Shown piece by piece: positions 1 to 64,000 of a DNA stretch of 64,000 nucleotides. Positions within the stretch are counted from its first letter, which is position 1; each line of letters opens with the position of its first letter. This stretch comes from Natrinema versiforme (GTDB lineage Archaea > Halobacteriota > Halobacteria > Halobacteriales > Natrialbaceae). The stretch is taken from NCBI RefSeq assembly GCF_005576615.1, contig NZ_CP040330.1:310001-374000 (forward strand). The letters are read 5' to 3'. The notes below the pieces were generated by a model that worked only from the letters and a program-made list of their open reading frames with translations, had not been told where the DNA came from and did no database searches. The position numbers were made by a program, and so were the translations under genes.

Positions 1-46
1 CTCGATGCTCGCCCGTCGACCGCAACGGTCCGTCAGCAGCGACTCG

Positions 47-592
47 TCAGTCGGCCGCCCGCTCGGTCACGATCACCTTCGAGACGCCGCCCTCGAGTTC
101 GATCTCAGTCGGCAGATCGACGGTACTGCGCTCGATGAACCGGGTCATGAACCAGCGGACGGCCTCCGAAGGAAAGACGAGGTGATAGACGTCCTCGCCC
201 TCCTCGCGGACATCGAGGAAGCCACAGAACGAGAGCCACTCGAGCAGGTCGCCGACCGCGTCGAACCGGGTGCCGTACTCGCGGGCGTGGTAGTCCGAGA
301 CCCGGTCAGCCGCCTCGACGAACGCCGGATCTGGGTCGCCGCCGTCGTAGCAGTACTCGAGGAAGGCGTGCAGGAAGTCGATATCGAGCAGGACGTGCTC
401 CCCGGAGGAGAGCATCCGATAGTACCGCTCGAGGTTGTCGCTCGGCCCGCCGTCGGCGGCTTCGAAGTTCGCCGCGTAGAACGTGAGCGCCCGGCGGACG
501 ACCTCGCTCTGGCCGTTGCCCGTCTCGGCGACCAGCGTCTCGAGGGCCGCGGCCGAGTCGTCGTCGAGCGATACAGTCACACGCTGTGTCAT
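47..592 (-). CDS. Ribbon-helix-helix (CopG-like) regulator, 181 aa
   Basis: The first 45 residues have the RHH pattern: a short beta strand (QRVTVSLDDD) followed by two helices containing SEVVRRALTFY. Such N-termini dimerise and insert the strand pair into the DNA major groove. The remaining 135 residues are acidic, helical and unassigned, possibly a ligand or partner domain. The start at 592 (MTQRV) is chosen because the strand begins there; the in-frame ATG 36 nt upstream adds residues unlike the family. The target is unknown, and no operon partner is visible because the next gene upstream is the phosphodiesterase on the same strand, more than 130 bp away. Confidence 0.8.
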   Translation of the reverse strand: MTQRVTVSLDDDSAAALETLVAETGNGQSEVVRRALTFYAANFEAADGGPSDNLERYYRMLSSGEHVLLDIDFLHAFLEYCYDGGDPDPAFVEAADRVSDYHAREYGTRFDAVGDLLEWLSFCGFLDVREEGEDVYHLVFPSEAVRWFMTRFIERSTVDLPTEIELEGGVSKVIVTERAAD

Positions 593-729
593 GGTCACAC
601 GGGGGTTCCCGAGACGGGTATAGTTCACGCACTCGCGGCGACGGTCGCCGGTTGCGGGTCGCCGGTCGACGGTCGCCGATTAGCGGTCGGAAAGCGCCGA
701 GTACCGACGGTCACCGGCTCTCCGGGCAC

Positions 730-1236
730 TCACTCGGTTCGTAGTTCGACCGTTAGCTCTCCGTCCTCGACGGTTGCGACGTACATCGTCGCCCGGTCGG
801 CGGGGGCCGCGCCGGTCGCGCTGCCGGGGTTGAGCAGTCGAATCCCGTCGACGGTCGTCTCGACGACCTCGTGGGTGTGGCCCGCGACGGCGACCGGATC
901 GGACGCCGACGTTTCGGCTCGAGCGGCCTCTATAACCCGCTGTCGCCAGCCGGTCGGCGAACCGGCTCCGTGGGTGACGGCGAAGGTTACGTCGCCGATC
1001 TCGAGGGTCGCGGCGCGGGGCGCGTCGATCGTCGGCGGATCCGTGTTCCCGCGGACGGCGGTCAGGTCTCGGTTCGCGAGGGCGGCGATCCGATCGTAGG
1101 TCTGTCGGGAGTCGAAATCACCCGCGTGGATCGTGTGGTCGGCCCGCGCGAGTTCGTCGACGACCCACTCGGGGAGCGCGCTCTCGCGGGAGGGGACGTG
1201 CGTGTCGGCGATGATCGCGATTCGTTTCACGGGCAT
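730..1236 (-). CDS. YfcE/MJ0936-type metallophosphoesterase, 168 aa
   Basis: This is a short calcineurin-fold phosphodiesterase. Metal ligands are visible in order: IADTH near residue 10, HAGDFD near 38, RGNTD near 62, THGAGSP near 88 and AGHTHE near 118. Length and motif order fit the MJ0936/YfcE group, which hydrolyses phosphodiester model substrates with Mn or Ni; the natural substrate is unknown. The start at MPVKRI is set by the first beta strand. The ATG of the divergent Nudix gene lies 55 bp away, so the two share a promoter region. Confidence 0.88.
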   Translation of the reverse strand: MPVKRIAIIADTHVPSRESALPEWVVDELARADHTIHAGDFDSRQTYDRIAALANRDLTAVRGNTDPPTIDAPRAATLEIGDVTFAVTHGAGSPTGWRQRVIEAARAETSASDPVAVAGHTHEVVETTVDGIRLLNPGSATGAAPADRATMYVATVEDGELTVELRTE

Positions 1237-1291
1237 GGGTACGGCGGCCGGTCCCGAAAACGATTCCCTGCAAGCGGCCGTGGCTCCGCGT

Positions 1292-2683
1292 ATGAGCGAT
1301 TCACCGTCGGAGCGCGACGAGAGCGGCGACGAGGCGACCGCAAGCCACGTTGTCACCGCGTTCCTCCGCAACCGCGGGGAGGTCCTGTTACTGCGCCGGA
1401 GCGATGTGGTCGGCACCTACGCGGGCCAGTGGGGCGGCGTCTCCGGGTTCGCCGAAGGCCAGCCGGACGAGCAGGTCCGCGTCGAGATCCGCGAGGAAAC
1501 GGGCCTCGAGGACGACGCCGTTTCGCTCGTCCGCACCGGGCGGCCGGTCGAGTTCACTGACCCGGACCTTGAGCGCGAGTGGGTCGTCCACCCGTCTCTG
1601 TTCGACTGCGAGCACCGCGAGATCGACCTGAGCGAGGAACACGACAACTTCGAATGGGTCTCGCCGACGGAGATGCTCGAGGGCGTCGGGGACGATCGGG
1701 AGACGGTCCCGGAACTGCGGACCGCCTACGAGCGCGTGGCCCCTACCGTTCGCTCGATCGCGGCCGACGACGAGCACGGGGCCGCATATCTGTCCGTCCG
1801 TGCGCTCGAGGTACTTCGCGACCGGGCGGGCCTGCTCGTCGCCGAGCGACGCGAGTTCGGTCCGGACCCCGACGGCGAGCGGGACGAGCTCGCCGAACTC
1901 GCGGGCCGGTTGCTCGAGGCCCGGCCGTCGATGGCCGTCCTCCGGAATCGGGTGAACCGGACGATGGCCGGTGCGGCGGGGGCGGACGGCGGTGCGCCGG
2001 CCGTCCTCGAGTCGGCGCTCTCGAACATCGACCGCGCGCTGACTGCCGACGAGGACGCCGCGGCGACCGCGAGCGAGCGCCTCACGGGCAGCGTCGCGAC
2101 GCTCTCGCGGTCGGGCACCGTGCTCGAGGCGCTTCGGGCGGCCGAGCCAATCCGCGTCTTCGTCGCCGAATCGCGGCCGGCCCGCGAGGGCATCGGTGTC
2201 GCGGAACGACTGGCAGCCACGATCGACGGCACCGTAACCGTCCACACCGACGCGGCGGTCGCGCACGTGCTCGCACGCGAGGATATCGATCGGATCGCAG
2301 TCGGCGCGGACACCGTCCTCCCAGACGGGTCCGTCGTGAACAAGACGGGCACCCGGTCGCTTTCGGTCGCCGCTGTCCGCGAGGGGATTCCGGTCTCCGT
2401 CGTCGCGGCGACGGACAAGGTCTCGACCCGCGAGGACGTTAACCTCGAGTCCGGCGACCAAACTGCGGTGTACGACGGCGACGCCTCGATCGACGTGCTG
2501 AACCCGACCTTCGACGTGACGCCCGCCGATTGTATCGACGAGGTAGTGACCGAGCGCGGCGCGCTCGAGTCCGGGGAGATCGCGGCTGTCGCCGAGGAAC
2601 TGCGGGACCTCGAGGCGTGGCAAGCGGGTGACGAGGCGGCGACGGATCGGGAAACGACAGACCGAAACCCCTCGAGGGAGTAG
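1292..2683 (+). CDS. Nudix hydrolase fused to eIF2B-alpha/R15P-isomerase-like domain, 463 aa
   Basis: Residues about 17-140 form a Nudix domain with a slightly shortened Nudix box (GFAEGQ... ending EIREETGL). Residues about 170-430 match the initiation-factor-2B/ribose-1,5-bisphosphate isomerase superfamily; the segment GADTVLPDGSVVNKTGT carries the family's conserved Asp and the N-K-x-G-T motif. Nudix enzymes remove nucleoside-diphosphate-linked groups. The isomerase branch acts on ribose-1,5-bisphosphate in the archaeal AMP salvage pathway, whereas other branches are regulatory. The fusion suggests a nucleotide or sugar-phosphate housecleaning role, which is inference. The start at 1292 (MSDSPS) is preferred over upstream in-frame ATGs that run into the divergent gene. 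Confidence 0.82.
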   Translation: MSDSPSERDESGDEATASHVVTAFLRNRGEVLLLRRSDVVGTYAGQWGGVSGFAEGQPDEQVRVEIREETGLEDDAVSLVRTGRPVEFTDPDLEREWVVHPSLFDCEHREIDLSEEHDNFEWVSPTEMLEGVGDDRETVPELRTAYERVAPTVRSIAADDEHGAAYLSVRALEVLRDRAGLLVAERREFGPDPDGERDELAELAGRLLEARPSMAVLRNRVNRTMAGAAGADGGAPAVLESALSNIDRALTADEDAAATASERLTGSVATLSRSGTVLEALRAAEPIRVFVAESRPAREGIGVAERLAATIDGTVTVHTDAAVAHVLAREDIDRIAVGADTVLPDGSVVNKTGTRSLSVAAVREGIPVSVVAATDKVSTREDVNLESGDQTAVYDGDASIDVLNPTFDVTPADCIDEVVTERGALESGEIAAVAEELRDLEAWQAGDEAATDRETTDRNPSRE

Positions 2684-2829
2684 CCGACTCCGGCGGCCGT
2701 GACGAAGAGTTACCCCCACCGAGCCCCGTGTGACGAGGGATTTACCCGAGCCGCCATCTCACTCATACGCATCCCGACGCGACTTCCGGGGTGCAAACTT
2801 TCAACCCAGATTCGTGCGTAGCGACGCCC

Positions 2830-3759
2830 ATGGCATTCGAACTCGAGCGACTCGGCGTCCACGAGTCAGTCGAGGCGGTGTTTCCGCCGGCCGAATTAGC
2901 GGACTATCTCGTCGATCTCCCGGTCGAGGTCGCGGTGATCGGCGACGACGAAATTTCGTCCTGCGACGCGGTCGTCACTCTCGAGCACCGCGAGTCCTTC
3001 CTCGATCTGGATTGGGTGCACTCGATTCAGGCGGGGGTCGACCGGTTTCCCTTCGACGCGTTCGAGGACGAGAACGTAATCCTCACGAACAGTACCGGCA
3101 TCCACGATCGGAGCGTCGGCGAGACGGTCGCGGGCTACCTGCTGATGTTCGCCCGGCGGTTGCACGATCACGTCGCAAACCAGCAGGAGCGCCGCTGGGA
3201 CCGCCCCGAGTGGGACGAGGCCTTCACGCTCCCGGGATCGACGGCCTGCGTCGTCGGCACCGGCACCCTCGGTCGCGGCGTCGCAGAGACCCTCGGCGGG
3301 CTCGGTGTCCGGGTAACCGGCGTCCGGCGCTCGGGCGATCCGGTCCCCGGATTCGACGCAATCTACACGAACGACCGGCTGCTCGAGGCGATCACCGACG
3401 CCGAGTTCGTGATCGTCACCGTGCCGCTGACCGAGGAGACCCACCACCTCTTCGACGCCGAGGCGTTCGACGCGATGCGTGACGACGCCTACTTCGTCAA
3501 CGTCGCTCGCGGCTCGGTCGTCGACGAACCGGCGCTGATCAACGCGCTCGAGGCCGGCGAGGTCGCCGGCGCAGCACTGGATGTCTTCGAAGAGGAGCCC
3601 TTGCCCGAGGACTCGCCGCTGTGGGAGATGGACGAGGTCATCATCTCGCCCCACTGTGCGGCCTACACGCGGGACTATTTTCGGGATACGGGCGATATCG
3701 TCCGCGAGAACGTCGACCGGCTTACGGACGACGAGGAGTTTCACAACCGCGTGGTCTGA
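2830..3759 (+). CDS. D-2-hydroxyacid dehydrogenase, 309 aa
   Basis: NAD(P)-dependent oxidoreductase of the D-isomer 2-hydroxyacid dehydrogenase family, interconverting 2-oxoacids and D-2-hydroxyacids in the cytosol. The Rossmann motif GTGTLG is near residue 143. The catalytic set is intact: Arg in NVARGSVVDE (about 223), Glu in FEEEPLP (about 252) and His in SPHCAAY (about 270). The start MAFELERLG is favoured; an ATG 39 nt upstream adds a non-conserved tail. The substrate (glycerate, lactate or other) cannot be deduced. It converges on engB, with a strong hairpin between the two genes. Confidence 0.9.
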   Translation: MAFELERLGVHESVEAVFPPAELADYLVDLPVEVAVIGDDEISSCDAVVTLEHRESFLDLDWVHSIQAGVDRFPFDAFEDENVILTNSTGIHDRSVGETVAGYLLMFARRLHDHVANQQERRWDRPEWDEAFTLPGSTACVVGTGTLGRGVAETLGGLGVRVTGVRRSGDPVPGFDAIYTNDRLLEAITDAEFVIVTVPLTEETHHLFDAEAFDAMRDDAYFVNVARGSVVDEPALINALEAGEVAGAALDVFEEEPLPEDSPLWEMDEVIISPHCAAYTRDYFRDTGDIVRENVDRLTDDEEFHNRVV

Positions 3760-3920
3760 TGATGGATCTGTCGTAACATGGCCGAGAGCGCGGCTCGAGC
3801 AACTGCGAGAGTCGCGCGATCCGGGGAAGGGCAGGCACTCACCCGGCACTCACCGCGAGCGACCGAAGGGAGCGAGCGGGCCGACGACCGACCCAACGGG
3901 GAGGGAGGAGTGCTTTTGAT

Positions 3921-3992
3921 CGAAATTTTGCCGAGGGACATCGCGCTGTGCGGCGAAGCCGCCAGCGCGATAGACCGCAGAGCAAAATTTCG
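3921..3992. repeat. Long nested inverted repeat (hairpin) between convergent genes
   Basis: The outer arms CGAAATTTTGC (3921-3931) and GCAAAATTTCG (3982-3992) are perfect 11-bp complements. Inside, ATCGCGCTG (3940-3948) pairs with CAGCGCGAT (3963-3971), and GCGGC (3950-3954) pairs with GCCGC (3958-3962) around a GAA loop, leaving one bulged T. The structure touches the engB stop codon. It could be a bidirectional terminator or a member of a dispersed hairpin or MITE-like family. I see no second copy in this window. Confidence 0.7.
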
Positions 3993-4616
3993 TTAGAAGA
4001 ATTTGAACAGATCGTCCCGATTTTGCTCGTGCAGGTGACTCCGGACGGCCTCGTTCAGCGGCTCGAGTTGGCCCTTTTTCGCGCTGATTGGGGCGATGGT
4101 CTCCTGCCACTGCTTCCACGGCGGGTAGAGGCCGAGGCGGTCGCAGAGGGCGTCGAGCCGCTCGTCCTCGTCGTCGACCTTGTCCATCTTGTTGACGGCG
4201 ACGACCGTCGGAACGTCGAGTTCGCGCAGGAAGTGGAACATCTCGACGTCGTAGGGGATCTCGTCGGGGCCGGAGTGGCGGTCGATGATGTCGATGACGC
4301 TCTTGCCGTCGACCACGAGGACGGCGACGAGGACGTTGTCGGCGTACTCCTCGAGGTAGTGGACGATCTCGGTCTTGATCTCCTCGCGGAGGTCCTCGTC
4401 GACGCCGCTCATGAAGCCGAACCCGGGGAGGTCGGTGATGACGAAGTCCTCGGGGGCCCAGTCGTAGTGGTTCGGCGAGCGGGTGACGCCGGGTTTGCCG
4501 CCGGTGTCGAAGCTGTGGCCGGTCAGCTCGCGCATGAGAGTGGACTTGCCCACGTTCGAGCGGCCGACGAGGGCGACTTCGGCCTCCCGATTGGGGCGCG
4601 TATCGAAATCGATCAT
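3993..4616 (-). CDS. engB: EngB/YihA-type ribosome-assembly GTPase, 207 aa
   Basis: TRAFAC-class GTPase of the EngB family, which acts in ribosome assembly in bacteria. G-motifs in order: P-loop GRSNVGKS near residue 18, a conserved Thr in GVTRSP near 44, DLPGFG near 62, NKMDK near 143 and SAKKG near 175. Length and motif spacing match the family. The start at MIDFDTR leaves the usual short N-terminus. The gene stands alone, converges with the dehydrogenase, and ends directly at the hairpin, which may terminate it. Confidence 0.93.
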
Positions 4617-4721
4617 ACCCGACCGTAGGGCGGACCGACCTTTATACGCGTTGTAACGGGAACCGGCCGGGCGGTCAGCGCCCGCTCGAGTCGGACCGCC
4701 GATCCGGCCGAAATCTCGATG

Positions 4722-5195
4722 CTATACGTTCGTCACGACGAACAGTCCGATTCCGAACGAGAGTGCCATGAGGAGGAGGATAGCCACGCGTCGCCGGTTC
4801 GAGGGCGTCGCCTCGAGGTCGACGCGGCGGCTGTCGCGGGCGGTCTGAACGCCGAACCACGCTATCGACGTGCCGCCGGCGAGCATGGCCACGGCGAAAA
4901 TCCACGAACTCGATTCGCCGGAGATGAGCGCGCTCTGTATCGCCGAGAGCGTCACGACGATCGCCAGAACGATGTCCGCGATTCCAACGAGGGCGTTCCA
5001 CGAGACCGTCCGCCCGCCGACCGCGATGGAATCGACGAGGCCACCGCCGATCATCAGGATCGCCGAGAGGGTAAAGCCGGCGAGCAGTGCGCCGGCGAGC
5101 GGACCGGCGAGAGCGCGACGACCGAAGACCGCGAGGTAGGTACCGACGAGTACCAGCATTACAATGCCCAACAGCGGAGCGATTCGCCGTTTCAT
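4722..5195 (-). CDS. Hypothetical membrane protein, 157 aa
   Basis: Small integral membrane protein with no family I recognise. Hydrophobic helices lie near residues 6-22, 28-50, 60-80, 88-108 and 132-153; the polar stretch between the last two is rich in Arg. The start MKRRIAP at 5195 places basic residues before the first helix; the longer in-frame extension is not protein-like. It is divergent from the DUF389 gene, with about 130 bp between starts. Confidence 0.7.
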   Translation of the reverse strand: MKRRIAPLLGIVMLVLVGTYLAVFGRRALAGPLAGALLAGFTLSAILMIGGGLVDSIAVGGRTVSWNALVGIADIVLAIVVTLSAIQSALISGESSSWIFAVAMLAGGTSIAWFGVQTARDSRRVDLEATPSNRRRVAILLLMALSFGIGLFVVTNV

Positions 5196-5328
5196 ACTAT
5201 CTCTCCGACACCTTGACACAAAACGGTGGTGTGTGAGACAGGGAGAGCCGCTCCCTCGAGTCGAAATCGACCGTCTGCGCGGGACGAATGCCCCGAAGTT
5301 ATGATCCCGGGGGGGCACAGACGGAGAC

Positions 5329-6630
5329 GTGCGGCTCGTACAGCTGACGGTACCGACGGGCAAGCGGGAGACGATTCTCGACACCCTCGACGAGCGGGGG
5401 ATCGACTACGTCGTGACCGACGAGACCAGCAGTCGGAAGTACACGGCGGTCGTCTACTTCCCGCTGCCGGATTCGGCCGTCGAGCCGGTGCTCGATGAGA
5501 TCCAATCGGCGGGTATCGACGAGGACGCGTACACGGTCGTTGTCGACGCCGAGACGGTCGTCTCCCGCCGATTTCAGTCACTCCGCGAGGAGTACGAGGA
5601 CGGCGATGTCGAGTCGGATCGTATTTCCCGCCACGAGCTGCGGGCCGAGGCCGACGATCTGACGCCGAGCTTTCCCGTCTACGCCGTGATGACGATCATC
5701 AGCGCGGTCGTCGCGACCGCCGGACTCCTGCTCGACTCGCCCGCGGTCGTCGTCGGGTCGATGGTGATCGCGCCGCTGATCGGCCCGGCGCTGGGGGCGA
5801 GCGTCGGGACGGTGATCGACGACGAGGAACTGTTCGTCGAGAGCGTCACCTACCAGATCCTCGGCGTCGTCCTCGCGATCGCGGCGGCGGCGATCTTCGC
5901 GCTGGTGGTACGGATGACGAACATCGTCCCGCCGGATCTCGTTCTCGCGAACGTCGGCGAGATCTCGGAGCGGCTCGCGCCGGACTTGCTCTCGCTCGCG
6001 ATCGCTCTCGGCGCGGGGATCGCGGGGGTCGTCAGCATCGCGACGGGGACCTCCGTGGCGCTCGTCGGCGTCATGATCGCGGCGGCACTGATTCCGCCGG
6101 CCGGCGTGGCTGGCATCACCCTCGCGTGGGGGCAGCCGACGGCCGCGATCGGCGCGACGGTCCTCGTCCTCGTCAATCTGCTCTCGGTGAACCTCGCCGG
6201 CCTGTTGACGCTGTGGTACGCCGGCTACCGCCCGGAGAACCTGTTTTCGCTCGGCGAGACGGAACAGCGCGTTCGCCACCGGATCGTCGGACTCGTCGTC
6301 ATCGTCCTCGTCTTCGCCGTGTTTCTCGGCGGGATCACCTTCGCCTCCTACGAGACGGGGAACTTCGAACAGGACGCCCGCGACGAAGTCGAGCAGGTCC
6401 TCGCACAGGACCAGTACGAGCGCTACCAGTTGCTCGAGTTCCAGGTCGTTCTCGACAACGACTACCCGTTCCGGAACCCCGATCGGGTGATCGTCACGAT
6501 CGGCGGTCCGCCCGGCGAGTCGGCACCCGAACTGGCCGATACCCTCCACGAGCGGGTCAACCGCCACGCCGACGGCTCCGTCAACGTCGAGGTCAGATAC
6601 GTCGAAGTCCTCGAGCGAGGGGACCAGTAG
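5329..6630 (+). CDS. DUF389/TIGR00341 family membrane protein (copy 1), 433 aa
   Basis: It starts with GTG. The N-terminal ~115 residues form a soluble domain (RLVQLTVPTGKRETILDTL...). Then come about six TM helices containing the DUF389 core, with TAGLLLDSPAVVVGSMVIAPLIGP, cut here as LLDSPAVVVGSMVIAPLIG, near residue 130, and IPPAGVAGITLAWG near 255. A C-terminal soluble domain (about 345-430) follows. The function of DUF389 is not established. A paralogue with the same layout lies at 32675-34111, so the family is duplicated here. No operon partner is evident. Confidence 0.87.
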   Translation: MRLVQLTVPTGKRETILDTLDERGIDYVVTDETSSRKYTAVVYFPLPDSAVEPVLDEIQSAGIDEDAYTVVVDAETVVSRRFQSLREEYEDGDVESDRISRHELRAEADDLTPSFPVYAVMTIISAVVATAGLLLDSPAVVVGSMVIAPLIGPALGASVGTVIDDEELFVESVTYQILGVVLAIAAAAIFALVVRMTNIVPPDLVLANVGEISERLAPDLLSLAIALGAGIAGVVSIATGTSVALVGVMIAAALIPPAGVAGITLAWGQPTAAIGATVLVLVNLLSVNLAGLLTLWYAGYRPENLFSLGETEQRVRHRIVGLVVIVLVFAVFLGGITFASYETGNFEQDARDEVEQVLAQDQYERYQLLEFQVVLDNDYPFRNPDRVIVTIGGPPGESAPELADTLHERVNRHADGSVNVEVRYVEVLERGDQ

Positions 6631-6733
6631 CGTTCGGTCGCCAGCCCAGCGCGGTGGACGCGGCGCTCTCCGTCGGCCCGTCGTCGTTTTTGGAACTCGC
6701 TGACTCTGCGCGAGAACAACCGTTTCCGGCCCG

Positions 6734-7051
6734 CTAGCGCCGCAGTCGCTCGAGGAGACTCGAGTCTTCGGACGCCTCGGGACCGGATCCGGAGTCGGCC
6801 CCCGCCTCGGCGGTAGTGTCGTCACGCCGGACGCGACCGAGCAGCCGGCGGACCCACGTCTTCGGTCCGCCGATCCGGTTGAGAAGATATGTCGGGAAGT
6901 AGAGAGCGATCGCACCGAGTACCAGAAAGCCGAGCCCGCCGACAAGGCGGCCGTCGCGGAGGAATCCGACGCCGACGACGAACATCGGCCCCGCCATCGA
7001 GAGCCCCGCAGCGGTCTGGAGCATCCACAGAATGCCGGGTCCCTTCATCAA
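6734..7051 (-). CDS. Hypothetical two-TM membrane protein, 105 aa
   Basis: Two hydrophobic helices (about residues 8-30 and 36-56) are followed by a basic patch (KTWVRRLLGRVRR) and an acidic Ser/Glu-rich tail. No family is recognised. It may start at 7051 or at the next ATG (7048). It follows the NOG1-like GTPase gene by only 12 bp on the same strand and is probably co-transcribed with it. Confidence 0.65.
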   Translation of the reverse strand: MMKGPGILWMLQTAAGLSMAGPMFVVGVGFLRDGRLVGGLGFLVLGAIALYFPTYLLNRIGGPKTWVRRLLGRVRRDDTTAEAGADSGSGPEASEDSSLLERLRR

Positions 7052-7063
7052 CTCGTCCGCGAG

Positions 7064-8047
7064 TTAGCCGTCGAACGGGAGCTCAGGTTCGTAGCCGATC
7101 GCCTCGACGGCGGCGTCGAGGACCGTCTCGACGTTCGCGCCGGTCTCGACGCTCATGGTGTAGTCGGCCGCGACGTCCTCCGTGAGGTCGCCGTCCTCGA
7201 AGCGATCTTCCTTGTTCGCGATCGTGAGCACGGGGATATCCTCGAACTGCGCCGAGATCGAGTCCCGGAGCTCGAGTTGCGAGCCGGTCGGGTAGCCACA
7301 GTTGCCGGTGGGATCGATCATGACGAGCATGCAGTCGGCGAGGTGCTCGACGGCGCTGACGGCTTGGGATTCGATCTCGTTGCGCTCGGCTGGCGGGCGG
7401 TCGAGCAGCCCGGGGGTGTCGACGATCTGGTAGCGGATGTGATCGCGCTCGAAGTGGCCGACGCCGATCCCCTTCGTCGTGAAGGGGTAGGAGGCGGTCT
7501 CGCCGCGGGCGTTGGTGACGTCGTTGACGAACGAGGACTTGCCGACGTTGGGGTAGCCGGCGACGACGATCGTCGGCTCGTCGGGGTTGATTTCGGGCAG
7601 GTCCCGCAGATCGTTTCGCGACTCGTTGATGTACAGCAGGTGGTCGTCGACCTGCTCGACGATGTCCGCCAGCCGGGCGAAGGCCTGCTTGCGGTGCTTG
7701 CGCGCGGTGTCCACGTCGGTCTTTCGCAGCCGCGGCTGGTACTCCTCGTGGATCTCGCGGGCTTTGCGGCTGGCCCACATCACTTCGGACAGCGCCTGTC
7801 GGAGCCGGTCGACGTCGACGATCGCGTCGGCCAGCTCGTAGTAGAACGGGTGGGCGTCGTACTCGAAGTCCGGCCACGCCGTCACCACGTTCTCGAGGTT
7901 GTCGGAGATGATGTTCGCCGCCGTCTGGAGCATCGACTGCTGGGCCTCGAGGCCGCCTTTGGCCTTGCCGGCCCGCGCCGCCCGCGAAAACGCCTTGTCG
8001 ATCAGCTCTTCCGACGTGGGCGTCGTCGGAAGGTCTTCGAAAATCAT
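7064..8047 (-). CDS. NOG1/Obg-family GTP-binding protein, 327 aa
   Basis: The N-terminal ~155 residues are the helical NOG1 domain. The GTPase domain follows with P-loop GYPNVGKSS near residue 165, the Thr-bearing PFTTKGIGVG, G3 DTPGLLDRP near 210 and an N-K-E-D element (IANKEDRFED) near 275. NOG1 proteins act in large-subunit ribosome maturation in eukaryotes, and the archaeal forms are presumed ribosome-associated. MIFEDLP at 8047 is preferred over an ATG 9 nt upstream. A small membrane protein gene follows closely. Confidence 0.9.
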   Translation of the reverse strand: MIFEDLPTTPTSEELIDKAFSRAARAGKAKGGLEAQQSMLQTAANIISDNLENVVTAWPDFEYDAHPFYYELADAIVDVDRLRQALSEVMWASRKAREIHEEYQPRLRKTDVDTARKHRKQAFARLADIVEQVDDHLLYINESRNDLRDLPEINPDEPTIVVAGYPNVGKSSFVNDVTNARGETASYPFTTKGIGVGHFERDHIRYQIVDTPGLLDRPPAERNEIESQAVSAVEHLADCMLVMIDPTGNCGYPTGSQLELRDSISAQFEDIPVLTIANKEDRFEDGDLTEDVAADYTMSVETGANVETVLDAAVEAIGYEPELPFDG

Positions 8048-8182
8048 GTCCAGCACTAGCGCCTCCGACCATAAAGGGCGTTCGTTACGCGCCGGTCCCG
8101 CGAGTGCGGGTCGGTCCGCGTGTCAGTTCGCGTGGCAGTTGTCCGCCGCGGGCTTATCCCCGTCGCCGTCGTCCGATCGAGT

Positions 8183-8554
8183 ATGACAAACTGGCGTGCC
8201 GTCTTCGTCGGCTTCGTCGTCGCGACCGTCTTGGGAATCGTCGGGCTCGCTCTCCCGGGAATCGGGCAGCTCGCTGCGGGGCTCATCGGCGGCTTCGTCG
8301 CGGGCTACATGGCCGGCGGCGGACTCGGCAGCGGCTTCTGGCACGGGCTGCTCGCCGGCGCGCTCGGCGGCATCATCGGTGGGCTGCTCATCGCCGTCGC
8401 CGTCGGCATCGCCGGGCTCGCGCTCGGCCCTGCCGGCGGCGCGGTTTCCGGTGCGGCCGGGCTCGGCATCTTCGCCCTCGCCGCGACCATCTCGCTGGTC
8501 ATGGCTCTCGAGAGCGCGGTCGCCGGCGCGGTCGGCGCGGCGATGAGTGCCTGA
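8183..8554 (+). CDS. Gly/Ala-rich DUF5518-like membrane protein, 123 aa
   Basis: Four very hydrophobic segments rich in Gly and Ala run from residue 5 to the C-terminus, with GGFVAGYMAGGG between the first helices. This composition resembles haloarchaeal DUF5518 membrane proteins of unknown role. The start MTNWRAV gives a short polar N-terminus before the first helix. It converges with the histidine kinase gene 22 bp downstream. Confidence 0.72.
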   Translation: MTNWRAVFVGFVVATVLGIVGLALPGIGQLAAGLIGGFVAGYMAGGGLGSGFWHGLLAGALGGIIGGLLIAVAVGIAGLALGPAGGAVSGAAGLGIFALAATISLVMALESAVAGAVGAAMSA

Positions 8555-8576
8555 CCGGACGGGACCCGGCCGTCGG

Positions 8577-11500
8577 TTACGATTCGCCCTCGGTCGGCGG
8601 CCGGAGCGTGAACGAGAACGTCGATCCCGCGCCCGGCTCGGCGTCGACCCAGATGTCGCCGTCGTGGCGCTCGACGATCCGTTCACAGAGCGCGAGGCCG
8701 ATGCCGGTGCCGTCGTACTCCTCGCGGCTGTGGAGGCGATCGAAGATGTCAAAGATGCGCTCCTGTTCGTCCGGTTCGATGCCGATCCCCTCGTCTTCGA
8801 CCGAGATCACTCGCGTCCGGCCCCGGATCCGTCGCTCGGCGCTGACGTGGATCCGCGGCGGCTCGTCGCCGCTGTACTTGATCGCGTTCGCCAGCAGGTT
8901 CTGGAACACCTGACGGAGTTGGCTGGCGTCGCCCCGGACCGGCGGGAGCGGATCGGCAGTGATCTCGGCGCCGGTCTCCTCGATCTGGACGCGGAGGTCC
9001 TCGCGGACGCTCTCGAACACGTCGTCGAGATCGACCGGCTCGAGCGGATTGCCCTTCGTTTCGACCCGCGAGTACTGGAGGAGCCCGTCGATCATCTCTC
9101 GCATCCGATCGGCACCGTCGACGGCGAACTCGAGGAACTCCTCGCCGTCGCCGCCGAGGTCGTCGCCGTATCGCTTCTCGAGCAGTTGGAGGTAGCTCGA
9201 GACCATCCGCAGGGGCTCTTGGAGGTCGTGGGAAGCGGCGTAGGCGAACTGTTCCAGCCGCTTGTTGGACTCCTCGAGGCGTTCGTTGGACCGTTCGAGT
9301 CGCCGTTCGCGCTCGTCGCGCTCGAGTTCGTAGCTGATCCACTGTCCGATCAGGTCCAAGAAGGCGTACTCGGCGTCGGAGAACTCCCGCTCCCGCGCGC
9401 CGTTGTCGGCGAAACACACCGATCCGTAGATGTCGTCGCCGTCGGTCACTCTGGTCCCGAGATAGCAGCCGAGCCCGTACTTCTCGTAGAGCGGATCGTC
9501 GTCCCACCCGACCGCCTCGGCGTCCTGTATGCCGACGGGCGAGTTTACCGTGATCGTCTGCTTGCAGTACTGCCCCGGATTCGCCGAGATCGTCGCGACG
9601 CCCTCCTCTAGATCGGTCCCGCAGGTCTTGATGACCCGGAACTCATCGCCTTGCTTCTCGAGGAAGAAGCCCATATCGAGATCGAACCGCTCGCGGCCCA
9701 GATCGAGCAGGCGCTCGACCTTCTCGTCGAACGAGCGATCGCTGTCGGCGGTGATCTCGTACAGCCGCTCCTGTGATTGCCTGTGGTCCCGCCGTTCGAT
9801 CTCGTATCCAACCCACTGGCCCATCAGCTCGATGAACGTCCGTTCGGCGTCGGAGAACGGCCGGTCGCGAGCCTCCGTGCTGCCGAACCAGAGCGTTCCG
9901 TACGGTCCGGAGCCGCTCGAGATCTTCGTTCCGAGGTAGGTCGTCAGTCCGAACTCCCGGTAGACCTCGTCGTCCGCCCACTCGGTCTCGCTCGCGTCGG
10001 TCGTCTCGACCGGCGCGTCGGCGGTGATCGCCTGGCGACAGAAACAGCCCGTTCCCGGATCGGTCCAGAGCTCCTCGTCGGGATCGACGTCGAAGCCGAT
10101 ACCCTTCTCCAGTTTGAACGCGCCGTCCCACGTCGGCAGGTAGTTTAAGCCGCCCATTTCGAGCCCGAACCGCTCGCTGCCCAGTTCGAGCAGCCGCTCG
10201 AGCTTCTCCTCGAAGGAGAGTGCGGGATCGGACGTGATCTCGTAGCTCTCCTGGAGGTACCGCCTGCGGCGGCGCTGGTCGAGTTCGTAGCTCGCCCACT
10301 GTCCCATCAGATCGAGGTACGTGCGTTCGGCCTCCGAGAACGGCCGACTGCGGGTCGTTTCGGATCCGAAGCACAGCGTTCCGTACTCTTCGCTGCCGAC
10401 GTGGACGGTCGTCGCGAAGTAGGCGTCCAGTCCGAACCGTTCGTAGGCGGGATCGTCGGTCCACCCGACCTCGGCGGCGTCGGTCACGGAGATCGGCCCG
10501 GGCGACGCGAGCAGCTTCTCGCAGTAGGTGTTACGGATCGTGTCCGTGGTGCCCGTCTGGATCTCGTCGTGGTCACCGACCGCGGCGTCGATTTCGAACG
10601 TGCCGTCGTCGTCGGTCTGGGTGAAGTACCCAACTTCGAGTCCGAACCGCTCGCTTCCCAACTCGAGCAGTCGCTCGATCTTCGCGTCGAACGACGCCTC
10701 CGTATCGGCGACCGTCTCGTAGAGGTCTCGAAGGAGGCGTTCGTGTTGGCGTTGCTCCAACTCGTATTTCACCAACTGACCCATCAGCTGGAAGAAGACC
10801 CGTTCCTTCTCGGTGAACGCACCGTCGGACAGGTCCGAGGAGGTAAAGAAGAACGTTCGGTCGAGGTCGCCTTCGATCGGGACGCAGGTACCGAGATACA
10901 CCTGCACCCGATCGTTGCCCGCCGTCTCCGGGAGGTCGGTGGTAGCGCTCGAGAGTTCGGTCGGTTTCGGAACGGTCGTCCCCGACTCGTTCTCGATCAC
11001 TTCGCGACAGTAGGTGTCGGACAGGGGAATCTCCGTGCCGGGCTCTAACTGGTCGTGGTCGCCGCTGATCGTCTCGATTCGGTAGAAGTCGGTCGTCGGA
11101 TCGACCCGAGCAATCCCGCCGATTTCGAGGCCGAACAGCTCGCGGCCGAACGCGAGGAGATCGTCGATTTTCTCCTCGAACGACCGATGCGGGTCCGCGG
11201 CGATGGCGTACAGCTGTCGCTGGGCTAATTCGTCCGTCTGGAGGGTCTCCCGCGCCGTCGTCCGATCGACCAGCGTCTGCAGTTTCCGTTCGTTGTCGCG
11301 CGACGGTCGGTCGGGGCCGAAGTACTCCGCAGGCGGCGTATAGTAGACGTTCTGACAAACCGTGCTGTCGTAGATCAGATAGGGATGGGTCTCGATGACG
11401 CTTTCGATGACCGACGGCGGGAGTCGGTCGCGGTTATATTGACACAGCGCCGTGCTCGCTTCGCCGTCGAGGAGTCCGTTCACGCGCGTTTCGCACGTCG

Positions 11501-12035
11501 CGAACGCCTCCTGGGCCGCCTTGTCGTGGGTGAGCCACGTCTCCTCGGCGGTCACGCGGAAGCCCTCGTACTCCGCCACCGCCTCCTCCATCGCAGCTTC
11601 GAGGAGAGCGTCGGCCTTGTCGCCGTCGAACTCGCCGCCGTCGAGGTACGTCTCCCCGGCGGAGTACAGCGAGAGCCGGCCGTCGTCGAGCGCGGCGTCG
11701 ACGTCGATCCCGCCGGAGCGCAGCGCTTCGAGCACCTCTTTCCGCGTGTTCTCGGCGTAGATGTACATGCAGTGCTCGCCGCGCTCGAGCCCCTGACGGA
11801 CGTACGGAACGACCGTCGCGAACTGCTCCGCCTGGTTCTCGTAGACGAGCGCGAAGTGGTCGGCCTCCTCGCGCTCGCCGAGCGGTTCGACGGGACCGCG
11901 GGCGTTCGGGAACATCGGGCGTTTCTCGCGGGGATCGAAACCGTATTCGAGCGCCCTCCCCTCCGCTCCGTCGGCGTTTTGCATCATTTCATTCATAGAG
12001 TTCTGGAGAGACGTGCCGATGATCGTCAGCGCCAC
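8577..12035 (-). CDS. MEDS/4xGAF hybrid sensor histidine kinase, 1152 aa
   Basis: Soluble sensor kinase. Residues about 55-240 resemble the MEDS (DcmR sensory) domain (DHFALVYENQAEQFATVVPY). Four successive GAF-like domains follow (about 285-430, 440-590, 595-750 and 755-900), each opening with a variant of SFEEKIERLLELGSERFGLE (cut to its core here) and ending LDLMGQW..YEL. A short coiled coil leads to HisKA with the phospho-acceptor in AASHDLQEPLRMV (about 930), then the HATPase N-box (NLLANAIKYSG), G1 (DEGIGIE) and G2 (GTGIGLAL). No TM segment or receiver is seen, so the partner regulator is elsewhere. The start is uncertain: ATGs at 11996 and 11987 are equally possible. Confidence 0.9.
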   Translation of the reverse strand: MALTIIGTSLQNSMNEMMQNADGAEGRALEYGFDPREKRPMFPNARGPVEPLGEREEADHFALVYENQAEQFATVVPYVRQGLERGEHCMYIYAENTRKEVLEALRSGGIDVDAALDDGRLSLYSAGETYLDGGEFDGDKADALLEAAMEEAVAEYEGFRVTAEETWLTHDKAAQEAFATCETRVNGLLDGEASTALCQYNRDRLPPSVIESVIETHPYLIYDSTVCQNVYYTPPAEYFGPDRPSRDNERKLQTLVDRTTARETLQTDELAQRQLYAIAADPHRSFEEKIDDLLAFGRELFGLEIGGIARVDPTTDFYRIETISGDHDQLEPGTEIPLSDTYCREVIENESGTTVPKPTELSSATTDLPETAGNDRVQVYLGTCVPIEGDLDRTFFFTSSDLSDGAFTEKERVFFQLMGQLVKYELEQRQHERLLRDLYETVADTEASFDAKIERLLELGSERFGLEVGYFTQTDDDGTFEIDAAVGDHDEIQTGTTDTIRNTYCEKLLASPGPISVTDAAEVGWTDDPAYERFGLDAYFATTVHVGSEEYGTLCFGSETTRSRPFSEAERTYLDLMGQWASYELDQRRRRRYLQESYEITSDPALSFEEKLERLLELGSERFGLEMGGLNYLPTWDGAFKLEKGIGFDVDPDEELWTDPGTGCFCRQAITADAPVETTDASETEWADDEVYREFGLTTYLGTKISSGSGPYGTLWFGSTEARDRPFSDAERTFIELMGQWVGYEIERRDHRQSQERLYEITADSDRSFDEKVERLLDLGRERFDLDMGFFLEKQGDEFRVIKTCGTDLEEGVATISANPGQYCKQTITVNSPVGIQDAEAVGWDDDPLYEKYGLGCYLGTRVTDGDDIYGSVCFADNGAREREFSDAEYAFLDLIGQWISYELERDERERRLERSNERLEESNKRLEQFAYAASHDLQEPLRMVSSYLQLLEKRYGDDLGGDGEEFLEFAVDGADRMREMIDGLLQYSRVETKGNPLEPVDLDDVFESVREDLRVQIEETGAEITADPLPPVRGDASQLRQVFQNLLANAIKYSGDEPPRIHVSAERRIRGRTRVISVEDEGIGIEPDEQERIFDIFDRLHSREEYDGTGIGLALCERIVERHDGDIWVDAEPGAGSTFSFTLRPPTEGES

Positions 12036-12246
12036 GGCACACGGCGAGCCATCGCGACGACTAGCGGCACGACCGGGACCACAGTCGTCCCGTTCGACGC
12101 GATGGCTTGAATCGTAACGAAAGGATGGCCAGCCAGACCTAAAAGATCGCCGGTTATATCGGTGGCTGCCGCACTAAGCGTCTGGCTACCTGCGGCTGCA
12201 GACACCGCCGGTTGCCGTCGCAGCTTCCGCCTCGTCGCCGCGCGCC

Positions 12247-12594
12247 TCAACTCGACGCCATCTCCCGACAGCTCTCGGCGCACTTCGGCAGGATCTCCGC
12301 ACAGGCCTGACAGTGCTCGTGATCGTGCTGTTCGCACTCCTCGGCACACTCCTCACAGAGGTCCGCACAGAGCTCGCCGAGTTCCTGATGGTAGCCCGAG
12401 TTGCGGGCCATGAATCGCGCGTGCAGCGAGGCGATGTCGGCCACGTCCCGACAGAGCCGGATGCAGCGGGCCATGTCCTCGCCCTCGCCCGCACAGGCGT
12501 CGGCACACCACTCGCAGACCTGCGCGGCCTCGAGGCAGTTGTCGATACACTCCTGCATGTGGTCGTCCGCGTGCTCGAGTTGTTGGAGCGCCAT
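12247..12594 (-). CDS. Cys-rich four-helix copper-binding-type protein, 115 aa
   Basis: A small protein with more than a dozen cysteines spaced on helices: CIDNC, CEWCADAC, CIRLC, CADLCEECAEEC and CQAC, plus a His-rich turn (EQHDHEHC). This matches the DUF326/Csp-like four-helix bundle, in which Cys residues line the core and hold many Cu(I) ions. A role in cytosolic copper storage or buffering is inferred by family. The start MALQQLEHAD fits the beginning of helix 1; upstream in-frame ATGs add a non-family tail. Confidence 0.83.
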   Translation of the reverse strand: MALQQLEHADDHMQECIDNCLEAAQVCEWCADACAGEGEDMARCIRLCRDVADIASLHARFMARNSGYHQELGELCADLCEECAEECEQHDHEHCQACAEILPKCAESCREMASS

Positions 12595-12719
12595 AACGAG
12601 CAAAGAGACACCAGCGGGCGCCATCAAGCTATCACGGGCGGCTGCAAGCACTGCGTGGTCGCAGATTCGGCCGCCGTAGCAAGTGAGCCGCGGAGACGGA
12701 CCGCCGACCCGCGGTCGCG

Positions 12720-13004
12720 TTATCGCCGCGCCTCGAGTTCCGCCTCGAGATCGGCGAGGTCCATGTCCTTCATCGCGAGCAGGACGAGCAGGTGGTAGAC
12801 GATATCTGCGCCCTCGTGGGCGATCTCCTCGTGATCGTCGTCTTTCGCGGCCAGCACGAGTTCCGTGCTCTCCTCGCCGAGTTTCTCCAGGACCGCGTTC
12901 TCGCCTTTCTCGTGGGTGAACAGCGAGGCGGTGTAGGAGTCCTCGGGCAGCGTTTCCTTCCGGTCTTCGATCACGGCGAACAACTCCTCGAGCACGTCGT
13001 CCAT
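12720..13004 (-). CDS. hisE: Phosphoribosyl-ATP pyrophosphatase HisE, 94 aa
   Basis: Second step of histidine biosynthesis: hydrolyses phosphoribosyl-ATP to phosphoribosyl-AMP and pyrophosphate. All-alpha MazG-like fold with the metal-binding signature KLGEESTELVLAAKD near residues 40-55 and EGADIVYHLLVLL near 65. Stand-alone HisE of this size is normal for archaea. Its ATG abuts the stop codon of the DUF151 gene with no spacer, so the two are a coupled operon; a GGTGA lies 7 nt before the ATG. Confidence 0.93.
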   Translation of the reverse strand: MDDVLEELFAVIEDRKETLPEDSYTASLFTHEKGENAVLEKLGEESTELVLAAKDDDHEEIAHEGADIVYHLLVLLAMKDMDLADLEAELEARR

Positions 13005-13478
13005 CTAGAGGTCACCCGACACGTTGCGGATGTCTTCGAGTTCGTCGAACTTCTCGCTATCGTCTCGGCTGTCCGCGAAGACCTCCTCGGTCACCTCGAT
13101 CAGCGCGTTCGTCCGGGCGGCGAGCGCGAGCGAATCGCTCGGCCGGGCGTCGACGACCGTCTCGCCGCGGGGCGTCTCGAGGTGGATATCGGCGATGTAG
13201 GTGCCGCCCTGCCCGCCGTCGTGCTCTTCGATCTCGTTGACGACGATGCGCTCGATGCGGCTCCCGAGTTCCTCCATGACGTCCAACAGGAGGTCGTGGG
13301 TCAGCGGCCGGCCGATGTCCTCGGCCTCGAGGCCGCGAGCGATGCTCGTCGCCTCGTTGAAGCCGATAAAGATCGGGACGACGTCGGCTTCGCCCTCGAC
13401 GGCGAGGACGACGACCGGGACCGGTCCCTTCGGGGTCCCCGCGACGCGAACGGCGTCGATAGATGCCTGCATACCCAC
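13005..13478 (-). CDS. DUF151 bifunctional-nuclease-family protein, 157 aa
   Basis: Matches the DUF151 (bifunctional nuclease) family: PVVVLAVEGE, IFIGFNEATSIARGLE near residue 40, RPLTHDLLLDVMEELG near 60, and the signature DARPSDSLALAAR near 113. Bacterial and plant relatives have reported DNase/RNase activity; the archaeal role is unproven. The start may be MGMQAS (13478) or MQASID (13472). It sits directly upstream of hisE and is probably co-transcribed with it. Confidence 0.88.
   Translation of the reverse strand: MGMQASIDAVRVAGTPKGPVPVVVLAVEGEADVVPIFIGFNEATSIARGLEAEDIGRPLTHDLLLDVMEELGSRIERIVVNEIEEHDGGQGGTYIADIHLETPRGETVVDARPSDSLALAARTNALIEVTEEVFADSRDDSEKFDELEDIRNVSGDL
13012..13016 (-). 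promoter_or_regulatory. Shine-Dalgarno-like site of hisE
   Basis: GGTGA on the minus strand ends 7 nt before the hisE ATG and lies inside the 3' end of the DUF151 gene. It complements the haloarchaeal 16S 3' end and supports internal initiation in the two-gene operon. Confidence 0.5.
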
Positions 13479-13566
13479 ACCGTCGGCGAGGAGGGAGAAA
13501 ACATGTCCGGTCGCGAATGCATGCAGACCCGGCCGGCGACGCCGCAGTTTCGGCTCACGAACGCGG

Positions 13567-13899
13567 TCAGTTCTCCGGCGGCTCGACGACGACGCCGCCG
13601 TCGCTCGAGACGGTCACGTAGCATCCTTCGTAGGCGATGGACACCTTGATCTGGTGGTTTTGAGCGCCCGTCACGAGGTCGGTGAGCGCCTCGGGGTCGA
13701 CCGTGTCGTAGAGCGGTGACATCGCGGCGGGGTCGCGGTTCGTCACGGCCGCCACGGCTTCGACGATCGCGACGACGACCGTACTCGGACCGCCACCGAA
13801 TCGACTGTGGTACGTTTCCGTGATGGGATCGTATCCCGAACTGTCTTCGCCGAGCGGCCGAGCTGCAGGGAGATCGGAGTGGGCTGTGTTCTCACTCAT
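13567..13899 (-). CDS. HalOD1 output-domain protein, 110 aa
   Basis: The C-terminal ~75 residues fit HalOD1, a haloarchaeal output domain found alone or on sensory proteins: STVVVAIVEAVAAV, then DPEALTDLV, then VTVSSDGGVVVE. The N-terminal 35 residues are polar. The start MSENTAHS at 13899 is the family-like one; the very long open frame running upstream on this strand is an out-of-frame shadow of the next gene. It lies 47 bp downstream of the PAS/HTH regulator, same strand, and may be co-transcribed. Confidence 0.85.
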   Translation of the reverse strand: MSENTAHSDLPAARPLGEDSSGYDPITETYHSRFGGGPSTVVVAIVEAVAAVTNRDPAAMSPLYDTVDPEALTDLVTGAQNHQIKVSIAYEGCYVTVSSDGGVVVEPPEN

Positions 13900-13946
13900 T
13901 GCGTTCCAGTATCGCAGATATCGTTCTAAGGGGTGACGCTGACTAG

Positions 13947-15095
13947 TCAGTCCCCCGGCGCCCCGGACTTCTCGAAGAGGTGCCGGAAGACGGTTCGTTC
14001 CGCCTTGCGGAGGTGTTGATTGAAGGTCTGGCGGGTGACGCCGAACCGGGCCGCCAACTCGTCGCCGGTGCTGGTCCGCGGCGTGTCGAAGTAGCCGCTG
14101 AAGTAGGCGGCGTCGAGCGCGGCCAGCTGTCGGTCGGTGAGCGCGTCCGCGACGACGTCGTACAGCAGTTGAGGTGAGTAGACCAGTTCCTCGGCGACCA
14201 GTTCGGCCTCGGGGTGGAACCGCCGGATCTCGTCGCCGGCCTGCCGGTGATCCACGTCGCCGGGGAGTTCGCCGCGGAACCTGACCGCGTCGGACGCGAT
14301 GATGATCTCGCGGGGACGGCCGCCGAGCGCGGAGAACACGTGGGCGACCGTCTCCGATTCCGAGTGGGCCTCGATCCGATTGTAGCCGTCGACCGAACTG
14401 AGCAGTCGGGCGTCGAGGTAGTGGGGGACCTCTTCGACGGCGGTGACGAACTCGCTCGCGGTGAGATCCCTCGTCCCCATGTACTGGACGGTGGTCCCGT
14501 CCGGCAGCGAGACGACGGAATCGATGTCGATCCACGTCGGTTCGTCCTCGACCTGCAGCGAGGGCGGGACCGCGGATTCGTCCGCGCGGAACCCGAGGAA
14601 TCTGACGTGGTCGCTGGTCAGGCGCTTCTCGCGTCGCTTCAGCGCGCTCACGTCCTCGAACGCGAGGGCGACGTACTCGACGGTACCGTCCGAATCGAAT
14701 AGGGGCGCGGCGTTGCTCGAGAACCACCGCCGGCTGCCGTCCGGGAGTTCGATCCAGTGTTCGAACCTGAACACGGGGTCGCCCGACTCGAAGACGCGCG
14801 TGACTGGATGCTCGTCGACGGGGACGGGCGTTCCGTCGTCGTAGGTGAGGCCCCACTCGGACGGGTCGTAGGGTCGGCCGACGAGTTCCTCGCGCGGGAG
14901 GTCGAGCGTCGCCACGGCGCGGTCGGTCGCGTGGGCGATCTCGCCCGTCGCATCGATCACGATGGCGCTGACCGGACACGCGTCGAAGAACCGTCGCGCG
15001 AGGTCCGCCGGAAGCGATGCCTCCGACTCGCTCTCGTCCGAGTTCCGTTCGACCGGATCGCCGGCGCGAAACCCGCCCGCCGACGAGTCCGTCAT
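13947..15095 (-). CDS. PAS-domain bacterio-opsin-activator-type HTH regulator, 382 aa
   Basis: Residues about 28-145 form a PAS domain (PVSAIVIDATGEIAHATDRA ... WFSSNAAPLFDSDG). A middle region (160-310) resembles the haloarchaeal GAF/HTH-associated domain, and the C-terminal ~60 residues are an HTH_10 of the Bat type (LTDRQLAALDAAYFSGYFD ... ELAARFGVTRQTFNQHLRKAE, both shortened here). Cytosolic one-component transcription regulator that probably senses redox or a small ligand through PAS. The start MTDSSAGG is chosen over an ATG 24 nt upstream. The adjacent HalOD1 gene may be its partner. Confidence 0.88.
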   Translation of the reverse strand: MTDSSAGGFRAGDPVERNSDESESEASLPADLARRFFDACPVSAIVIDATGEIAHATDRAVATLDLPREELVGRPYDPSEWGLTYDDGTPVPVDEHPVTRVFESGDPVFRFEHWIELPDGSRRWFSSNAAPLFDSDGTVEYVALAFEDVSALKRREKRLTSDHVRFLGFRADESAVPPSLQVEDEPTWIDIDSVVSLPDGTTVQYMGTRDLTASEFVTAVEEVPHYLDARLLSSVDGYNRIEAHSESETVAHVFSALGGRPREIIIASDAVRFRGELPGDVDHRQAGDEIRRFHPEAELVAEELVYSPQLLYDVVADALTDRQLAALDAAYFSGYFDTPRTSTGDELAARFGVTRQTFNQHLRKAERTVFRHLFEKSGAPGD

Positions 15096-15248
15096 CGCGC
15101 TCTCGCTCGCTCGAGGCACGGGGGATCGGCCTCGAGGCGCTCGCTTTGCGTCTCGGTACGCCGGTCGGTCGCACTTCCGGGGTGTCGATATCGGCTCCGG
15201 CTCATACCGTCAGTACGGCGTCGACGGATAAATGCGTACCACCGGTCG

Positions 15249-16226
15249 TCACGCCGACCGGCGCTGCTCGGCGGGGAAGATCCCCTCCGGAAGGTACGCG
15301 GAGACGACCCAGTTCGGCGCGTTGACCACCTCGTTGATCTTCAGGTCGACGGCCACCGAACACAGCATGTACGCCTCGTGTCGCTCGAGGCCGCGTTCGG
15401 TCTCGAGGTGGTCGATCAGTTGCCGGACGGCGGCGCTGGCGGCCTCCTGCAGGTCGTCCGCGATCCCTGTCGTCCCGTACATCGGCTCGTCCCGGCCGCT
15501 CGGGGTGAACGGCCCCGTGGTCTCGAACTGGGGTTGGTCGATCGACAGGTCCGACCGGAGGTCGAACCGACAGGTGACGGTCATCGGTGCCTCGATCCCG
15601 GACCCGCAGACCTCGCCGTCTCCCTGTGCGGCGTGGCCGTCGCCGACGCTGAACAGGGCTCCGTCGACCGCGACGGGGAGATACAGCGTCGAGCCCGCCG
15701 TGAGCTGTTTGATGTCCATGTTCCCGCCGACCGATCGCGGCGGGAACGTCGTGTGAGTGCCGTCCTCGGCGGGTGCGACGCCGATCACGCCGGGGAACGG
15801 ATCGAGCGGCACCTCGATGCCGTTTCCGAAGCGACCGACGCCGTCCTCGAGGTCCCAGACGTGTAGCGCCGGTTCGGGGAATTCGTCGGCCAAGAGCCCG
15901 AGTTCCGCCTCGCTCGGGAGGACCAACGTGACCCCCCAGCCCCGGTGGTCGATCTCGAGCAGTTCGACCTCGAGGACGTCGCCCGGCCGAGCCCCCTCGA
16001 TCGCGACGGGGCCGGTCAGGGTGTGAACTCGGTCGATATCGAGGTCGGCGATGTCGGCGACCGTCGAGTCCGGGCCGAGTTGTCCGCCGGTCGAGTCCCG
16101 GCACGTAAACCGGACGACCTCGCCGGGTTCGACCGTCTGTACCGGCTCGAGGCTGTTGTCCCACGCGCTGTGAATCGTCTCGTCGCTGGCATCGATCTCG
16201 TACGCCGCCTCGTATTCGTCTGACAT
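15249..16226 (-). CDS. Acetamidase/formamidase family protein, 325 aa
   Basis: FmdA/AmdA-like amidohydrolase expected to release ammonia from short amides. Family landmarks: HSAWDNSLEPV near residue 19, GPVAIEGARPGDVLEVE near 72, PFPGVIGVAP near 142, GGNMDIKQLTAGS near 167 and GDGHAAQGDGEVCG near 195, the last being the metal-site segment with its His and acidic residues. Length is close to other archaeal members. No amide transporter lies next to it. An AT-containing upstream region follows the start at 16226. Confidence 0.87.
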   Translation of the reverse strand: MSDEYEAAYEIDASDETIHSAWDNSLEPVQTVEPGEVVRFTCRDSTGGQLGPDSTVADIADLDIDRVHTLTGPVAIEGARPGDVLEVELLEIDHRGWGVTLVLPSEAELGLLADEFPEPALHVWDLEDGVGRFGNGIEVPLDPFPGVIGVAPAEDGTHTTFPPRSVGGNMDIKQLTAGSTLYLPVAVDGALFSVGDGHAAQGDGEVCGSGIEAPMTVTCRFDLRSDLSIDQPQFETTGPFTPSGRDEPMYGTTGIADDLQEAASAAVRQLIDHLETERGLERHEAYMLCSVAVDLKINEVVNAPNWVVSAYLPEGIFPAEQRRSA

Positions 16227-16317
16227 ATACCGTCAGTACATGCTGCGCGACGGGATAAAATAGCCGCTCGCTACAACCGCATCCTGCTGTGTTCGCCCCG
16301 CTGTGTACGCCGCGTGC

Positions 16318-16935
16318 CTACTTCGCTTCCTCGAGCGACGGCACCGACGCGGCCTCGTTCTCGAAGAAGGCCAGCCCGTGAATCCGGCTGTCGGCGGTCA
16401 GTTCGGGGTGAAACGAGGTGCCGACGACGGGGCCGTCCCGGACCGCGACCGGCCGGTCGTCCCACGTCGCGAGCACCTCGGCGTCGCCGACCGAATCGAT
16501 GGCCGGCGCGCGGATGAACACCGCCGGATACGGCTCGTCGAGGCCCGCGACCTCGAGGGGCGCTTCGAAGCTGTCCTTCTGCCGGCCGAACGCGTTGCGC
16601 TCGACGCCGACGTCGATCACCTCGAGTTCCTCGACCCGGTCGTCGCCGGCGTCGCTCGCGGCGACGATCAGGCCGGCACAGGTCGCGAGCAGCGGCTTGC
16701 TGTCGGCGACGTGAGCCCGGATTTCGGGGGCGATGCCCTCGCTGTGGAGCAGTCGAGAGATGGTCGTCGATTCGCCGCCGGGCATCGCGAGCAGGTCGCA
16801 GTCGGGGACGATCCCCGAGTCGCGAATCTCGCGGACCGCGACCTCGCGGCCGCGGGCCGCCGCGGCGCGTTCGATGGCGGCCGCGTGTTCCTCGACGTCG
16901 CCTTGGACCGCGACGACGCCCGCAGTCAGTGACAT
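16318..16935 (-). CDS. pdxT: Pyridoxal 5'-phosphate synthase glutaminase subunit PdxT, 205 aa
   Basis: Class I glutaminase that feeds ammonia to PdxS in DXP-independent vitamin B6 synthesis. GVVAVQGDVEEH at the N-terminus, MPGGESTTI near 50, nucleophile Cys in ATCAGLI near 84, and the His/Glu pair in GTSFHPELT near 177 complete the catalytic triad. MSLTAGVV at 16935 is preferred because PdxT normally begins just before the first strand. pdxS is not in the window, so the pair is unlinked here. Confidence 0.92.
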   Translation of the reverse strand: MSLTAGVVAVQGDVEEHAAAIERAAAARGREVAVREIRDSGIVPDCDLLAMPGGESTTISRLLHSEGIAPEIRAHVADSKPLLATCAGLIVAASDAGDDRVEELEVIDVGVERNAFGRQKDSFEAPLEVAGLDEPYPAVFIRAPAIDSVGDAEVLATWDDRPVAVRDGPVVGTSFHPELTADSRIHGLAFFENEAASVPSLEEAK

Positions 16936-17085
16936 GGCCGCGGATACGGACGGTGCCGTCAAAAAGTCCGCGCCACGAGACGGGCGAGCGGAGGTCGGCA
17001 GACGCCGCGGGTTGCAGTAGCCCCGCTCCCCGCGCCGGCACCGCCATGGCGGCCGCTTTTGTCGCTACCCGTCGGCGAGACGACC

Positions 17086-17487
17086 GTGTCGACCGTTCCA
17101 GCGGAGGCTGAACGCCTGCTCGAGAGCGAGCCCGTGATGGCCCATCTGGGGACCTGTACCGAGGGACGGCCCCACGTCGCGCCGGTCTGGTACCGGTACG
17201 CTGACGGGGTCGTCGAGATCGTCACGACCGGTCGGAAACTGGCCAATATCGGGCGGAATCCGCGGGTCGCCCTCTCGATACAGAACGACGATGCCGGACA
17301 GACGCGATGGATGGTGTCGCTGCTCGGAACGGCGACGATCGTCGAGGACGAGGCGGAGACGGCCGCGGCTCGTCGCCGGATCAACGAGAAGTACGACGCG
17401 GAGCCGGACGCCTACGCCGACAACACGCTCGTTCGGATCGATGTCGGCTCGGCGACCTACCGAACCTACGGCGACGTGCTCGAGTGA
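17086..17487 (+). CDS. Pyridoxamine-phosphate-oxidase-fold (FMN split barrel) protein, 133 aa
   Basis: Flavin-binding split-barrel protein: MAHLGTCTEGRPHVAPVWYR near residue 18 and GRKLANIGRNPRVALSIQ near 50 are typical of F420/FMN-dependent PNPOx-like enzymes. The reaction is not specified by sequence. A GTG start at 17086 (STVPAEAERLL) is favoured; TTG 27 nt upstream is possible. It converges on the FAD oxidoreductase with a 13-bp gap. Confidence 0.82.
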   Translation: MSTVPAEAERLLESEPVMAHLGTCTEGRPHVAPVWYRYADGVVEIVTTGRKLANIGRNPRVALSIQNDDAGQTRWMVSLLGTATIVEDEAETAAARRRINEKYDAEPDAYADNTLVRIDVGSATYRTYGDVLE

Positions 17488-17500
17488 TCGACGACAGTCC

Positions 17501-18616
17501 TCATTCGCGACCCCTGCCCGGTGACGGCCCGCGCAGCCCCGGATGGGTCCCCAGTTCGCGAACGCGGCGCATCCGGGCGCGGAGATCCGAGGGTGCCCCC
17601 GGTGTGGACTGCTCGACCGCGGTCTCGTCGCCGCTGTCCTCGAGTTCGGCGGCCGGTTTCGGGAACGTCCGGAGGTCCTTGTGGATCGCGAGGCCGGCGT
17701 AGGCACCGTCACCGATGGCGATCGTCGTCTGGTTCTGGCCGTGGGTCACGTCGCCGACGGCGTAGACGCCCGCGACGCTGGTCTCCCGATTTTCGTCGAC
17801 GTCGATCGCGCCGTCGTCCCCGAGTTCGCAGCCGAGGTCGGCGGCGAGATCGGCGTTGTACGCGGAGCCGTACATCGCGAAGCCGCCGAGGTAGTCCCGT
17901 TCGGTCCCGTCGGCCAGGGCGAGGCCGCCGAGCCACGGCGGCTCGTCCGCGTCGATGCTCTCGTCGTCGTACGCCGAGACGACGGCCGTGTCGATCCGAT
18001 CGACCGGGTGGGCCTCGAGTTGCGCGTCCGTCTCGTCGTCCCACTCCGGTTCGCGGTCGTTCAACAGGAGGTCGACGTCGGCCGTGAAGTTGCACATCGC
18101 CATCGCCACGTGGGCCGCGCTCTCGGTGTGGCCGAGCACGAAAACCGGGCCGTCGCCCAGCGTGTACGCGTCGCAGTGCAGACAGTAGTGCAGCCCGCGA
18201 CCGGTAAAGCGCTCGAGTTCCGGCACCTCGGGACTGCGGTCGCGGAAGCCGGTCGCGAAGACGACCCTGTCGGCGTCGACCGTCGCGTGGGTCGCCTTGA
18301 GGCGAAATTGCGGGTCGCCGTCCGCGGTGTCACCGGCCTCGTCGCCGCCCAGTTCCGTCACGGACTCGACGGCGTCGGGGTAGAAGTCACCGCCGTAGTG
18401 CTCGAGTTGTTCGACGGCGTGGGCCGCCAGTTCCCGCCCGGAGACGTTTTCCGAGACGCCCAGCATGTTGTGGACGTGGCTAACCGCCGCGTGACGGCCG
18501 CCCTCCTTCTCGAAGACGGCCGTGCGGTGACCGAGCCGAGTCGTGTACAGCGCGGTCGTCAGGCCGGCGGGGCCGCCGCCGATGACGACGACCTCGTACT
18601 CGAGGGAATCGCTCAT
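17501..18616 (-). CDS. NAD(P)/FAD-dependent oxidoreductase, thioredoxin-reductase-like, 371 aa
   Basis: Two-dinucleotide-domain flavoprotein: FAD motif VVIGGGPAGLTTALY at residue 10, a CLHC redox pair near 143 in the position of the TrxB CxxC, a weak second NAD(P) fold (GPVFVLGHTESAAH) and the C-terminal FAD motif GVYAVGDVTHGQNQ near 285. It is longer than TrxB because of an ~60-residue polar C-terminal extension. GHTESAAH departs from GxGxxA/G, so nucleotide preference is uncertain. Substrate unknown. Confidence 0.85.
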   Translation of the reverse strand: MSDSLEYEVVVIGGGPAGLTTALYTTRLGHRTAVFEKEGGRHAAVSHVHNMLGVSENVSGRELAAHAVEQLEHYGGDFYPDAVESVTELGGDEAGDTADGDPQFRLKATHATVDADRVVFATGFRDRSPEVPELERFTGRGLHYCLHCDAYTLGDGPVFVLGHTESAAHVAMAMCNFTADVDLLLNDREPEWDDETDAQLEAHPVDRIDTAVVSAYDDESIDADEPPWLGGLALADGTERDYLGGFAMYGSAYNADLAADLGCELGDDGAIDVDENRETSVAGVYAVGDVTHGQNQTTIAIGDGAYAGLAIHKDLRTFPKPAAELEDSGDETAVEQSTPGAPSDLRARMRRVRELGTHPGLRGPSPGRGRE

Positions 18617-18764
18617 GACAGCCCACTCGAACGCCCAGCGGGTTGAGGCTGGGCCGTGAATATGCGGCCACAGCGGGCCACAGCCCCGTCGCTCGTATCA
18701 GGCGGACTGGTAGTCTCGCCAGTTCCGAAAGGGGTTGAAACGGGCCCGCGGTGGCGGTGGTACT

Positions 18765-19649
18765 ATGAGCCAGTTCCGCGATATCGACCTCGCGCTCCCC
18801 GCGACGGAATCGGACGATGCCGACCTCGAGCACGGCTCGATCTTCTTCGTCGGCACCGCCACGGTGATCCTCGAGTACGCCGGCTTCACGATCCTCACCG
18901 ATCCCAATTTCCTCCACAGCGGCGATCACGTCCACCTCGGCTACGGCATCACGTCCCGGCGGCGGACCGACCCGGCGATGGCGATCGAAGACCTACCGCC
19001 GATCGACTTCGTCTTGCTCTCACACTACCACGGCGACCACTTCGACCGCGTCGCCGAGGCGAAACTCGATACCGACCTGCCGATCGTCACGACCCGCCAC
19101 GCCGCCGCGGAACTCGCCGAGAAGGGGTTCAATGAGACCCATCCGCTCGAGACGTGGGAGGAGTTTCGGATCCGCAAGGGCGAGGCCGAACTGACGATCA
19201 CGGCGATGCCCGGCCGTCACGGCCCGCCCGTCGTCTCGAAGGGGCTGCCGCCGGTGATGGGGAGCATGCTCGAGTTCCGGCCGGCCGACGCCGGCCCCGC
19301 GGAGCCGCCGCTCATGCGGCTCTACGTCTCCGGCGACACGGTCGTCTACGACGCCCTCGAGGAGATCCCGGAGCGCTATCCCGAGATCGATCTCGCACTG
19401 CTGCATCTGGGCGGAACGCGGATTCTCGGCGTGCTCCTGACGATGGACGCCGAACAGGGGGCCGAGGCCGTCGACCTCATCGACGCCGACACGTCGATTC
19501 CGATCCACTACAACGACTACGAGGTGTTCCGCTCGCCGCTCTCGAATTTCAAGGCGGCGGTCGAAAAGGCGGGCCTCGAGGACCGGGTCGACTACCTCGA
19601 GCACGGCGAGAGCTACGAGTTTGAACCGCCGTCGGATCGCCGCAGCTAA
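18765..19649 (+). CDS. MBL-fold metal-dependent hydrolase, 294 aa
   Basis: Metallo-beta-lactamase fold of the UlaG-like branch: FVGTATVILEYAGFTILTDP near residue 28, the metal motif SHYHGDHFD near 86, HGPPVVSKG near 147, SGDTVVYD near 185 and PIHYNDY near 240 supply the remaining ligands. Cytosolic hydrolase with unknown substrate. The start MSQFRDIDL is chosen at 18765, since the ORF extension is Gly/Arg-rich noise. It is divergent from the FAD oxidoreductase by about 150 bp. Confidence 0.87.
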   Translation: MSQFRDIDLALPATESDDADLEHGSIFFVGTATVILEYAGFTILTDPNFLHSGDHVHLGYGITSRRRTDPAMAIEDLPPIDFVLLSHYHGDHFDRVAEAKLDTDLPIVTTRHAAAELAEKGFNETHPLETWEEFRIRKGEAELTITAMPGRHGPPVVSKGLPPVMGSMLEFRPADAGPAEPPLMRLYVSGDTVVYDALEEIPERYPEIDLALLHLGGTRILGVLLTMDAEQGAEAVDLIDADTSIPIHYNDYEVFRSPLSNFKAAVEKAGLEDRVDYLEHGESYEFEPPSDRRS

Positions 19650-19705
19650 CGATCGAGGTTCGTTCCGCGAGCGGATCGGTCGCGTTCGCAGCGTCCCGAC
19701 CGCCC

Positions 19706-19984
19706 TCACTCGGTGTCGTCCGAATCGAGACTGCCGTCACGCCGGTCGGTAGCCATCGAACCGGGCAGCGAAAAGGGATCCGCCTCTCCGTCGACTCGAG
19801 TCTCGTCGTCGCTGTCGACTATGTAGAGGAGGAATCCCGTCCCGCCCGAGAAAAACACGAATCCCGCCCATTTGGCGGGGGACTCGAGTCTGCACCGGTT
19901 CGCGTCCCAGTAGACCAGCGCCGAAAGTGAACCGAAAATCGCGGTATAAACGAGTCCGGTCAGCAGTAGCGGTCGCCAGAGCAT
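19706..19984 (-). CDS. Hypothetical two-TM membrane protein, 92 aa
   Basis: Two hydrophobic helices (about 4-24 and 38-55) separated by a short loop with WDANRCR, then an acidic tail. This resembles small haloarchaeal PLDc_N/SHOCT-like membrane proteins, but I cannot assign it. A TATA-like run (20004-20018) is centred about 27 nt upstream of the ATG, supporting a real, leaderless gene. Confidence 0.65.
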   Translation of the reverse strand: MLWRPLLLTGLVYTAIFGSLSALVYWDANRCRLESPAKWAGFVFFSGGTGFLLYIVDSDDETRVDGEADPFSLPGSMATDRRDGSLDSDDTE

Positions 19985-20307
19985 GGTCTTTCATCAGTTC
20001 TGTAAATATAAATATATACTCCCGAGTGTGAATCGAACTTGGGGCCAGTCGCCCAGTAAGAGGCGAGGAATCAACGTTCAGGACGCCGGTCTCCGAGTAT
20101 CGGCCGTGACGCGAGAATGCGACACGCTCGAGGAACGCCGGGCGGAGAAGGCCGACGAACGCGGCGGCGTTACCGATCGGATCGTTCTCGAGCGGGTCAG
20201 GTCGGGCAACGAGGACGACCGCCGCTGACGGCGGACGGATAGCGACCGTCTCAAATCAGTACGTCGCCATCGAATCGGCCGCGAACGATGCACCGAACGG
20301 GGATCGA
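19985..20307. other. Intergenic, no confident gene
   Basis: After the AT-rich promoter at 20004-20018 the segment is GC-rich. A possible GTG-started 40-codon frame (20106-20228, plus strand; ...TLEERRAEKADERGG...) is acidic/basic and haloarchaeal in composition, but has no promoter, SD site or recognised relative, so it is not called as a gene. Confidence 0.4.
20004..20018 (-). promoter_or_regulatory. TATA-box region for the 92-aa membrane protein
   Basis: A 15-bp A/T run (minus strand reads about TATATTTATATTTA) lies 20-34 nt upstream of the ATG at 19984, the spacing of a haloarchaeal box A in a leaderless transcript. Confidence 0.65.
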
Positions 20308-20739
20308 TTATCGGAGTCGGGTGTTGAACCGGGTGAGAACGCCGACGCAGATGATCGCCGTCGTCACGTGCATCGCGCCGAGGATCGCGCCGGCGACGAG
20401 GCTTCCGCCGGGTTCCACGGGAATCACCGTGAAATCCGGAACTAACGAGACGAGGAGGACGACCGCCGCCACGAGCACGAACGTTCGGTTCGGGTTGGAG
20501 ACGGTTCGCGTGAGGATGCCGTACGTGACGGTCGCACCGACGACGCCGAGCGCCGTAAAGAGCGTTACCGGCCCGTAATTTAACGCCTCCAGTTCCGGAG
20601 CGATACCGCCGGTATTCGTCCCGAACACGAGCAAACAGTTGACGAGCACCGACGAGATGAGCGCTGCCGCCCCCGATAGCGTGAGATCCCTGAGAGAGGC
20701 CGTGCGGACCGCCGACGAATCCTCCGTTTCCGAAGCCAT
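20308..20739 (-). CDS. Four-TM hypothetical membrane protein (DUF6069-like), 143 aa
   Basis: Four hydrophobic helices at about residues 22-42, 58-78, 86-105 and 118-138. The layout, with a polar N-terminus then LSGAAALISSVLVNCLLVFG, resembles DUF6069 membrane proteins. Function unknown. MASETEDSS at 20739 is used as the start; MVDTIM 15 nt upstream is possible. Confidence 0.65.
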   Translation of the reverse strand: MASETEDSSAVRTASLRDLTLSGAAALISSVLVNCLLVFGTNTGGIAPELEALNYGPVTLFTALGVVGATVTYGILTRTVSNPNRTFVLVAAVVLLVSLVPDFTVIPVEPGGSLVAGAILGAMHVTTAIICVGVLTRFNTRLR

Positions 20740-20850
20740 GATTGTATCCACCATTCGGTCGTCAAAAGTGTTATCGGAGGATCACGTATCCGATACGCTC
20801 TCGCGACTCTCTCACCCAGGGAAAAGGGGCGACGCCACTCAGACCCGCCG

Positions 20851-21909
20851 TTACTCGTCCTCGAGTCGTTCCCGAGCCGCGGCGACCACGAGCGGGAGCG
20901 TGATCGTCGCGTCGGCGTAGACCGAGACGTTGTCGGCGTCCTTCTCGAGTTTGCCCCACGAGCGCGCCTCGTCCAAGGTCGCGCCGGAGAGGCCGCCGGT
21001 CTGTTTGGGGTCCATGGTCAGTTGGACGGCGTAGTCGTAGGCGTCGGGCGCGACGAGCATCGTCTGCAGCGTGAAGTTCTTCGGGACGCCGCCGCCGACG
21101 ACGAACGCGCCGGCCTCGTCCGCGTGGTAGGCGATGTCCGTAAGCGGCGTCATGTCCGCCAGCGCGTCCAGCGAGAAGTCGGAGGTCTGGGAGTACATCC
21201 ACGCCTGCAGGCCGAGCACGGAGTCCTGGATCGCGGGGCAGTAGATCGGCACGTCGTTTTCGTAGGCCGCGGCGGCAATGCCGGCGTCCTCGTCGATGTC
21301 GTCGCGTTCGTTCACCTCGGCGTTGGCCCGCCCGAGTTCCTCGGTGAGTCGCTGGATCGGGACGACGCCGTCCTCCTCGAGGACCGGGAAGACCTCGTCG
21401 CGCAGGTGGGACTCGAACGTCGCGAAGAACTCCTGTGGGAGGTAGACGTTGTAGATGCGGTCGACGCCCTCGTCGCGAAGGGTTTCGTCGTGTTCGCGCT
21501 CGGTCTTGCCCTCCTCGTGGACCGCGCCGTGGTGGTGCTTGCCGCCGATGGCCTCGATGGAATCGTGGGTGAGGTTCGCCCCTGTCGTGACGAGCACGTC
21601 GATGTGGCCGTCCCGGATCAGGTCGGCGACGATGGCTCGCATGCCCGTCGGGACCATCGCGCCCGCCAGCCCGAAGAAGACGGTCACGTCGTCGTCGAAC
21701 ATCGACTCGGTCACGTCGACGGCCTCGTGGAGGTCCGCCGCGCCGACGCCGGCGTTGCCGTACTCGTCCGCGAGTTCGCCGACCGTCATGCCCGCGCGGA
21801 CCTCGGCGTGGCCGACCGGATCGTGCGAGAAGGTCTCCCGCTCGGGCTCGTGGTGGCCGTCCGCCTCGCTGTCGCCGTCGCCGCTCCCGTGCTCGTGGTC
21901 GTCGCTCAT
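20851..21909 (-). CDS. dys: Deoxyhypusine synthase, 352 aa
   Basis: Transfers the aminobutyl group of spermidine (or an agmatine-derived equivalent in haloarchaea) to a lysine of aIF5A, the first step of hypusination. Family landmarks: FFGLAGAMVPTGMRAIVADL near residue 78, TTGANLTHD near 108, PIYCPAIQDS near 225, VVGGGVPKNF near 275, and the active-site lysine segment DEARSWGKL near 322. Length is typical. A His/Asp-rich N-terminal leader (about 25 residues) is a haloarchaeal extra. Divergent from the ACT gene. Confidence 0.95.
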   Translation of the reverse strand: MSDDHEHGSGDGDSEADGHHEPERETFSHDPVGHAEVRAGMTVGELADEYGNAGVGAADLHEAVDVTESMFDDDVTVFFGLAGAMVPTGMRAIVADLIRDGHIDVLVTTGANLTHDSIEAIGGKHHHGAVHEEGKTEREHDETLRDEGVDRIYNVYLPQEFFATFESHLRDEVFPVLEEDGVVPIQRLTEELGRANAEVNERDDIDEDAGIAAAAYENDVPIYCPAIQDSVLGLQAWMYSQTSDFSLDALADMTPLTDIAYHADEAGAFVVGGGVPKNFTLQTMLVAPDAYDYAVQLTMDPKQTGGLSGATLDEARSWGKLEKDADNVSVYADATITLPLVVAAARERLEDE

Positions 21910-22129
21910 ATCCTCGCATCCGCGAGCCAGCGGTTTGAACGCCGCGGTTCGGTTCGATCCGTCGTCTCGAGCGGGACATAGAATCGCTCACTCGAAATGC
22001 GGATGCAGCACTCGGCCACCATCGATATCACGCTTTCATTCGTGGACCGACTGCTCAGTTAGGATGTGAACTAGGGTGCCAAGAAAGATGCCCAAGTACC
22101 GCCGAAAGGTTGTGTTGCTCATGACACAC

Positions 22130-22136
22130 TTTTTTA
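22130..22136 (+). promoter_or_regulatory. TATA box of the ACT-domain gene
   Basis: TTTTTTA is centred about 28 nt upstream of the ATG at 22161, consistent with leaderless transcription. Confidence 0.55.
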
Positions 22137-22160
22137 CGCCGTTGTAGAGTCATCGTCCGT

Positions 22161-22544
22161 ATGGATCCAACGGATTTTCTCCAGAACGGGACAGTCAGCG
22201 TATCGGACGACACATATGCAGTCTGCCGGACCGATCACAATCATCCCGGTGCATTTGCGACCATCCAAGACGAGACGGAGACCACGGTGGTCGTTGAGCA
22301 GGACGATATCGATACGGTCGATGCCAGTGAGATTGAGTCCGGGTGGAAGCGACTGACGTTCGAGATGGACCTCCCGTTTGAACTCGTTGGTTTTCTGGCG
22401 GCGGTTGCGTCAGCCCTCGCCGAAGTAGATGTTTCGGTGTTCGTCATTTCTACGTACTCAACCGATCACGTGTTTGTCAAGGAAGACGAGCTTGATGCTG
22501 CTGTCCTGCGACTCGAAGATTTGGGATGTAACGTCACCGACTGA
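22161..22544 (+). CDS. ACT-domain (CASTOR-type) protein, 127 aa
   Basis: Tandem small ACT-like modules: the N-terminal half binds as VSVSDDTYAVCRT, and the C-terminal half reads MDLPFELVGFLAAVASALAE then DVSVFVISTYSTDHVFVKED, typical of the ACT_7 family that binds amino acids. Probably an amino-acid-responsive regulator; partner unknown. G+C is visibly lower than its neighbours, suggesting recent arrival or weak selection. Confidence 0.82.
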   Translation: MDPTDFLQNGTVSVSDDTYAVCRTDHNHPGAFATIQDETETTVVVEQDDIDTVDASEIESGWKRLTFEMDLPFELVGFLAAVASALAEVDVSVFVISTYSTDHVFVKEDELDAAVLRLEDLGCNVTD

Positions 22545-22679
22545 TGGCGATCGACAGTGAGATCCGCGATACCTGTAGATCGAACTCGTTCTCCGTCTCG
22601 TACGTCGATTGTAGCAATGTTCAGAAATACGGGTAGCAGCTCCGGTCAGTGCTTTCCCTGTACTTACCGCTAGAGGTGA

Positions 22680-23447
22680 CTACAGTCCCGTCGGCACCTC
22701 GAGATACGTCGTCTCGAGTCCCCACTCCTCGACCAGATCTTGCACCGATTGCACGCCGAAGGTCTCCGTCGCGTAATGGCCCGCGAGGAAGACGTGGATG
22801 CCGGCCTCCTGTGCCTCGTGGTAGGCTTTGCCTTTCCCCTCGCCGGTCACCAGCGCGTCCGCGTCGGCCGCGGCGGCCTCGTCCAGCCAGTCGACCCCGC
22901 TGCCGGTGACGACCGCCACGTCCTCGATCTCGTCGGGGCCGAAGTCGAGGTGCTGGACGGGTTCCCCGTCGGTCTCGAGTGTGTCCTCGAGCCGCTCGCG
23001 CAGTTCGTCGGGGGCGTAGGCGTCGGCCGCCGTCCCGCGCTGGCCGATGTACTCGGGGCCGAGTTCACCGAACGGGGTGCGGTCCTCGAGGCCGAGCACG
23101 TCGGCGACGCCGGCGGCGTTGCCCAGTTCCTGCTGGCCGTCCAGCGGGAGGTGGGAGACGTAGAGCGCGAGGTCGTTCTCGATCAGGGGCGCGATCCGGT
23201 CGTAGGTCCGCCCGGTCACGCGGTCGAAGCCGCCCCACGAGAGCCCGTGGTGGACGACCAGTAGGTCCGCGTCGGCCTCGATCGCGCGGTCGAACGTCTC
23301 GCGGACGCCGTCGACGGCGAACGCGACGCGCTCGATCTCGGCCTCGTCCGGGCCGACCTGCAGGCCGTTCGCGCTGGCGTCGAGGTCGGCGTAGTCGGCG
23401 GTTCCAAGTTCTTCGTCGAGTCGATCGACGACGTTCGAGAGTTCCAT
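22680..23447 (-). CDS. Nif3-like dinuclear metal centre protein, 255 aa
   Basis: NIF3/YbgI family (GTP cyclohydrolase I type 2-like). The metal-site motifs are present: VVHHGLSWGG near residue 67, SHLPLDGQQELGN near 99, VTGEGKGKAYHEAQEAG near 205 and LAGHYATETFGV near 223. Hexameric toroids in known structures; in vivo role unclear. The start MELSNVVDRL at 23447 matches the family; a longer in-frame extension is rejected. Confidence 0.9.
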   Translation of the reverse strand: MELSNVVDRLDEELGTADYADLDASANGLQVGPDEAEIERVAFAVDGVRETFDRAIEADADLLVVHHGLSWGGFDRVTGRTYDRIAPLIENDLALYVSHLPLDGQQELGNAAGVADVLGLEDRTPFGELGPEYIGQRGTAADAYAPDELRERLEDTLETDGEPVQHLDFGPDEIEDVAVVTGSGVDWLDEAAAADADALVTGEGKGKAYHEAQEAGIHVFLAGHYATETFGVQSVQDLVEEWGLETTYLEVPTGL

Positions 23448-23571
23448 AGCAGCCCGTTCGGCAGTGAGCGTCTTGTATCCGGTTGATCCCGACCGGTCCC
23501 GTGGCGGCTTCCCTCTCGAGTCGGGCGTGCGAAACGCGGACGACTGCACCGAAAACCGTGAGCCGGGCCCG

Positions 23572-26034
23572 CTACATCAGGTAGAACAGCGGGAACAGGA
23601 TCACCCAGACGATGTCGACGAAGTGCCAGTAGAGCCCGAAGTACTCGACCGGCCGGTGATCCCGGAGGTAGGCGTCGACGGTCACGACGCGGTATATCAT
23701 GAACAGGGCGATGAGCAGGCCGAGGATGACGTGGAACGCGTGAAGCCCGGTCGTCACGAAGTACAGCGAGTACTCGAGTTCGGTGAACCAGTAGATGCCG
23801 TGGGCGAACTCCTGGCTCCACTCGTAGCCCTTGATCGTGAGGAACGTGAGCCCGAGCGCGAGCGTGACGCCGAGCGACGCCAGCAGGCCGCGTTTGTTCT
23901 CGCGTTCGGCCATGACGAGCGCGATGATGACCGTGAAACTCGAGGTCAACAGGACGTAGGTGTTGACGAGGCCGATGATCTCCGACGGGGGCACGGTCTC
24001 GAACGAACCCCAGCCGGCGTGGAGGCGCATGAAGACGTACGCCCCGATGGCGGCGCCGAAGACGATCACGTCCGAGGCGAGGAAGAACCAGACGCCGAGT
24101 TTCGTGCCGCCGACGTTCTCGAACGGCCAGCGCTCGGCGATCGGCTGATCGGGCGCGTGGAACCGTTCCCGGCCGTACTCGAACAGCGTGTAGCCCAGGA
24201 TGGCGATCCCGCCGACGAAAAGCACCGGGTGTACGAGGTCGGTCGAACCGGTCTCCTGTATCTCGGCTCCGCGTTCGGTGGCGAAGTTCGCGACCCACGG
24301 CGTCAGTCCCGACAGTCCGAGGAACATGACGAACATGCCGATCCCGACTCCGAACGGCCAGATGCTCGCGTGGTCTTCGTGCTCCGCCTCGAGCGACTCG
24401 GTCTGGCCGGCTCGCTCGTGTGCGGCCGCCCCGCCGTCGGCCGCCGTCGCATCGTCGACGAACTCGAGTTTGCCGCTGGCGTAGCTGGGCCGGTCCGGCC
24501 AGTTCTCGAGCGGCGGTGGCGACGTCGTCGCCCACTCGGCGGTCCGGGAGTACGCCCACGGGTTGTCGGGCGCGTCGGGGCCCGAGAGCAGGCTCTTGCC
24601 GAGCGCGTAGAACATGATGAGGTAGGACGCGGCGAGGACGAAGGCCCCGACCGTCGCCAGCCGGTGATAGATCGTCAGCTCCGAACTGAAGTTGAAGACG
24701 CGACGCGGCGTCTCCCACGCCATGAACATCGGGAAGTACAGCAGGTTGAACCCGATGAAGTACGTCGCGAAGTGGAGTTTGCCGAGCGTCTCGTCGTACA
24801 TTTTCCCGGTGATCTTCGGCCACCAGTAGTAGACCGCGCCAACCAGCGCCGTCGAGCCGGCGACCATCACGTAGTGGAAGTGCGCGACGACCCAGTAGGT
24901 GCCCCGGAACTCGTAGTCCAGCACGACGGCCCCGAGGAAGACCCCCGTAATGCCGCCGATGATGAAGATCACCAGCGTCCCGAGACTCCACAGGAACGGC
25001 GTGGTAAAGCGGACCCGGCCCTTGACCATCGTGTAGATCAGCGAGAAGACCATCAGGTCGAAGGGCAGCGAAATCCCGATCGTCGTCGCCATGAAGAGCG
25101 TCTTGATCGGGAGGTTGATCGTCGTCAGGAACATGTGGTGGGCCCAGACGAGGAACGACTGAACGGCCACGAGGACCATCGCGATGATGACCCACTTGCG
25201 GCCGACCAGCCGCCGGCCACAGAAGGTCTGGAACGTCTCGAACAGCACCCCGAGCGCCGGGAAGAAGACGATGTACACCTCCGGGTGGCCGAAGAACCAG
25301 AAGATATGCGCCCACAAGAGGCTCGAGCCCTGATCGGTCGCGAAGTATTGGGTCAGTAAGATCCGGTCGCTGACCAGCAACAGCAGGGCGGCGAGCAAGG
25401 CGGCGAAGGCAAAGAGCATCATCCAGACGGTCAGCAGAATCGACCACGTGAACAGCGGCATGTTCCACAGTCCGAGCCCCTCCGCGCGCTCGTAGTGGAT
25501 CGTCGTGAGGAAGTTGACCGTCGCGATCGTCGTCGACATGACGAACAGGACCAGCGCGAGGATCGTCAGCGTCCCGCCGGACGTCGCCGCCATCGCCGTG
25601 TTGTACATCGGCACGTTCAGCGGCGCGTACATGTACCAGCCGCCGGCGAAGGCCCTCCCCTGAAAGAACGCGAGGGCGATGAGGATTCCCGAAAACAGGT
25701 AAAACCAGTAACTCATGGCATTCAGCCGCGGGAACGAGAGGTCCTTCGCCCCGATCTGGAGCGGGACGAGGTAGTTCGCGAAGCCGAACGCGAACGGCGA
25801 GAGATACCAGAACACCATCAGGAGTCCGTGGTTCGTCACCGCCTGATTGAACTCCTGATTCTCGAGGAGGCCGATCCCGCCGGACTCCCACATATGTGTA
25901 CGGAACAACAGCGCGAGGATCCCGGCGAACAGCAGAAAGAAGATCGCCGTCGCTAGATAGAGAATTCCGACATCCTTGTGGTTGGTTGTGACCAGCCACC
26001 GCTTGAGGGTGGTCCGCGGCGGGAGCTCACTCAT
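23572..26034 (-). CDS. Fused cytochrome c oxidase subunits I+III (A1-type), 820 aa
   Basis: Terminal haem-copper oxidase of the plasma membrane. Residues 1-~490 are subunit I: a haem ligand in TNHGLLMVFWYLSP near 68, CuB/Tyr site FGHPEVYIVFFP near 250, WAHHMFLT near 300, and haem ligands in AHFHYVMVAGS near 385. The Glu of GHPEVY and the Asp of KDLSFPRLN mark an A1 proton-pumping type. A polar linker (about 490-560) joins subunit III (about 570-820; GGTKLGVWFFLASDVIVFG, GLHAFHVILGL). Such I+III fusions are known in haloarchaea and Thermus. Subunit II is not in the window. Confidence 0.95.
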   Translation of the reverse strand: MSELPPRTTLKRWLVTTNHKDVGILYLATAIFFLLFAGILALLFRTHMWESGGIGLLENQEFNQAVTNHGLLMVFWYLSPFAFGFANYLVPLQIGAKDLSFPRLNAMSYWFYLFSGILIALAFFQGRAFAGGWYMYAPLNVPMYNTAMAATSGGTLTILALVLFVMSTTIATVNFLTTIHYERAEGLGLWNMPLFTWSILLTVWMMLFAFAALLAALLLLVSDRILLTQYFATDQGSSLLWAHIFWFFGHPEVYIVFFPALGVLFETFQTFCGRRLVGRKWVIIAMVLVAVQSFLVWAHHMFLTTINLPIKTLFMATTIGISLPFDLMVFSLIYTMVKGRVRFTTPFLWSLGTLVIFIIGGITGVFLGAVVLDYEFRGTYWVVAHFHYVMVAGSTALVGAVYYWWPKITGKMYDETLGKLHFATYFIGFNLLYFPMFMAWETPRRVFNFSSELTIYHRLATVGAFVLAASYLIMFYALGKSLLSGPDAPDNPWAYSRTAEWATTSPPPLENWPDRPSYASGKLEFVDDATAADGGAAAHERAGQTESLEAEHEDHASIWPFGVGIGMFVMFLGLSGLTPWVANFATERGAEIQETGSTDLVHPVLFVGGIAILGYTLFEYGRERFHAPDQPIAERWPFENVGGTKLGVWFFLASDVIVFGAAIGAYVFMRLHAGWGSFETVPPSEIIGLVNTYVLLTSSFTVIIALVMAERENKRGLLASLGVTLALGLTFLTIKGYEWSQEFAHGIYWFTELEYSLYFVTTGLHAFHVILGLLIALFMIYRVVTVDAYLRDHRPVEYFGLYWHFVDIVWVILFPLFYLM

Positions 26035-26362
26035 TCGGTCTCACCTCCCAACTGGACACGCGCCTCGAGCCGGCAGCGCTTCGGGCCGGCATCCCCAGTC
26101 CCACGCACGAACCGACTGCCGAGACGGTTCCTCGAATAGACGACGGAAACCATACTCGACACACTCCGACGATTCTCCGCATCAAGATGTCCGGTGCGCT
26201 TGCAAGCGATACTTCCCTCACAGCCGACCGCGATGGCTCGGATAACCTCCTCTGACACGCTCTTGCCCCCTATACCGCCTTTTCGGAAGCTAATCGCCGA
26301 GCACAGACGGCCGTTCCCGAACGCAGACGGCGGTTCATGAACACAGACAGTCGCTCACGGCG
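26035..26362. other. Intergenic upstream of the oxidase gene
   Basis: It holds the oxidase ribosome-binding site at its left edge. A 75-codon minus-strand frame (26031-26258) ends ATGA-overlapping the oxidase start, but it is basic and not haloarchaeal in composition. No gene is called, and no clear TATA box is seen. Confidence 0.5.
26041..26048 (-). promoter_or_regulatory. Strong Shine-Dalgarno of the fused oxidase gene
   Basis: GGAGGTGA on the minus strand ends 6 nt before the ATG at 26034. This is a near-perfect anti-SD match, unusual in a window where most genes look leaderless, and implies a transcript with a 5' leader. Confidence 0.8.
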
Positions 26363-27187
26363 TCATCGATCGCTCGAGGCCCGCCCTAGTCCGGGGTAGT
26401 CGGCGACGATGCCGTCGACGCCGGCCGCTGCGAGCCGGTCGAACTGGACCCAGTTCGTCACCGTCCAGACGTTGACCGCTCGCCCCTCCCCGTGGGCGGC
26501 CTCGAGCACGTCGATTTCGGGGCCGGGGTCGGTCGCTCTCTCAGGGGCCGCGTCGGCGTCGCGAACCGCGCTCCGCGGCGGGTGGATCGCCTCGCACTCG
26601 TACCGGCGCGCGATCTCGAGGCCGGCCCCGAGGTCGTCCCGAATCAGGGGCGCAGCGGCGAACTCGCTGGTCACGTCGCGCAGCGCCGCGATGGCTCCCT
26701 CACAGAACGACGAGAAGAGGAGATCGCCGCCGAAGGCGTCGCAGTCGGCGACGACGCGTTCGACGAACGGCCGCCACGCCTCGCGGCGCTCGGCGCGTTC
26801 GCCCGATGGGAGCGACCCGTCGACGCGCAGGTCCGCCCGTCCCGCCCCTTTCAGTTCGACGTTGAGACCGACCGTTTCGGGGGTCGCCTCGAGTACGTCC
26901 GCGAGCGTCGACACCGTGGCATCGGTGCCGAGCACTCGCGTTTCCCGGAGCGTCTCGAGCGGCGTCTCCCGGACGAGGCCGGTCCCGTCGGTGAGCGGTC
27001 GCCCGTCGCGGGTCCCCTCGAGGCGCTCATCGTGGACGACCACCGGCGTCCCGCAGGCGGCCGGCCGCACGTCGATTTCGATCATCGCGGTCTCGTCGTG
27101 TTCGGTGGCGCGCTCGATCGCGGCGACGGTGTTCTCGGGGGCGATACCGGCGTAGCCGCGGTGGGCGATGACGGCGGGACGGGCCAT
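26363..27187 (-). CDS. Glycerophosphodiester phosphodiesterase, 274 aa
   Basis: GDPD-family TIM barrel: the catalytic start AHRGYAGIAPENTVAAIERA near residue 5 holds the HR..E..N set; IEIDVRPAACGTPVVVHDE near 40 adds the metal Glu/Asp and second His; VELKGAG near 110 and VWTVTN near 235 complete the barrel. Cleaves glycerophosphodiesters to glycerol phosphate and an alcohol; haloarchaeal lipids make the physiological substrate uncertain. No signal peptide, so probably cytosolic. Start MARPAVIAH. Confidence 0.92.
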   Translation of the reverse strand: MARPAVIAHRGYAGIAPENTVAAIERATEHDETAMIEIDVRPAACGTPVVVHDERLEGTRDGRPLTDGTGLVRETPLETLRETRVLGTDATVSTLADVLEATPETVGLNVELKGAGRADLRVDGSLPSGERAERREAWRPFVERVVADCDAFGGDLLFSSFCEGAIAALRDVTSEFAAAPLIRDDLGAGLEIARRYECEAIHPPRSAVRDADAAPERATDPGPEIDVLEAAHGEGRAVNVWTVTNWVQFDRLAAAGVDGIVADYPGLGRASSDR

Positions 27188-27294
27188 ATCGGAGCGACGG
27201 CCGGCCGGGTAATGGAAGTACGCCATCGCGTGCGAGGCGGCGACGTGGCGCTTCCCGGCCCGTCTTTCATCCGTGTGTCCAGCAAACGTTCGCT

Positions 27295-27552
27295 ATGACC
27301 GAGACCACGCTCGCCGACGTCGAACGCGCGCTCGACCGTGCGGACGACCTCGAGACCGAGGAGGCCGTTGCCGTCCTGCGGACGGCCGAGCAGGATCTCG
27401 ACGATCTGGGGTCGAACCCGAACGTCGACGAGGAACGGCGACGGGAACTCGAGACCCGACTCCAACAGCGCATCCGCGAGGTGACCGAGCGCGACGCCTA
27501 CGACAGCGGCTTGGGGGCGGCGATGAACCCGACCGAGGACGACGCGCCGTAG
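27295..27552 (+). CDS. Conserved small acidic helical protein, 85 aa
   Basis: Mostly helical with heptad-like spacing (VERALDRADDLETEEAVAVL ... RRRELETRLQQRIREV), likely a short coiled coil, and a Gly/Met-rich tail. No family is recognised. Haloarchaeal composition and a clean ATG support a real gene. It runs in the same direction as, and 125 bp before, the F420:NADP reductase gene. Confidence 0.68.
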   Translation: MTETTLADVERALDRADDLETEEAVAVLRTAEQDLDDLGSNPNVDEERRRELETRLQQRIREVTERDAYDSGLGAAMNPTEDDAP

Positions 27553-27677
27553 CGGTACGGTGGGGCTGCCGACTCGAGTGCTCGAACGGATCACTGAGCC
27601 GTCCGTTTCGTCCGAGAACCCGGCGAGATCGGCCGATCTCCGGCCCTTTTATTCGGGTGCCGTCCGGAGAGGTGGGT

Positions 27678-28346
27678 ATGCGAATTGCACTACTGGGCGG
27701 CACCGGCGATATCGGCGAAGGACTCGCACTGCGGCTCGCCCGCGATACGGGCCACGAGATCCTCATCGGCTCCCGGGACCCCGAGAAGGCCCGCGACGCG
27801 GTCGCGGAGTACGAGGACGAACTCGCGGACCGCACCGACGAGGTCGACATCAAGGGCTTCGGCAACGAGATGGCGGCCGACCGGGCCGACGTCGTCGTCC
27901 TCAGCGTCCCGCCGTACTACGTCGGCGACACCGTCGAAGCGGTCGCCGACAACCTCGACTCGGACACCGTGTTGGTGACGCCCGCCGTCGGCATGCAGGG
28001 CGACGAGGACGGACTCCACTATCACCCGCCCGAGGCCGGTAGCGTCACCGAACTCGTCGCCGGACGGGCTCCCGACGAGGTCCCGGTCGTCGGCGCGTTC
28101 CACAACCTCGCGGCCGACGCGCTGTCGAACCTCGATAACGACCTCGACCTCGACACGCTCGTCGTCGCCGACGACGATGCGGCCGGCGACACGGTCCTGA
28201 CGATCGCCAACGAGATCGAGGGCCTGCGCGCACTCGAGGCGGGGCCGCTGGCCAACGCAGCCGAAGTCGAGAGCGTCACGCCGCTGGTCATCAACATCGC
28301 GAAGTACAACGAGGACATGCACGATGTCGGCGTGAAGTGGACCTGA
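27678..28346 (+). CDS. npdG: F420H2:NADP+ oxidoreductase, 222 aa
   Basis: Transfers hydride between coenzyme F420 and NADP. The N-terminal NADP motif ALLGGTGDIGEGLALRLA and the following IGSRDPEKA (Ser/Arg for the 2'-phosphate) are diagnostic. VVVLSVPPYYV near 77, VTPAVGM near 98 and the C-terminal GPLANAAEVESVTPLVINI near 190 match the family. Length is as usual. MRIALLGG at 27678 begins at the first strand. Confidence 0.92.
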   Translation: MRIALLGGTGDIGEGLALRLARDTGHEILIGSRDPEKARDAVAEYEDELADRTDEVDIKGFGNEMAADRADVVVLSVPPYYVGDTVEAVADNLDSDTVLVTPAVGMQGDEDGLHYHPPEAGSVTELVAGRAPDEVPVVGAFHNLAADALSNLDNDLDLDTLVVADDDAAGDTVLTIANEIEGLRALEAGPLANAAEVESVTPLVINIAKYNEDMHDVGVKWT

Positions 28347-28565
28347 GCGCGTGCGGGCGCTCGCTCGGCGCGTTCGAGCACGACTCCTGAACTCGGCTCC
28401 GGCTTCTGCAACGATTTCAGTATCGAGTTCTCGAGCGGCGGGTTCGCGGTCGTTCGGCGACTCCGCTGGGGTTTCGTCCGTGGGCTCGAGCCCGGCTACG
28501 TCCCGGCCGATCCGCACGCCCGGCTCCGCGGGGTGTTGCTCACGAGGAGAAAAGCGACCGGTCGA

Positions 28566-28835
28566 TTACGCGCCGGCCGACTCGAGGGCGTCCTCGATGT
28601 CGTCGCGCTGGGTGACGCCGACGAAGCGTTCGACGATGCCGTCGTCGTTCTCGATGATGAGCGTCGGCAGCGATCGAACCTGGTACTCGTTTGCCACGTC
28701 CTGTTTCTCGTCGACGTTTACTTTCTCGACTTCGAATCGGCCCTCCCAGTCGTCCTCGAGCTCCTCGAGGATCGGGTCCTGGGTCTTGCAGGGGCCACAC
28801 CAGTCCGCGTAGAAGTCCTTAAGTGTGACAGTCAT
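28566..28835 (-). CDS. Thioredoxin-family protein, 89 aa
   Basis: Compact thioredoxin: active site FYADWCGPCKTQDP at residues 7-20, cis-proline segment VRSLPTLII near 56. It is shorter than E. coli Trx because the first strand is trimmed, common in archaea. Reduces cytosolic disulfides with a reductase partner. The start MTVTLKDF is preferred; the upstream in-frame ATG adds an Arg-rich leader. Divergent from the Sec61-beta gene by about 120 bp. Confidence 0.9.
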   Translation of the reverse strand: MTVTLKDFYADWCGPCKTQDPILEELEDDWEGRFEVEKVNVDEKQDVANEYQVRSLPTLIIENDDGIVERFVGVTQRDDIEDALESAGA

Positions 28836-28953
28836 GCGGTCAACGCTAGTTGCCACGCGCCGCGCATAAGGGTTTCCCACTGCCAATGCATTGCCGTGAT
28901 CGCCGACACGGGCCGGTCGAAAGGTTTAGTTTCAGGGGCCCATAGGAACGGGT

Positions 28954-29115
28954 ATGGATAAAGGACAGAACACCGGTGGCCTGATGTCCAGTGCCGGACT
29001 CGTTCGGTACTTCGACTCCGAGGACTCGAACGCCATCCGTATCGACCCCAAGACGGTCATCGCGTTCGGCGTGCTACTGGGCGTGCTGGTCCAGTTGCTG
29101 ACGATCGTCGCGTAA
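28954..29115 (+). CDS. secG: Sec61-beta (SecG-type) translocon subunit, 53 aa
   Basis: Tail-anchored beta subunit of the SecYEbeta channel. The sequence starts [20 protein letters not shown], continues with a short acidic stretch and [11 protein letters not shown], and ends in one C-terminal TM helix, all hallmarks of archaeal Sec61-beta. A small gene (53 codons plus stop) easily missed. The ATG at 28954 is the only reasonable start. Confidence 0.93.
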
Positions 29116-29219
29116 CGCGGACACCAGCCACCTTCTCTCACCACCGTCACAGATAGCGGCAGCGTTGGTCCGCACTCCACGGCCGGCGCGCGTGCCCTTC
29201 CTCGTCTCCCCGTGCTCGC

Positions 29220-29909
29220 TTAGTAGTCTGTTCGAAGTCGCTCGAGATCCAGTCGGAGGTAGTGCCACAGCGTGCCCGTCAACCCGTCTTCGGCGACCCG
29301 CCGGCCCGAACTCTCGACCAAGACGGCCGGACAGTAGGCCGTCGGAAACCGGCGGGCGAGCGCTCGGCTGAAGGCCGTGTCCTCGTTCGCCACGCGGGGA
29401 AAGCCGCCGATTTCATCGAACGCTCGCCGGTGGACGAGACAGTTGAACCCCGGCAGGATCGGGCGCTCGAGTCGCGAGAAGACGTGATTGATCGTCAGTT
29501 CCATCAGCTTCGCCCGTCGGGGACCGGTGATCCGACAGTACGAACTCGCGGCCGCGAGCCCGTTGGCCTCGACGAAGCCGAGCAGTTCGGTCAGATAGTT
29601 CGCCCGCACCCGGGTGTCGGCGTCGATGAAGGCTAGCCACTCGCCGGCCGCTCGCTCAGCCCCGAGGTTCCGGGCGGCGGCGATGCTCGAGCCGGCGTCG
29701 CGGACGACGGTCGCGCCGTACTCGCGGGCGATCGCCGGCGTCTCGTCGGTGGAACGGCCGTCGACAACGATCACCTCGTACTCGTAGCTCGTGTCCAGTG
29801 CGGTGAGACTCGCCAAGGCTCCGCGGAGGTAGTCGGCCTCGTTTCGCGCCGGCACGACGAAGCTCACGTCGCACTCGCCGGCATCGTCGTCTCGGTCGTC
29901 GCTCGCCAT
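29220..29909 (-). CDS. GT2-family glycosyltransferase, 229 aa
   Basis: GT-A fold: SFVVPARNEADYLRGALASL near residue 17, IVVDGRSTDETPAIAREYGA near 47, the metal-binding FIDADTRV near 92 (DxD), and an acceptor-side VANEDTAFSRALARRFP near 175 with the catalytic ED. No TM helix, so a soluble or peripheral enzyme acting on a lipid- or sugar-linked acceptor; donor unknown. The start MASDDRDD is chosen at 29909 because the upstream extension is Arg-rich noise. Confidence 0.87.
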   Translation of the reverse strand: MASDDRDDDAGECDVSFVVPARNEADYLRGALASLTALDTSYEYEVIVVDGRSTDETPAIAREYGATVVRDAGSSIAAARNLGAERAAGEWLAFIDADTRVRANYLTELLGFVEANGLAAASSYCRITGPRRAKLMELTINHVFSRLERPILPGFNCLVHRRAFDEIGGFPRVANEDTAFSRALARRFPTAYCPAVLVESSGRRVAEDGLTGTLWHYLRLDLERLRTDY

Positions 29910-30270
29910 CGTGTTAGGGACGAGAACTCGGCCGCGGGTTCTCAAGCTACCGGAGTCCCGACGAGTCCTGGCGGGGGCGGACCGGGCGATAGCTGTCTGC
30001 CAGTTGTGGGTGTGGTAGCGGACCGACCGAACGACGGCTCGAGTCGCCGATACTCGCCGAAAGAGCTGCTGTTCCTGCTGGCCGAGTCGTGCTAACACAA
30101 ATCGTGATGCTTGGTTTCAGACACCGCCCCACAGGACCACTATCTATCATGAACTTTTATAACGGTGGGGCGGATAGGATGGCGTAGAGATGTCGGTCGT
30201 ACACGTAGTAGCGTGAGCCCGTTGCTGACGACGAGTACCGCTTTTCGACGGAAATCCACACCCGACCGAC
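29910..30270. other. Intergenic with a small inverted repeat and a TATA-like box
   Basis: No gene is called. CCGCCCCAC (30124-30132) and GTGGGGCGG (30165-30173) are perfect inverted repeats flanking CTTTTATAA near 30154-30162, a TATA-like site. Downstream on the plus strand only an 8-codon frame opens near 30189. The site may drive a short RNA or be a regulator-controlled promoter. Confidence 0.45.
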
Positions 30271-30489
30271 ATGAGCACCCGAAATCCGCAGTTCACGTCC
30301 GACGCCGAACCGACTCCCAACCGACCCACGACCCGTCCGCAAGCACCTCACTCGAGCGCCCTCGAGGACCCGCGGACGCCCACCGATCGCGCCCAGCGGA
30401 TGTTCTCGCATCGGAACACGGGGCGACTCGAGAACCTCATCGACGAGTGGAACGCGGCCTTTGCGAACGAGAGCGCGGACGGCTCGTAA
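30271..30489 (+). CDS. Small hypothetical protein, 72 aa
   Basis: Polar, Pro/Thr/Arg-rich first half (probably disordered), then RAQRMFSHRNTGRLENLIDEW, a likely amphipathic helix, and an acidic end. No family is recognised. Codon use is GC-rich like the core genome. It is the last core-like gene before the AT-rich island. Confidence 0.48.
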   Translation: MSTRNPQFTSDAEPTPNRPTTRPQAPHSSALEDPRTPTDRAQRMFSHRNTGRLENLIDEWNAAFANESADGS

Positions 30490-30680
30490 CGGTCGTGCGA
30501 TTTTCGCCGGCGAACCCAAACCGTCTTTGGAGCGACGGCGGTAGTCTCGCGTGGCCGATGACGATGCACCCGCTCCGAGCCGGACTCGGCATCCGGTGGT
30601 GACGAGCCCTATGAGTGCCGAGGCCACCGATTTCCATGTACCACTAACACTATACAACCATCGAATATTTTCTACTTTAG

Positions 30681-31487
30681 CTACAAGTAGTAATTCAACA
30701 GAGTTGCTCGGATATACTCAACTGTCGCGTCATCAACATCAGTATGAGGAGAGCTAATAATCGCTTTGTCCCGATGGAACTCGACAGCACTTCGGCCGTC
30801 TTCGGATTCAAGTAACAAGCTCACATCGAACTGCTCTTTTTTGATCCACTCATCCAAAGTGAGATCATTTTCAATAGGTGAGACGATAAACCGACCATCT
30901 GTTACCGACCGAACCTCTAGTTTATCGGTAACAGAGTTCCGGAGGAATCTAGCGAACAGCATCAAGTCAATAATCGAGTTTCGAAGCTTTCCAAACTCAA
31001 ATCTAAACGTAATATTCACGCCGATACTTCCGATTGAAGAGTCATACTCTGTATCGAATGGACTTCCCTCAGATCCACCCGGAATGAAGTTCAAGGTCAG
31101 CTCGTAGGGATCTTTCTCGTCTTTGTATCTGACTTTGACATCCATTTCATTCCCGTCGTCACTCCATTTTTGTTCAACAATTTGGAAATCACCGTCACTG
31201 CGTTCATCAACCGAATTCAGGATTGTTGCTGCTGTTTCACGTGGTGCGTCGGCCGGCAGATCTGTGTCGAGATAGATGCTGAACTCGTAATCCGCAGTGA
31301 TTTTGTTACGCTTCGTTCTCCAAGACTTACACTTTCGTTTTACTCCAGACCATATCGGCTCAAACGCCTTCTTTTCGAAGAGTGATTGAAGAATATAGTC
31401 AACCGTAGTTGTGACCACTGGGATAATGAGAACAACAAGTGCGCCTTGAATATGGTCGGCGGATAGCAGTGATTCAAGGAGGGGCAT
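30681..31487 (-). CDS. Single-TM protein of the AT-rich two-gene operon, 268 aa
   Basis: Not recognised. One hydrophobic helix at residues ~13-33 (GALVVLIIPVVTTTVDYIL), then a basic patch (KRKCKSWRTKRNK) at ~50-63 that predicts a cytosolic remainder. Two alpha/beta segments follow (about 68-145 and 155-268) with alternating strands (YEFSIYLDT, VNITFRFEFG, SVTDGRFIVSP). Codon use is AT-rich, unlike neighbours. Its ATG overlaps the stop of the preceding gene (TGATG), so it is translationally coupled; an AGAGGA lies just upstream. Possible membrane effector; this is inference from layout only. Confidence 0.72.
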   Translation of the reverse strand: MPLLESLLSADHIQGALVVLIIPVVTTTVDYILQSLFEKKAFEPIWSGVKRKCKSWRTKRNKITADYEFSIYLDTDLPADAPRETAATILNSVDERSDGDFQIVEQKWSDDGNEMDVKVRYKDEKDPYELTLNFIPGGSEGSPFDTEYDSSIGSIGVNITFRFEFGKLRNSIIDLMLFARFLRNSVTDKLEVRSVTDGRFIVSPIENDLTLDEWIKKEQFDVSLLLESEDGRSAVEFHRDKAIISSPHTDVDDATVEYIRATLLNYYL

Positions 31488-32356
31488 CAGTCCTCTGTAT
31501 GGAGCCTAGGTGTTTCTGAGGTGTATGCTGACACCGATGTCTGGATCGTCAGTGAGAGACTTGGAACGATGTGCGATGCAATCATTGAGAGATACATTGA
31601 GAGGGTGATGTTATTGTAGCTTCGAATCAGGCAGTCGTCCGATATCTGGATTGTCTTGCTACTACCATCGAGTTGGGATGTTCCGAACCGTTGGCCATGT
31701 ACGGCTCCTTGGCGTTTCTCGCGTTTATACTCTTCAGATTCACCGAAACCATGACCCATAATATGCTTCTTTTCGATATTGCTGTCCTCGTAGTCTTCTA
31801 CAGCAGTCATAAGATGAGTATCAACGAGACTCTCTGCAATACCCTCAAACTCGGAGTGATTGAGCGTGATTTCATCAACGATAAAACCGAACTCCTCCAG
31901 TGTATTGGACAGGATATTGTATACTCTCCTCATGATTTCTCGACTTGCTAGCATTAGTAGAAATGCTTGGCCACTAACTTCGAAGACCAGGAATTTCGTA
32001 GATTGTTGGTCAAGAATCAATACTTCCTTGTTATCATATTTAACGGTATCTGACTCGTTGTGAACCAGATATCCCATTATTCCGTTTAGTCCTTCCTGAT
32101 GGAATTCGGATACATTTTTGATTGAAGCGATTTGCGCTTCGTTGTCAACCCCTGATCGGAAAACTTCTGGAATGTGAAGATCGTCGCGATCAGCTAGGTC
32201 GTCTTCGTCTAAGTCAACTGACGACCCCTCAAGTTCCTGTTTTAACCATCCGCAGTTGGGTTCCTTCGTTTCAGGTAGACTCAAGTGATACATCCTCCCG
32301 GTGTAGTCGTCTTCTTGGAGAAGCGGGTTTTCAAGCGGGGAGATGTTTTCTGACAC
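31487..32356 (-). CDS. Soluble protein of the AT-rich two-gene operon, 289 aa
   Basis: Not recognised. Acidic N-terminus (DLDEDDLADRDDLHIPEVF near 48-66), then a mixed domain with strands NKEVLILDQ and TKFLVFEVSGQAFLLMLAS near 110-137, a helix EIMRRVYNILSNTLEEFGF near 139-157, and a His/Lys-rich loop (KKHIMGHGFGE) near 200. The C-terminal third (SMYLSMIASHIVPSL) is moderately hydrophobic but not a clear TM. It is the first gene of the operon, with an AT-rich promoter region upstream, and is followed by the TM protein with a 1-nt overlap. Confidence 0.72.
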   Translation of the reverse strand: MSENISPLENPLLQEDDYTGRMYHLSLPETKEPNCGWLKQELEGSSVDLDEDDLADRDDLHIPEVFRSGVDNEAQIASIKNVSEFHQEGLNGIMGYLVHNESDTVKYDNKEVLILDQQSTKFLVFEVSGQAFLLMLASREIMRRVYNILSNTLEEFGFIVDEITLNHSEFEGIAESLVDTHLMTAVEDYEDSNIEKKHIMGHGFGESEEYKREKRQGAVHGQRFGTSQLDGSSKTIQISDDCLIRSYNNITLSMYLSMIASHIVPSLSLTIQTSVSAYTSETPRLHTED

Positions 32357-32674
32357 AGAGCAAGGTAAGAGTTGATTCCCTTTAAAGTTCTAGGTTCATA
32401 CCAGTGATGGTTGATAAGAGAGCTATACATAGCAAGTATTTATCTAATATGTCCAAGTCAATAATTATTCATATTGTTATTGTATGAGGAATGTTCCCAC
32501 ATATTATAAAATGCGGCACCACCACGTACCCGTGCTCCTGCAACCACCGTTCTATTCGGTCCACGTACCGCGAGGAGACAAGCTACTCGAGCGACTGTCC
32601 CGTCATCTCCCTACTCACGCTGCTACTGGCCGTAGTCAGTCGTTAATAAAAGGCGTACACAGTCCCCCTTCGGT
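32357..32674. other. AT-rich intergenic region
   Basis: Contains the presumed promoter of the two-gene operon (minus strand, AT-rich 32357-32510) and the TATA box of the second DUF389 gene (32643-32651). From about 32515 the composition is GC-rich again; the frames there are short and non-protein-like, and may be a remnant of interrupted sequence. Confidence 0.5.
32643..32651 (+). promoter_or_regulatory. TATA box of DUF389 copy 2
   Basis: TTAATAAAA lies 24-32 nt upstream of the ATG at 32675, as expected for a leaderless transcript. Confidence 0.6.
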
Positions 32675-34111
32675 ATGCGACTCATTCGGGTCTTCGTTCC
32701 CGACGAGGACCGCGAGGCGGTACGGACGGCCCTCTCGGAGATGGAGATCGAGTTCCTTTTCAGCGAGGCCGACGGCCGCCGGGACGGGAGCATAGCGGAA
32801 ATCCCGGTTCCGGCGGGTGCCGCAGACACGGTCCTCGAGCACCTGTACGACGCCGGACTCGACGAGGAGACGTACACCGTCGTGACGGATGTCGACCGGG
32901 CGAGCGTCCCGAACGCCGAGGAGATAACGGACCGCTACGTCGAGGGACCGAAGGGCGAGCGGGGCGCTTCGCACGCCGAGATCCGGGAGCGCGCGGCGGA
33001 CCTGACCCCGGACACGGCGACGTACCTCGCGTTTGCGGTCGCGAGCGCGGTCGTCGCGGTCGGTGGTCTCCTGCTCGATTCCGCCATCGTCATCGTCGGC
33101 GCGATGGTGATCGCGCCCTTTGCGGGATCGACGCTCTCCGCGAGCGCGGGCGCCGTCATCAGCGACCGCGAGATGGTCGTCGACAGCGCCACGTCGCAGG
33201 TGACGGGGCTCGTCGTCGCGTACGTCGGCGCGGTCGTGATGAGCGTGTTCTTACAACAGACGGGGTTCGTCCAGCCGACGCTGTCCGTCGGTCGCGTCGG
33301 GCAGGTGGGCGCGTTCGCCACGCCGAACCTCCTGACGCTCGTCATCGCCATCGCGGCCGGGTTCGCCGGCGCGCTCGCGCTCGCGACCGATCTCCCCGTC
33401 TCGCTGGCCGGCGTCGCCGTCGCGGCGGCCATCGTGCCCGCCGCCGCCGCGGCCGGCATCGGGACGGCGTGGGGCGAGCCGCTCATCGTCGCCGGCGGCG
33501 CCGTCTTGCTCCTGATGAACATCGTGTTCATCAACCTCACCGCGTATCTCACGCTCATCGCGCTCGGTTACCGCTCGTCGGTCATCCGCAATGTCCGCGA
33601 GAACGCGACCGTCTCGCTCCGTACGGGCGCGTACGCCGTCATCGTCCTCCTGTTCCTGATCGTCGTCGCGGTGACGGCCCTCGGAACGTACCAGCACCTC
33701 GTCTTCGAACAGCAGGTGAACGACGAAGTCCAGAACGTGCTCGACGACCCCGAGTACAATTCGCTGGAACTCGCCGGCGTCCAGACCGAGTACAACGACG
33801 CAAGCGTGTTCAGCGACGAGGTCTCGGTGACGGTGACCGTGGGGCGCTCGAGCGGGCTCGAACACGAGGGGCTGGCGGCGGACCTGCGGACCGAGATCGA
33901 CGCGCAGACGAGTCGGTCGGTCCACGTCGACGTGCGGTTCGTCGACTACCAGCGCGCGGTTGCGGCCGGCGACGCAGCCGACGGGCGGAGCGCGTGGTGG
34001 CACGTCGACGAGTGGCTGCCGCGCTTGCGGAGTCCCTTATCGGCGCAGCCGATGCCACAGGCTGTGACACTTCCGACGGACCTTGTTGAGGAACGAGCCG
34101 ACCCGGCGTGA
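32675..34111 (+). CDS. DUF389/TIGR00341 family membrane protein (copy 2), 478 aa
   Basis: Same architecture as the gene at 5329: N-terminal soluble domain (MRLIRVFVPDEDREAVRTAL), TM core with LLLDSAIVIVGAMVIAPFAG near residue 130 and PAAAAAGIGTAWGEPL near 255, then a C-terminal soluble domain (about 350-425) and an extra ~50-residue polar tail. The last 75 nt overlap the convergent voltage-sensor-like gene, so the tail may be a late extension. Function unknown. Confidence 0.86.
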   Translation: MRLIRVFVPDEDREAVRTALSEMEIEFLFSEADGRRDGSIAEIPVPAGAADTVLEHLYDAGLDEETYTVVTDVDRASVPNAEEITDRYVEGPKGERGASHAEIRERAADLTPDTATYLAFAVASAVVAVGGLLLDSAIVIVGAMVIAPFAGSTLSASAGAVISDREMVVDSATSQVTGLVVAYVGAVVMSVFLQQTGFVQPTLSVGRVGQVGAFATPNLLTLVIAIAAGFAGALALATDLPVSLAGVAVAAAIVPAAAAAGIGTAWGEPLIVAGGAVLLLMNIVFINLTAYLTLIALGYRSSVIRNVRENATVSLRTGAYAVIVLLFLIVVAVTALGTYQHLVFEQQVNDEVQNVLDDPEYNSLELAGVQTEYNDASVFSDEVSVTVTVGRSSGLEHEGLAADLRTEIDAQTSRSVHVDVRFVDYQRAVAAGDAADGRSAWWHVDEWLPRLRSPLSAQPMPQAVTLPTDLVEERADPA

Positions 34112-34432
34112 CCCGGAGAGGAGCCGGAGTGCGCGGATCGATCGGCCGATGCGGAGTAGTCGGAACGGTCGGAACCACGGGACCGCGGTGAGGATAAGAA
34201 ACCAGTTCGAGCGAACGAACCGCCTCGGACCCTGATCCGACCACCGGTAGAGGACCGCGATGTCGAGGAGGAAGACGATGAGGAGCCACTGGAGGACGCT
34301 GCGAACCGTCCCCGTGAGCGATTCGGAGACGGCGAGCAAGTCGACGCTGACCGCAACGTCGACGACGAACAGTACGATCCACACGAGCGCCATGACCTCG
34401 ACGAACGGTGGCCACCAGCGCTCGGCGTCCAT
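34037..34432 (-). CDS. Voltage-sensor-like small membrane protein, 131 aa
   Basis: Hydrophobic segments near residues 12-32 and 44-62 and a shorter one near 76-86, then RPFRLLRIGRSIRALRLL (about 88-105), where Arg recurs every three to four residues as in an S4 helix. This looks like an ion-channel voltage sensor without any pore domain or selectivity filter. A basic tail (KVRRKCHSLWHRLRR) ends the protein and overlaps the 3' end of DUF389 copy 2 on the opposite strand. It may be a sensor or proton channel, or a truncated channel. Confidence 0.68.
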   Translation of the reverse strand: MDAERWWPPFVEVMALVWIVLFVVDVAVSVDLLAVSESLTGTVRSVLQWLLIVFLLDIAVLYRWSDQGPRRFVRSNWFLILTAVPWFRPFRLLRIGRSIRALRLLSGSRRVGSFLNKVRRKCHSLWHRLRR

Positions 34433-34546
34433 CTGCTGTCTCGTGGGACGTGGCGATCAAAAACGTTGCGTCCGGTCGAGCATGATCGCCGGAGTTGGCT
34501 TCTTCGAAGACCGGTTCGCGAGACCGCGATCCGCGACGGCCCGCAG

Positions 34547-35290
34547 TCACCGAATGTCGTTGGTCTTGAGCTGGTCGAGTTCGCGGCTCCAGCCCCGATC
34601 GCCGCTGAGCCAGAGGGCGCTGTAGTCGAAACTGTTGGTCGCGCGAGTGAACTGACTGCCGTCGGGGATCGGCTCGCCCGGTTCGACGTCGGTCAGTTCG
34701 TGCCACCACTCGCGATCGGCTTCGGTCCACGGGGTCTCCGACTCGTACTCGCGCCACCGAACGAGCAACCGGTCTGACTGGATCTCGGCGTCACCGGTGA
34801 CGGTGACCGTAATCTCCTCATCGAGGCCGTCGTAATCCGACGAGACGGTTTGGTTCGGCCGATCAGGGAGCAGTGAGATGTCTTTCTCCGAACTCCCGAA
34901 CTCGATCTCCTCGGGCTCGAGGCCGACGTGTGGCATCTCGTGTTGCCCGGCCCGTGAAACGTGGAGCGATCCGCTTCCGCTGATGCAATCACCGATATCG
35001 AACTCCTCGGTGTCGAACACATACTCGCTGCTCGCCACGCTGACCGCCGCGAGACCGGTTCCGTCGTCGATGACCACGCGGGTCGAACCCTGCTCGACGA
35101 CGGTCCCCCGGACGTGATACGTCTCGTCGGTGTATCGATCGCTCTCGGTGTACCCCGCGAAGTCGAGCTCGATCTCCGAAATCGGATCGGACCCGGGCGT
35201 ACACTCGTCGTCCTCGAGCGAGCCGGTACAGCCCGCAATCGCCCCGAGCGCACCCGTTCCCCCCGTCACCAGATAGCGTCGTCGTCGCAT
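34547..35290 (-). CDS. Tat-type haloarchaeal lipoprotein, 247 aa
   Basis: Start MRRRRYLVTGGTG followed by a short hydrophobic stretch and lipobox AIAGC near residue 20, the usual haloarchaeal Tat lipoprotein signal. The mature part opens with acidic SLEDDE and contains an OB-like segment (YHVRGTVVEQGSTRVVIDDG near 75) resembling nucleic-acid-binding or DUF4131-like folds, then a beta-rich acidic C-terminus. Exported and lipid-anchored; ligand unknown. ATGs upstream add a non-signal leader. Confidence 0.78.
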   Translation of the reverse strand: MRRRRYLVTGGTGALGAIAGCTGSLEDDECTPGSDPISEIELDFAGYTESDRYTDETYHVRGTVVEQGSTRVVIDDGTGLAAVSVASSEYVFDTEEFDIGDCISGSGSLHVSRAGQHEMPHVGLEPEEIEFGSSEKDISLLPDRPNQTVSSDYDGLDEEITVTVTGDAEIQSDRLLVRWREYESETPWTEADREWWHELTDVEPGEPIPDGSQFTRATNSFDYSALWLSGDRGWSRELDQLKTNDIR

Positions 35291-35663
35291 CGGTCCCACC
35301 ATATCATGCATGTGAATAATACCTTCCGGTTTCGGTATAATCAAATAGAAATCGGTCTATCGAAGCCGGTGGTCAGAACCGCTGTCCGTGTGAATGAGTC
35401 CGCGCCGAGCACCGAAAGAGTCAATTCGATCATATGGTTCACCTGCTCGAGTGCTATCGAACCGACGTTCCGCCACGCTCGGCGGACGACGGCGGAACCG
35501 TACCCGTAATCTACCCTCGTTCGAACCGCAGTGGCCGGTTCCTCGAGCCGAACGGTCGTCCGTGAGTCTGGACTCGAGTAGACGGGTATTTTCCGCTGGA
35601 GCCCATCTATCTGATAATGCATACGGAAACCGATTATACTAGTTTGCTCGAGAGTTCTGCTCG
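35291..35663. other. Intergenic, promoter regions only
   Basis: AT-containing sequence upstream of both divergent genes: AATAATACC near 35311-35319 suits the lipoprotein on the minus strand, and ATTATACT at 35633-35640 suits the repeat-protein gene. The open frames between them are not haloarchaeal in composition, so no gene is called. Confidence 0.5.
35633..35640 (+). promoter_or_regulatory. TATA box of the valine-ladder repeat gene
   Basis: ATTATACT is 24-31 nt upstream of the ATG at 35664. Confidence 0.6.
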
Positions 35664-36320
35664 ATGAACCCGACTCGCGTCGACTTCGTGGTCGACCTCG
35701 CGTACGGGATTATGATTTTCGCTGCGGTCGCACTCATCGTCGCGGTCGAGACCAGTGTCGGCGTCGCGTTCGGGCTCGGAGTGCTGGCCTCCTATGTCAT
35801 CCACGTCGTGTGGAAGATGGCCCGATTCGACCCCGACTGGATGACGACCGAGGTCGCCGAACGAGTCGAAGAGACGGTCACCGACACGGTCAGTAAGGAG
35901 GTCGAAGAGACGGTCACCGACACGGTCAGTAAGGAAGTCGGAGAGACGGTCAGCAAGGAAGTCGAGGAAACGGTCAGCGATACTGTCAGCAAAGAAGTCG
36001 AAGAGACCGTCAGTGATACCGTCAGTAAGGAAGTCGAAGAGACGGTCAGCGATACCGTCAGTAAGGAAGTCGACAACGTGGCCGAAAAAGTCGGGGAGAC
36101 CGTCAGTGAGGACGTGACCAAGACGGTCGAAGAGACGGTTACCGACACGGTCAGCAAGGAAGTCGAGGAGACGGTCAGTGACACTGTCAGCGAGGAGGTC
36201 GAGAAAACGGTCAGCCAAGCGGTCGACGAATCCGCTGCCGACTCAGTCGAGACGGACGAGGACGATTCGGACCCGGACGACCGAGAAGAACCGCGTCCCT
36301 CGAGTTCGGGCGCGGAGTAA
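35664..36320 (+). CDS. Membrane-anchored valine-ladder repeat protein, 218 aa
   Basis: Two TM helices (about 7-27 and 31-50) are followed by ~120 residues built from a 12-residue unit such as VEETVSDTVSKE, with Val at every fourth position, then an acidic Ser/Asp/Pro tail. About nine full or partial units occur. The i,i+4 valine spacing gives an amphipathic helix but does not fit heptad (3.5) or hendecad (3.67) coiled coils. No family is recognised; a membrane-associated structural or scaffold role is only a guess. The TATA box is well placed. The opposite strand is also open (194 codons) because of the repeat. Confidence 0.78.
   Translation: MNPTRVDFVVDLAYGIMIFAAVALIVAVETSVGVAFGLGVLASYVIHVVWKMARFDPDWMTTEVAERVEETVTDTVSKEVEETVTDTVSKEVGETVSKEVEETVSDTVSKEVEETVSDTVSKEVEETVSDTVSKEVDNVAEKVGETVSEDVTKTVEETVTDTVSKEVEETVSDTVSEEVEKTVSQAVDESAADSVETDEDDSDPDDREEPRPSSSGAE
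35865..36226 (+). repeat. 36-bp in-frame tandem repeat
   Basis: Units such as GAAGAGACGGTCAGTGATAC... recur with 36-bp period and third-codon-position divergence, with one short unit near 35940 and one interruption near 36070-36125. Synonymous drift between units suggests the protein sequence is under selection. Confidence 0.8.
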
Positions 36321-36380
36321 CCCGGACCCGGGTCGGATAAATTCGGACCAGCGACGGCCTCGAGACGCGACGCGGACGGA

Positions 36381-37004
36381 CTACTCTTCCCGAGTGCGGA
36401 ACGCGCGAACGGTGTCTCGCTTCCCCGACTCGGCGTCGACCTCGAGCAGGCCGAGATCGGTAAACACCCGGTTCCAGTCGCGGTGGTACAGCGGGAAGTC
36501 GTCGTTGACGTAGCTCACGTCGGGGCCGTCCGATTCCGACCCGTCGTCGTCGCCCTCGTTCTCGACCGTGATGAGGAGGTCGTCGGTGATCCGGGTCAGG
36601 TCCTCGAGCACCCACTCGGCGTCGGGGTGGATGTGCTGGAGCGTCTCGACCGAGTAGACGATATCGAATCGGCCGTCCGCGAAGTCGCCGACGGTGTCCT
36701 CGATCGTGTCGTGATAAAACGTGCCGCCGGCGGCGAGGTCGGGGTAGGTCTCTTCCATCACGTCGAAGGCGTCGTCGTTGACGTCGATGCCGTGCAGATT
36801 CTCGAAGCCGTGTTCGTAGAGATGTGCGAGGTGACGGCCCGAGCTACAGCCGAGTTCGAGGACGGCCGCGTCTCGGTCGACGAACCGATCGAGAATGCCG
36901 TGAATCGACTCGCTCCGATGGTCCGGTCCGTAGTAGGCGTAATACTCCGGTGAATATGCGCCGGACCGTTCTGCCCACTGACGGCGGACCTCGTTAGAAT
37001 TCAC
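36381..37004 (-). CDS. Class I SAM-dependent methyltransferase, 207 aa
   Basis: Rossmann-like methyltransferase: motif I AVLELGCSSGRHLAHL near residue 47, HGIDVNDDAFDVM near 70, FDIVYSVETLQHIHP near 112. A short Asp/Glu/Ser-rich insert (GDDDGSESDGPD) near 150 is a halophilic loop. Substrate not predictable. It converges with the repeat-protein gene and is divergent from the K+ channel. Confidence 0.87.
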   Translation of the reverse strand: MNSNEVRRQWAERSGAYSPEYYAYYGPDHRSESIHGILDRFVDRDAAVLELGCSSGRHLAHLYEHGFENLHGIDVNDDAFDVMEETYPDLAAGGTFYHDTIEDTVGDFADGRFDIVYSVETLQHIHPDAEWVLEDLTRITDDLLITVENEGDDDGSESDGPDVSYVNDDFPLYHRDWNRVFTDLGLLEVDAESGKRDTVRAFRTREE

Positions 37005-37178
37005 GTGTGTCGTTCTCGGCGGACACCTAAAGCCTAGTCGACTCGTCCGATTCTCGCCGGCCGCTGTCGTCGGTTCCCGTGCGGGGTCCGAGAGCCGAGG
37101 ACGGACCCCGTCTTCGGGCGGCCGAGGGCACGATAATCCGAGGGCCTACGTATCTCCTGCGAGGAGTACCGCTGTCGA

Positions 37179-38030
37179 ATGACCACAGACTCGTCGCCCG
37201 GAACCCGAACGCTTCGGGAGACCGTCCGTTTCTACCTGCTCGATCATCGGACGCCGCTGGGAAAGGCGATCGACATCGCGCTGTTGGCGTTGAACCTCGT
37301 GTTCGTCGCGGCCTTCGTCGCGGAAACCTATCCCCTCTCCGACGACCTCCGGTCGTTCCTCTGGGGACTCGAGGTCGCGATCGCCGTCGTCTTTCTGGCG
37401 GAGTACGTCCTGCGGCTGTACGGTGCCGAGGATCGACTCGCGGAGTTTCGCAACCCCTACACGATTGTCGACCTGATCGCGATTCTCCCGACGCTACTCG
37501 TGGCGGGCTTGCCGGGTGTCACGATGGCCGCCAACGCCGGCTTTCTCCGCGTGGTCCGGGTCGTCCGCGTCCTCCGATTCTACCGGTTCACGAGGGACGC
37601 CGAGTTCTTCTTCGGGACGATTTCGGACAACGCGTTGCGTGCCCTGAAGTTGCTGCTGACGGTGTTGGTGCTCCTGTTCGTCTCCGCCGGCCTGTTCTAC
37701 AGCGCGGAATACGCCGCGAATCCCGACGTCGCAACGTTCGGCGACGCCTTCTACTACGTCGTGGTCGCCCTGTCGACCGTCGGGTTCGGCGATATCGTCC
37801 CGGTCACGACCGCAGGCCGGTGGATTACCGTAGCGGCGATCCTGGCAGGGATCATCGTGCTCCCGTGGCAGGCGAGCAAGATCGTCCGCGAGTGGAGCCA
37901 CAGGGGGACGGTCAACGTCGCGTGTCCGAACTGCGGACTATCGTCTCACGACCGGGACGCCTCCCACTGCAAGGCGTGCGGTCACGTCATCTATCAGGAG
38001 TTCGAATCCGACAATCACGGCTCCGAATGA
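37179..38030 (+). CDS. Voltage-gated K+-channel-type protein with C-terminal zinc ribbon, 283 aa
   Basis: Six-TM ion-transport family: S1-S3 between residues ~30 and 115, S4 FLRVVRVVRVLRFYRFTR near 122 with regularly spaced Arg, S5/S6 flanking the selectivity filter STVGFGDIVP near 200. After S6 the protein ends with CPNCGLSSHDRDASHCKACG near 250, a CxxC..CxxC zinc ribbon that would sit in the cytosol. K+ flux is predicted from TVGFGD. The zinc ribbon may mediate assembly or regulation. Confidence 0.92.
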   Translation: MTTDSSPGTRTLRETVRFYLLDHRTPLGKAIDIALLALNLVFVAAFVAETYPLSDDLRSFLWGLEVAIAVVFLAEYVLRLYGAEDRLAEFRNPYTIVDLIAILPTLLVAGLPGVTMAANAGFLRVVRVVRVLRFYRFTRDAEFFFGTISDNALRALKLLLTVLVLLFVSAGLFYSAEYAANPDVATFGDAFYYVVVALSTVGFGDIVPVTTAGRWITVAAILAGIIVLPWQASKIVREWSHRGTVNVACPNCGLSSHDRDASHCKACGHVIYQEFESDNHGSE

Positions 38031-38414
38031 GAACGCCTCGAGAGTTTACTTTCGTTCCGAAGACACCCTGCCTCAACAGCTGTTGGTAACACACCGTGTC
38101 TTCGCTGCCGCACTCGAGGACGGGCGCTCGGTGGTACGACAACTGTCGATATCGCAACGGTCAAAAATCGACGAGACAGTCGGTCTGGGTGACCGAAACG
38201 ACGGCGCGAACGCCAGCGAAACAACAGAGTTGAATCACGAAATCCCTCCTGTGCCGCGGTTTCTACCGACCGATGTGTGTTTATTCCCGTCGTCCTGAGA
38301 CCGAATATACGCTCGTCGATGACGGCATCGACAGGTGACGAAATAGAGATCGAAAAAATATGAGTTATCAGTCTGGAGTCGAGCGTATGTACTACCGACT
38401 CACACATTCCAATA
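38031..38414. other. Intergenic upstream of the MQO-like gene
   Basis: No gene is seen. AT-rich words at about 38277-38284 (TGTTTATT), 38303-38310 (GAATATAC) and 38355-38363 (AAAAATATG) are candidate promoters; the last would give a leader of about 30 nt for the gene at 38415. Confidence 0.45.
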
Positions 38415-39797
38415 ATGTCTGGTAAATACGACCTCGTAATCGTCGGCGGTGGTATCAGTGGCGCGTCCCTCCTGTACACGACCGCGAAGTTCACTGATAT
38501 CGACTCGATCGCGCTGATCGAGAAGGAATCGGAGATCGCAGCGATCAACTCCCACCACACGAACAACTCCCAGACCCTCCACTTCGGGGATATCGAGACC
38601 AACTACACGCTCGAGAAGGCCGAAGAGGTCAAAGAGGGGGCGGAACTCCTCGCGGGCTATCTGGAGAATCAGGACCCCGACCGGGAGATGCACTCGAAAC
38701 GCAGCAAGATGGTGCTCGGTGTCGGCGACGAGGAGGTCGCGGAACTCGAGGAGCGCTACGAGGAGGAAGGCTTCGGCGACCTCTTCCCGAAACTCCGACC
38801 GATCGACCGCGAGGAGATCGCCGAACTCGAGCCCAAGGTCGTCGAGGGCCGCGACCCCAACACGGACATGCTCGCGCTCCAGACGCCGGACGGCTACGTC
38901 GTCGACTACGGCGAGACGACGAAGTCCTTCGTCGAGCAGGCGAGCGAGGAAGCCACCGTCGATGTCTACACCGGGACGAAAGTCGAGGACATCACGCCGA
39001 CGCTCGACGGATACACGATCGAGACCGATAACGGCCGCTTCGACTCCGACGCCGCCGTCGTCGCCGCCGGCTCGCACAGCCTCCAGATCGCGAAGGAACT
39101 CGGCTACGGGCAGGACAAAGTCCTGCTCCCCATCGCCGGGAGCTTCTTCCTCGCGGACGACCTCCTGAACGGGAAGGTCTACACGCTCCAGATGAAGAAG
39201 CTGCCCTTCGCCGCAGTCCACGGCGACGCCGACGTCCACGACGGCAGCATCACCCGCTTCGGACCGACCGCGAAACTCGTGCCCACCCTCGAGCGCGGCC
39301 GCATCTCGACGGTCAAGGATTTCCTCGACGTGTTCGGACTCAACGCGGCGGCGTTCCTGAGCTACGCCAACATCCTCTCGGACCGAATCCTCCTGCCGTA
39401 CGTGCTCCGGAACCTCGTCTACGACCTCCCGAACGTCGGCCGGAAACAGTTCCTGCCCCACGTCCAGAAGGTCGTCCCGAGCGTCGAACTCGAGGACATC
39501 GAACGCGCGAAAGGTTACGGCGGCGTCCGCCCCCAGATCGTCGACACGAAGAACAAGTCCCTCGACATGGGCGAGGCCAAAATCGTCGGCGACGACATCA
39601 TCTTCAACATCACGCCGTCGCCGGGTGCCTCGACCTGTCTCAAGAACGCCATGCGCGACACGCACACGCTCCTCGAGTTCCTCGACGGCGACTACGAGTT
39701 CGACGAGGAGGCGTTCCGGTCGGAGACGATCGATAACTTCCCGCGCGGCGACGATTCCGCCGGCAAGAAAGTCGCTGCACCCGACGCCGACGACTAA
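38415..39797 (+). CDS. Malate:quinone-oxidoreductase-like FAD oxidoreductase, 460 aa
   Basis: DAAO/MQO-type flavoprotein: FAD motif LVIVGGGISGASLLYTTAKF at residue 7, acidic strand end ALIEKESEI near 34, then NSHHTNNSQTLHFGDIETNY near 45, which resembles the MQO N-S-x-x-N-x-x-T segment. GGVRPQIVD near 372 and NITPSPGASTCLKNA near 402 belong to the FAD-closing region. Predicted to oxidise malate (or a related hydroxyacid) and reduce quinone at the membrane face. The exact substrate is inferred. No TM helix. Confidence 0.82.
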   Translation: MSGKYDLVIVGGGISGASLLYTTAKFTDIDSIALIEKESEIAAINSHHTNNSQTLHFGDIETNYTLEKAEEVKEGAELLAGYLENQDPDREMHSKRSKMVLGVGDEEVAELEERYEEEGFGDLFPKLRPIDREEIAELEPKVVEGRDPNTDMLALQTPDGYVVDYGETTKSFVEQASEEATVDVYTGTKVEDITPTLDGYTIETDNGRFDSDAAVVAAGSHSLQIAKELGYGQDKVLLPIAGSFFLADDLLNGKVYTLQMKKLPFAAVHGDADVHDGSITRFGPTAKLVPTLERGRISTVKDFLDVFGLNAAAFLSYANILSDRILLPYVLRNLVYDLPNVGRKQFLPHVQKVVPSVELEDIERAKGYGGVRPQIVDTKNKSLDMGEAKIVGDDIIFNITPSPGASTCLKNAMRDTHTLLEFLDGDYEFDEEAFRSETIDNFPRGDDSAGKKVAAPDADD

Positions 39798-39914
39798 CTG
39801 ACTGCGCCGCGTCGACTCCGTTCGATCGGTTTCTATTCTCTCTCTCGTGTCTCGCCCGACAGCGGGCGATTCGAAGGGGCCGGAACCCGACCGATGCCGT
39901 CTGACGTGATCGGC

Positions 39915-40378
39915 CTATTCTGAGCGCTCGCTCGAGCCCTCGCCCATCCGCTCGGTGTAGTCCCAACTGAAGATCTCGCGGGGCTCGATCCGGATCCGAA
40001 CCTCGTCGCGGTCGTCGTCGAGTAATCGCTGGGCGAGCGGCGAGTCCGTGTCGCCGAGGTAGCGCTCGACGAGGTCGCGCAGGACCGCCGTGGCGTTCTC
40101 CGAGGAGACCTCGACGGTTCCGTTGCCCCTGATACCGCGGTAGGGAACCCGATTCGTCGAGATATCGAAGGCGATCTCCGGGTCGTTCCGCAGGAAGCGG
40201 ACCACGTCCGCGGTCGCCTGCGTCGCACACTCGAGCGAGCCGTCGCGATAGCGAAACCAGAGCGTGACGAGCCAGAGCGAGCCGTCCGGCCGGTGGGTGG
40301 CGAGTCGGATCGGATTTCCGCCTCCTGCAGGAAGGCCTCGACCTCGTCCTCGGTCCACGCGCCGCGGAAGTCGGTCAT
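39915..40378 (-). pseudogene. PNPOx-family protein gene broken by a 1-nt frameshift
   Basis: The N-terminus MTDFRGAWTEDEVEAFLQEA lies in one frame, and the rest (PIRLATHRPDGSLWLVTLWF ... to the stop at 39915) lies in another. Restoring one C/G pair near 40311-40314 would join them as ...AEIPIRLATHRPDG..., a normal start of the FMN split-barrel family (about 154 aa). Both parts are haloarchaeal in composition and the downstream frame is otherwise intact. It is either a recent pseudogene or a base-calling error in a short G run. Confidence 0.82.
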
Positions 40379-40417
40379 GCTCGAGACCTTCGCGGCGGAC
40401 CGTTGAAAACGTTCGAC

Positions 40418-41446
40418 CTAACGGCGGCTCTCGATTCGGGCCCCGACGCTGCTAGTTTGGCTCTGCGTCCTCGTCTGGTCCGGCTCTCGTCCCGCCTCGG
40501 AGTCGGTCACACCGGCGTCGTCCGCCGATCCGAGTATGTCCGTCCGGAACGTCCGTTCGTACGAGAGGAACTCGAGCGGGACCTCCCGTTGACTGCCGCC
40601 GTACTCGAGGGTCGCGGTGAAGTCGACGGTCAGGTTCGAGGTCTCGTCGTTCCGGACGTGCGTGACCCACCACTCGTCGAGTTCGTCGGTGTCGATCGCC
40701 GCGCCGGCCTCGAGCGTCTGGGTACTGTCCGGCGAGAGTACGAACTGTTCGCCGGCGACGCCCTGTCCCACGACGATCCCGTTCAACCGGACGGTGTACC
40801 CGATCTCCGCGATCGGAATCGGGAGCGGCGTCGGATTGGTTACGGTCGCCGACGCCTCGATCGGCGTCCGGTTGGCGGTGGCGTTGCCCCACCGTGCGTC
40901 CGTCGCTTCGACGACGAACAGCGTCCGGCCGCTGGCGCGAAATTCGCGTCGCTCGTCGGTCTGCAACGGCTCGAGCAGGTCCGTCTGCACGGTCCGGGTT
41001 CGCGTCCACCGGTCCGCCGGATACTGGACACCCGCGTAGTCGACGACGATATCGGGTTCGATTCGGACCGTGGTCGTCTCGCCGTTGGCGACGTGGGAGG
41101 CCCACCAGCCCGGGATCTCGTCGTTGTCGATCCACGTCGACACGGACACCTGACTCTCTCGACCGGCGACGGCCACGCCCTCCTCGCGCCCCGTCGCGAC
41201 CTCGATGTCGTTGAGGCGGACCGTATACGAGACGTCGGCCGCGGCGTCGCCGACGCGAAGCAACCGCGGGTTGTCGACGGTGACGGTGGTCTCCACTTCG
41301 GTTCGCTCGCTCGTGACGGTTCCCCACTCGTTGTCGACCGATTCGACTCGCGGCCGGTCCACCGCGAGCAGCCCGTAGCCCGCGGCTGCGACGATCAGGC
41401 CGATCGCGACGAGAATCACCATCCACGTCCGGCGGCCGGGGCCCAT
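40418..41446 (-). CDS. LEA14-type (WHy) two-domain membrane-anchored protein, 342 aa
   Basis: An N-terminal TM helix (about 8-28) anchors two similar WHy/LEA_2 beta domains: residues ~40-160 (TTVTVDNPRLLRVGDAAADV, YTVRLNDIEVATG, WASHVANGETTTVRIEPDI) and ~175-300 (SATVTNPTPLPIPIAEIGYTV, YTVRLNGIVVGQG, WVTHVRNDETSNLTVDF), then a Gln/Ser-rich tail. The internal duplication is plain. The family is linked to desiccation or stress proteins; the extracellular role is unknown. Confidence 0.83.
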   Translation of the reverse strand: MGPGRRTWMVILVAIGLIVAAAGYGLLAVDRPRVESVDNEWGTVTSERTEVETTVTVDNPRLLRVGDAAADVSYTVRLNDIEVATGREEGVAVAGRESQVSVSTWIDNDEIPGWWASHVANGETTTVRIEPDIVVDYAGVQYPADRWTRTRTVQTDLLEPLQTDERREFRASGRTLFVVEATDARWGNATANRTPIEASATVTNPTPLPIPIAEIGYTVRLNGIVVGQGVAGEQFVLSPDSTQTLEAGAAIDTDELDEWWVTHVRNDETSNLTVDFTATLEYGGSQREVPLEFLSYERTFRTDILGSADDAGVTDSEAGREPDQTRTQSQTSSVGARIESRR

Positions 41447-41683
41447 CTATCGAATCCCCCGCACGGCCGTAGTTCGACCCGCGCGTTACACGTTCAAGCC
41501 GTTGAAGTCCGGGGGGATTGGTTGTGCGGTGGCCAGTTCGCGGCTCGAGACCAGGGACGGGTACCGAGTTCGATATCGGCCCCGCCGGCCGCTCGACGAC
41601 CGCAGACTGGGCAGTCGCAGGCACCATCACCATCGCAACGCAGTACCTATGACGGTCCGATTGCGGGTTCCAGTACGATTTCC

Positions 41684-43069
41684 ATGAGACGACGAGTGCT
41701 CGGCGCGATTTCGGCCGCAGTCGCATTGACACTCCCCTGGGTCGTCGTGTCGGGGGCCACCGATCTCCTCCCTCGGCTCGCAACGGTCGCCGGGTTCGAG
41801 TACCAACCGCCGGTCGCGCTCACCACCCTGTCGACTCTCGGGACGGTAATCGTGACCGGGCTCGCCGTCCTCGGCGCGGCGTTCCTCCTCGCGTGGGCCG
41901 CGGAAACGGCTGAAAAGGACGTCCCACAGGCGTTCGCGATCGCGGTGCTCGCGGTGTTAGCGGTCGCGCCCGAGTACGCCGTCGACGCGCTCTACGCGTG
42001 GAACGCGGGCGTGTTCGCGGGCACCGAGCGCGGGATCGAGGCCGGCAACCTGGCCGTCGCCAACATGACCGGCGCGAACCGAATCCTCATCGGTATCGGC
42101 TGGGCCGGCGTCGCCCTCTTTACGATCTTCCGCCGGGGTTCGGCCGCCGATCCCGCGGTCGAGCAGCGATCCGGCCGCTTCTCCAACGTCGTCATCCTCG
42201 ATCGGGAGATCGGCCTCGAGATCGTCTTTCTGCTGCTCGCGACGCTCTGGGCATTTCTCGTCCCGCTCAACGGTGGTATCGACATCTTCGACATGCTGTT
42301 TCTGGTCGGCCTGTACGTCTGCTACATCGCAGTGATCCTCCGCGGCGAGGTCGAACCGGACATGGACCACGTCGGCGTCCCGGCGTACCTCCAGAACTTT
42401 TCGAAGCCGCGCCGGATCGCGACCGTCTTCCTCCTCTTTGCCTACTCGGGCCTGTTGATCTTCACGGCCGTCGAGCCGTTCGCCCACGGCCTCGAGTCCC
42501 TCGGCGAGAGCGTCGGCATTCCCTCGTTTTTCATGATCCAGTGGATCGCGCCGCTGGCCTCCGAAGCGCCGGAACTCATCGTCGTCGTCTATCTGGTGAA
42601 CAAGGCGCGCTCGACGGCGGGCTTTAACGCACTGATCTCCTCGAAGCTCAACCAGTGGACGCTGCTCATCGGGACCCTCGTCGTCGTTCACTCGATCGCG
42701 CTGGGTGAGTACGGCACCCTCTCGTTCGACTTCAAGCAGTCGGCCGAAATCTGGCTCACTGCCGCGCAGTCGTTCTTCGCCATCTCGCTGCTGATCCGGT
42801 TCGAAATCTCGGTCGGGGAAGCGCTCACGCTGCTCGCACTGTTCCTCTCGCAGGTCTTCCTCGAGTTCGCCATCATCCGCGAGTTCGTCACCCTGCCGGT
42901 CTCGAGCACCCAACTCCTGCTCGTCTACAGCGCGATTTACCTCGTGCTCGGGACGGCGCTGTTCGTCAGCCGCCGGCGGGCGCTCGGTCGGCTCGTCCGG
43001 CGAACCGCGGGGACGGTCGGCGACGCGATGTCGATCGGCGGGGAGAAGCCCCAGAGCGCCGACGACTGA
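41684..43069 (+). CDS. Sodium/calcium-exchanger-family membrane protein, 461 aa
   Basis: CaCA-superfamily transporter with about 11 TM helices in two homologous halves. The alpha-repeat segments are VAPEYAVDALYAWNAG with NMTGANRILIGIGW (about 88-142) and PLASEAPELIVVVYLVNKAR with SSKLNQWTLLIGTL (about 287-330), in which E replaces or accompanies the usual G-S/N-x-x-D/E ion ligands. Exchanges Na+ or H+ for Ca2+ or another cation. The true start is MRRRVLGA at 41684; the frame runs open far upstream only as a shadow of the WHy gene. Confidence 0.88.
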   Translation: MRRRVLGAISAAVALTLPWVVVSGATDLLPRLATVAGFEYQPPVALTTLSTLGTVIVTGLAVLGAAFLLAWAAETAEKDVPQAFAIAVLAVLAVAPEYAVDALYAWNAGVFAGTERGIEAGNLAVANMTGANRILIGIGWAGVALFTIFRRGSAADPAVEQRSGRFSNVVILDREIGLEIVFLLLATLWAFLVPLNGGIDIFDMLFLVGLYVCYIAVILRGEVEPDMDHVGVPAYLQNFSKPRRIATVFLLFAYSGLLIFTAVEPFAHGLESLGESVGIPSFFMIQWIAPLASEAPELIVVVYLVNKARSTAGFNALISSKLNQWTLLIGTLVVVHSIALGEYGTLSFDFKQSAEIWLTAAQSFFAISLLIRFEISVGEALTLLALFLSQVFLEFAIIREFVTLPVSSTQLLLVYSAIYLVLGTALFVSRRRALGRLVRRTAGTVGDAMSIGGEKPQSADD

Positions 43070-43116
43070 AGTCGCCGGCCATACGTCTACGTTCGTAGCT
43101 GTCGTCGACCCTGTCG

Positions 43117-43857
43117 ATGCTCTCGAGCGGTCCGCTGCGGTCGGAGACGGCGCTCACGATCGCGGCCGCAATCGCTCTCGCTGCCGTTCACCTCCTCGCC
43201 GGTCGGCTTGGCGTCGGCGGCCGAATTCCCCGGAGCCGATGGCTGTCGATCGCCGGCGGCGTCTCGGTCGCGTACGTGTTCGTCCACCTCCTGCCCGAGG
43301 TCCGGGAGGCCGCGGCGACGCTCGCGGAACACGGACCGGCGACCGGCGTCGCCGAACACCACGGCTATCTGATCGCCCTCCTCGGGTTCGTCGTGTTCTA
43401 CGGCCTCGAGCAACTCGCTCGTCTGACCACCGACGACCGGAGACGAGAGGACGAGACTACCGGAGCGAGGCTGTTCTGGGTCCACGTCGGCTCGTTCGCC
43501 GCCTACAACGGTATCGTCGGCTATCTCCTGTGGGATCGCGAACTCGGTAGTCTGTTCCTGTTTTCCGTCGCGATGGCGCTGCACTTTCTGGTCACGGACG
43601 ACGGCCTCCGGACCCATCACGGCGCGACGTACCACCGCCGCGGTCGGTGGGTGCTGTCGGCGGCGGTGATCGCCGGATTCGGAGCCGGCTACGTCCTCGA
43701 GGAGACCGAACTCCTCCTCGCGGTGTTCGTGCCGTTTCTGGCCGGCGGCATCGTTCTCAACGTGATCAAGGAAGAACTGCCGTCTGACCGCGAGAGCCGG
43801 TTCTGGGCGTTCGCGGGCGGTGCGGCGGGCTATGCCGTCCTGTTGCTCTTCGTTTGA
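43117..43857 (+). CDS. ZIP-like polytopic membrane protein, 246 aa
   Basis: Seven or eight hydrophobic helices. FVHLLPEVREA near residue 55 resembles the HxxPE of ZIP metal transporters, but the canonical HNxxD and HExPHE metal-site motifs are not found; a TDDGLRTHHGATYHRRG loop near 165 carries histidines. Metal transport is therefore uncertain. Same strand as the exchanger gene, 47 bp downstream, and possibly co-transcribed. Confidence 0.72.
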   Translation: MLSSGPLRSETALTIAAAIALAAVHLLAGRLGVGGRIPRSRWLSIAGGVSVAYVFVHLLPEVREAAATLAEHGPATGVAEHHGYLIALLGFVVFYGLEQLARLTTDDRRREDETTGARLFWVHVGSFAAYNGIVGYLLWDRELGSLFLFSVAMALHFLVTDDGLRTHHGATYHRRGRWVLSAAVIAGFGAGYVLEETELLLAVFVPFLAGGIVLNVIKEELPSDRESRFWAFAGGAAGYAVLLLFV

Positions 43858-43953
43858 GTTCGGCCGATCGTCGCACCCGGCAGACGCGGCCGACTGCGGT
43901 CGGTCCCGAACCCCAAACGGGAGCGTTTTACCATCTCGCCGTAATCCTCCGCT

Positions 43954-44397
43954 ATGAAACTTCGACGGCCGCGCCGGCCGCGCGATTTCCGGCTTGCGGA
44001 CTCGGCACAGCAGATCGTCGGCGGGTTCCTGCTCGCCGGCCCCTTCGTGGTTACCGAGGAGGTCTGGGACCTCGCGAAGAGCATGAACCTCTTTCAGGCG
44101 ATCGGGACCGTGATCGTGGTGTTCGGGATCGGCTACGGGGCACTGTACACGGCCGATACGACTCGCGACCCGGACGACGAACAGGAGGTCGTCGGCGTCC
44201 CGCTTCGGTTCATCTCGCTGATGATCGTCTCGTTCGGCGCGGTAGCGCTGCTCGCGCTGTTACTCGACGCACCCGATACCTTCCTCGGGGACGAGACGAC
44301 CAGCGTCGCCGTGAAGACGACGATCAAGGCCGTGAGCGTCGGCTCGGTGTTCAGTGTCGTCGGCGCCGCGACGGCCGACAGCATCTTCTCGAAGTAA
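43954..44397 (+). CDS. DUF2391/TIGR02587-type membrane protein, 147 aa
   Basis: Four TM helices (about 22-42, 52-70, 82-104, 120-143) after a basic N-terminus (KLRRPRRPRDF). SAQQIVGGFLLAGPFVVTEEVW near residue 17 is characteristic of the family (shown to 20 residues at most elsewhere). Function unknown. A third consecutive membrane gene on the plus strand after the exchanger. Confidence 0.8.
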   Translation: MKLRRPRRPRDFRLADSAQQIVGGFLLAGPFVVTEEVWDLAKSMNLFQAIGTVIVVFGIGYGALYTADTTRDPDDEQEVVGVPLRFISLMIVSFGAVALLALLLDAPDTFLGDETTSVAVKTTIKAVSVGSVFSVVGAATADSIFSK

Positions 44398-44413
44398 CGC
44401 CGGTCGTCCGGTC

Positions 44414-45238
44414 TCAGAGGTGCGAGTCGTCGTACGACTCCTTGGATCGCTCCGCGTGTGCGTTGCCGCAATCACTGCACTCCAGCCGTTCCATGTTGTC
44501 CATCGAGACGTCGAGCGAGCCGCAGTTCGCACAGTAATACCCGTACTGTTCCGTGTGGTCTTCGTCCTCGTAGGTGACGAAAAACGACGCCGCGGTGCCG
44601 GATTCTTCCTCCTCGCGAGCGATATAGAGCGTCTCGTCGCCGTCGGTCGCCGTCAGGGTTCCGTCGACCGTCTCCGTCTCGGGGAACTCGTCGGTCTGTG
44701 CGTCCTCGCCGTCCGCTCGCGATTCCGTCGGGAGGGCCACGTCGACGTCCGCGTCCGCGTACACGTACTTCACGAGGGACTCACCGGCGACCTCGATGCG
44801 CCGGTCCCCGTTGTGCTCGAGGCCGAAGCGCTCGACGAACTGGTGGCCCTCGGTGTTCGCCTCGAGGACGGTGGCGCAGACGTGCTCGGCCCCCCGATTG
44901 CGGAGCGTCTCGCTCGCGGTCTCGTAGAGCTCCGTCCCGATCCCCTTCCCTCGGTGTTCGGGATCGACGAAGAGCCAGTTCACTTCGCCCCACTCGTCCT
45001 CGAGTCGGCCTTCGACGAACCCGGCGATGACCGTGCTCTCGAGCTCGTCGCCGGTCTCGACGACGTGGAGCAGCGTGTCCCCGTCGTCGATCTTGTCGGC
45101 CACGGCGTCGTCGCCGAACTGATCGTCGGTGATCCCGTCGATCTGTCCCGGACTGAGCCTGAACGATGTCGTCATCGAACTGTCTATGACTTCCCGAATC
45201 CGCTCGGCCTCGTCCGGCTCCGGTTCCCGAATCTCCAT
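44414..45238 (-). CDS. GNAT acetyltransferase with C-terminal zinc ribbon, 274 aa
   Basis: Residues ~1-160 are GNAT: WLFVDPEHRGKGIGTELY near 88-105 contains the acetyl-CoA motif (R/Q)xxGxG, followed by VLEANTEGHQFVERFGLE near 123. After a polar linker, residues ~205-274 hold a DUF5816-like domain with CANCG and CSDCG, a zinc ribbon. Transfers acetyl from acetyl-CoA to an unknown amine. The ribbon may recognise a protein or nucleic-acid target. Confidence 0.87.
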   Translation of the reverse strand: MEIREPEPDEAERIREVIDSSMTTSFRLSPGQIDGITDDQFGDDAVADKIDDGDTLLHVVETGDELESTVIAGFVEGRLEDEWGEVNWLFVDPEHRGKGIGTELYETASETLRNRGAEHVCATVLEANTEGHQFVERFGLEHNGDRRIEVAGESLVKYVYADADVDVALPTESRADGEDAQTDEFPETETVDGTLTATDGDETLYIAREEEESGTAASFFVTYEDEDHTEQYGYYCANCGSLDVSMDNMERLECSDCGNAHAERSKESYDDSHL

Positions 45239-45373
45239 ATCGGATACTCGGTATCGTCCCGGATAAGATGGCTGCAGGCGGGGACAGGCGGACTTATTTG
45301 GGGAGCCAACCCCGTCGGCTGCCGGCCGCCGCCTCGCCTCGACCCCGCGTGAACCGGACCGCTCGAGCGGGAC

Positions 45374-45799
45374 TTACGCGTCGCCGCCGGTGACGACCAC
45401 CGGGCGGTCCGAACTGAGGATAATGCCCTGCGTCGTGCTGCCGAAAATCGCTTTGCCCACCGGCGAGCGCTTGCGGCCGCCGAGCACGATCGAGTCGACG
45501 TCGTAGGCCTCGGCCGCCTCGAGAATGTCGTCTTCGGTATCGCCGCTGTCTTCGAGGACCGTCACTTCGATGTCGGCGTCCTCGAGGGCCTCCTGTGCGC
45601 GGCGAACGGAGCCGATCCGCGAGGCCGATTTGAACTTCTCGAACTCCTGTGGGAGGTCGTCGCTGTCCTCGGTGAAGACGAACAGGACGTAGGCCTCGAC
45701 CGCTTGTGCGGCGTCGGGCAGCGACGCGACGTAGTCGGCCTGTGCCAGCGCACGGTCCTCGTTGGTATCGACGGGTATCAAGACGCGATACATGGACAA
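45374..45799 (-). CDS. Universal stress protein (UspA), 141 aa
   Basis: Rossmann-like UspA with the ATP-binding signature GGRKRSPVGKAIFGSTTQG near residue 105, fitting GxxGx9G(S/T), so an ATP-binding subtype. N-terminal strand RVLIPVDTNEDRALAQADYV. Cytosolic dimer, stress-associated in bacteria. The start may be MSMYR (45799) or MYRVL (45793). Confidence 0.92.
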   Translation of the reverse strand: MSMYRVLIPVDTNEDRALAQADYVASLPDAAQAVEAYVLFVFTEDSDDLPQEFEKFKSASRIGSVRRAQEALEDADIEVTVLEDSGDTEDDILEAAEAYDVDSIVLGGRKRSPVGKAIFGSTTQGIILSSDRPVVVTGGDA

Positions 45800-45900
45800 C
45801 AGTTCGCATGGCCGGGTTATAAAATCGACTCCGATTCCCGCTGCTCGACGGTGGCTCCGCGAGCGAGCGCACCCGCTGCGTTCGCGTCTCGGCGGTCAAT

Positions 45901-46143
45901 TCAGTCTTCGTCGGTTTCCTCGTCTTCCTCCTCGTCGGCGGCTCCGCCGGTCGACTCCTCGTCCGCTTCGTCCTCGTCCTCGTCCTCGCCCTCGACCTCG
46001 ACCTCCGCTTCGACTTCGATCGTCAGCCCGCCGGCCTCGAGTTCGCCCTCGAACTCGCGTTCGTCCCCGACTTCCATCTCGAGTTCGGTGGTGTCCACTT
46101 CGACTTCGACCTCCACGTCGACGGTGACTTCGGCGTCGTCCAT
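45901..46143 (-). CDS. Small, extremely acidic protein, 80 aa
   Basis: Begins MDDAEVTVDVEVEVEVDTTE and continues as alternating Val/Glu beta strands (TIEVEAEVEVEGE), ending in an Asp/Glu-rich tail broken by STGGAA. About half the residues are acidic. The strand alternation suggests a two- to three-stranded sheet. No family is recognised, but the composition and a clean ATG favour a real gene. Confidence 0.6.
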   Translation of the reverse strand: MDDAEVTVDVEVEVEVDTTELEMEVGDEREFEGELEAGGLTIEVEAEVEVEGEDEDEDEADEESTGGAADEEEDEETDED

Positions 46144-46219
46144 ACCTGCCCTTCGCTCGACTTCCCTATAGGGATACCGCGCGTTTTCGCGGACTGTATT
46201 CGCCCCCGGGTCCGGAACG

Positions 46220-46227
46220 TATTTTTA
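46220..46227 (+). promoter_or_regulatory. TATA box of the 41-aa gene
   Basis: TATTTTTA lies 22-29 nt upstream of the ATG at 46249. Confidence 0.65.
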
Positions 46228-46248
46228 GGCTGGCCGAAAAGAGAGTGT

Positions 46249-46374
46249 ATGCCCGATCCCGTCCGGGTAACGCTCGAGGGGACCGACGACTCGACGTCCG
46301 TTCGCGACGGGGCCGTCTACCTGACCGACGACCGGTTCGATTCCTGTCGCCGATTGGACGACCGGCGGGCGTGA
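46249..46374 (+). CDS. Small hypothetical protein, 41 aa
   Basis: Starts MPDPVRVTLEGTDDS, then beta-like VRDGAVYLTDDRFD and an Arg-rich end (RRLDDRRA), with one Cys. Too short for most gene finders, but the well-placed TATA box and haloarchaeal composition support it. No relative is recognised. Confidence 0.55.
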   Translation: MPDPVRVTLEGTDDSTSVRDGAVYLTDDRFDSCRRLDDRRA

Positions 46375-46461
46375 GATTACCGCGACGGGTGAAGTTCACG
46401 GTTGCGTACGTTTCACCGAGCGAACCGTGCACTTCTTTTGCGACTCGATCCAAACAATAGT

Positions 46462-46905
46462 ATGTCTCCACCGATCGAGGACGCGATTACCGTTCTGTTG
46501 GTCGAACCAAACCCCGGTGACGCGCGCCTGTTCTCCGAATCGTTCGAGGACGCGAACATCGCGAGCCGGATCCACACCGTCACCGGGGGCGAGGCGGCGC
46601 TCGACTTCGTCCACCAGCGCGGCGAGCACGTGGACAGCCCCCGACCGGACATGATCCTGCTCGACTTCCAACTCCCCGACGTGGACGGCGCGGACGTGCT
46701 CTCCGAACTCAAATCCGCAGAGGCGCTGCGCTCGATCCCCGTGATCGTGATGACGAGTTCGGCGACCGAAGAGGACATCGCCCGCTCCTACGACCTCCAC
46801 GCGAACGCGTACGTCCAGAAACCGGTCGAACCGGACGAGTTCATCGAACTCGGCCGCTCGTTCGAAAACTTCTGGCTGACCTTCGTCCGACTCCCCGGCG
46901 AGTAG
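46462..46905 (+). CDS. Single-domain response regulator (Rcp1-like), 147 aa
   Basis: Receiver domain only: acidic pocket VLLVEPNPGDARL at residue ~10 (E/P replacing the usual DD, with E and D nearby), phospho-acceptor Asp in ILLDFQLPDVDG near 59, Thr/Ser in VMTSSATEE near 92 and Lys in VQKPVEPDEF near 114. Rcp1-type receivers serve phytochrome- or GAF-type histidine kinases. The start MSPPIEDAI at 46462 is chosen over an ATG 60 nt upstream. Cognate kinase unknown. Confidence 0.9.
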   Translation: MSPPIEDAITVLLVEPNPGDARLFSESFEDANIASRIHTVTGGEAALDFVHQRGEHVDSPRPDMILLDFQLPDVDGADVLSELKSAEALRSIPVIVMTSSATEEDIARSYDLHANAYVQKPVEPDEFIELGRSFENFWLTFVRLPGE

Positions 46906-46978
46906 CCTCGACGGAGCCGACCTCGCTCTCTTTCGCTCGGGCTCTGTCTCCCCAAAACCCGGCCCGTTCCGATCGACT

Positions 46979-47860
46979 CTACGACTCGAGCCAGTCGGGC
47001 AATTCGTTGATCGACTCGAGGACCGCCGCCGCGCCCTCGGTCTCGTATTTCCGCCGCCCCTCCGCGCCGGTCAGCCCGCCGGTCAGGACGCCGATCCCGC
47101 GGTACTCGCGATCGGGGTCGGCCTCGCTGGCGTTGACCGCCGTCCGAATATCGTCTAACGTGTCGCCGACGAAGACGACGCTCTCGGCGTCGAACCGCTC
47201 CGCGAGCGTCGTCAGCGCGCGCGGGTGGGGTTTGCCCTCCTCCCAGTCGTCCATCGTGAAGCGATGGTCGAGCGGGATCGCGTCGTCGAGTCCCACCCGA
47301 TCTAAGGCGATCTCGGCCTCGGCTTCCGGGCGGCCGGTCAGGACGCCTACGTCGTAGCCCTCGAGCAGCCGGTCCCGGGCTTCGGGCTCGAGCAACACCG
47401 GTTCGTCGTGGATGAAGCCGGCCGTCTCGCGCTCGAGGTCGGGCTCGCCGCCCTCGAGTCCGCGGTAGAGTTCGTCGCCGAGGTACAGTTGCTGGAAGAC
47501 GTCGCGGAGCCGCTCGCGGTCCCACCGATTCGTCACGCGCTGGGTTGCCCGCGCGCCGATCGCCTCGCGGACGACGGTTTCGGCCGCCTCGAGGCCGCCG
47601 CCGTTCGCGGCGATCGCGTCGGTAAAGTCCGACAGCGACTCGCCATACCCCTCCTCAGTCGCAAGAACGTAGAGCGCGGCGGCGTGGGTCAGTTCCCAAT
47701 CGTTGTTGAACCCGCCGGCGTCTTTGAACTGCTGGATGTCGTCCTTGCGGATCGTCCGATCGTAGACCGCCTCGACGGACTCGACGATCGCCCGCCGGTA
47801 GGAGTCGGCGACGTCGACGAGCACCCCGTCGATGTCGAGGATGACGGCGTCTGCGTTCAT
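46979..47860 (-). CDS. HAD-family hydrolase (TIGR01548 type), 293 aa
   Basis: Haloacid-dehalogenase fold: motif [17 protein letters not shown] at residue 8 with the Asp nucleophile and acid/base Asp, motif II VLTGRPE near 172, motif III Lys in [10 protein letters not shown] near 208 and motif [15 protein letters not shown] near 228. The large helical cap (about 20-160) fits TIGR01548, seen near histidine biosynthesis genes in some genomes but not here. Phosphatase with unknown substrate. Confidence 0.9.
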
Positions 47861-47900
47861 ACTCCCTCGAACGGGCCGGCGGGGATAAATAACTCTGATT

Positions 47901-48530
47901 TCAGACCGCGCCGAGTCCCACGACCCACGCCGCCACGGCGAACAGGCCGGCCGCGTAGAGGAGGTCCGCCCACAGCCACGACAGCAGGTTCGCGACGTAG
48001 ATCACGACGACGAACGGAACGCCGAGCAGAACGCGGGGCGACCGCCGCCACTCCGCCCGCGAGCGGTTCCAGAGCGTATTCGCGTCGCCGGTGCTCGGAA
48101 ACGCGTGCATTCCGACCGAGAGTCCCAGCCAGCCGAGTGCGAGCGCCGCGACGATCGTCCCGAGAGACGCCGTCCGAATCTCGCCGATCCCCTCGAGGAG
48201 CACGGCGAGGCCGAGAAAGGCGGCAAACGCGGCGAGGGTGTTGACCAGAAACGGCGCGACGCTGACGACGAACGACTCCCGGTACCGCTCGGGGTGGCCG
48301 TGGCGGACGTACCCCGGCGGATTCCCGACCCGGAAGTACGCGACCTCGAGGACGGGAACCCCCACGAGATCGCAGGCCTGCTTGTGGGCGAACTCGTGGA
48401 AGACGACGCCGGGGACGGTAAAGAGACGGAACAGACCCCAGAAGAGCGTGCTGATGCCGACAAGTACCACGGTGAGCGCGATGGCGGCAGCCACGAGCCC
48501 GATGGGAGACGCGAGTAGATCGGCGTTCAC
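47901..48530 (-). CDS. M50-like membrane metalloprotease/DUF3267 protein, 209 aa
   Basis: Polytopic protein with an HExxH-type zinc motif in [13 protein letters not shown] near residue 42, at the end of the first TM helix, and four further TM segments (about 85-105, 120-140, 165-190, 192-207). The layout resembles small site-2-protease-like families. The third zinc ligand is not identified with certainty. Substrate unknown; intramembrane or juxtamembrane cleavage is inferred. Confidence 0.8.
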
Positions 48531-48618
48531 GTTCGCTGGAAGGATTCGAACGGAAATAATTCATTCGCGCGAACGTCTCGCAGCTCTCGGTGAGACCGTC
48601 TCGGCGCGCCTCGATAAC

Positions 48619-49023
48619 TTACTCCGAAAGCGTGCGAGCCACGTACAGCGTCCCCGTCTCGATCGTCACCCGTTCGACCGGCACCGCGGGCTGATCGCCG
48701 CCCAGCGTCGTGAACAGGAAGTCGGCGTCGGCCGCCCGCGCCGCCTCGAGCGCCGGGCGGTGGAGCTCCGGCGGGAGATTCCGCGCGTACACCGCGTCCG
48801 CGTCGGCGTAGACCGACGGGTCGGGGTCGACGATATCGTCGCGGACGAATTGCACACCCGCCGGCACGTCGCGATCGTGGACGTCCGTCGCGGTGACGGA
48901 AACGCCGCGTTTTGCGAGCGCTCGAGCCACCTCGGTCCGCCGGCCGATCCCGATCTCGACTACCTGTTCGTACTCGTCAACGTAATCGATTATTGCATCG
49001 AGATTCCGGCGAGAGTGGGCCAC
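48619..49023 (-). CDS. UPF0146 family protein, 134 aa
   Basis: Rossmann-like small protein: VVEIGIGRRTEVARALAKRG near residue 20 resembles a SAM- or nucleotide-binding loop, VTATDVHDR near 43, VYARNLPPELHRPALEAAR near 78. The length is normal for UPF0146. GTG at 49023 (AHSRRNLD) is used because it gives the family length; longer frames upstream overlap the divergent archaemetzincin gene. Function unknown. Confidence 0.83.
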   Translation of the reverse strand: MAHSRRNLDAIIDYVDEYEQVVEIGIGRRTEVARALAKRGVSVTATDVHDRDVPAGVQFVRDDIVDPDPSVYADADAVYARNLPPELHRPALEAARAADADFLFTTLGGDQPAVPVERVTIETGTLYVARTLSE

Positions 49024-49032
49024 GGCGGGACG

Positions 49033-49037
49033 TTTAT
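49033..49037 (+). promoter_or_regulatory. TATA box of the archaemetzincin gene
   Basis: TTTAT (within CGTTTATGCC) lies 26-30 nt upstream of the ATG at 49063. Only 39 bp separate the divergent starts. Confidence 0.5.
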
Positions 49038-49062
49038 GCCACCCGCGGCCATAGCCCTTGCT

Positions 49063-49584
49063 ATGCTCGTCGATATCGTGCCGGTCGGCAACGTCCCCGC
49101 AGCGGTCAAGCGGGCGGCCTCTACCGCGTTGCGATCGGTTTACGACTGCGACGTGTCGATCAACGACTCGCAGTCGGTCCCCAACGGAGCCTACGACTCC
49201 GATCGGAACCAGTACTCCGCGGAGACGTTCATCCAACTCGCAGAACGGGTCGGCCGCGGACAGAAAAACATCGCCATCACCCCTCACGATCTCTTCTATC
49301 GCCGCCGCAACTACGTCTTCGGGCTCGCCTATCTCGACGGCAGCGGTAGCGTCGTCTCCACGTATCGACTGCAGACCTCGAGCGACGGCGGCTTCTCGAA
49401 CCAGAGCGCCGCCGACATCTTCGAGGACCGCGTCCGCAAGGAGATCGTCCACGAGATCGGCCACACCTACGGCCTCGAGCACTGCGACAACAACCGCTGT
49501 GTCATGAACTTCTCGCCGACCGTCCGCGAAGTCGACATCAAAGAAGAGAACCTCTGTGGCAGCTGTCAACGACTGATTAGCTGA
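49063..49584 (+). CDS. amzA: Archaemetzincin zinc metalloprotease, 173 aa
   Basis: The extended metzincin motif HEIGHTYGLEHCDNNRCVMN near residue 131 carries the three His ligands and catalytic Glu; the C-terminal CGSC adds the second zinc site with two upstream Cys, and the Met-turn is in VMNFS. Size is typical for archaeal AmzA, an aminopeptidase-like or oligopeptide protease. MLVDIVPVG at 49063 matches the family start. Confidence 0.93.
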   Translation: MLVDIVPVGNVPAAVKRAASTALRSVYDCDVSINDSQSVPNGAYDSDRNQYSAETFIQLAERVGRGQKNIAITPHDLFYRRRNYVFGLAYLDGSGSVVSTYRLQTSSDGGFSNQSAADIFEDRVRKEIVHEIGHTYGLEHCDNNRCVMNFSPTVREVDIKEENLCGSCQRLIS

Positions 49585-49651
49585 GTTCCGTTCTTCGTTT
49601 CCGCCCGATACCGAAGCGAAACACCGACCTCGACGGCCTCGCGTCGGCGAC

Positions 49652-51466
49652 TTACGGCGCGTAGTAGTACTCGCCCTCGCTTTTCTGCTGGCGATCCAGC
49701 TGTGACTCGGGTTTGTTGATCCGCGGCCGGGAGGTGCGCTCGTCCCGGCGGAAGGTCACGTCCAAGTTCGCGAGGAACTCGTTCATGCCGTCGCGCATGG
49801 GCTGGGGTTGGCCGGCGCGACCCTGCACGGCGGGCTCGCCGTCGAAGACCATCAGCCGGTCGGCCAGCAGGTCCATCATGTAGATGTCGTGGTCGATGAC
49901 CATCACGGTGGCATCCTGCTGTTCGGCGTAGCGTCGGATCGCCTTCGTGGCCTGGACCCGCTGTTCGACGTCGAGGTGGGCGGACGGCTCGTCGAGCAGG
50001 TAGAGGTCCGCCGAGTCGGAGAGACAGGCCGCGATGGCGACCCGCTGGCGCTCCCCGCCGGAGAGATCCGAGAGGTTCTGCTCCATGATCCGCTCGAGTT
50101 GGAGCGGCTGGGCGATCTCGGTGTTCCAGTACGAGGAGCCGAACTGATCGGTGATCGACGAGAGGAAGGCGTCGACCCGCATGTGCTGGTCGATGGTGAC
50201 GTACTGCGGTTTGTACGAAATATCGAGGTCCAGATCGGCGTCGCCCTCGTCGGGCGTGAGATTCCCGGTGAGCAGTTTCGCGAACGTCGACTTCCCGATC
50301 CCGTTCGGGCCGACGATCCCCAGCACCTCGTTCTCGCGGATCGTCCCGCCCTCGACCTCGAGGCTGAACTCGCCGTCGCCGTAGCTCTTGGTGAGGTCGG
50401 GGTACTCCACGAGTGCATCGGCCTTGCTGGCGGCCCGCGGAGCGTGTTCCTCGAACTCGATCGGGTTCGGCCGGATCCGCATGTTCTCGTTGTCGAGGTA
50501 CCCCGAGAGGTACTCGTTGATCCCGTTACGGACGGACTTGGGCGAGGTGATGACACCGTAGGCACCCGGCTCACCGTAGGCGACGTGGAGCGTGTCCGCG
50601 AGCAGGTCGAGGATCGCGAGGTCGTGCTCGACGACCAGGACCGACTTGTCTTCCTCCTCGGCGAGTTCACGGATCAGCCGCGCCGCGGTCACGCGCTGGC
50701 CGATATCCAGATACGGCGTGACCTCGTCGAGGAAGTAGAAGTCCGTGTCCCGAGCGAGCGTTGCCGCGATGGCGACCCGCTGGAGTTCCCCGCCCGAGAG
50801 GTCGTCGATCGACTGATCCATGACGGGGCCGATCGAGAGCCGCTCGACTAACTCGTCTAACGCACCGCGTTCGTCGGTCCGCTCGAGCAACTGGCGGGTG
50901 TTCCCGTCGAACTGGTTCGGAATCTGGTCGACGTACTGGGGCTTTTGTGCGATGGTGATGTCGCCGTCTCGTACGTCGGCGATGTAATCCTGGAGTTCGG
51001 TCCCGCGGTAGGCCTCGAGCACCTCGTCCCAGCCCGGCGACTCCTCGTGGCGACCGAGGTTCGGCTCGAGTTCGCCCGCGAGGATGCGCACGGCGGTGGT
51101 CTTCCCGATCCCGTTCGGACCGAGAATTCCGGTGACCTGCCCCTCCTGTGGCGCGGGGAGGCCGTACAGCGAGAAGGCGTTCTCGCCGTAGCGGTGGACC
51201 GGTTCGTCCTGGAGTTCCTGGGGCAGGTTGATGATCTCGATGGCGTCGAAGGGACACTTCTCGACGCAGATCCCACAGCTCTCGCCCAGACAGATCTCCT
51301 CGGAGATGTGGATCTGCTCGGGCTGGCCCTCCGCGGCCTCCTCGCCGCGGAGGGTGATACACTCCTTGCCCGTACGATTTGGCGGACAGTAGTTCTTGCA
51401 CTCGTAGCTACACCGATCCGGCTGGCACCGGTCTAAGTCTACGACGGCGATGCTGTCGTCGGCCAT
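49652..51466 (-). CDS. Ribosome-recycling ATPase RLI/ABCE1, 604 aa
   Basis: Essential twin-ABC protein that splits ribosomes after termination. N-terminal ferredoxin-like domain with two 4Fe-4S clusters: CQPDRCSYECKNYC near residue 14 and CLGESCGICVEKC near 59. ABC1: GPNGIGKTTAVRI near 115 and LSGGELQR near 223, with DEVTPYLD. ABC2: GPNGIGKSTFAKL near 372 and LSGGERQR near 467, with DEPSAHLD. Length is standard. It lies 1 nt after the EMC6-like gene, so the two are co-transcribed. Confidence 0.96.
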   Translation of the reverse strand: MADDSIAVVDLDRCQPDRCSYECKNYCPPNRTGKECITLRGEEAAEGQPEQIHISEEICLGESCGICVEKCPFDAIEIINLPQELQDEPVHRYGENAFSLYGLPAPQEGQVTGILGPNGIGKTTAVRILAGELEPNLGRHEESPGWDEVLEAYRGTELQDYIADVRDGDITIAQKPQYVDQIPNQFDGNTRQLLERTDERGALDELVERLSIGPVMDQSIDDLSGGELQRVAIAATLARDTDFYFLDEVTPYLDIGQRVTAARLIRELAEEEDKSVLVVEHDLAILDLLADTLHVAYGEPGAYGVITSPKSVRNGINEYLSGYLDNENMRIRPNPIEFEEHAPRAASKADALVEYPDLTKSYGDGEFSLEVEGGTIRENEVLGIVGPNGIGKSTFAKLLTGNLTPDEGDADLDLDISYKPQYVTIDQHMRVDAFLSSITDQFGSSYWNTEIAQPLQLERIMEQNLSDLSGGERQRVAIAACLSDSADLYLLDEPSAHLDVEQRVQATKAIRRYAEQQDATVMVIDHDIYMMDLLADRLMVFDGEPAVQGRAGQPQPMRDGMNEFLANLDVTFRRDERTSRPRINKPESQLDRQQKSEGEYYYAP

Positions 51467-51467
51467 G

Positions 51468-51785
51468 TTAACCCGAGGCCTCCGCGGTGAGCAGGATACC
51501 CCACGTCACGAACCAGAGTGCGAAGGTCATGAACGCGATGAACAGGTAGTGTTTCGCCCCGAACTCGTCGTCGCCGTAGATCCCCGAGACGTTGATGAGG
51601 ACGTACTGGACGAAGACCGCGCCGAGGACGAACGCGAGCGCCTGCGTGTTCTGGGCCGCCGCGTCGGACAGTCCGACCCAGGTCGCAGACGCCAGCGCCG
51701 CAGCGACGCCCAGCAGCGCCGACAAGGCCGTCACGCTGACCGAGCGAATGTGCTTTCGCCGGTCGCTGATCGATTCGGTCGACAT
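51468..51785 (-). CDS. EMC6-like membrane protein, 105 aa
   Basis: Three hydrophobic helices (about 18-38, 47-65, 80-100) with a polar N-terminus (STESISDRRKHIRSVSVTAL) and a short loop SGIYGDDEFGAKHYLF. Size and helix pattern resemble archaeal homologues of EMC6, a subunit of the ER membrane-protein insertase. The stop codon is 1 nt from the RLI/ABCE1 start, so the genes form an operon. Family call is by pattern only. Confidence 0.62.
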   Translation of the reverse strand: MSTESISDRRKHIRSVSVTALSALLGVAAALASATWVGLSDAAAQNTQALAFVLGAVFVQYVLINVSGIYGDDEFGAKHYLFIAFMTFALWFVTWGILLTAEASG

Positions 51786-51841
51786 GGAAAGAACTGCGAG
51801 GGCGGCGCTAAAAAGGCGTTCGCATTGAACCCTGAGATCCG

Positions 51842-52732
51842 TTACGTAATATCGAAGAAGTCCCCCTCCTCGCGCCCCGTCGTATCCGAGTAGTCCACTT
51901 GATAGGACTCGCCCGAACTGCCGGTCACATCGATGTTCTCTATTCTGATCGTGATTTCGCGTTCCGAGTTCCCTTGTCCCCCGTTGCCTTGGGAACTGTA
52001 CGTGAGCTGTGACGAGTCGGGATCGAACGTCAGTTCTCCATTGTGTTGTGTTTGGACGGTCACGTCTTCGGTAGTGACCGACGAGTAATCCACACCGCCG
52101 CTGCTCTGTGGCCGAGAGACGTTGACGGTCGCTTGGTCGTTGTTACCGAGCGACGAGACATCGAACGAAACGTTTTGCGTCGTGCTGTCAGTCGCTACAT
52201 CGCTCACCGTGAGCCCGGCCGATCCGCTGAACTTCCCCTTCCCACATTGGATCTCGACGGTCGTGTTGAACCTCGGACCAGCGATACTGATACTTTCCCC
52301 CTCGACGCGATCGACTCGAAACGTGACCTCGCGCTCGCCCACGCTCTGATCGTCGGCACATTCGACCGTGACACCGCTCGAACTACCGGTTTCGATCGTG
52401 TCACCGGCGTCCGGCGATGCGACGGCCACGATCGTATCGTCGACACTGTCGTCACCGATCGAAGCGACACTCACGTCTCGCACCTCGAGCGTCTCGCTGA
52501 CGTTGTTAGTGAGCGTTCCGACGGTCAGTGGATCGCTGTTCCCTCGCAACTCGGTTCCGGTCACGTCGCCCTCGCTTTCGATTCCGAGGTATGCGTCCGG
52601 GTCCGCGGCTGTCTGAACGCCGATCCCGCGGTCGGCTTCGAGGGAACTGAAGCCGGCCGACGGTCCGATCACTAATAGCGTGCCGATGATAGTGACTGCG
52701 ACCCCGATGTGTTTAATCGATTGCATACGCAT
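51842..52732 (-). CDS. TasA/camelysin-like secreted protein A, 296 aa
   Basis: A Sec-type hydrophobic signal (HIGVAVTIIGTLLVIGPSAG) is followed by GFSSLEADRGIGVQTAADPDA, of which GFSSLEADRG is the cluster motif. The mature part is beta-rich, with repeated VSV/VTV strands, conserved Cys in VECADDQS and VEIQCGKG, and a Gly-rich C-terminus. It resembles camelysin/TasA-type fibre subunits. Presumed cleaved by the neighbouring SipW-like peptidase. Start at 52732 (MRMQSIK) or 52726. Confidence 0.72.
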   Translation of the reverse strand: MRMQSIKHIGVAVTIIGTLLVIGPSAGFSSLEADRGIGVQTAADPDAYLGIESEGDVTGTELRGNSDPLTVGTLTNNVSETLEVRDVSVASIGDDSVDDTIVAVASPDAGDTIETGSSSGVTVECADDQSVGEREVTFRVDRVEGESISIAGPRFNTTVEIQCGKGKFSGSAGLTVSDVATDSTTQNVSFDVSSLGNNDQATVNVSRPQSSGGVDYSSVTTEDVTVQTQHNGELTFDPDSSQLTYSSQGNGGQGNSEREITIRIENIDVTGSSGESYQVDYSDTTGREEGDFFDIT

Positions 52733-53003
52733 TCGTTTACCCCTCGAATCCCCGGCCCCGGGAAACACCCCACGTCACTGCCCGCAGCCGCTTATCAGCT
52801 CCTTCGAATGCTCCGATAAAAACACGCTCTACCTTCCAGACCGTTCACGACGTTCACGATCGTTTAGTCCCCGTCGCAACCGCTCGAATGACCGTTCGAC
52901 GAATCAATCGCACAGAAGCGTCCGGTCACGCACAGCCGTCGCACGACTCGTACAACCGGTCGCCGCCGTATAGGTTACACCGTTGAGAACGAGCACGACG
53001 ACA

Positions 53004-54110
53004 TCAGTTTGACTCGACATCACCCGTCACATCTGCACCGTCGCTGATCGTCGTACTGCCGCCGGCATCGATATCCCCTTCGACGACTGCACCCCATTTG
53101 ACCACCACGTCGCCGTCGGCGTTAATGTCGCCGCGGATCGTGCTGTCCCCACCGATGACGACGTCACCGCCCGCAGTGATGTCGTCTCCGACCTCGGAGT
53201 TCCAACCGGTTTCGACGTTTCCGTCCGCGGTAATTTTGCCGCCGACCGTACTCGAGTCGCTGATCGTCACGTCACCGCCGGCCGTTATGTCGCCGCCGAC
53301 CTCGGAGTCCCAGCCCGTAGTCACGGACCCATCTGCGTCGATATCACCGCCGACCCGACTCAAGGACCCCGTCGAGACGTCACCGCCAGCCCTCACGTCC
53401 TCGCTGACCTCGGAGTCCCAGCCCGTAGTCACGGTCCCGTCCGCATCGATATTGCCACCGACGGTACTCGAGTCTCCCATCGAGGCATCACCGCCCGTGT
53501 CGACGTCGCCGGTGATCTCGGAGTCCCACCCCGAGGTGACGTCTCCATCACTGCTGACATCACCGTTTCTGACTTCACCGCCGCCGACGGTCGATCCGCC
53601 GGGATTGCCGCCCGGAGGCCCGGACCCACCGGGATTACATTCGTAGGTAAGCGCGCTTTCTACGGTGATTCCCGTCACCGTCACTCCGTCGGCGATCGCT
53701 TCTTCGACGGTGACGGTTACGGTCGTCGTCTCAGGACCCCGCGGACCGCCTCGGCTACTACACGCGACGAGAACTGACCCGGTGACGTTCCGCCCGATAG
53801 TCTCCGGAACGGTCGTCTCGAGGTCGCCCCCGCCGCTCGAGAACGCGACGCCGACCTCGAGAGCGGTGATATCCGACTCGAGGTTGTTCGTGATGACAGC
53901 GACTTCAGACTCGTCGTTTGGCCCGTCGATCGTGCTGTCGCTCGGGACGACGCCGATATTCGCGTTCTCGCCGGACGCCGTCTCCATGCTGACGCCGCGA
54001 TCGGCAGCCAGGGACGTGAACCCGTAGACTGGACCGGCAAGTAGCACCGCTCCGGCGACGATAAATACGGCTCCGAAGACGGTAACGATATTTCCGGACA
54101 CGGTGGTCAC
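53004..54110 (-). CDS. TasA-like secreted protein with bactofilin-like beta-solenoid, 368 aa
   Basis: It starts with GTG. The signal helix (about 8-28) ends in YGFTSLAADRGVSMETASGENA, of which GFTSLAADRG is the cluster motif. Residues ~35-165 form an Ig-like beta domain (AVITNNLESDITALEV; VTVTVEEAIADGVTVTG) with two Cys, then a Gly/Pro hinge (CNPGGSGPPGGNPGG). Residues ~180-365 are repeats of 36 residues, each of two 18-residue turns, e.g. NIDADGTVTTGWDSEVSE and DVRAGGDVSTGSLSRVGG: a right-handed beta-solenoid like bactofilins or polymer-forming proteins. Secreted scaffold or capping subunit is inferred. Confidence 0.8.
   Translation of the reverse strand: MTTVSGNIVTVFGAVFIVAGAVLLAGPVYGFTSLAADRGVSMETASGENANIGVVPSDSTIDGPNDESEVAVITNNLESDITALEVGVAFSSGGGDLETTVPETIGRNVTGSVLVACSSRGGPRGPETTTVTVTVEEAIADGVTVTGITVESALTYECNPGGSGPPGGNPGGSTVGGGEVRNGDVSSDGDVTSGWDSEITGDVDTGGDASMGDSSTVGGNIDADGTVTTGWDSEVSEDVRAGGDVSTGSLSRVGGDIDADGSVTTGWDSEVGGDITAGGDVTISDSSTVGGKITADGNVETGWNSEVGDDITAGGDVVIGGDSTIRGDINADGDVVVKWGAVVEGDIDAGGSTTISDGADVTGDVESN
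53010..53570 (-). repeat. 108-bp (36-residue) in-frame repeats encoding a beta-solenoid
   Basis: Four clear 36-residue units (…DADGTVTTGWDSEV…, …DADGSVTTGWDSEV…, …ADGNVETGWNSEV…, …NADGDVVVKWGAVV…) plus a degenerate first unit, each split into two 18-residue halves with the pattern xIxAxGxVxxGxxSxVxG. Confidence 0.8.
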
Positions 54111-54290
54111 TTATGATGGACGGCCGATAAGACGGCCACGTTGCTGGTCGACGTTTCCAGCAGATCTACTGTCGCTATCGGACGTGCATAGACAAAACAG
54201 TTTCTGAAAGTGATTGTCACAGTCTCGATACTGACTCGCGATATCCGTTGATAAGGTCGTGATCTTCGAGTGTCCGATGCGGTCGTGGAC

Positions 54291-54842
54291 TCACTCCTGA
54301 ACGCAGTCGATCTCTACGTCGCGCTCGAGTTCGACCGTGACATTGCCGTCGCTGGCTTTGACCCAGACCGTGACCGTCCCGGAATCTTCCGTCTGCTGTC
54401 TACTGAAGAGCCCATCTCTCTCTGCTGGGCACTTGAAATCCCCGAGGACAGCATTAATTTCATTCCCATTGTTCCTCGTCTCATCTCTCAGTTGGTCGCC
54501 TCTGATCATATCAGTGTTATCTATACTGATGTCGATCTCTTCAACCGTTAGCTGCTGCGACGATGTGTTATCCGCAAATACGACTATTTCTACGTCGTTA
54601 TATCGGAACCCATCACAAGGGCCAAAAATTATACACAACACTCCACGATCACTGTTAGAACTCTCTAATTCTATCTGCTCGCCGTTCGGATAGTCGAGAC
54701 TGAGAAGTGCAGACCCGTCACTCGCCGTTTCGACCGTGGAACCCCTGTCTGCGGCTGACGAATCGAATGCTCCGCTCGAGGCGGCAAGCGCGATTGCACC
54801 GACGACGACGAGCACGATGCCCAAGTACGTAATCACTCGCAT
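54291..54842 (-). CDS. TasA/camelysin-like secreted protein C, 183 aa
   Basis: Signal helix (YLGIVLVVVGAIALAASSGA) followed by the motif GAFDSSAADRGSTVETASDG, of which GAFDSSAADRG matches the cluster. The mature domain has beta strands around VEIVVFADNTSSQQLTVEEI and Cys residues in LCIIFGPCDGF, FKCPAE and EIDCVQE. Shorter than the two minus-strand paralogues downstream. Exported, presumed substrate of the adjacent peptidase. G+C a little lower than the surroundings. Confidence 0.72.
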   Translation of the reverse strand: MRVITYLGIVLVVVGAIALAASSGAFDSSAADRGSTVETASDGSALLSLDYPNGEQIELESSNSDRGVLCIIFGPCDGFRYNDVEIVVFADNTSSQQLTVEEIDISIDNTDMIRGDQLRDETRNNGNEINAVLGDFKCPAERDGLFSRQQTEDSGTVTVWVKASDGNVTVELERDVEIDCVQE

Positions 54843-54938
54843 ACTGAGTGGGTTTCAGACTGTCCCGCTGCTATTGTCCGTCTCAATTCCTATCGACACA
54901 TCGGTCGGAACACCGGTACCAACCTACGACTGCTGATA

Positions 54939-55472
54939 TCATGGCGGTTTCTCCATGTTCCCCAGTTGCATCCGTTGGTTCTGTATCACGTGGACGACCG
55001 CAGAGACTGCAAACAGGACGAAGACCGCTGTTGCCCACCCGAGTTCGGATATCGGGTTGGTCGGCACTATCTCGAGCCACACGCCGATCAAGACGGTCGA
55101 GCCGACCGCGGCTAACCCCAGATAGTAGGTCGCCCACGGAATCGAGTCCTCTGGGACGACGTCGAGGTAGACGTCCAGTCCGGCCGCCCCGTCGGTGAGT
55201 TCGATCGTTCGGTCGTCGAATTCGATCACGTTGGCCCGCTCGAGCGTGGGCAGATGGGTCTGCTGTAACGACGTGTAGACCCGCTTTCGTTCCGTCGAGG
55301 TTACTCCCCCGACCTCTTTGTCGAGTTCCCACGCTGCGACGTGTTCTGCGAGCGTCCCGAGTTCCACGGGGCCGTCTTCTTGTTTGCAGTAGTGGATTGC
55401 ATACCGTCGTCGGTGGTTACTCAACAGGTCGAAAATCTCCCCGCGATCCGGTCCCCCTGTTCTCGTCCCCAT
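54939..55472 (-). CDS. Membrane-tethered winged-helix regulator (DUF7344-like), 177 aa
   Basis: N-terminal ~95 residues: GEIFDLLSNHRRRYAIHYCK, LGTLAEHVAAWELDK, KRVYTSLQQTHLPTLERANV, IEFDDRTIELTDG, the typical DUF7344 winged helix of haloarchaea. Then two TM helices (about 115-135 and 143-163) and a short cytosolic tail. It is a one-component regulator held at the membrane, placed between the minus- and plus-strand halves of the secretion cluster, so it is the obvious candidate controller. TATA region 55505-55515. Confidence 0.85.
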   Translation of the reverse strand: MGTRTGGPDRGEIFDLLSNHRRRYAIHYCKQEDGPVELGTLAEHVAAWELDKEVGGVTSTERKRVYTSLQQTHLPTLERANVIEFDDRTIELTDGAAGLDVYLDVVPEDSIPWATYYLGLAAVGSTVLIGVWLEIVPTNPISELGWATAVFVLFAVSAVVHVIQNQRMQLGNMEKPP

Positions 55473-55890
55473 CGATCCCCTATTGGCTTGATACTGCTTT
55501 CTATTGATATATAACTCTTATCGCCATATTTTGGTGATGAGTGGCATACAACGGTTCTATTCGACGTTGAGAAACCGAACCCGTTGTCATCGGACTCGAG
55601 TTCTCGTTCGCCTCGGGACTCATGTCCATCGACCCGTCTGCTCGATAGCTGTGATCCGTTGACCCGCGGTTCGTTTCCGCAGGTTGCATGGGAGTGACGT
55701 GAGTCTGACACACACGACAGGCCCCGAAATACCGATCAAGGCCGGCTTGAACGTCGGTATGGCCGACCGATCGGACGTTCTGGTCACTCAATACAAAGGG
55801 GGTGGTGTTCGTGGAGATGAGTAAGGACCGCGTTCCGGGCCGTCGGGGGTACCGACGACTGCCGGCGCGGTTGTACGGAGACCATACACT
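55473..55890. other. Central intergenic of the secretion cluster
   Basis: Holds the TATA-like box of the winged-helix gene (55505-55515, minus) and, at the right edge, a mini-ORF (55817-55894) overlapping the filament gene. The middle 300 bp has no gene; longer frames are Arg/Ser-rich noise. The weak CAATACAAA at 55789-55797 may be the plus-strand promoter. Confidence 0.5.
55505..55515 (-). promoter_or_regulatory. TATA box of the winged-helix regulator
   Basis: TGATATATAAC region (minus strand reads GTTATATATCA) is 33-43 nt upstream of the ATG at 55472, allowing a leader of about a dozen nt. Confidence 0.55.
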
Positions 55891-55894
55891 ATGA
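55817..55894 (+). CDS. Mini-ORF overlapping filament gene 1 by ATGA, 25 aa
   Basis: ATG at 55817 opens 25 codons rich in Arg (KDRVPGRRGYRRLPARLYGD), ending in TGA at 55892-55894, which overlaps the ATG of the downstream gene. If translated, termination would place ribosomes on that start. Peptide function is doubtful. Confidence 0.35.
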   Translation: MSKDRVPGRRGYRRLPARLYGDHTL

Positions 55895-56436
55895 GAATGA
55901 ATCGACGCAACGTGTTAGTCGGATTGGGGACAATCGTCGCAGGTGGCGGAGCCGCTCTCGGGACGGGCGCGTTCAGTAGCGTGGAAGCGAACCGAACGGT
56001 TAGCGTCACGACCTCGGGCGACGCGAATGCGCTGGTCGCGTTCAATATCACCAGTAGTCTGCTCGAGGGATCGGAAGGGTCCGACGACGAGATGATCCAG
56101 TTCGATCTCGAAGACCTCAATATCGGTGCGATCACCCGCTTCGATGGCGGATTCGAGATCACGAACAATAGAGAAACCCAGAGTGATACGATTACCCTCT
56201 CCATCGACGACGGGGATGGCAATTCGATCACGACGACGGACGCTTCGGTAGAAGACGACGGGATGTATTTCGAGTACAGTGACGGCGATCTCACCGATAT
56301 CGATGGGGACGGTGGCAGTGTCACGCTCGATGTCGTGTTCAACCTCGAGAATTCGACCGATACTTCCACAGCGGATGGTAACCTCCCGTCTACTGTTGCG
56401 ATTACGGCAGACGATAGCAGTGGTGGGTCGGCATGA
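55891..56436 (+). CDS. TasA/DUF1102-like fibre subunit 1 with Tat-type signal, 181 aa
   Basis: Signal MNRRNVLVGLGTIVAGGGAA has a twin-Arg followed by a hydrophobic stretch, suggesting Tat export of a folded protein. Then GTGAFSSVEANRTVSV, the cluster motif. The mature part is a small beta domain (ALVAFNITSSL, GGFEITNNRETQSDTITL, VTLDVVFNLENS) ending in Gly/Ser. No Cys. This fits the DUF1102/TasA group of fibre-forming subunits. The next gene starts inside its stop codon (ATGA), so subunits 1 and 2 are coupled. Confidence 0.8.
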   Translation: MRMNRRNVLVGLGTIVAGGGAALGTGAFSSVEANRTVSVTTSGDANALVAFNITSSLLEGSEGSDDEMIQFDLEDLNIGAITRFDGGFEITNNRETQSDTITLSIDDGDGNSITTTDASVEDDGMYFEYSDGDLTDIDGDGGSVTLDVVFNLENSTDTSTADGNLPSTVAITADDSSGGSA

Positions 56437-56927
56437 GATTGAACAGACGCAACGTGATATTCGGCCTGGGAACGGTCGTTGCGGGCGGTGGAGTCGCCTT
56501 CGGTACCGGAGCGTTCAGTCAAGTTGAGGCGGACCGTACGATCACTGTCGATGTCGACGACGATCAAAACGCCTTCGTCAGTATTACGCCGAATGCTAAC
56601 ACTGATCTCGTGACCGTCGACGGCGACACTGGCCAGATAATGATCCAGTGGAACGCGGACGATTTCGGCGGTAGCGGTGCACATCAGAACGCGACGATCA
56701 TTATCGACGAAGCGATCGACTTCGCACATAACGGCGAGAGCGGGACAACCTACGAAGTGAGTATGGCTGATGACAATCTATCCGGGGACGCGAACATCGC
56801 GTTCACCAACGTTACTGAACCGATCGTCTTAGCGGAGGGGGACTCTACAACGGCCGGTCTGGAAATCACTACGTCTGACTCGAGCATCGAAAATGAGATG
56901 GTCACGTTAGAGATAACGGAACAGTAA
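56433..56927 (+). CDS. TasA/DUF1102-like fibre subunit 2 with Tat-type signal, 164 aa
   Basis: Close relative of the preceding protein: LNRRNVIFGLGTVVAGGGVA, then GTGAFSQVEADRTITVDVDD. The beta domain follows with strands NAFVSITPNANT, NATIIIDEAIDFAH and ENEMVTLEITEQ at the very end. The two subunits probably form a heteropolymer or major/minor pair. Starts within the stop of subunit 1 (ATGA). A stem-loop lies 25 bp after its stop. Confidence 0.8.
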   Translation: MRLNRRNVIFGLGTVVAGGGVAFGTGAFSQVEADRTITVDVDDDQNAFVSITPNANTDLVTVDGDTGQIMIQWNADDFGGSGAHQNATIIIDEAIDFAHNGESGTTYEVSMADDNLSGDANIAFTNVTEPIVLAEGDSTTAGLEITTSDSSIENEMVTLEITEQ

Positions 56928-56951
56928 GCGCTTGTAGTCTCCCGCATCGGC

Positions 56952-56976
56952 CGTACCAATCGTCTGTATTGGTACG
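56952..56976 (+). terminator. Stem-loop after the fibre-subunit genes
   Basis: CGTACCAAT (56952-56960) pairs with ATTGGTACG (56968-56976) around a 7-nt loop, located 25 bp after the subunit-2 stop and before the CARDB gene. It could stabilise the fibre mRNA or attenuate read-through; no T-run follows. Confidence 0.5.
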
Positions 56977-57020
56977 AACCGGGCTCCCGAAACCCGAGTC
57001 GACAGTACACACGATCCACC

Positions 57021-58151
57021 ATGGTCTCAGCACGGATTCTGTTCGCTGCAGCCGCGCTTTGCTTTCTCTTCGCATTTGCAGCCCCGACTATGGCGCTTGC
57101 GATAGGCGAAGATTCGGCGAGCGACGACGTCGTTTTCGAGCCGGTTGACGAACGATACGCGACGATCGAAAACGGCAACCTCACGCTCGACATCGGCGTG
57201 TACGGCGATGCGATGACAACTATCGAAGACGTGTTCACGATTCGCATCGGGGAGGACGCTGACGACATCGGGGCGATTTGGATCGATCACGATGTCGACG
57301 GTGTGACCTTTTATGCCGGTGGCTCTCCGATCACCGACGAGTCGAGACTCGAGCCGGCACCCGGTGAAACCGTCACCGTGGGCGTGTCGATTAATACCCA
57401 TATCGCACCCACGGGTACGAAAACGTTCACCGTGCACGCTATCTCCGAAGACGAGACCGAGAACCGGAACGATGTCACCTCCTCGCCTCCGGGTGGAGTC
57501 ACTGTCGAGTCCCTCTCGGTCGACCCGCATTCGCTCGAGACCGGCCAGACGGTAACGGTGAACGCGACCTACCGAAACTTCGGCGAAACTGAGACGATAA
57601 CGCCGCGCCTGACCGTCGACGGGACCGTCGTCGACCAGCGGTCGATCGACCTCGAGCCGGGAGAGACGGAGACGGTCAGTTTCGAGCGGCGGATGGACTG
57701 GCCCGGGGCGTACGAGGTCGGAATCGCGGGCGTCGGCACCGAATCGGTGACCGTCGAGGGGCCGCCGATCGATGTCGTCGACGCGACTATCGACGACGCG
57801 GAACTCACGGCCGGCGAGTCGACCGCGGTTCGGGCGACGGTCAGGAACCCCACAAATACGGCGGTTGATCGCACGCTCGAGGTCGCGGTCGACGGGACCG
57901 TCGTCGATAGCCGAGCCGTCACGATTCCGGCGAACGGCGAGCGGACGGTCGTCTTCGAACGGCGGTTCGACGAGGTAGGGACGTACGAAATCGGAGTCAG
58001 CGGCGTCGGTGCGGGGACGGTTACTGTCTCCGAGCCGGAGACGTTCTCGATCCGGAACCGGGAGCTCTCGGCGGCGATCGCGCCACCGGCAACGGCGGGG
58101 CTGTTGTTCCTCGCGATGGCTGCGAACCGTCGGTGGGCGTTCGTTCAGTAA
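57021..58151 (+). CDS. CARDB-domain cell-surface protein, 376 aa
   Basis: Sec signal helix (ILFAAAALCFLFAFAAPTMA). Residues ~30-160 form an unassigned beta domain like that of DUF-type archaeal surface proteins (FTIRIGEDADDIGAIWIDHD). Two CARDB Ig-like domains follow: ~165-250 (SVDPHSLETGQTVTVNATYR) and ~255-340 (ATIDDAELTAGESTAVRATV), then a C-terminal TM helix (AAIAPPATAGLLFLAMAA) and a short basic end. A type I surface-anchored protein, plausible anchor or minor component of the adjacent fibre. Confidence 0.8.
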   Translation: MVSARILFAAAALCFLFAFAAPTMALAIGEDSASDDVVFEPVDERYATIENGNLTLDIGVYGDAMTTIEDVFTIRIGEDADDIGAIWIDHDVDGVTFYAGGSPITDESRLEPAPGETVTVGVSINTHIAPTGTKTFTVHAISEDETENRNDVTSSPPGGVTVESLSVDPHSLETGQTVTVNATYRNFGETETITPRLTVDGTVVDQRSIDLEPGETETVSFERRMDWPGAYEVGIAGVGTESVTVEGPPIDVVDATIDDAELTAGESTAVRATVRNPTNTAVDRTLEVAVDGTVVDSRAVTIPANGERTVVFERRFDEVGTYEIGVSGVGAGTVTVSEPETFSIRNRELSAAIAPPATAGLLFLAMAANRRWAFVQ

Positions 58152-58451
58152 CGCCCCGACTCGCTACGACTCTGTGTTGACCGCTGAGATGGCGGTGTGT
58201 GCCCAATCCGACGAGTGCGCTGTTTCTCCCTCGCGCGCTACTGCGGTGGGTAAGTGAAACGGCGCTCGCCCGCATCCCATCTCAGACCGTTTCTCCAGTG
58301 TGGTCTCGGGACGAGCGTTTCCATTCTCCCGTTTCGCGTCGCGAAATCGCGACGGTGCTCCGCCGTCGTCACTCTCGCGGGCTTTATACTACAGCAGAGA
58401 TATACTCAGGTCGAACCGTCACCCAACTATGAATATCCTCGTCACTACTCG
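58152..58451. other. Intergenic upstream of the signal peptidase
   Basis: GC-rich for 200 bp without a credible gene, then two TATA-like words (TTTATAC at 58383-58389 and GATATACT at 58399-58406) and an 8-codon mini-ORF at 58429. Confidence 0.5.
58399..58406 (+). promoter_or_regulatory. TATA box placed for the mini-ORF upstream of the signal peptidase
   Basis: GATATACT lies 23-30 nt upstream of the ATG at 58429, not of the peptidase ATG at 58452, so a leaderless transcript would start on the mini-ORF. Confidence 0.55.
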
Positions 58452-58455
58452 ATGA
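58429..58455 (+). CDS. Mini-ORF overlapping the signal-peptidase gene by ATGA, 8 aa
   Basis: Encodes MNILVTTR, and its TGA (58453-58455) overlaps the peptidase ATG (58452-58454). The TATA box is spaced for this ATG. It would act as a leader cistron for termination-reinitiation. Confidence 0.4.
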   Translation: MNILVTTR

Positions 58456-59633
58456 CCGCCGCCACGCTCGCTAAGCGGGGAGTCGGGCTCGCAATCGCGC
58501 TGGTCGTCGTCCTCCTGCTGGTCGGCCAACTCCTCGGGCAGCCGATCCTGCTGGGCTACGTCGCGACCGGCAGCATGGAGCCGACGATGGACGCCGGCGA
58601 CGGGTTCGTCGCGATACCCAGCATCGCCGCGGGCGATGTCGAGGAAGGCGACGTGGTCGTCTATCAGGCCAGAGATCTCCACGACGGCGGGCTGACGACC
58701 CACCGCGTCGTCGGCGAGACGGAGGAGGGGTACGTCACGAAGGGTGACGCGAACCCGTTTACCGATCAGGACGGCGGCGAACCTCACGTCACCGAGGGCC
58801 AGATCGTCGCCGAGGTCTTGCAGGGACACGGCACCGTCGTCACCGTTCCGTACCTCGGGAGCGCGATCATGGGTGTGCAGGGACTCGCGGAGCGGGCCTA
58901 CGGGACGGTCGCGCCGATACTCGGGTTGACGACGACCGCGTCCTCGAACGGCCTCGGCTCCATGCTCGTCGCGGCCGGCGTCGCCATGCTCGGCTTCGGC
59001 ACGCTGCTCGAGCGACTCGGGCCGTCTCGGCGCGAGGTGACGCGCTCGCGGTCGCGCGAGAACGTCATCGCGTTCTGGACCGCGCTCGGCCTCGTGTTGT
59101 TCGTGTTCGTCACGTTCGCGACCGCGGCGATGGTCGTCCCGTCGGGCACCACCGAGTACGAACTCGTCAGTACCGAGACCCCCGGCGACGACCCACAGAT
59201 CGTCGCGCCCGGTGGGACGACGGAACTCTCTCGCACCGTCGACAACGCCGGCTACCTGCCGGTGGTGGTCGTCCACGAGGCGGAGAGCGGGGGGATCAGC
59301 ACCGATCCCTCACAGCAGACGATCGGGATACGCGACAGCGGCGAGACGACGGTGACGCTGTCGACCCCCGAGGAGACGGGCGAGTACACGCGCCACCTCG
59401 GCGAGTACCGGTATCTCGCCGTGTTACCGCCGTCAGTGCTGGGCTGGCTTCACACTCTACACCCGCTCGCCGCCATCGCGGCGGTAAACGGCGTCATCGT
59501 CGGGGTATCCGTCGCAATCGTGCTCGTGATCTTCGGCAGCGGCGACATCCGCTACCGGTCCGCGGGCGATCACGTCTCGCTCTCGACTCGGCTCGAGCGG
59601 AAACTCCGGAAGTGGCTCCGGAATCGAGAGTAG
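58452..59633 (+). CDS. SipW/ER-type signal peptidase I with C-terminal exported beta domain, 393 aa
   Basis: Membrane serine peptidase. TM1 (about 9-29), catalytic Ser in VATGSMEPTMDAGD near residue 40, the His that replaces the bacterial Lys in LTTHRVVGE near 80, and the Asp-bearing KGDANPFTDQDG near 95: the Ser-His ER/SipW type. After this ~140-residue core come TM helices near 175-195 and 208-232, an exported beta domain (about 235-320; VAPGGTTELSRTVDNAGYLP), a last TM (about 335-360) and a basic tail. The extra domain is absent from ordinary peptidases. Predicted to cleave the neighbouring fibre precursors. Confidence 0.88.
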   Translation: MTAATLAKRGVGLAIALVVVLLLVGQLLGQPILLGYVATGSMEPTMDAGDGFVAIPSIAAGDVEEGDVVVYQARDLHDGGLTTHRVVGETEEGYVTKGDANPFTDQDGGEPHVTEGQIVAEVLQGHGTVVTVPYLGSAIMGVQGLAERAYGTVAPILGLTTTASSNGLGSMLVAAGVAMLGFGTLLERLGPSRREVTRSRSRENVIAFWTALGLVLFVFVTFATAAMVVPSGTTEYELVSTETPGDDPQIVAPGGTTELSRTVDNAGYLPVVVVHEAESGGISTDPSQQTIGIRDSGETTVTLSTPEETGEYTRHLGEYRYLAVLPPSVLGWLHTLHPLAAIAAVNGVIVGVSVAIVLVIFGSGDIRYRSAGDHVSLSTRLERKLRKWLRNRE

Positions 59634-59652
59634 CTCCTCGGGGCCACTATCC

Positions 59653-59658
59653 TTATAG
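59653..59658 (+). promoter_or_regulatory. TATA box placed for the mini-ORF upstream of the DUF5305 gene
   Basis: TTATAG is 24-29 nt upstream of the ATG at 59682, whereas the DUF5305 ATG is at 59774. Confidence 0.5.
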
Positions 59659-59681
59659 TGGTCTATTTCTTTCATTTACGC

Positions 59682-59777
59682 ATGCAGTATCCCGATGACC
59701 GACCAGTTCGGAAACGGACGGGTCGGCCAGCGGGCGCGTTCGGACGGAGTGGCTGGGGATCGGGGGACGACGGATGA
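59682..59777 (+). CDS. Mini-ORF overlapping the DUF5305 gene by ATGA, 31 aa
   Basis: Starts MQYPDDRPVRKRTGRPAGAF and ends Gly/Asp-rich; its TGA (59775-59777) overlaps the DUF5305 ATG (59774-59776). Basic and Gly-rich, so a coupling leader rather than a functional protein is more likely. Confidence 0.4.
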   Translation: MQYPDDRPVRKRTGRPAGAFGRSGWGSGDDG

Positions 59778-60958
59778 TCGACAACCCGCGACTCGAGTTG
59801 TTGCTCGTCAAACAGGGGCGGGCGATCGCTATCGCGCTGATCGTTATCGGTGCCCTCGCGATCGTCGCGACCGGGTGGGCCGTCGCGAACCCGGAGACGA
59901 CGACCTCACCCCAGTTCGACGAGGAACGCGTCGCGACTGACGCACAGACGAGCGCGCTGGTCTCCGAGAACGGCACGCTCTGGACCGAAGGCGACCGCCT
60001 CACGGACAGTTCGGTCTACGTGTTGAACACCTCGCCGGAGCTCACGGTCGAGCCGGAGACGACGCTGCGAAACGAGACCGGCGGCGTCCCGGTCGAGGAT
60101 GGGGACGTCACCCACGAATTGCGGCTTCGATTCGAGGCGATCCGCGACGGCGATTCGTTCTGGAACGAGTCCCATCGAGTGCTCCGCGACTCGCCGTCGG
60201 TCGAGAACGGGGTCGCCACGTCGGAGACGCCGATCGATATGGAGTCCTATCGCGAGCGACAGCGCCAACTCGAGCGGGAAGTCAGCGGTATCGGCTCGGT
60301 CGAACTCACGATGGAACTGCGCGTCGAGTACGACACGGGCCACCATCGTGGCACGTTCACGACCGAGACGCCGGTGGTGATCACGGACGACGCCTACTGG
60401 CTGGAGGGGTCGCTGTCGGACTCGGCCGCCCACAGCCACCGGAGCGGCACGGAGCGGACGACCGAGTCCCGGAGTCCGGCGCTCATCGGTGGGCTCTCGG
60501 TGCTCGGGACGCTCTCGCTCGCCGGTGGGGCGATCGTCGCCCGCCGGTCGCCGACGGACCTCGAGGCCGCCCGCCGCGCGGTCCACGAACAGCGGTACGC
60601 CGAGTGGATCTCGCGGGGCTCGATCCCGATGTGGATCGGCGACTACCACGTCTCGCTCGATACCCTCGAGGACGTGGTCGATGTCGCGATCGACACCAAC
60701 GAGCGCGTCGTCCACGACGAGCAGCGGGGGCTGTTCGCGGTCGTCAACGACGGCGTCGTCTACTACTACAGCGACCGCGGCCTCTGGGAGGAGACCGCGT
60801 GGCCGGAGATGGATCTCGAGGAACAGCCGGCCGTCATCGACGGCGACAGGGAGATGTCGGTCGAGGAAATCGCGGAACTCGACCCGAGCGACGAGTTCGC
60901 GTCCCCCGACGATGCGGACGGGTTCGAAGACGACGAGGACGTCTGGAACCAACTGTAG
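59774..60958 (+). CDS. DUF5305 membrane protein, 394 aa
   Basis: TM helix at ~17-38 (RAIAIALIVIGALAIVATGW), an exported beta-rich domain (about 45-230; LYVLN-type strands such as SVYVLNTSPELTVEPETTL and VELTMELRVEYDTGHHRG), a second TM at ~240-260 (LIGGLSVLGTLSLAGGAIVA), and a cytosolic acidic tail (about 270-394) with VVYYYSDRGLWEE. DUF5305 genes commonly sit beside archaeal SipW-like peptidases. Probably an accessory for export or assembly of the fibre proteins. Last gene of the cluster. Confidence 0.82.
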   Translation: MIDNPRLELLLVKQGRAIAIALIVIGALAIVATGWAVANPETTTSPQFDEERVATDAQTSALVSENGTLWTEGDRLTDSSVYVLNTSPELTVEPETTLRNETGGVPVEDGDVTHELRLRFEAIRDGDSFWNESHRVLRDSPSVENGVATSETPIDMESYRERQRQLEREVSGIGSVELTMELRVEYDTGHHRGTFTTETPVVITDDAYWLEGSLSDSAAHSHRSGTERTTESRSPALIGGLSVLGTLSLAGGAIVARRSPTDLEAARRAVHEQRYAEWISRGSIPMWIGDYHVSLDTLEDVVDVAIDTNERVVHDEQRGLFAVVNDGVVYYYSDRGLWEETAWPEMDLEEQPAVIDGDREMSVEEIAELDPSDEFASPDDADGFEDDEDVWNQL

Positions 60959-61040
60959 CCCGTCGCGTCGACGCGCCGAGCAGCGGGAGTGGCGGTTCGG
61001 TTCTTCCCGTCGCTACCTGTTCGACTGCCGATCACACAGG

Positions 61041-61048
61041 TATAATAG
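61041..61048 (+). promoter_or_regulatory. TATA box of the acyl-CoA synthetase gene
   Basis: TATAATAG is 23-30 nt upstream of the ATG at 61071. Confidence 0.65.
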
Positions 61049-61070
61049 TGATAAACAAAAATCGTGAGGT

Positions 61071-62729
61071 ATGCAACGGCCACTCGTTGTCACCGATTTC
61101 CTCGAGCAGGCGCGGAGCTACTACGGGGACGAGGAAGCGATCGTGGGGACCGACGGCGACCGATTCACCTACGCCGAGTTCGGCGAGCGGGCCGACCGGT
61201 TCGCTGCGGCGCTGCAGGATCGGGGCATCGAAAAGGGCGACCGCGTCGCCGTCCTCGACCCGAACACGCACTACCACCTCGAGGCGGCCTTCGGCGCGAT
61301 GCAACTCGGCGCGGTCCACACACCGCTCAATTACCGGCTCGAGCCGGCCGACTACGAGTACATCCTTTCGGACGCGGGCGTCGACGCGATTTTCGCCGAT
61401 TACGAGTACGCCGAGAAGATCGAAGCGATCCGCGACGAGGTGCCGACGGAGACGTTCGTGACGAACGATGCAGACGCCGTCGAGGGCGGTGAGGCCGGCG
61501 AAGCCAGGCGATCCTCGTCGGACTCGTCCGACGTAGAGTGGGAAGACTTCGACGCGGTGCTCGAGGATGCGGGAACCGAGTTTGATCAGCCGGAAATGAG
61601 CGAGGACGAGGTCATCACGATCAACTACACCTCGGGGACGACGGGGGATCCGAAGGGCGTCTGTCGCACGCACCGGACCGAGACGCTCCACGCCTATCTG
61701 ATGTCGATCTACCACGAAATCACCGACGACGACACCTACCTGTGGACGCTGCCGATGTTCCACGTCAACGGCTGGGGCCACATCTACGCGGTGACCGGCA
61801 TGGGTGCCACCCACGTCTGTACGCGCGGAGTCAACCCCGACGAGGTCGTCTCCTCGATCCGCGAGGAGGATGTCTCCTTCCTCTGTGCCGCCCCGGCGGT
61901 GCTCAACCAGTTGATCGATTATTATGAGAGTGAGGGTGAGCCGGCGATGATGGGTGACCAGCAGGTCCGGGTCACGACCGCCGGCAGCGCACCGCCGGAG
62001 GCGACGATCCGGGCCGTCGAGGATCGCTTTGGCTGGTACCTGAAACACCTCTACGGGGCGACCGAGACGGGGCCGCTGATCACCATCTCCGACGCGAAGC
62101 GGCTCATGACCGACGACAACCGCTTCGAGATCAAGAAACGGCAGGGGATGGGCGTCCTCGGCACCGACGTTCGCGTCGTCGACGAGGACGGCGAGGATGT
62201 CCCCCGCGACGATCAGACCCTCGGCGAGATCGTCGTCCGGGGCAACCAGATCATGGACCGCTACTGGAACAAGCCCGAGGAGACCGAGACGGCCTTCAAC
62301 GACCGTGCCGAGGGCTACTACCACACGGGCGACCTCGCAACGGTCGACGAAAACGGCATGATCGCGATCCGGGACCGCAAGAAGGACATCATCATCTCCG
62401 GCGGCGAGAACATCTCGAGCATCGAACTCGAGGACACCCTCTTCGACCACGATGCGGTCGCGGACGCGGCGGTGATTCCCGCGCCGAGCGACGAGTGGGG
62501 CGAGACGCCGAAGGCGTTCGTCGTGCCGTCGAACGGCGATCCCGACGATCCGCCGGTCTCGGCCGACGAACTGACTGAGTTCACTCGCGATCGACTCGCG
62601 AGTTACAAGGTCGTCCGCCGCGTCGAGTACGTCGCGGAACTGCCGACGACCGCGACCGGGAAAACGCAGAAGTACGAACTGCGCCAGCGCGAGTGGGCCG
62701 ACGAGGACCGGATGATCGGCGAGGGGTGA
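61071..62729 (+). CDS. AMP-forming acyl-CoA synthetase/ligase, 552 aa
   Basis: ANL-superfamily enzyme that activates a carboxylic acid with ATP and CoA. P-loop YTSGTTGDPKG near residue 185, LPMFHVNGWG near 226, YGATETGP near 328, GYYHTGDLA near 416, RKKDIIISGGENIS near 440 and the C-terminal catalytic Lys in TATGKTQKYEL near 530. A Ser/Glu-rich insertion (GEAGEARRSSSDSSD) near 148 is a halophilic loop. Probably medium- to long-chain fatty acid activation, though the substrate is not determined by sequence. Confidence 0.92.
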   Translation: MQRPLVVTDFLEQARSYYGDEEAIVGTDGDRFTYAEFGERADRFAAALQDRGIEKGDRVAVLDPNTHYHLEAAFGAMQLGAVHTPLNYRLEPADYEYILSDAGVDAIFADYEYAEKIEAIRDEVPTETFVTNDADAVEGGEAGEARRSSSDSSDVEWEDFDAVLEDAGTEFDQPEMSEDEVITINYTSGTTGDPKGVCRTHRTETLHAYLMSIYHEITDDDTYLWTLPMFHVNGWGHIYAVTGMGATHVCTRGVNPDEVVSSIREEDVSFLCAAPAVLNQLIDYYESEGEPAMMGDQQVRVTTAGSAPPEATIRAVEDRFGWYLKHLYGATETGPLITISDAKRLMTDDNRFEIKKRQGMGVLGTDVRVVDEDGEDVPRDDQTLGEIVVRGNQIMDRYWNKPEETETAFNDRAEGYYHTGDLATVDENGMIAIRDRKKDIIISGGENISSIELEDTLFDHDAVADAAVIPAPSDEWGETPKAFVVPSNGDPDDPPVSADELTEFTRDRLASYKVVRRVEYVAELPTTATGKTQKYELRQREWADEDRMIGEG

Positions 62730-62939
62730 CCACCGGCAAATCCGTCCGATGTACTGCCAGTCGAACTCGTTGCGAAACCGATCGACCGAATAGCTGCTCG
62801 TGGTGAGTATCGTCATTTATGACCGGTTTCGACCGATCGCGGCCGTTCCTCGTATTCGGCTTTTCGTCGCCTCAGCGCTCACTTTGCCGGCAAAACCGTC
62901 ACGCAATCTAGTACGATTTCCCGTCCGGTAAGGCTCAAC

Positions 62940-62947
62940 TTTTATAC
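62940..62947 (+). promoter_or_regulatory. TATA box of the winged-helix gene
   Basis: TTTTATAC is 25-32 nt upstream of the ATG at 62972. Confidence 0.65.
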
Positions 62948-62971
62948 TGCTGGGGCCTTTCGATTCGTAAT

Positions 62972-63265
62972 ATGGCAGAGACCGACGGGGAGGCGATCGA
63001 AGACTTGCCACCGAGTGCGAAACTCGTCTTCAAGGTTCTCGAGTACGACGGGCCACTGACCCAGAAACAGATCGTCGAGGAATCGATGCTCTCGGCCCGG
63101 ACGGTACGATACGCGCTCGAGCGCCTCGAAGAGATCGGGATTGTCGACGAGGACATCTACTTCGCCGACGCCCGACAGAGCCTCTACCGGCTCGAGGAAC
63201 CGGTCGCGGCCGACGGGAACGGCGTCGAGGAGTCTCCGAAGAAAGACGCGTGCTGCGCTGAATAA
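62972..63265 (+). CDS. MarR-like winged-helix regulator with C-terminal CC, 97 aa
   Basis: A single winged-helix domain: PSAKLVFKVLEYDGPLTQKQ, recognition helix SMLSARTVRYALERLEEIG near residue 38-56, wing VDEDIYFADARQSLYRLEE. A short tail ends KKDACCAE, with a Cys pair that might sense redox or metal. DNA-binding regulator with unknown target. Its promoter is well placed for a leaderless transcript. Confidence 0.83.
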   Translation: MAETDGEAIEDLPPSAKLVFKVLEYDGPLTQKQIVEESMLSARTVRYALERLEEIGIVDEDIYFADARQSLYRLEEPVAADGNGVEESPKKDACCAE

Positions 63266-63311
63266 CGGCGAGAACGGCAGGATTATTTTCCAGCGGTGAT
63301 CGGGTTCCGAT

Positions 63312-63725
63312 ATGGATAAAGAGCGGCTGCCGCGATGGGGTTGGCTGTTGGTCGGGTTGTTTCTGGCGGCGTTGATCGCGAACCTGCTCAACTGGCTCGT
63401 CTTGCTCCCGAACGGGCTCCCCGAGGCGTACCGATCGATCACGGTCATCACGACCATGTCGCCGGTACTGATCTACGTCGGCGTCTGGTACGACGCGGAT
63501 AAACAACACTACTGGACGCACTCGCGGGCGCGAATCGTCGGCGATTGTCTGTTCGTCGTGGCGGGGGCGGCGCTGGGTTCGGCCATCGCGCTCGTCGCGA
63601 TCGTCGGGCTCGGTCTTCCCGGCTTTCTGCAGGACGTCCTCGCGATGGCCGGCGGCTTCCTCCTGTCGTGGGGACTGTTCTGGTGGCGCAATCCGGACCT
63701 CTACGGCACCGACGCCGAGCGCTGA
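63312..63725 (+). CDS. Three/four-TM membrane protein, 137 aa
   Basis: Hydrophobic helices near residues 10-32, 42-60, 78-100 and 105-125, the first after a charged N-terminus (DKERLPRWG). An aromatic loop YVGVWYDADKQHYWTHSRAR precedes TM3. No family is recognised. Same strand as the winged-helix gene, 46 bp downstream, and possibly co-regulated. Confidence 0.72.
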   Translation: MDKERLPRWGWLLVGLFLAALIANLLNWLVLLPNGLPEAYRSITVITTMSPVLIYVGVWYDADKQHYWTHSRARIVGDCLFVVAGAALGSAIALVAIVGLGLPGFLQDVLAMAGGFLLSWGLFWWRNPDLYGTDAER

Positions 63726-63782
63726 GCCACCGGGTGCGCGCCGCGAGCGGTTGATCGCGACCGACGCGACTGCGGGCGTCTG

Positions 63783-64000
63783 TTATTCGAGTGAATCCGT
63801 GCCGTCACCGACCCGCTCGTCGTCGCGGCCGGCGATTCCCGGCGTCGGCGGCGTCGTCCGTTTGTGTGCGGTGTCGGCGTAGCGAGCCGCGATGTCTTCG
63901 GCCGTCTCGCGATCGATCCGCAGTTCGCCGATAGCGTCCTCGAGCGGGAGCCCCCTCTCGACGAGTCGATAGAGCAGCGGATCGATGACATCGTACCGCG
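63783..64000 (-). CDS. nadE: C-terminus of probable NAD+ synthetase (partial)
   Basis: The minus strand from the window edge reads RYDVIDPLLYRLVERGLPLE then ELRIDRETAEDIAARYADTA then HKRTTPPTPGIAGRDDERVG, stop at 63783-63785. The YDVIDPLLY..HKR..PP pattern is the usual C-terminal helix region of archaeal NadE, which amidates deamido-NAD. The catalytic P-loop domain lies outside the window, so the call rests on the tail only. Confidence 0.7.
   Translation of the reverse strand, partial: RYDVIDPLLYRLVERGLPLEDAIGELRIDRETAEDIAARYADTAHKRTTPPTPGIAGRDDERVGDGTDSLE

Follow-up and report, generated by a model that had tools for sequence, protein, structure and literature searches.

A gene locus of Natrinema versiforme is almost certainly a Tat-fimbriae (Tafi) pilus locus, which builds thin surface pili. 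We found it in a 64,000-nucleotide stretch of contig NZ_CP040330.1 (here called the window); its features are listed in Table 1, and genes are named by their first coordinate. The Tafi system is already known (Galeva et al. 2025, iScience 28:111793, as cited in PMC12687288), while the pilin gene switch and folded RNA leader described below appear to be unreported. An unannotated locus is thereby assigned to a newly recognized pilus family and tied to a solved structure.

Table 1. Features of the Tafi locus, in window coordinates
Feature	Position	Strand	Matches and remarks
TafC-like secreted protein 1	51842..52732	-	no RR; motif AGF-SSLEADR; NCBIfam TafC 4.8e-07, below cut-off
TafC-like secreted protein 2	53004..54110	-	Ig-like domain and ~195-residue bactofilin-like beta-solenoid; TafC 5e-09
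TafC-like secreted protein 3	54291..54842	-	no RR; motif GAF-DSSAADR; TafC 1.5e-05, TafE 3.3e-04
Membrane-anchored winged-helix DUF7344 protein, candidate regulator	54939..55472	-	PF24035 1.7e-29
Palindrome ATCAAG-GCCGG-CTTGAA, candidate operator	55735..55751	+	consensus TTCARG-N5-CTTGAA
AATACAAAG box, TATA-like	55790..55798	+	38 bp past palindrome
5'-leader hairpin of pilin mRNA	55826..55872	+	folding; covariance model and pair counts; sequence-only control
Tat-signal pilin	55891..56436	+	TafE 3.3e-27; nearest counterpart of 9P0A Tafi pilin
Second Tat-signal TafA/TafE-like subunit	56433..56927	+	TafE 1.7e-18, TafA 9.5e-15
TafF-position surface protein	57021..58151	+	TafF-like N-domain, CARDB repeats (PF07705), C-terminal TM
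Archaeal/ER-type signal peptidase, long C-terminal membrane extension	58452..59633	+	TIGR02228 above cut-off
DUF5305 membrane protein	59774..60958	+	PF17231 1.1e-47; also in canonical locus L120

Identity of the locus

A profile of 43 pilin-type proteins, searched against PDB sequences, matched 9p0a_C at an E-value of 4.8e-22, with no other match below E 0.3. PDB entry 9P0A bears the title "Structure of Natrinema sp. J7-2 Tafi pilus," and over 163 residues its chain shows 100% identity to the protein encoded at the same position in N. gari, by a gene that lies directly upstream of the CARDB, peptidase, and DUF5305 genes. The N. gari pilin reading frame spans 215 amino acids counted from the second methionine, with a phenylalanine at residue 28; the 188 residues resolved in 9p0a are as expected for residues 28 to 215. 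Pilin 55891 is identical to this protein at 55 of 139 aligned residues. These results strongly support the extracellular fiber inferred in a sequence-only reading of this DNA, since the protein at the same position in a sister species is the subunit of a solved Tafi pilus.

The structure was reached through the family profile only, because a phmmer search of PDB sequences with the mature 56433 protein alone found no match. In a fold search with the structure model of 56433, 9p0a_C was the top VIA row, a middling match (Z 7.4) on a par with that of an unrelated row (Z 6.8); FimA and bundling pili appeared at weak E-values, and TasA was absent among the matches listed.

The NCBIfam TafA, TafC, and TafE models match all five secreted proteins of the locus, every score falling below the curated cut-off (best in the window: TafE, 95 of 155 bits; TafA, 55 of 190; TafC, 36 of 410). 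These cut-offs are an annotation threshold and no defining trait of Tafi; because the TafE cut-off is likewise missed by the N. gari pilin, which is identical to that of 9P0A (77 of 155 bits), we consider them tuned to other haloarchaea. Loci whose Taf proteins score above the cut-offs (canonical loci) consist of the same parts as the window locus, and in two Natrinema genomes the locus syntenic with that of the window encodes TafA proteins that score above or near the cut-off. The Tafi gene set is present at the window locus (linked peptidase, winged helix, TafC-like, TafF-like, and DUF5305 genes), the core genes occur together in 30 of the 36 named loci of full length, and a TafE-type gene was found in 111 of the 125 genomes surveyed from the family Natrialbaceae.

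Probable export, processing, and roles of the encoded proteins

Genes 55891 and 56433 overlap by 4 bases, and both products carry the twin-arginine signal NRRN, which is found in none of 51842, 53004, and 54291. TatC has three matches in the host genome, and RR is present in 62 of the 65 pilin-type relatives that have the motif described below. The pilin-type subunits 55891 and 56433 would be exported folded by the Tat pathway, and the three TafC-like proteins probably by Sec; the pilus most likely consists mainly of 55891. The Tat signals had been missed in the earlier reading.

All five secreted proteins carry [AG]-F-x-[SQ]-x-x-A-[DN]-R directly past a hydrophobic stretch. This motif had been noticed before, with serine at position 4; 56433 has glutamine there. 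Of the 65 genes called in the window, no others carry the motif in that position (0.13 expected from shuffled N termini), and the TafC-like and pilin families have exactly the first 29 mature residues in common (hhalign, E = 9e-08). We infer that the linked peptidase 58452 cuts all five proteins before the phenylalanine, between G-A and F-S-S-V-E-A-D-R. Such a cut would free an N-terminal strand common to both protein classes, which, by analogy with TasA and chaperone-usher pili, probably inserts into the next subunit.

Peptidase 58452 scores 61.9 bits against the TIGR02228 cut-off of 51.85 and has the Ser-His catalytic pair (Ser41, His84) of ER-type (SipW-like) peptidases; Ser41, His84, Asp99, and Asp105 are invariant in 15 relatives, and counterparts with 75 to 91% identity occur in most genomes of the genus. 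Its earlier description as an ER/SipW-type enzyme holds for the archaeal/ER type and is unsupported for SipW, the SipW model NF046067 giving 39.4 bits, far under its 190-bit cut-off.

Genomes differ in how many TafC-like proteins they encode, and the C-terminal domains of these proteins are diverse (solenoid, LamG). Syntenic relatives of 51842 share 57 to 59% identity with it, and N. mahii L148 encodes a protein 74% identical to 53004. The latter gene contains 108-bp tandem repeats, and the C-terminal half of its product matches Bactofilin (PF04519, 2.4e-09, 37.7 bits against a gathering score of 27.9); a solenoid is present in its structure model (pLDDT 90). With this bactofilin-like half, 53004 is more than the small secreted beta protein of the earlier description. 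In a fold search, the Ig-like domain of the 53004 model fell near pilus chaperones, and its beta-solenoid was placed close to the secretion domain of HxuA (Z 15.8); we took these as common folds and set aside a functional reading of them. The TafC-like proteins, with their exchangeable C-terminal domains, probably serve as caps or decorations of the pilus.

All genes named in the sequence-only reading were found where it had placed them, and its DUF5305 (1e-47), CARDB (1e-11), and winged-helix assignments (DUF7344 with transmembrane segments, 1.7e-29) were borne out. Surface protein 57021 aligns with the TafF set at an hhalign probability of 96.5 (E = 8.8e-10, 139 columns). Together with the DUF5305 membrane protein, this CARDB/TafF-like protein probably anchors or assembles the pilus.

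Candidate control region of the pilin gene

The gene for the DUF7344 winged-helix protein is present in 35 of the 36 full-length named loci, and in canonical locus L120 this family adjoins TafA. Between it and the pilin gene lie the palindrome, the AATACAAAG box, and the leader hairpin. Among relatives, the spacing between palindrome and box changes in steps of ~10.5 bp, and the hairpin covaries by covariance model and pair counts. RNAalifold returned no structure from a plain MAFFT alignment of the leaders because the length of the hairpin varies, a difficulty resolved by the covariance model; an Rfam search with the hairpin gave no match. We also considered that the leader encodes a short peptide and dropped this idea, as the stretch from the box to the start codon varies across species in both length and frame.

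It is an evenly balanced question whether the Tafi pilin gene of Natrialbaceae has a dedicated cis-module. In such a module the palindrome TTCARG-N5-CTTGAA and the box would lie on one face of the DNA at whole-helical-turn spacing, the DUF7344 membrane winged-helix protein, whose gene is divergent, would probably bind the palindrome, and the conserved hairpin near the mRNA start would protect or tune the pilin transcript. Our literature and database searches found no earlier report of this module. If functional, the promoter and leader hairpin would open a first way to learn when Tafi pili are made by haloarchaea and would offer a candidate membrane-bound regulator.

Alternative readings and comparison with known systems

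One alternative is a TasA/camelysin fiber proper, in which Sec-exported, SipW-processed TasA homologues, transferred from or shared with Bacillus, form a biofilm-matrix fiber. TasA is processed by the ER-type SipW at a site of the same type (TWA-AFND, F at P2') (PMC10269814) by the same kind of peptidase, and mature residues F29 and I32 of its N-terminal donor strand (PMC9674648) fit the F-x-x-V spacing of the locus; the Pyrobaculum bundling pilus, described as TasA-like (PMC9674648), is also among the fold matches (Z 6.1). However, an HMM search gave no Pfam camelysin or DUF1102 match for any of the five proteins even at E=1, and PF12389 was not found in the host genome, although the B. subtilis control was detected. 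With the low SipW score and the Tat signals of the pilin-type subunits also against it, we regard this alternative as very improbable. The sequence-only reading is thus partly supported: strongly as to a fiber, whereas its camelysin/TasA/DUF1102 label is unsupported by sequence. A likeness to TasA-type fibers is nevertheless plausible, archaeal bundling pili being among the fold matches at scores that are no proof.

It is very unlikely that the secreted proteins are instead separate cell-wall or adhesion proteins that form no pilus and have only an export and processing signal in common. The common N-terminal segment runs 29 residues past the cleavage site, more than a processing signal needs, and the N. 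gari counterpart is a pilus subunit; these points count against this reading, and the varied C-terminal domains and variable gene number of the TafC-like proteins count for it.

As a Tafi pilus locus, the window locus can be set beside several known systems. Like tapA-sipW-tasA of Bacillus subtilis, it links an ER-type peptidase to fiber subunits with a similar cleavage site (PMC9674648, PMC10269814); unlike that system, with which it has no detectable sequence homology, it encodes pilin-type subunits with Tat signals. The bundling pili of archaea (PDB 7UEG) have a beta-sandwich subunit of similar fold (rmsd 3.5 over 110 residues) and no sequence match, and their Z of 6.1 is within the range of a common arrangement. 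The canonical taf locus, known here through the NCBIfam models and the citation in PMC12687288, has the same TafA/TafE-type Tat-signal subunits, TafC, DUF7344, ER-type peptidase, TafF-like, and DUF5305 proteins in a different gene order. Canonical TafC carries RR and a LamG domain, whereas the three TafC-like proteins of the window lack RR and one has the bactofilin-like solenoid; canonical TafF is replaced by the CARDB protein with a TafF-like N-domain. With the Tafi pilus of Natrinema sp. J7-2 (9P0A), the locus shares genus, chromosomal place, and gene order around the pilin. The N. gari locus holds a single pilin-type gene and a single TafC-like gene along with a 902-amino-acid DUF7289 gene, whereas the window locus lacks a DUF7289 gene and encodes two pilin-type and three TafC-like proteins. 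The variation of the system thus becomes visible: pilin-type subunits can come as a pair, TafC-like proteins can lack Tat signals, and C-terminal domains can be exchanged.

Gene content and identity of the locus

The genes listed in a sequence-only reading of this DNA were all found in the window, and the motif [AG]-F-x-[SQ]-x-x-A-[DN]-R indeed lies directly past a hydrophobic stretch in all five secreted proteins. Only these 5 of the 65 genes called in the window carry it at that position (0.13 expected from shuffled N termini). Pfam matches at the locus comprise DUF5305, CARDB, DUF7344, and a Bactofilin domain in 53004 (genes are named by their start positions), and the NCBIfam archaeal signal peptidase model matches above its cut-off. 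The nearest named relatives (Natrinema versiforme, 91% peptidase identity) indicate that the window belongs to a Natrinema genome. The pilin-type proteins 55891 and 56433 match the NCBIfam TafE/TafA models, and the secreted proteins 51842, 53004, and 54291 match TafC, in each case below the cut-off. Across 51842-58151, the secreted and regulator genes have a GC content of 0.59-0.77 at third codon positions, versus a median of 0.86 in the rest of the window, as if these genes had evolved fast or been imported. Elsewhere in the window, a low-GC stretch at 30681-32356 (~0.49 versus 0.65) holds two overlapping open reading frames of 268 and 289 aa, neither of which has a match in Pfam or PADLOC.

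Using a profile of mature pilin-type proteins taken from named relatives, we found a single matching chain in the PDB, 9p0a_C (4.8e-22), from an entry titled "Structure of Natrinema sp. J7-2 Tafi pilus." A Natrinema gari protein is 100% identical to this chain across 163 matched residues, and its gene lies directly 5' of the CARDB, peptidase, and DUF5305 genes; 55891 and 56433 are identical to it at 55 of 139 and 30 of 120 aligned residues, respectively. The earlier guess of an extracellular fibre therefore largely holds for function, but the system is not novel: because the Tafi (Tat-fimbriae) pilus is already known, this locus is a new member. Counted from its second Met, the N. gari pilin spans 215 aa, of which residue 28 is F, and the 9p0a structure resolves 188 residues; we therefore infer that its mature N terminus is F28, precisely at the G-A/F motif (the slash marks proposed cleavage).

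In the structure model of 56433, confidence is low for the first six residues, and the part that matches the fold of 9p0a_C starts at residue 19. An N-terminal donor strand has been shown for TasA (PMC9674648); both features of the model fit, but do not prove, such a strand.

Candidate promoter module and leader hairpin of the pilin gene

Upstream DNA of the pilin gene is conserved across up to ~105 bp in most loci, mostly at 70-84% identity. The palindrome and box (see the table) are combined at a single site in the 4.67-Mb genome and nowhere in the reversed control; the palindrome by itself is not striking within the window. At distinct pilin sites, CTTGAA lies 16-17, 37-38, 48, 57-58, 69, or 100-102 bp from the box. 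Across species these spacings fit a 10.5-bp lattice (vector length 0.94), the weight of which lies in six distance classes, not 57 independent sites, because most sites have the 38-bp class in common by descent. This regulatory module appears to be unreported.

Noncoding features associated with the pilin gene
Feature	Window position	Placement or support
Palindrome TTCARG-N5-CTTGAA plus box AATACAAAG	55735-55798	5' of pilin gene
15-bp 5'-leader hairpin, pilin mRNA	55826-55872	Covariation; many Natrialbaceae taf loci

The hairpin has no match in Rfam. In 16 Natrinema-type sequences, 94% of cells are paired, versus 26-59% when slid. Two-sided changes occur in 9 of the 15 pairs, and covariation, in an alignment fitted to the structure, is 0.261 versus 0.144 ± 0.018 in shuffles and ≤0.068 when slid. 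A model trained on these 16 sequences gave 20 matches in 1.07 Mb, all at pilin leaders; 19 lie outside the training set, the window being the one inside. The sequence-only model control gave 12 matches, 1 of them not at a pilin leader. Single-sequence folding indicates only moderate stability (z = -1.54; mean of -1.1 over 50 leaders). If transcription starts ~25 nt past the box, the hairpin would lie near the 5' end of the mRNA, which suggests a role in protecting the pilin transcript.

Proposed export, processing, and assembly

Folded pilins would be exported via Tat, and TafC-like proteins probably via Sec. The genome has three TatC matches. Of 65 pilin-type relatives, 62 carry RR signals, as do only 6 of 45 TafC-like relatives from Natrialbaceae-type loci, whereas canonical TafC has an RR signal and a LamG domain; the export route of TafC-like proteins thus appears to differ among lineages. 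In Natrarchaeobius chitinivorans (L154 and L158), TafC-like genes encode RR signals and lie on the opposite strand, and so both export route and orientation switch inside the family.

The linked Ser-His peptidase would cut at a TasA-like site with F shortly after the cut, a placement poorly handled by bacterial LepB (PMC10269814). Since it is the sole TIGR02228 match above the cut-off in the genome (two weaker matches exist besides), it may also act on other substrates. Subunits would then polymerise through strand exchange, with TafC-like proteins serving as a cap or adhesin and a base made up of the TafF-like and DUF5305 proteins. The CARDB protein has a TafF-related N-domain (probability 96.5, E 8.8e-10), 53004 consists of an Ig-like domain followed by a solenoid of 36-residue (108-bp) repeats, and alignment between the TafC-like and pilin families is confined to residues 1-29 of the mature proteins (E 9e-08).

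Conservation and comparison with canonical taf loci

Of 293 genomes of the order, 18 hold loci in which TafA scores above the cut-off, and the syntenic locus contains TafA in two Natrinema genomes (G069, 212 bits; G062, 176 bits). Among 36 full-length named loci of relatives, none lacks the peptidase, the pilin, or DUF5305, whereas TafC-like proteins and the winged helix occur in 35 each and CARDB in 32. A DUF7289 protein of ~900-1100 aa with a type IV pilin N terminus is encoded inside 15 of the 36 named taf loci (e.g., L070, 7808-10882); the window has no DUF7289 gene. Second loci in Natrinema-group genomes (L088, L090, L091, and L094) hold paralogous peptidase-winged helix-DUF5305 genes, some with TafE-like genes; their peptidases are at 42-49% identity, and several species may therefore build more than one Taf-like filament. 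Outside the haloarchaea, the Methanosarcina acetivorans control genome has TafC model matches, below that model's cut-off.

A canonical taf locus (L120), one of those with TafA above the cut-off, runs peptidase, TafC, DUF7344 winged helix, TafA, TafE, TafF-like, DUF5305; the window has the same parts but in a different order. Because the gene-name alphabet agrees with the L120 order, TafB is probably the winged helix and TafD the peptidase. The NCBIfam description of TafE is that of an adapter, whereas in Natrinema the product at the TafE position is the subunit of the solved pilus.

Follow-up and report, generated by a model that had tools for sequence, protein, structure and literature searches.

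Tat-type and Sec-type signals before a common junction in a putative tafi-like fimbria locus of Natrinema versiforme

The window analyzed here is a 64 kb stretch of Natrinema versiforme DNA, which includes five genes for proteins with a common N-terminal junction, a signal peptidase gene, and several neighbors. The sequence-only reading of this DNA was placed on 54,291 to 56,927, and two of the minus-strand subunit genes (53,004 to 54,110 and 51,842 to 52,732) lie outside that span. The genes of the cluster are as follows:

51,842 to 52,732, minus strand: Sec-type TafC-like subunit, MRMQSIKHIGVAVTIIGTLLVIGPSAG followed by FSSLEADR, two Cys
53,004 to 54,110, minus strand: Sec-type TafC-like subunit with a C-terminal bactofilin-like beta-helix, signal ending in FGAVFIVAGAVLLAGPVYG followed by FTSLAADR, two Cys
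54,291 to 54,842, minus strand: small Sec-type subunit, no Arg pair, MRVITYLGIVLVVVGAIALAASSGA followed by FDSSAADR, four mature Cys
54,939 to 55,472, minus strand: DUF7344 protein (PF24035, 102.4 bits), a conserved neighbor with the same orientation as the Sec-type subunits
55,891 to 56,436, plus strand: Tat-type fimbrial subunit 1 (TafE/TafA-like), RR signal MRMNRRNVLVGLGTIVAGGGAALGTGA followed by FSSVEANR, no mature Cys
56,433 to 56,927, plus strand: Tat-type fimbrial subunit 2, RR signal MRLNRRNVIFGLGTVVAGGGVAFGTGA followed by FSQVEADR
57,021 to 58,151, plus strand: CARDB-domain protein (CARDB 45.4 bits, over the cut-off), between the subunits and the peptidase, in the same place in most relatives
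58,452 to 59,633, plus strand: Sec11/SipW-type signal peptidase (TIGR02228 61.9 bits, over the cut-off of 51.85)
59,774 to 60,958, plus strand: DUF5305 membrane protein (PF17231, 162.7 bits), a conserved neighbor downstream of the peptidase

The two plus-strand subunit genes form an ATGA overlap, in which the ATG of subunit 2 overlaps both the final codon and the stop codon of subunit 1. The start of 51,842-52,732 is a chosen ATG, with an in-frame GTG at 52,768. The five junction proteins are mutually related, with BLASTP E values below 1e-4 in 10 of 10 pairs (composition correction off), although the signal and junction contribute some of this similarity. The small Sec-type subunit belongs to a 12-member family whose alignment has two invariant Cys columns. 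In Pfam, no family was over its cut-off in the five proteins except Bactofilin in 53,004-54,110 (37.7 bits, cut-off 27.9). The bactofilin domain is better known from the bacterial cytoskeleton, and here the bactofilin-like beta-helix ends an exported TafC-like protein, possibly as a tip or surface domain.

The plus-strand signals carry the motifs RRNVL (subunit 1) and RRNVI (subunit 2), and RR is absent from the three minus-strand proteins. The h-region hydropathy (Kyte-Doolittle mean over 20 residues) is 1.58 and 1.60 in the RR pair and 2.11, 2.07, and 1.66 in the other three. A Tat signal has RR-x-hydrophobic-hydrophobic before a weakly hydrophobic stretch, a combination found in the plus-strand pair only. 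The earlier description of two plus-strand proteins with an Arg pair and three hydrophobic minus-strand signals without one is therefore confirmed in the sequence. TatC is encoded in the genome. The curated Tat model TIGR01409 scores subunit 1 at 13.7 bits, under its cut-off of 16.7, and does not list subunit 2; therefore, the pair is called Tat-type here and is not presented as proven Tat substrates.

The junctions, with a hyphen at the putative cut, are located as follows:

52,628 to 52,663, minus strand: PSAG-FSSLEADR of gene 51,842-52,732, Phe codon at 52,651
53,997 to 54,032, minus strand: PVYG-FTSLAADR of gene 53,004-54,110, Phe codon at 54,020
54,744 to 54,779, minus strand: SSGA-FDSSAADR of gene 54,291-54,842, Phe codon at 54,767
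55,960 to 55,995, plus strand: GTGA-FSSVEANR of subunit 1, Phe codon at 55,972, putative cleavage site and donor-strand start
56,502 to 56,537, plus strand: GTGA-FSQVEADR of subunit 2, Phe codon at 56,514

The sequence-only reading had proposed a common GAFSS..ADR junction. None of the five subunits contains this as a literal string, but all of them contain a looser version, [AG]F[STD][SQ]..A[DN]R. This pattern was composed post hoc from the five sequences themselves. A six-frame search of the 64 kb finds it 5 times, whereas 200 shuffles of the translated frames contain it 0.005 times on average. PDB 9p0a ("Structure of Natrinema sp. J7-2 Tafi pilus") has a sequence of 215 residues, and the compared chain has 188 residues and ends at residue 215. 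If these are contiguous, the chain begins at Phe28, the residue to which position 1 of the mature-part profile aligns and thus the junction Phe. A chain start at this Phe makes it very probable that the peptidase cuts at the junction and that the mature protein opens with the junction residues. TapA and TasA of Bacillus have a common donor strand and are both cut by SipW, according to an excerpt of PMC9674648. In the structure models of both the Tat-type and the Sec-type subunit, the first 15-20 residues have low confidence. The structural match of the Tat-type model to 9p0a and 7ueg begins at residue 17-20, which places segment 1-19 outside the globular domain. A low-confidence N-terminus followed by a late-starting match fits what a free donor strand would look like in such models.

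Haloarchaeal Tat-fimbriae (tafi) have reportedly been described by Galeva et al. 2025, in a paper whose title is said to call the fimbria Tat-dependent. The sequence-only reading overlooked the kinship of the present locus with this fimbria, which appears in matches to PDB 9p0a and to the NCBIfam families TafE and TafC. Against TafE (NF052522), subunit 1 scores 95.3 bits (E 3.3e-27) and subunit 2 scores 67.0 bits (E 1.7e-18), both under the cut-off of 155. TafC (NF052521) matches 54,291-54,842 at 24.3 bits (E 1.5e-5), 53,004-54,110 at E 5e-9, and 51,842-52,732 at E 4.8e-7. The best score among these three is 35.7 bits against a cut-off of 410, which is passed in only 2 of 149 genomes. Since all these scores are well below the curated cut-offs, the subunits are filed as tafi relatives and not as TafE or TafC. 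PDB 9p0a matches subunit 1 at E 4.7e-21, subunit 2 at E 1.8e-12, and a profile of the plus-strand mature parts at E 2.6e-16; the minus-strand profiles reach it weakly (E 4.2 and 0.6). The structure alignments used selected members (30 Tat-type and 12 small Sec-type). The Tat-type model matches the 9p0a fold with a middling Z of 6.5 (rmsd 3.3, 117 aligned), and the best fold matches of the Sec-type model are general Ig-like domains, with 9p0a absent among the 50 matches listed. At E <= 0.001, neither model had a Foldseek match. An excerpt of PMC12687288 describes thin haloarchaeal filaments whose components are exported by Tat and whose core component is TafA. Judged by these similarities, the locus is related to the haloarchaeal Tat-fimbriae, a fibre type that is already known. 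DUF1102 was an initial guess at the family and was rejected; a literature search on it gave no paper. The "Tafi" of PMC7616799 is an unrelated Salmonella fimbria.

A survey of haloarchaeal loci was anchored on the peptidase, not on the subunits, and covered 80 of 265 peptidase relatives together with the window (81 loci). Subunits were called by a junction score of at least 6, a mature length of at least 70, an acidic character, and at most three polar or charged residues among the last 20 of the signal. This yielded 174 junction-bearing subunits, 114 with RR and 60 without. Both signal types were found in 43 of the 81 loci, only Tat-like signals in 26, only Sec-like signals in 4, and none in 8. 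The median hydropathy is 1.50 with RR (range 0.79-2.01) and 1.96 without (range 1.56-2.46), with overlapping ranges. At a threshold of 1.75, chosen post hoc from the data, 108 of 114 RR subunits fall below and 51 of 60 no-RR subunits lie at or above. Of 57 subunits without RR, 51 are encoded on the opposite strand to the peptidase gene, and of 106 Tat-like subunits, 77 share its strand (Fisher p 8e-15, with rows that are not independent). Therefore, the layout of the window is a conserved arrangement, which is clearest in loci L107-L145. The relatives fetched usually have a single cluster of Tat-type subunit, CARDB protein, peptidase, and DUF5305 protein with DUF7344 nearby, and several loci are without one or more of these members within the stretch read. 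Four organisms contribute two divergent copies each to the peptidase scan (L107/L158, L122/L186, L137/L183, and L141/L167), which suggests two fimbria systems per genome. One contig filed as a Mollicutes bacterium MAG (L185) bears a haloarchaeal fimbria locus and is probably mis-assigned.

The position of the minus-strand genes, which form a separate cluster on the other strand, would also suit envelope proteins that are no fibre subunits but are signal-anchored or separately secreted, have only their ancestry in common with the subunits, and keep the hydrophobic segment as an anchor. Their hydrophobic segments are long, and one of them (53,004-54,110) has the C-terminal bactofilin-like domain. 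This reading is nevertheless unlikely, given that the junction and N-terminal strand are retained: among the 60 no-RR subunits, position 1 is F in 91% and position 8 is R in 100%, a conservation that is partly circular because the subunits were found by a junction profile.

Natural variants of the Arg pair exist. NRKNVL occupies the Tat-type slot in Natrinema limicola (L115:8039), Natrinema hispanicum (L124:8034), and Natribaculum breve (L137:8065), which form one clade with a support of 97. The signals of this clade have a hydropathy of 2.01-2.23, and its members have no Cys. Going by sequence, this clade seems to have switched from Tat to Sec and retained the junction, although an RK signal might still function in Tat. 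The same variants bear on the proposal that all five proteins are exported by Sec and that the Arg pairs are ordinary positive charge, since they indicate that RR is not absolutely needed in this slot; a chance RR also occurs in some hydrophobic signals, such as those of L127 and L153. However, the hydropathy climbs in the NRK clade as if the route had switched, and the related tafi is reportedly called Tat-dependent in the title of its paper. In addition, the RR signals across the survey are less hydrophobic, matching the trend for Tat signals given in an excerpt of PMC2945643. Export of all five by one route is therefore very improbable.

Mature Cys content differs between the classes. Among the 60 no-RR subunits there are 0 Cys in 3, 2 in 30, 4 in 24, and 6 in 3, and an odd number in none; the three Cys-free members are the NRK clade of the Tat-type subunit. 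The 114 RR subunits have 0 in 87, 1 in 8, 2 in 13, 3 in 1, 4 in 3, 6 in 1, and 8 in 1, so that 9 of the 27 Cys-bearing ones have an odd number. In a background of 600 crude ORFs, 32% are Cys-free and 58% of the Cys-bearers are odd. Two columns predominate among the Cys, with a usual spacing of 36-45 residues. Tat carries folded proteins from the reducing cytoplasm, and an external disulfide is expected after unfolded export and is awkward for Tat. The even-Cys signature suggests that a disulfide is formed outside the cell, as would be expected of Sec rather than Tat, and this trait of the mature part supports two routes. The two signal classes of the earlier reading are thus upheld by Arg pair, hydropathy, and gene orientation. 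Mature Cys content supports them as well, as a line of evidence separate from the signal peptide. A search of the genome for VKOR found none at E <= 0.001, but three DsbA-like Thioredoxin_4 matches keep a disulfide route possible.

Common descent could explain part of this link between cysteines and route. The TafC-like side of the tree comprises 74 rows. Of its 51 no-RR rows, 50 have both Cys columns. The 18 RR rows with weak hydropathy have neither column in 12, one in 1, and both in 5, and the five RR rows with strong hydropathy have both in 3 and one in 2. A careful tree of this side gives five route changes, two of them forced by supported branches, and five Cys-pair changes. The sign test of route against Cys pair has only 2 independent pairs on well-supported branches of this tree, too few to be informative, and it was likewise uninformative on a quick tree of the 174 subunits thinned to 165 rows. 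Five subunits (L157, L169, L177, L182, and L185) are exceptions in that they combine RR and Tat-like hydropathy with a retained Cys pair, and those of Halobellus and Halorubrum (L157, L169, L177, and L182) have MKRRH/MKRRR signals.

By its TIGR02228 score and conserved residues, 58,452-59,633 is an archaeal-type signal peptidase I. Ser41, His84, Asp99, and Asp105, which we take to be the catalytic residues, are invariant in 14 of 14 aligned sequences. The protein matches PDB Sec11A at E 2.5e-5 and the SipW model of Bacilli (NF046067) at 39.4 bits, below the cut-off of 190. Beyond the catalytic part it has an extra outer domain and more hydrophobic segments, reminiscent of the neighboring CARDB and DUF5305 proteins, and it may combine the role of a platform with that of a protease. 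One signal peptidase cutting both Tat and Sec precursors is ordinary biology, so "one peptidase, two routes" is not unusual in itself. Since a Sec11/SipW-type gene lies in the cluster, here and in relatives, it is plausible that one peptidase serves both routes. The genome has two further TIGR02228 matches elsewhere, and the residues before the cut differ by class (GTGA in the Tat-type, P-S/T-F/G-G without RR), as would be expected if the cluster enzyme cut the Tat-type proteins and a general Sec11 cut the others. We consider this division of labor rather doubtful. The Phe after the cut is common to both classes, and TasA, which has Phe at P2' and Trp at P2, is poorly cut by E. coli LepB and is cut by SipW, according to an excerpt of PMC10269814; by this analogy, a shared specialized enzyme would be simpler.

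Taken together, it is reasonably probable that this is a tafi-like fimbria locus with Tat- and Sec-exported subunits, one cleavage site, and a common donor strand. Its two kinds of beta-sandwich subunit would differ in where they fold: the plus-strand proteins would fold in the cytoplasm and exit through Tat, and the minus-strand proteins would exit unfolded through Sec and form their disulfide outside. The likeliest enzyme for cutting both is the SipW/Sec11-type peptidase encoded in the cluster. Cleavage would fall directly ahead of their common Phe and release a common N-terminal strand, F-S-S-x-x-A-D-R-x-V-x-V, for donation into the next subunit. In this way, the Sec-type proteins could be incorporated into, or cap, a fibre consisting mostly of Tat-type subunits, comparable to the TapA/TasA donor strand in Bacillus. 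More tentatively, it can be hypothesized that a single extracellular fibre combines Cys-free subunits exported folded by Tat with subunits exported unfolded by Sec and disulfide-bonded outside, linked by a common cleavage site and an interchangeable donor strand, and that the route changed more than once in haloarchaeal evolution, with the Cys pair often gained or lost alongside. The fibre type is known, and the interest lies in the mixed use of routes by one fimbria family, with cysteines as the marker. No description of mixed Tat/Sec routing in a fimbria was recognized in the literature searched, a scope that does not include the tafi description of Galeva et al. 2025. If both kinds enter one fibre, the locus would offer a natural setting in which to study what makes a protein use Tat instead of Sec, with homologous subunits that have a common cleavage site and differ in signal and Cys content and presumably also in where they fold. 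The even-Cys signature and the NRK variants lend themselves to direct mutational tests in haloarchaea that are harmless and genetically tractable.

Three known systems can be compared with this locus. Bacillus TasA and TapA are both exported by Sec, whereas the plus-strand class here carries Tat signals. The TasA-TapA-SipW system of Bacillus subtilis resembles the locus in being a fibre-subunit operon with a special Sec11-like peptidase and subunits with a common donor strand, as described in an excerpt of PMC9674648. The archaeal bundling pili (7ueg) and Sulfolobus threads (7pnb) are the top two Foldseek matches of the Tat-type model, with VIA Z of 6.9 and 4.9 and Foldseek E values of 0.076 and 0.043, which are not significant. 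We know of no Tat signal in these two filaments. With tafi and 9p0a, the locus has in common a near-identical RR signal and junction and a beta-sandwich domain. In contrast to tafi, three of the five subunits here are without RR; in the relative L067, whose TafC is over the curated cut-off, RR is present in all three junction-bearing subunits found.
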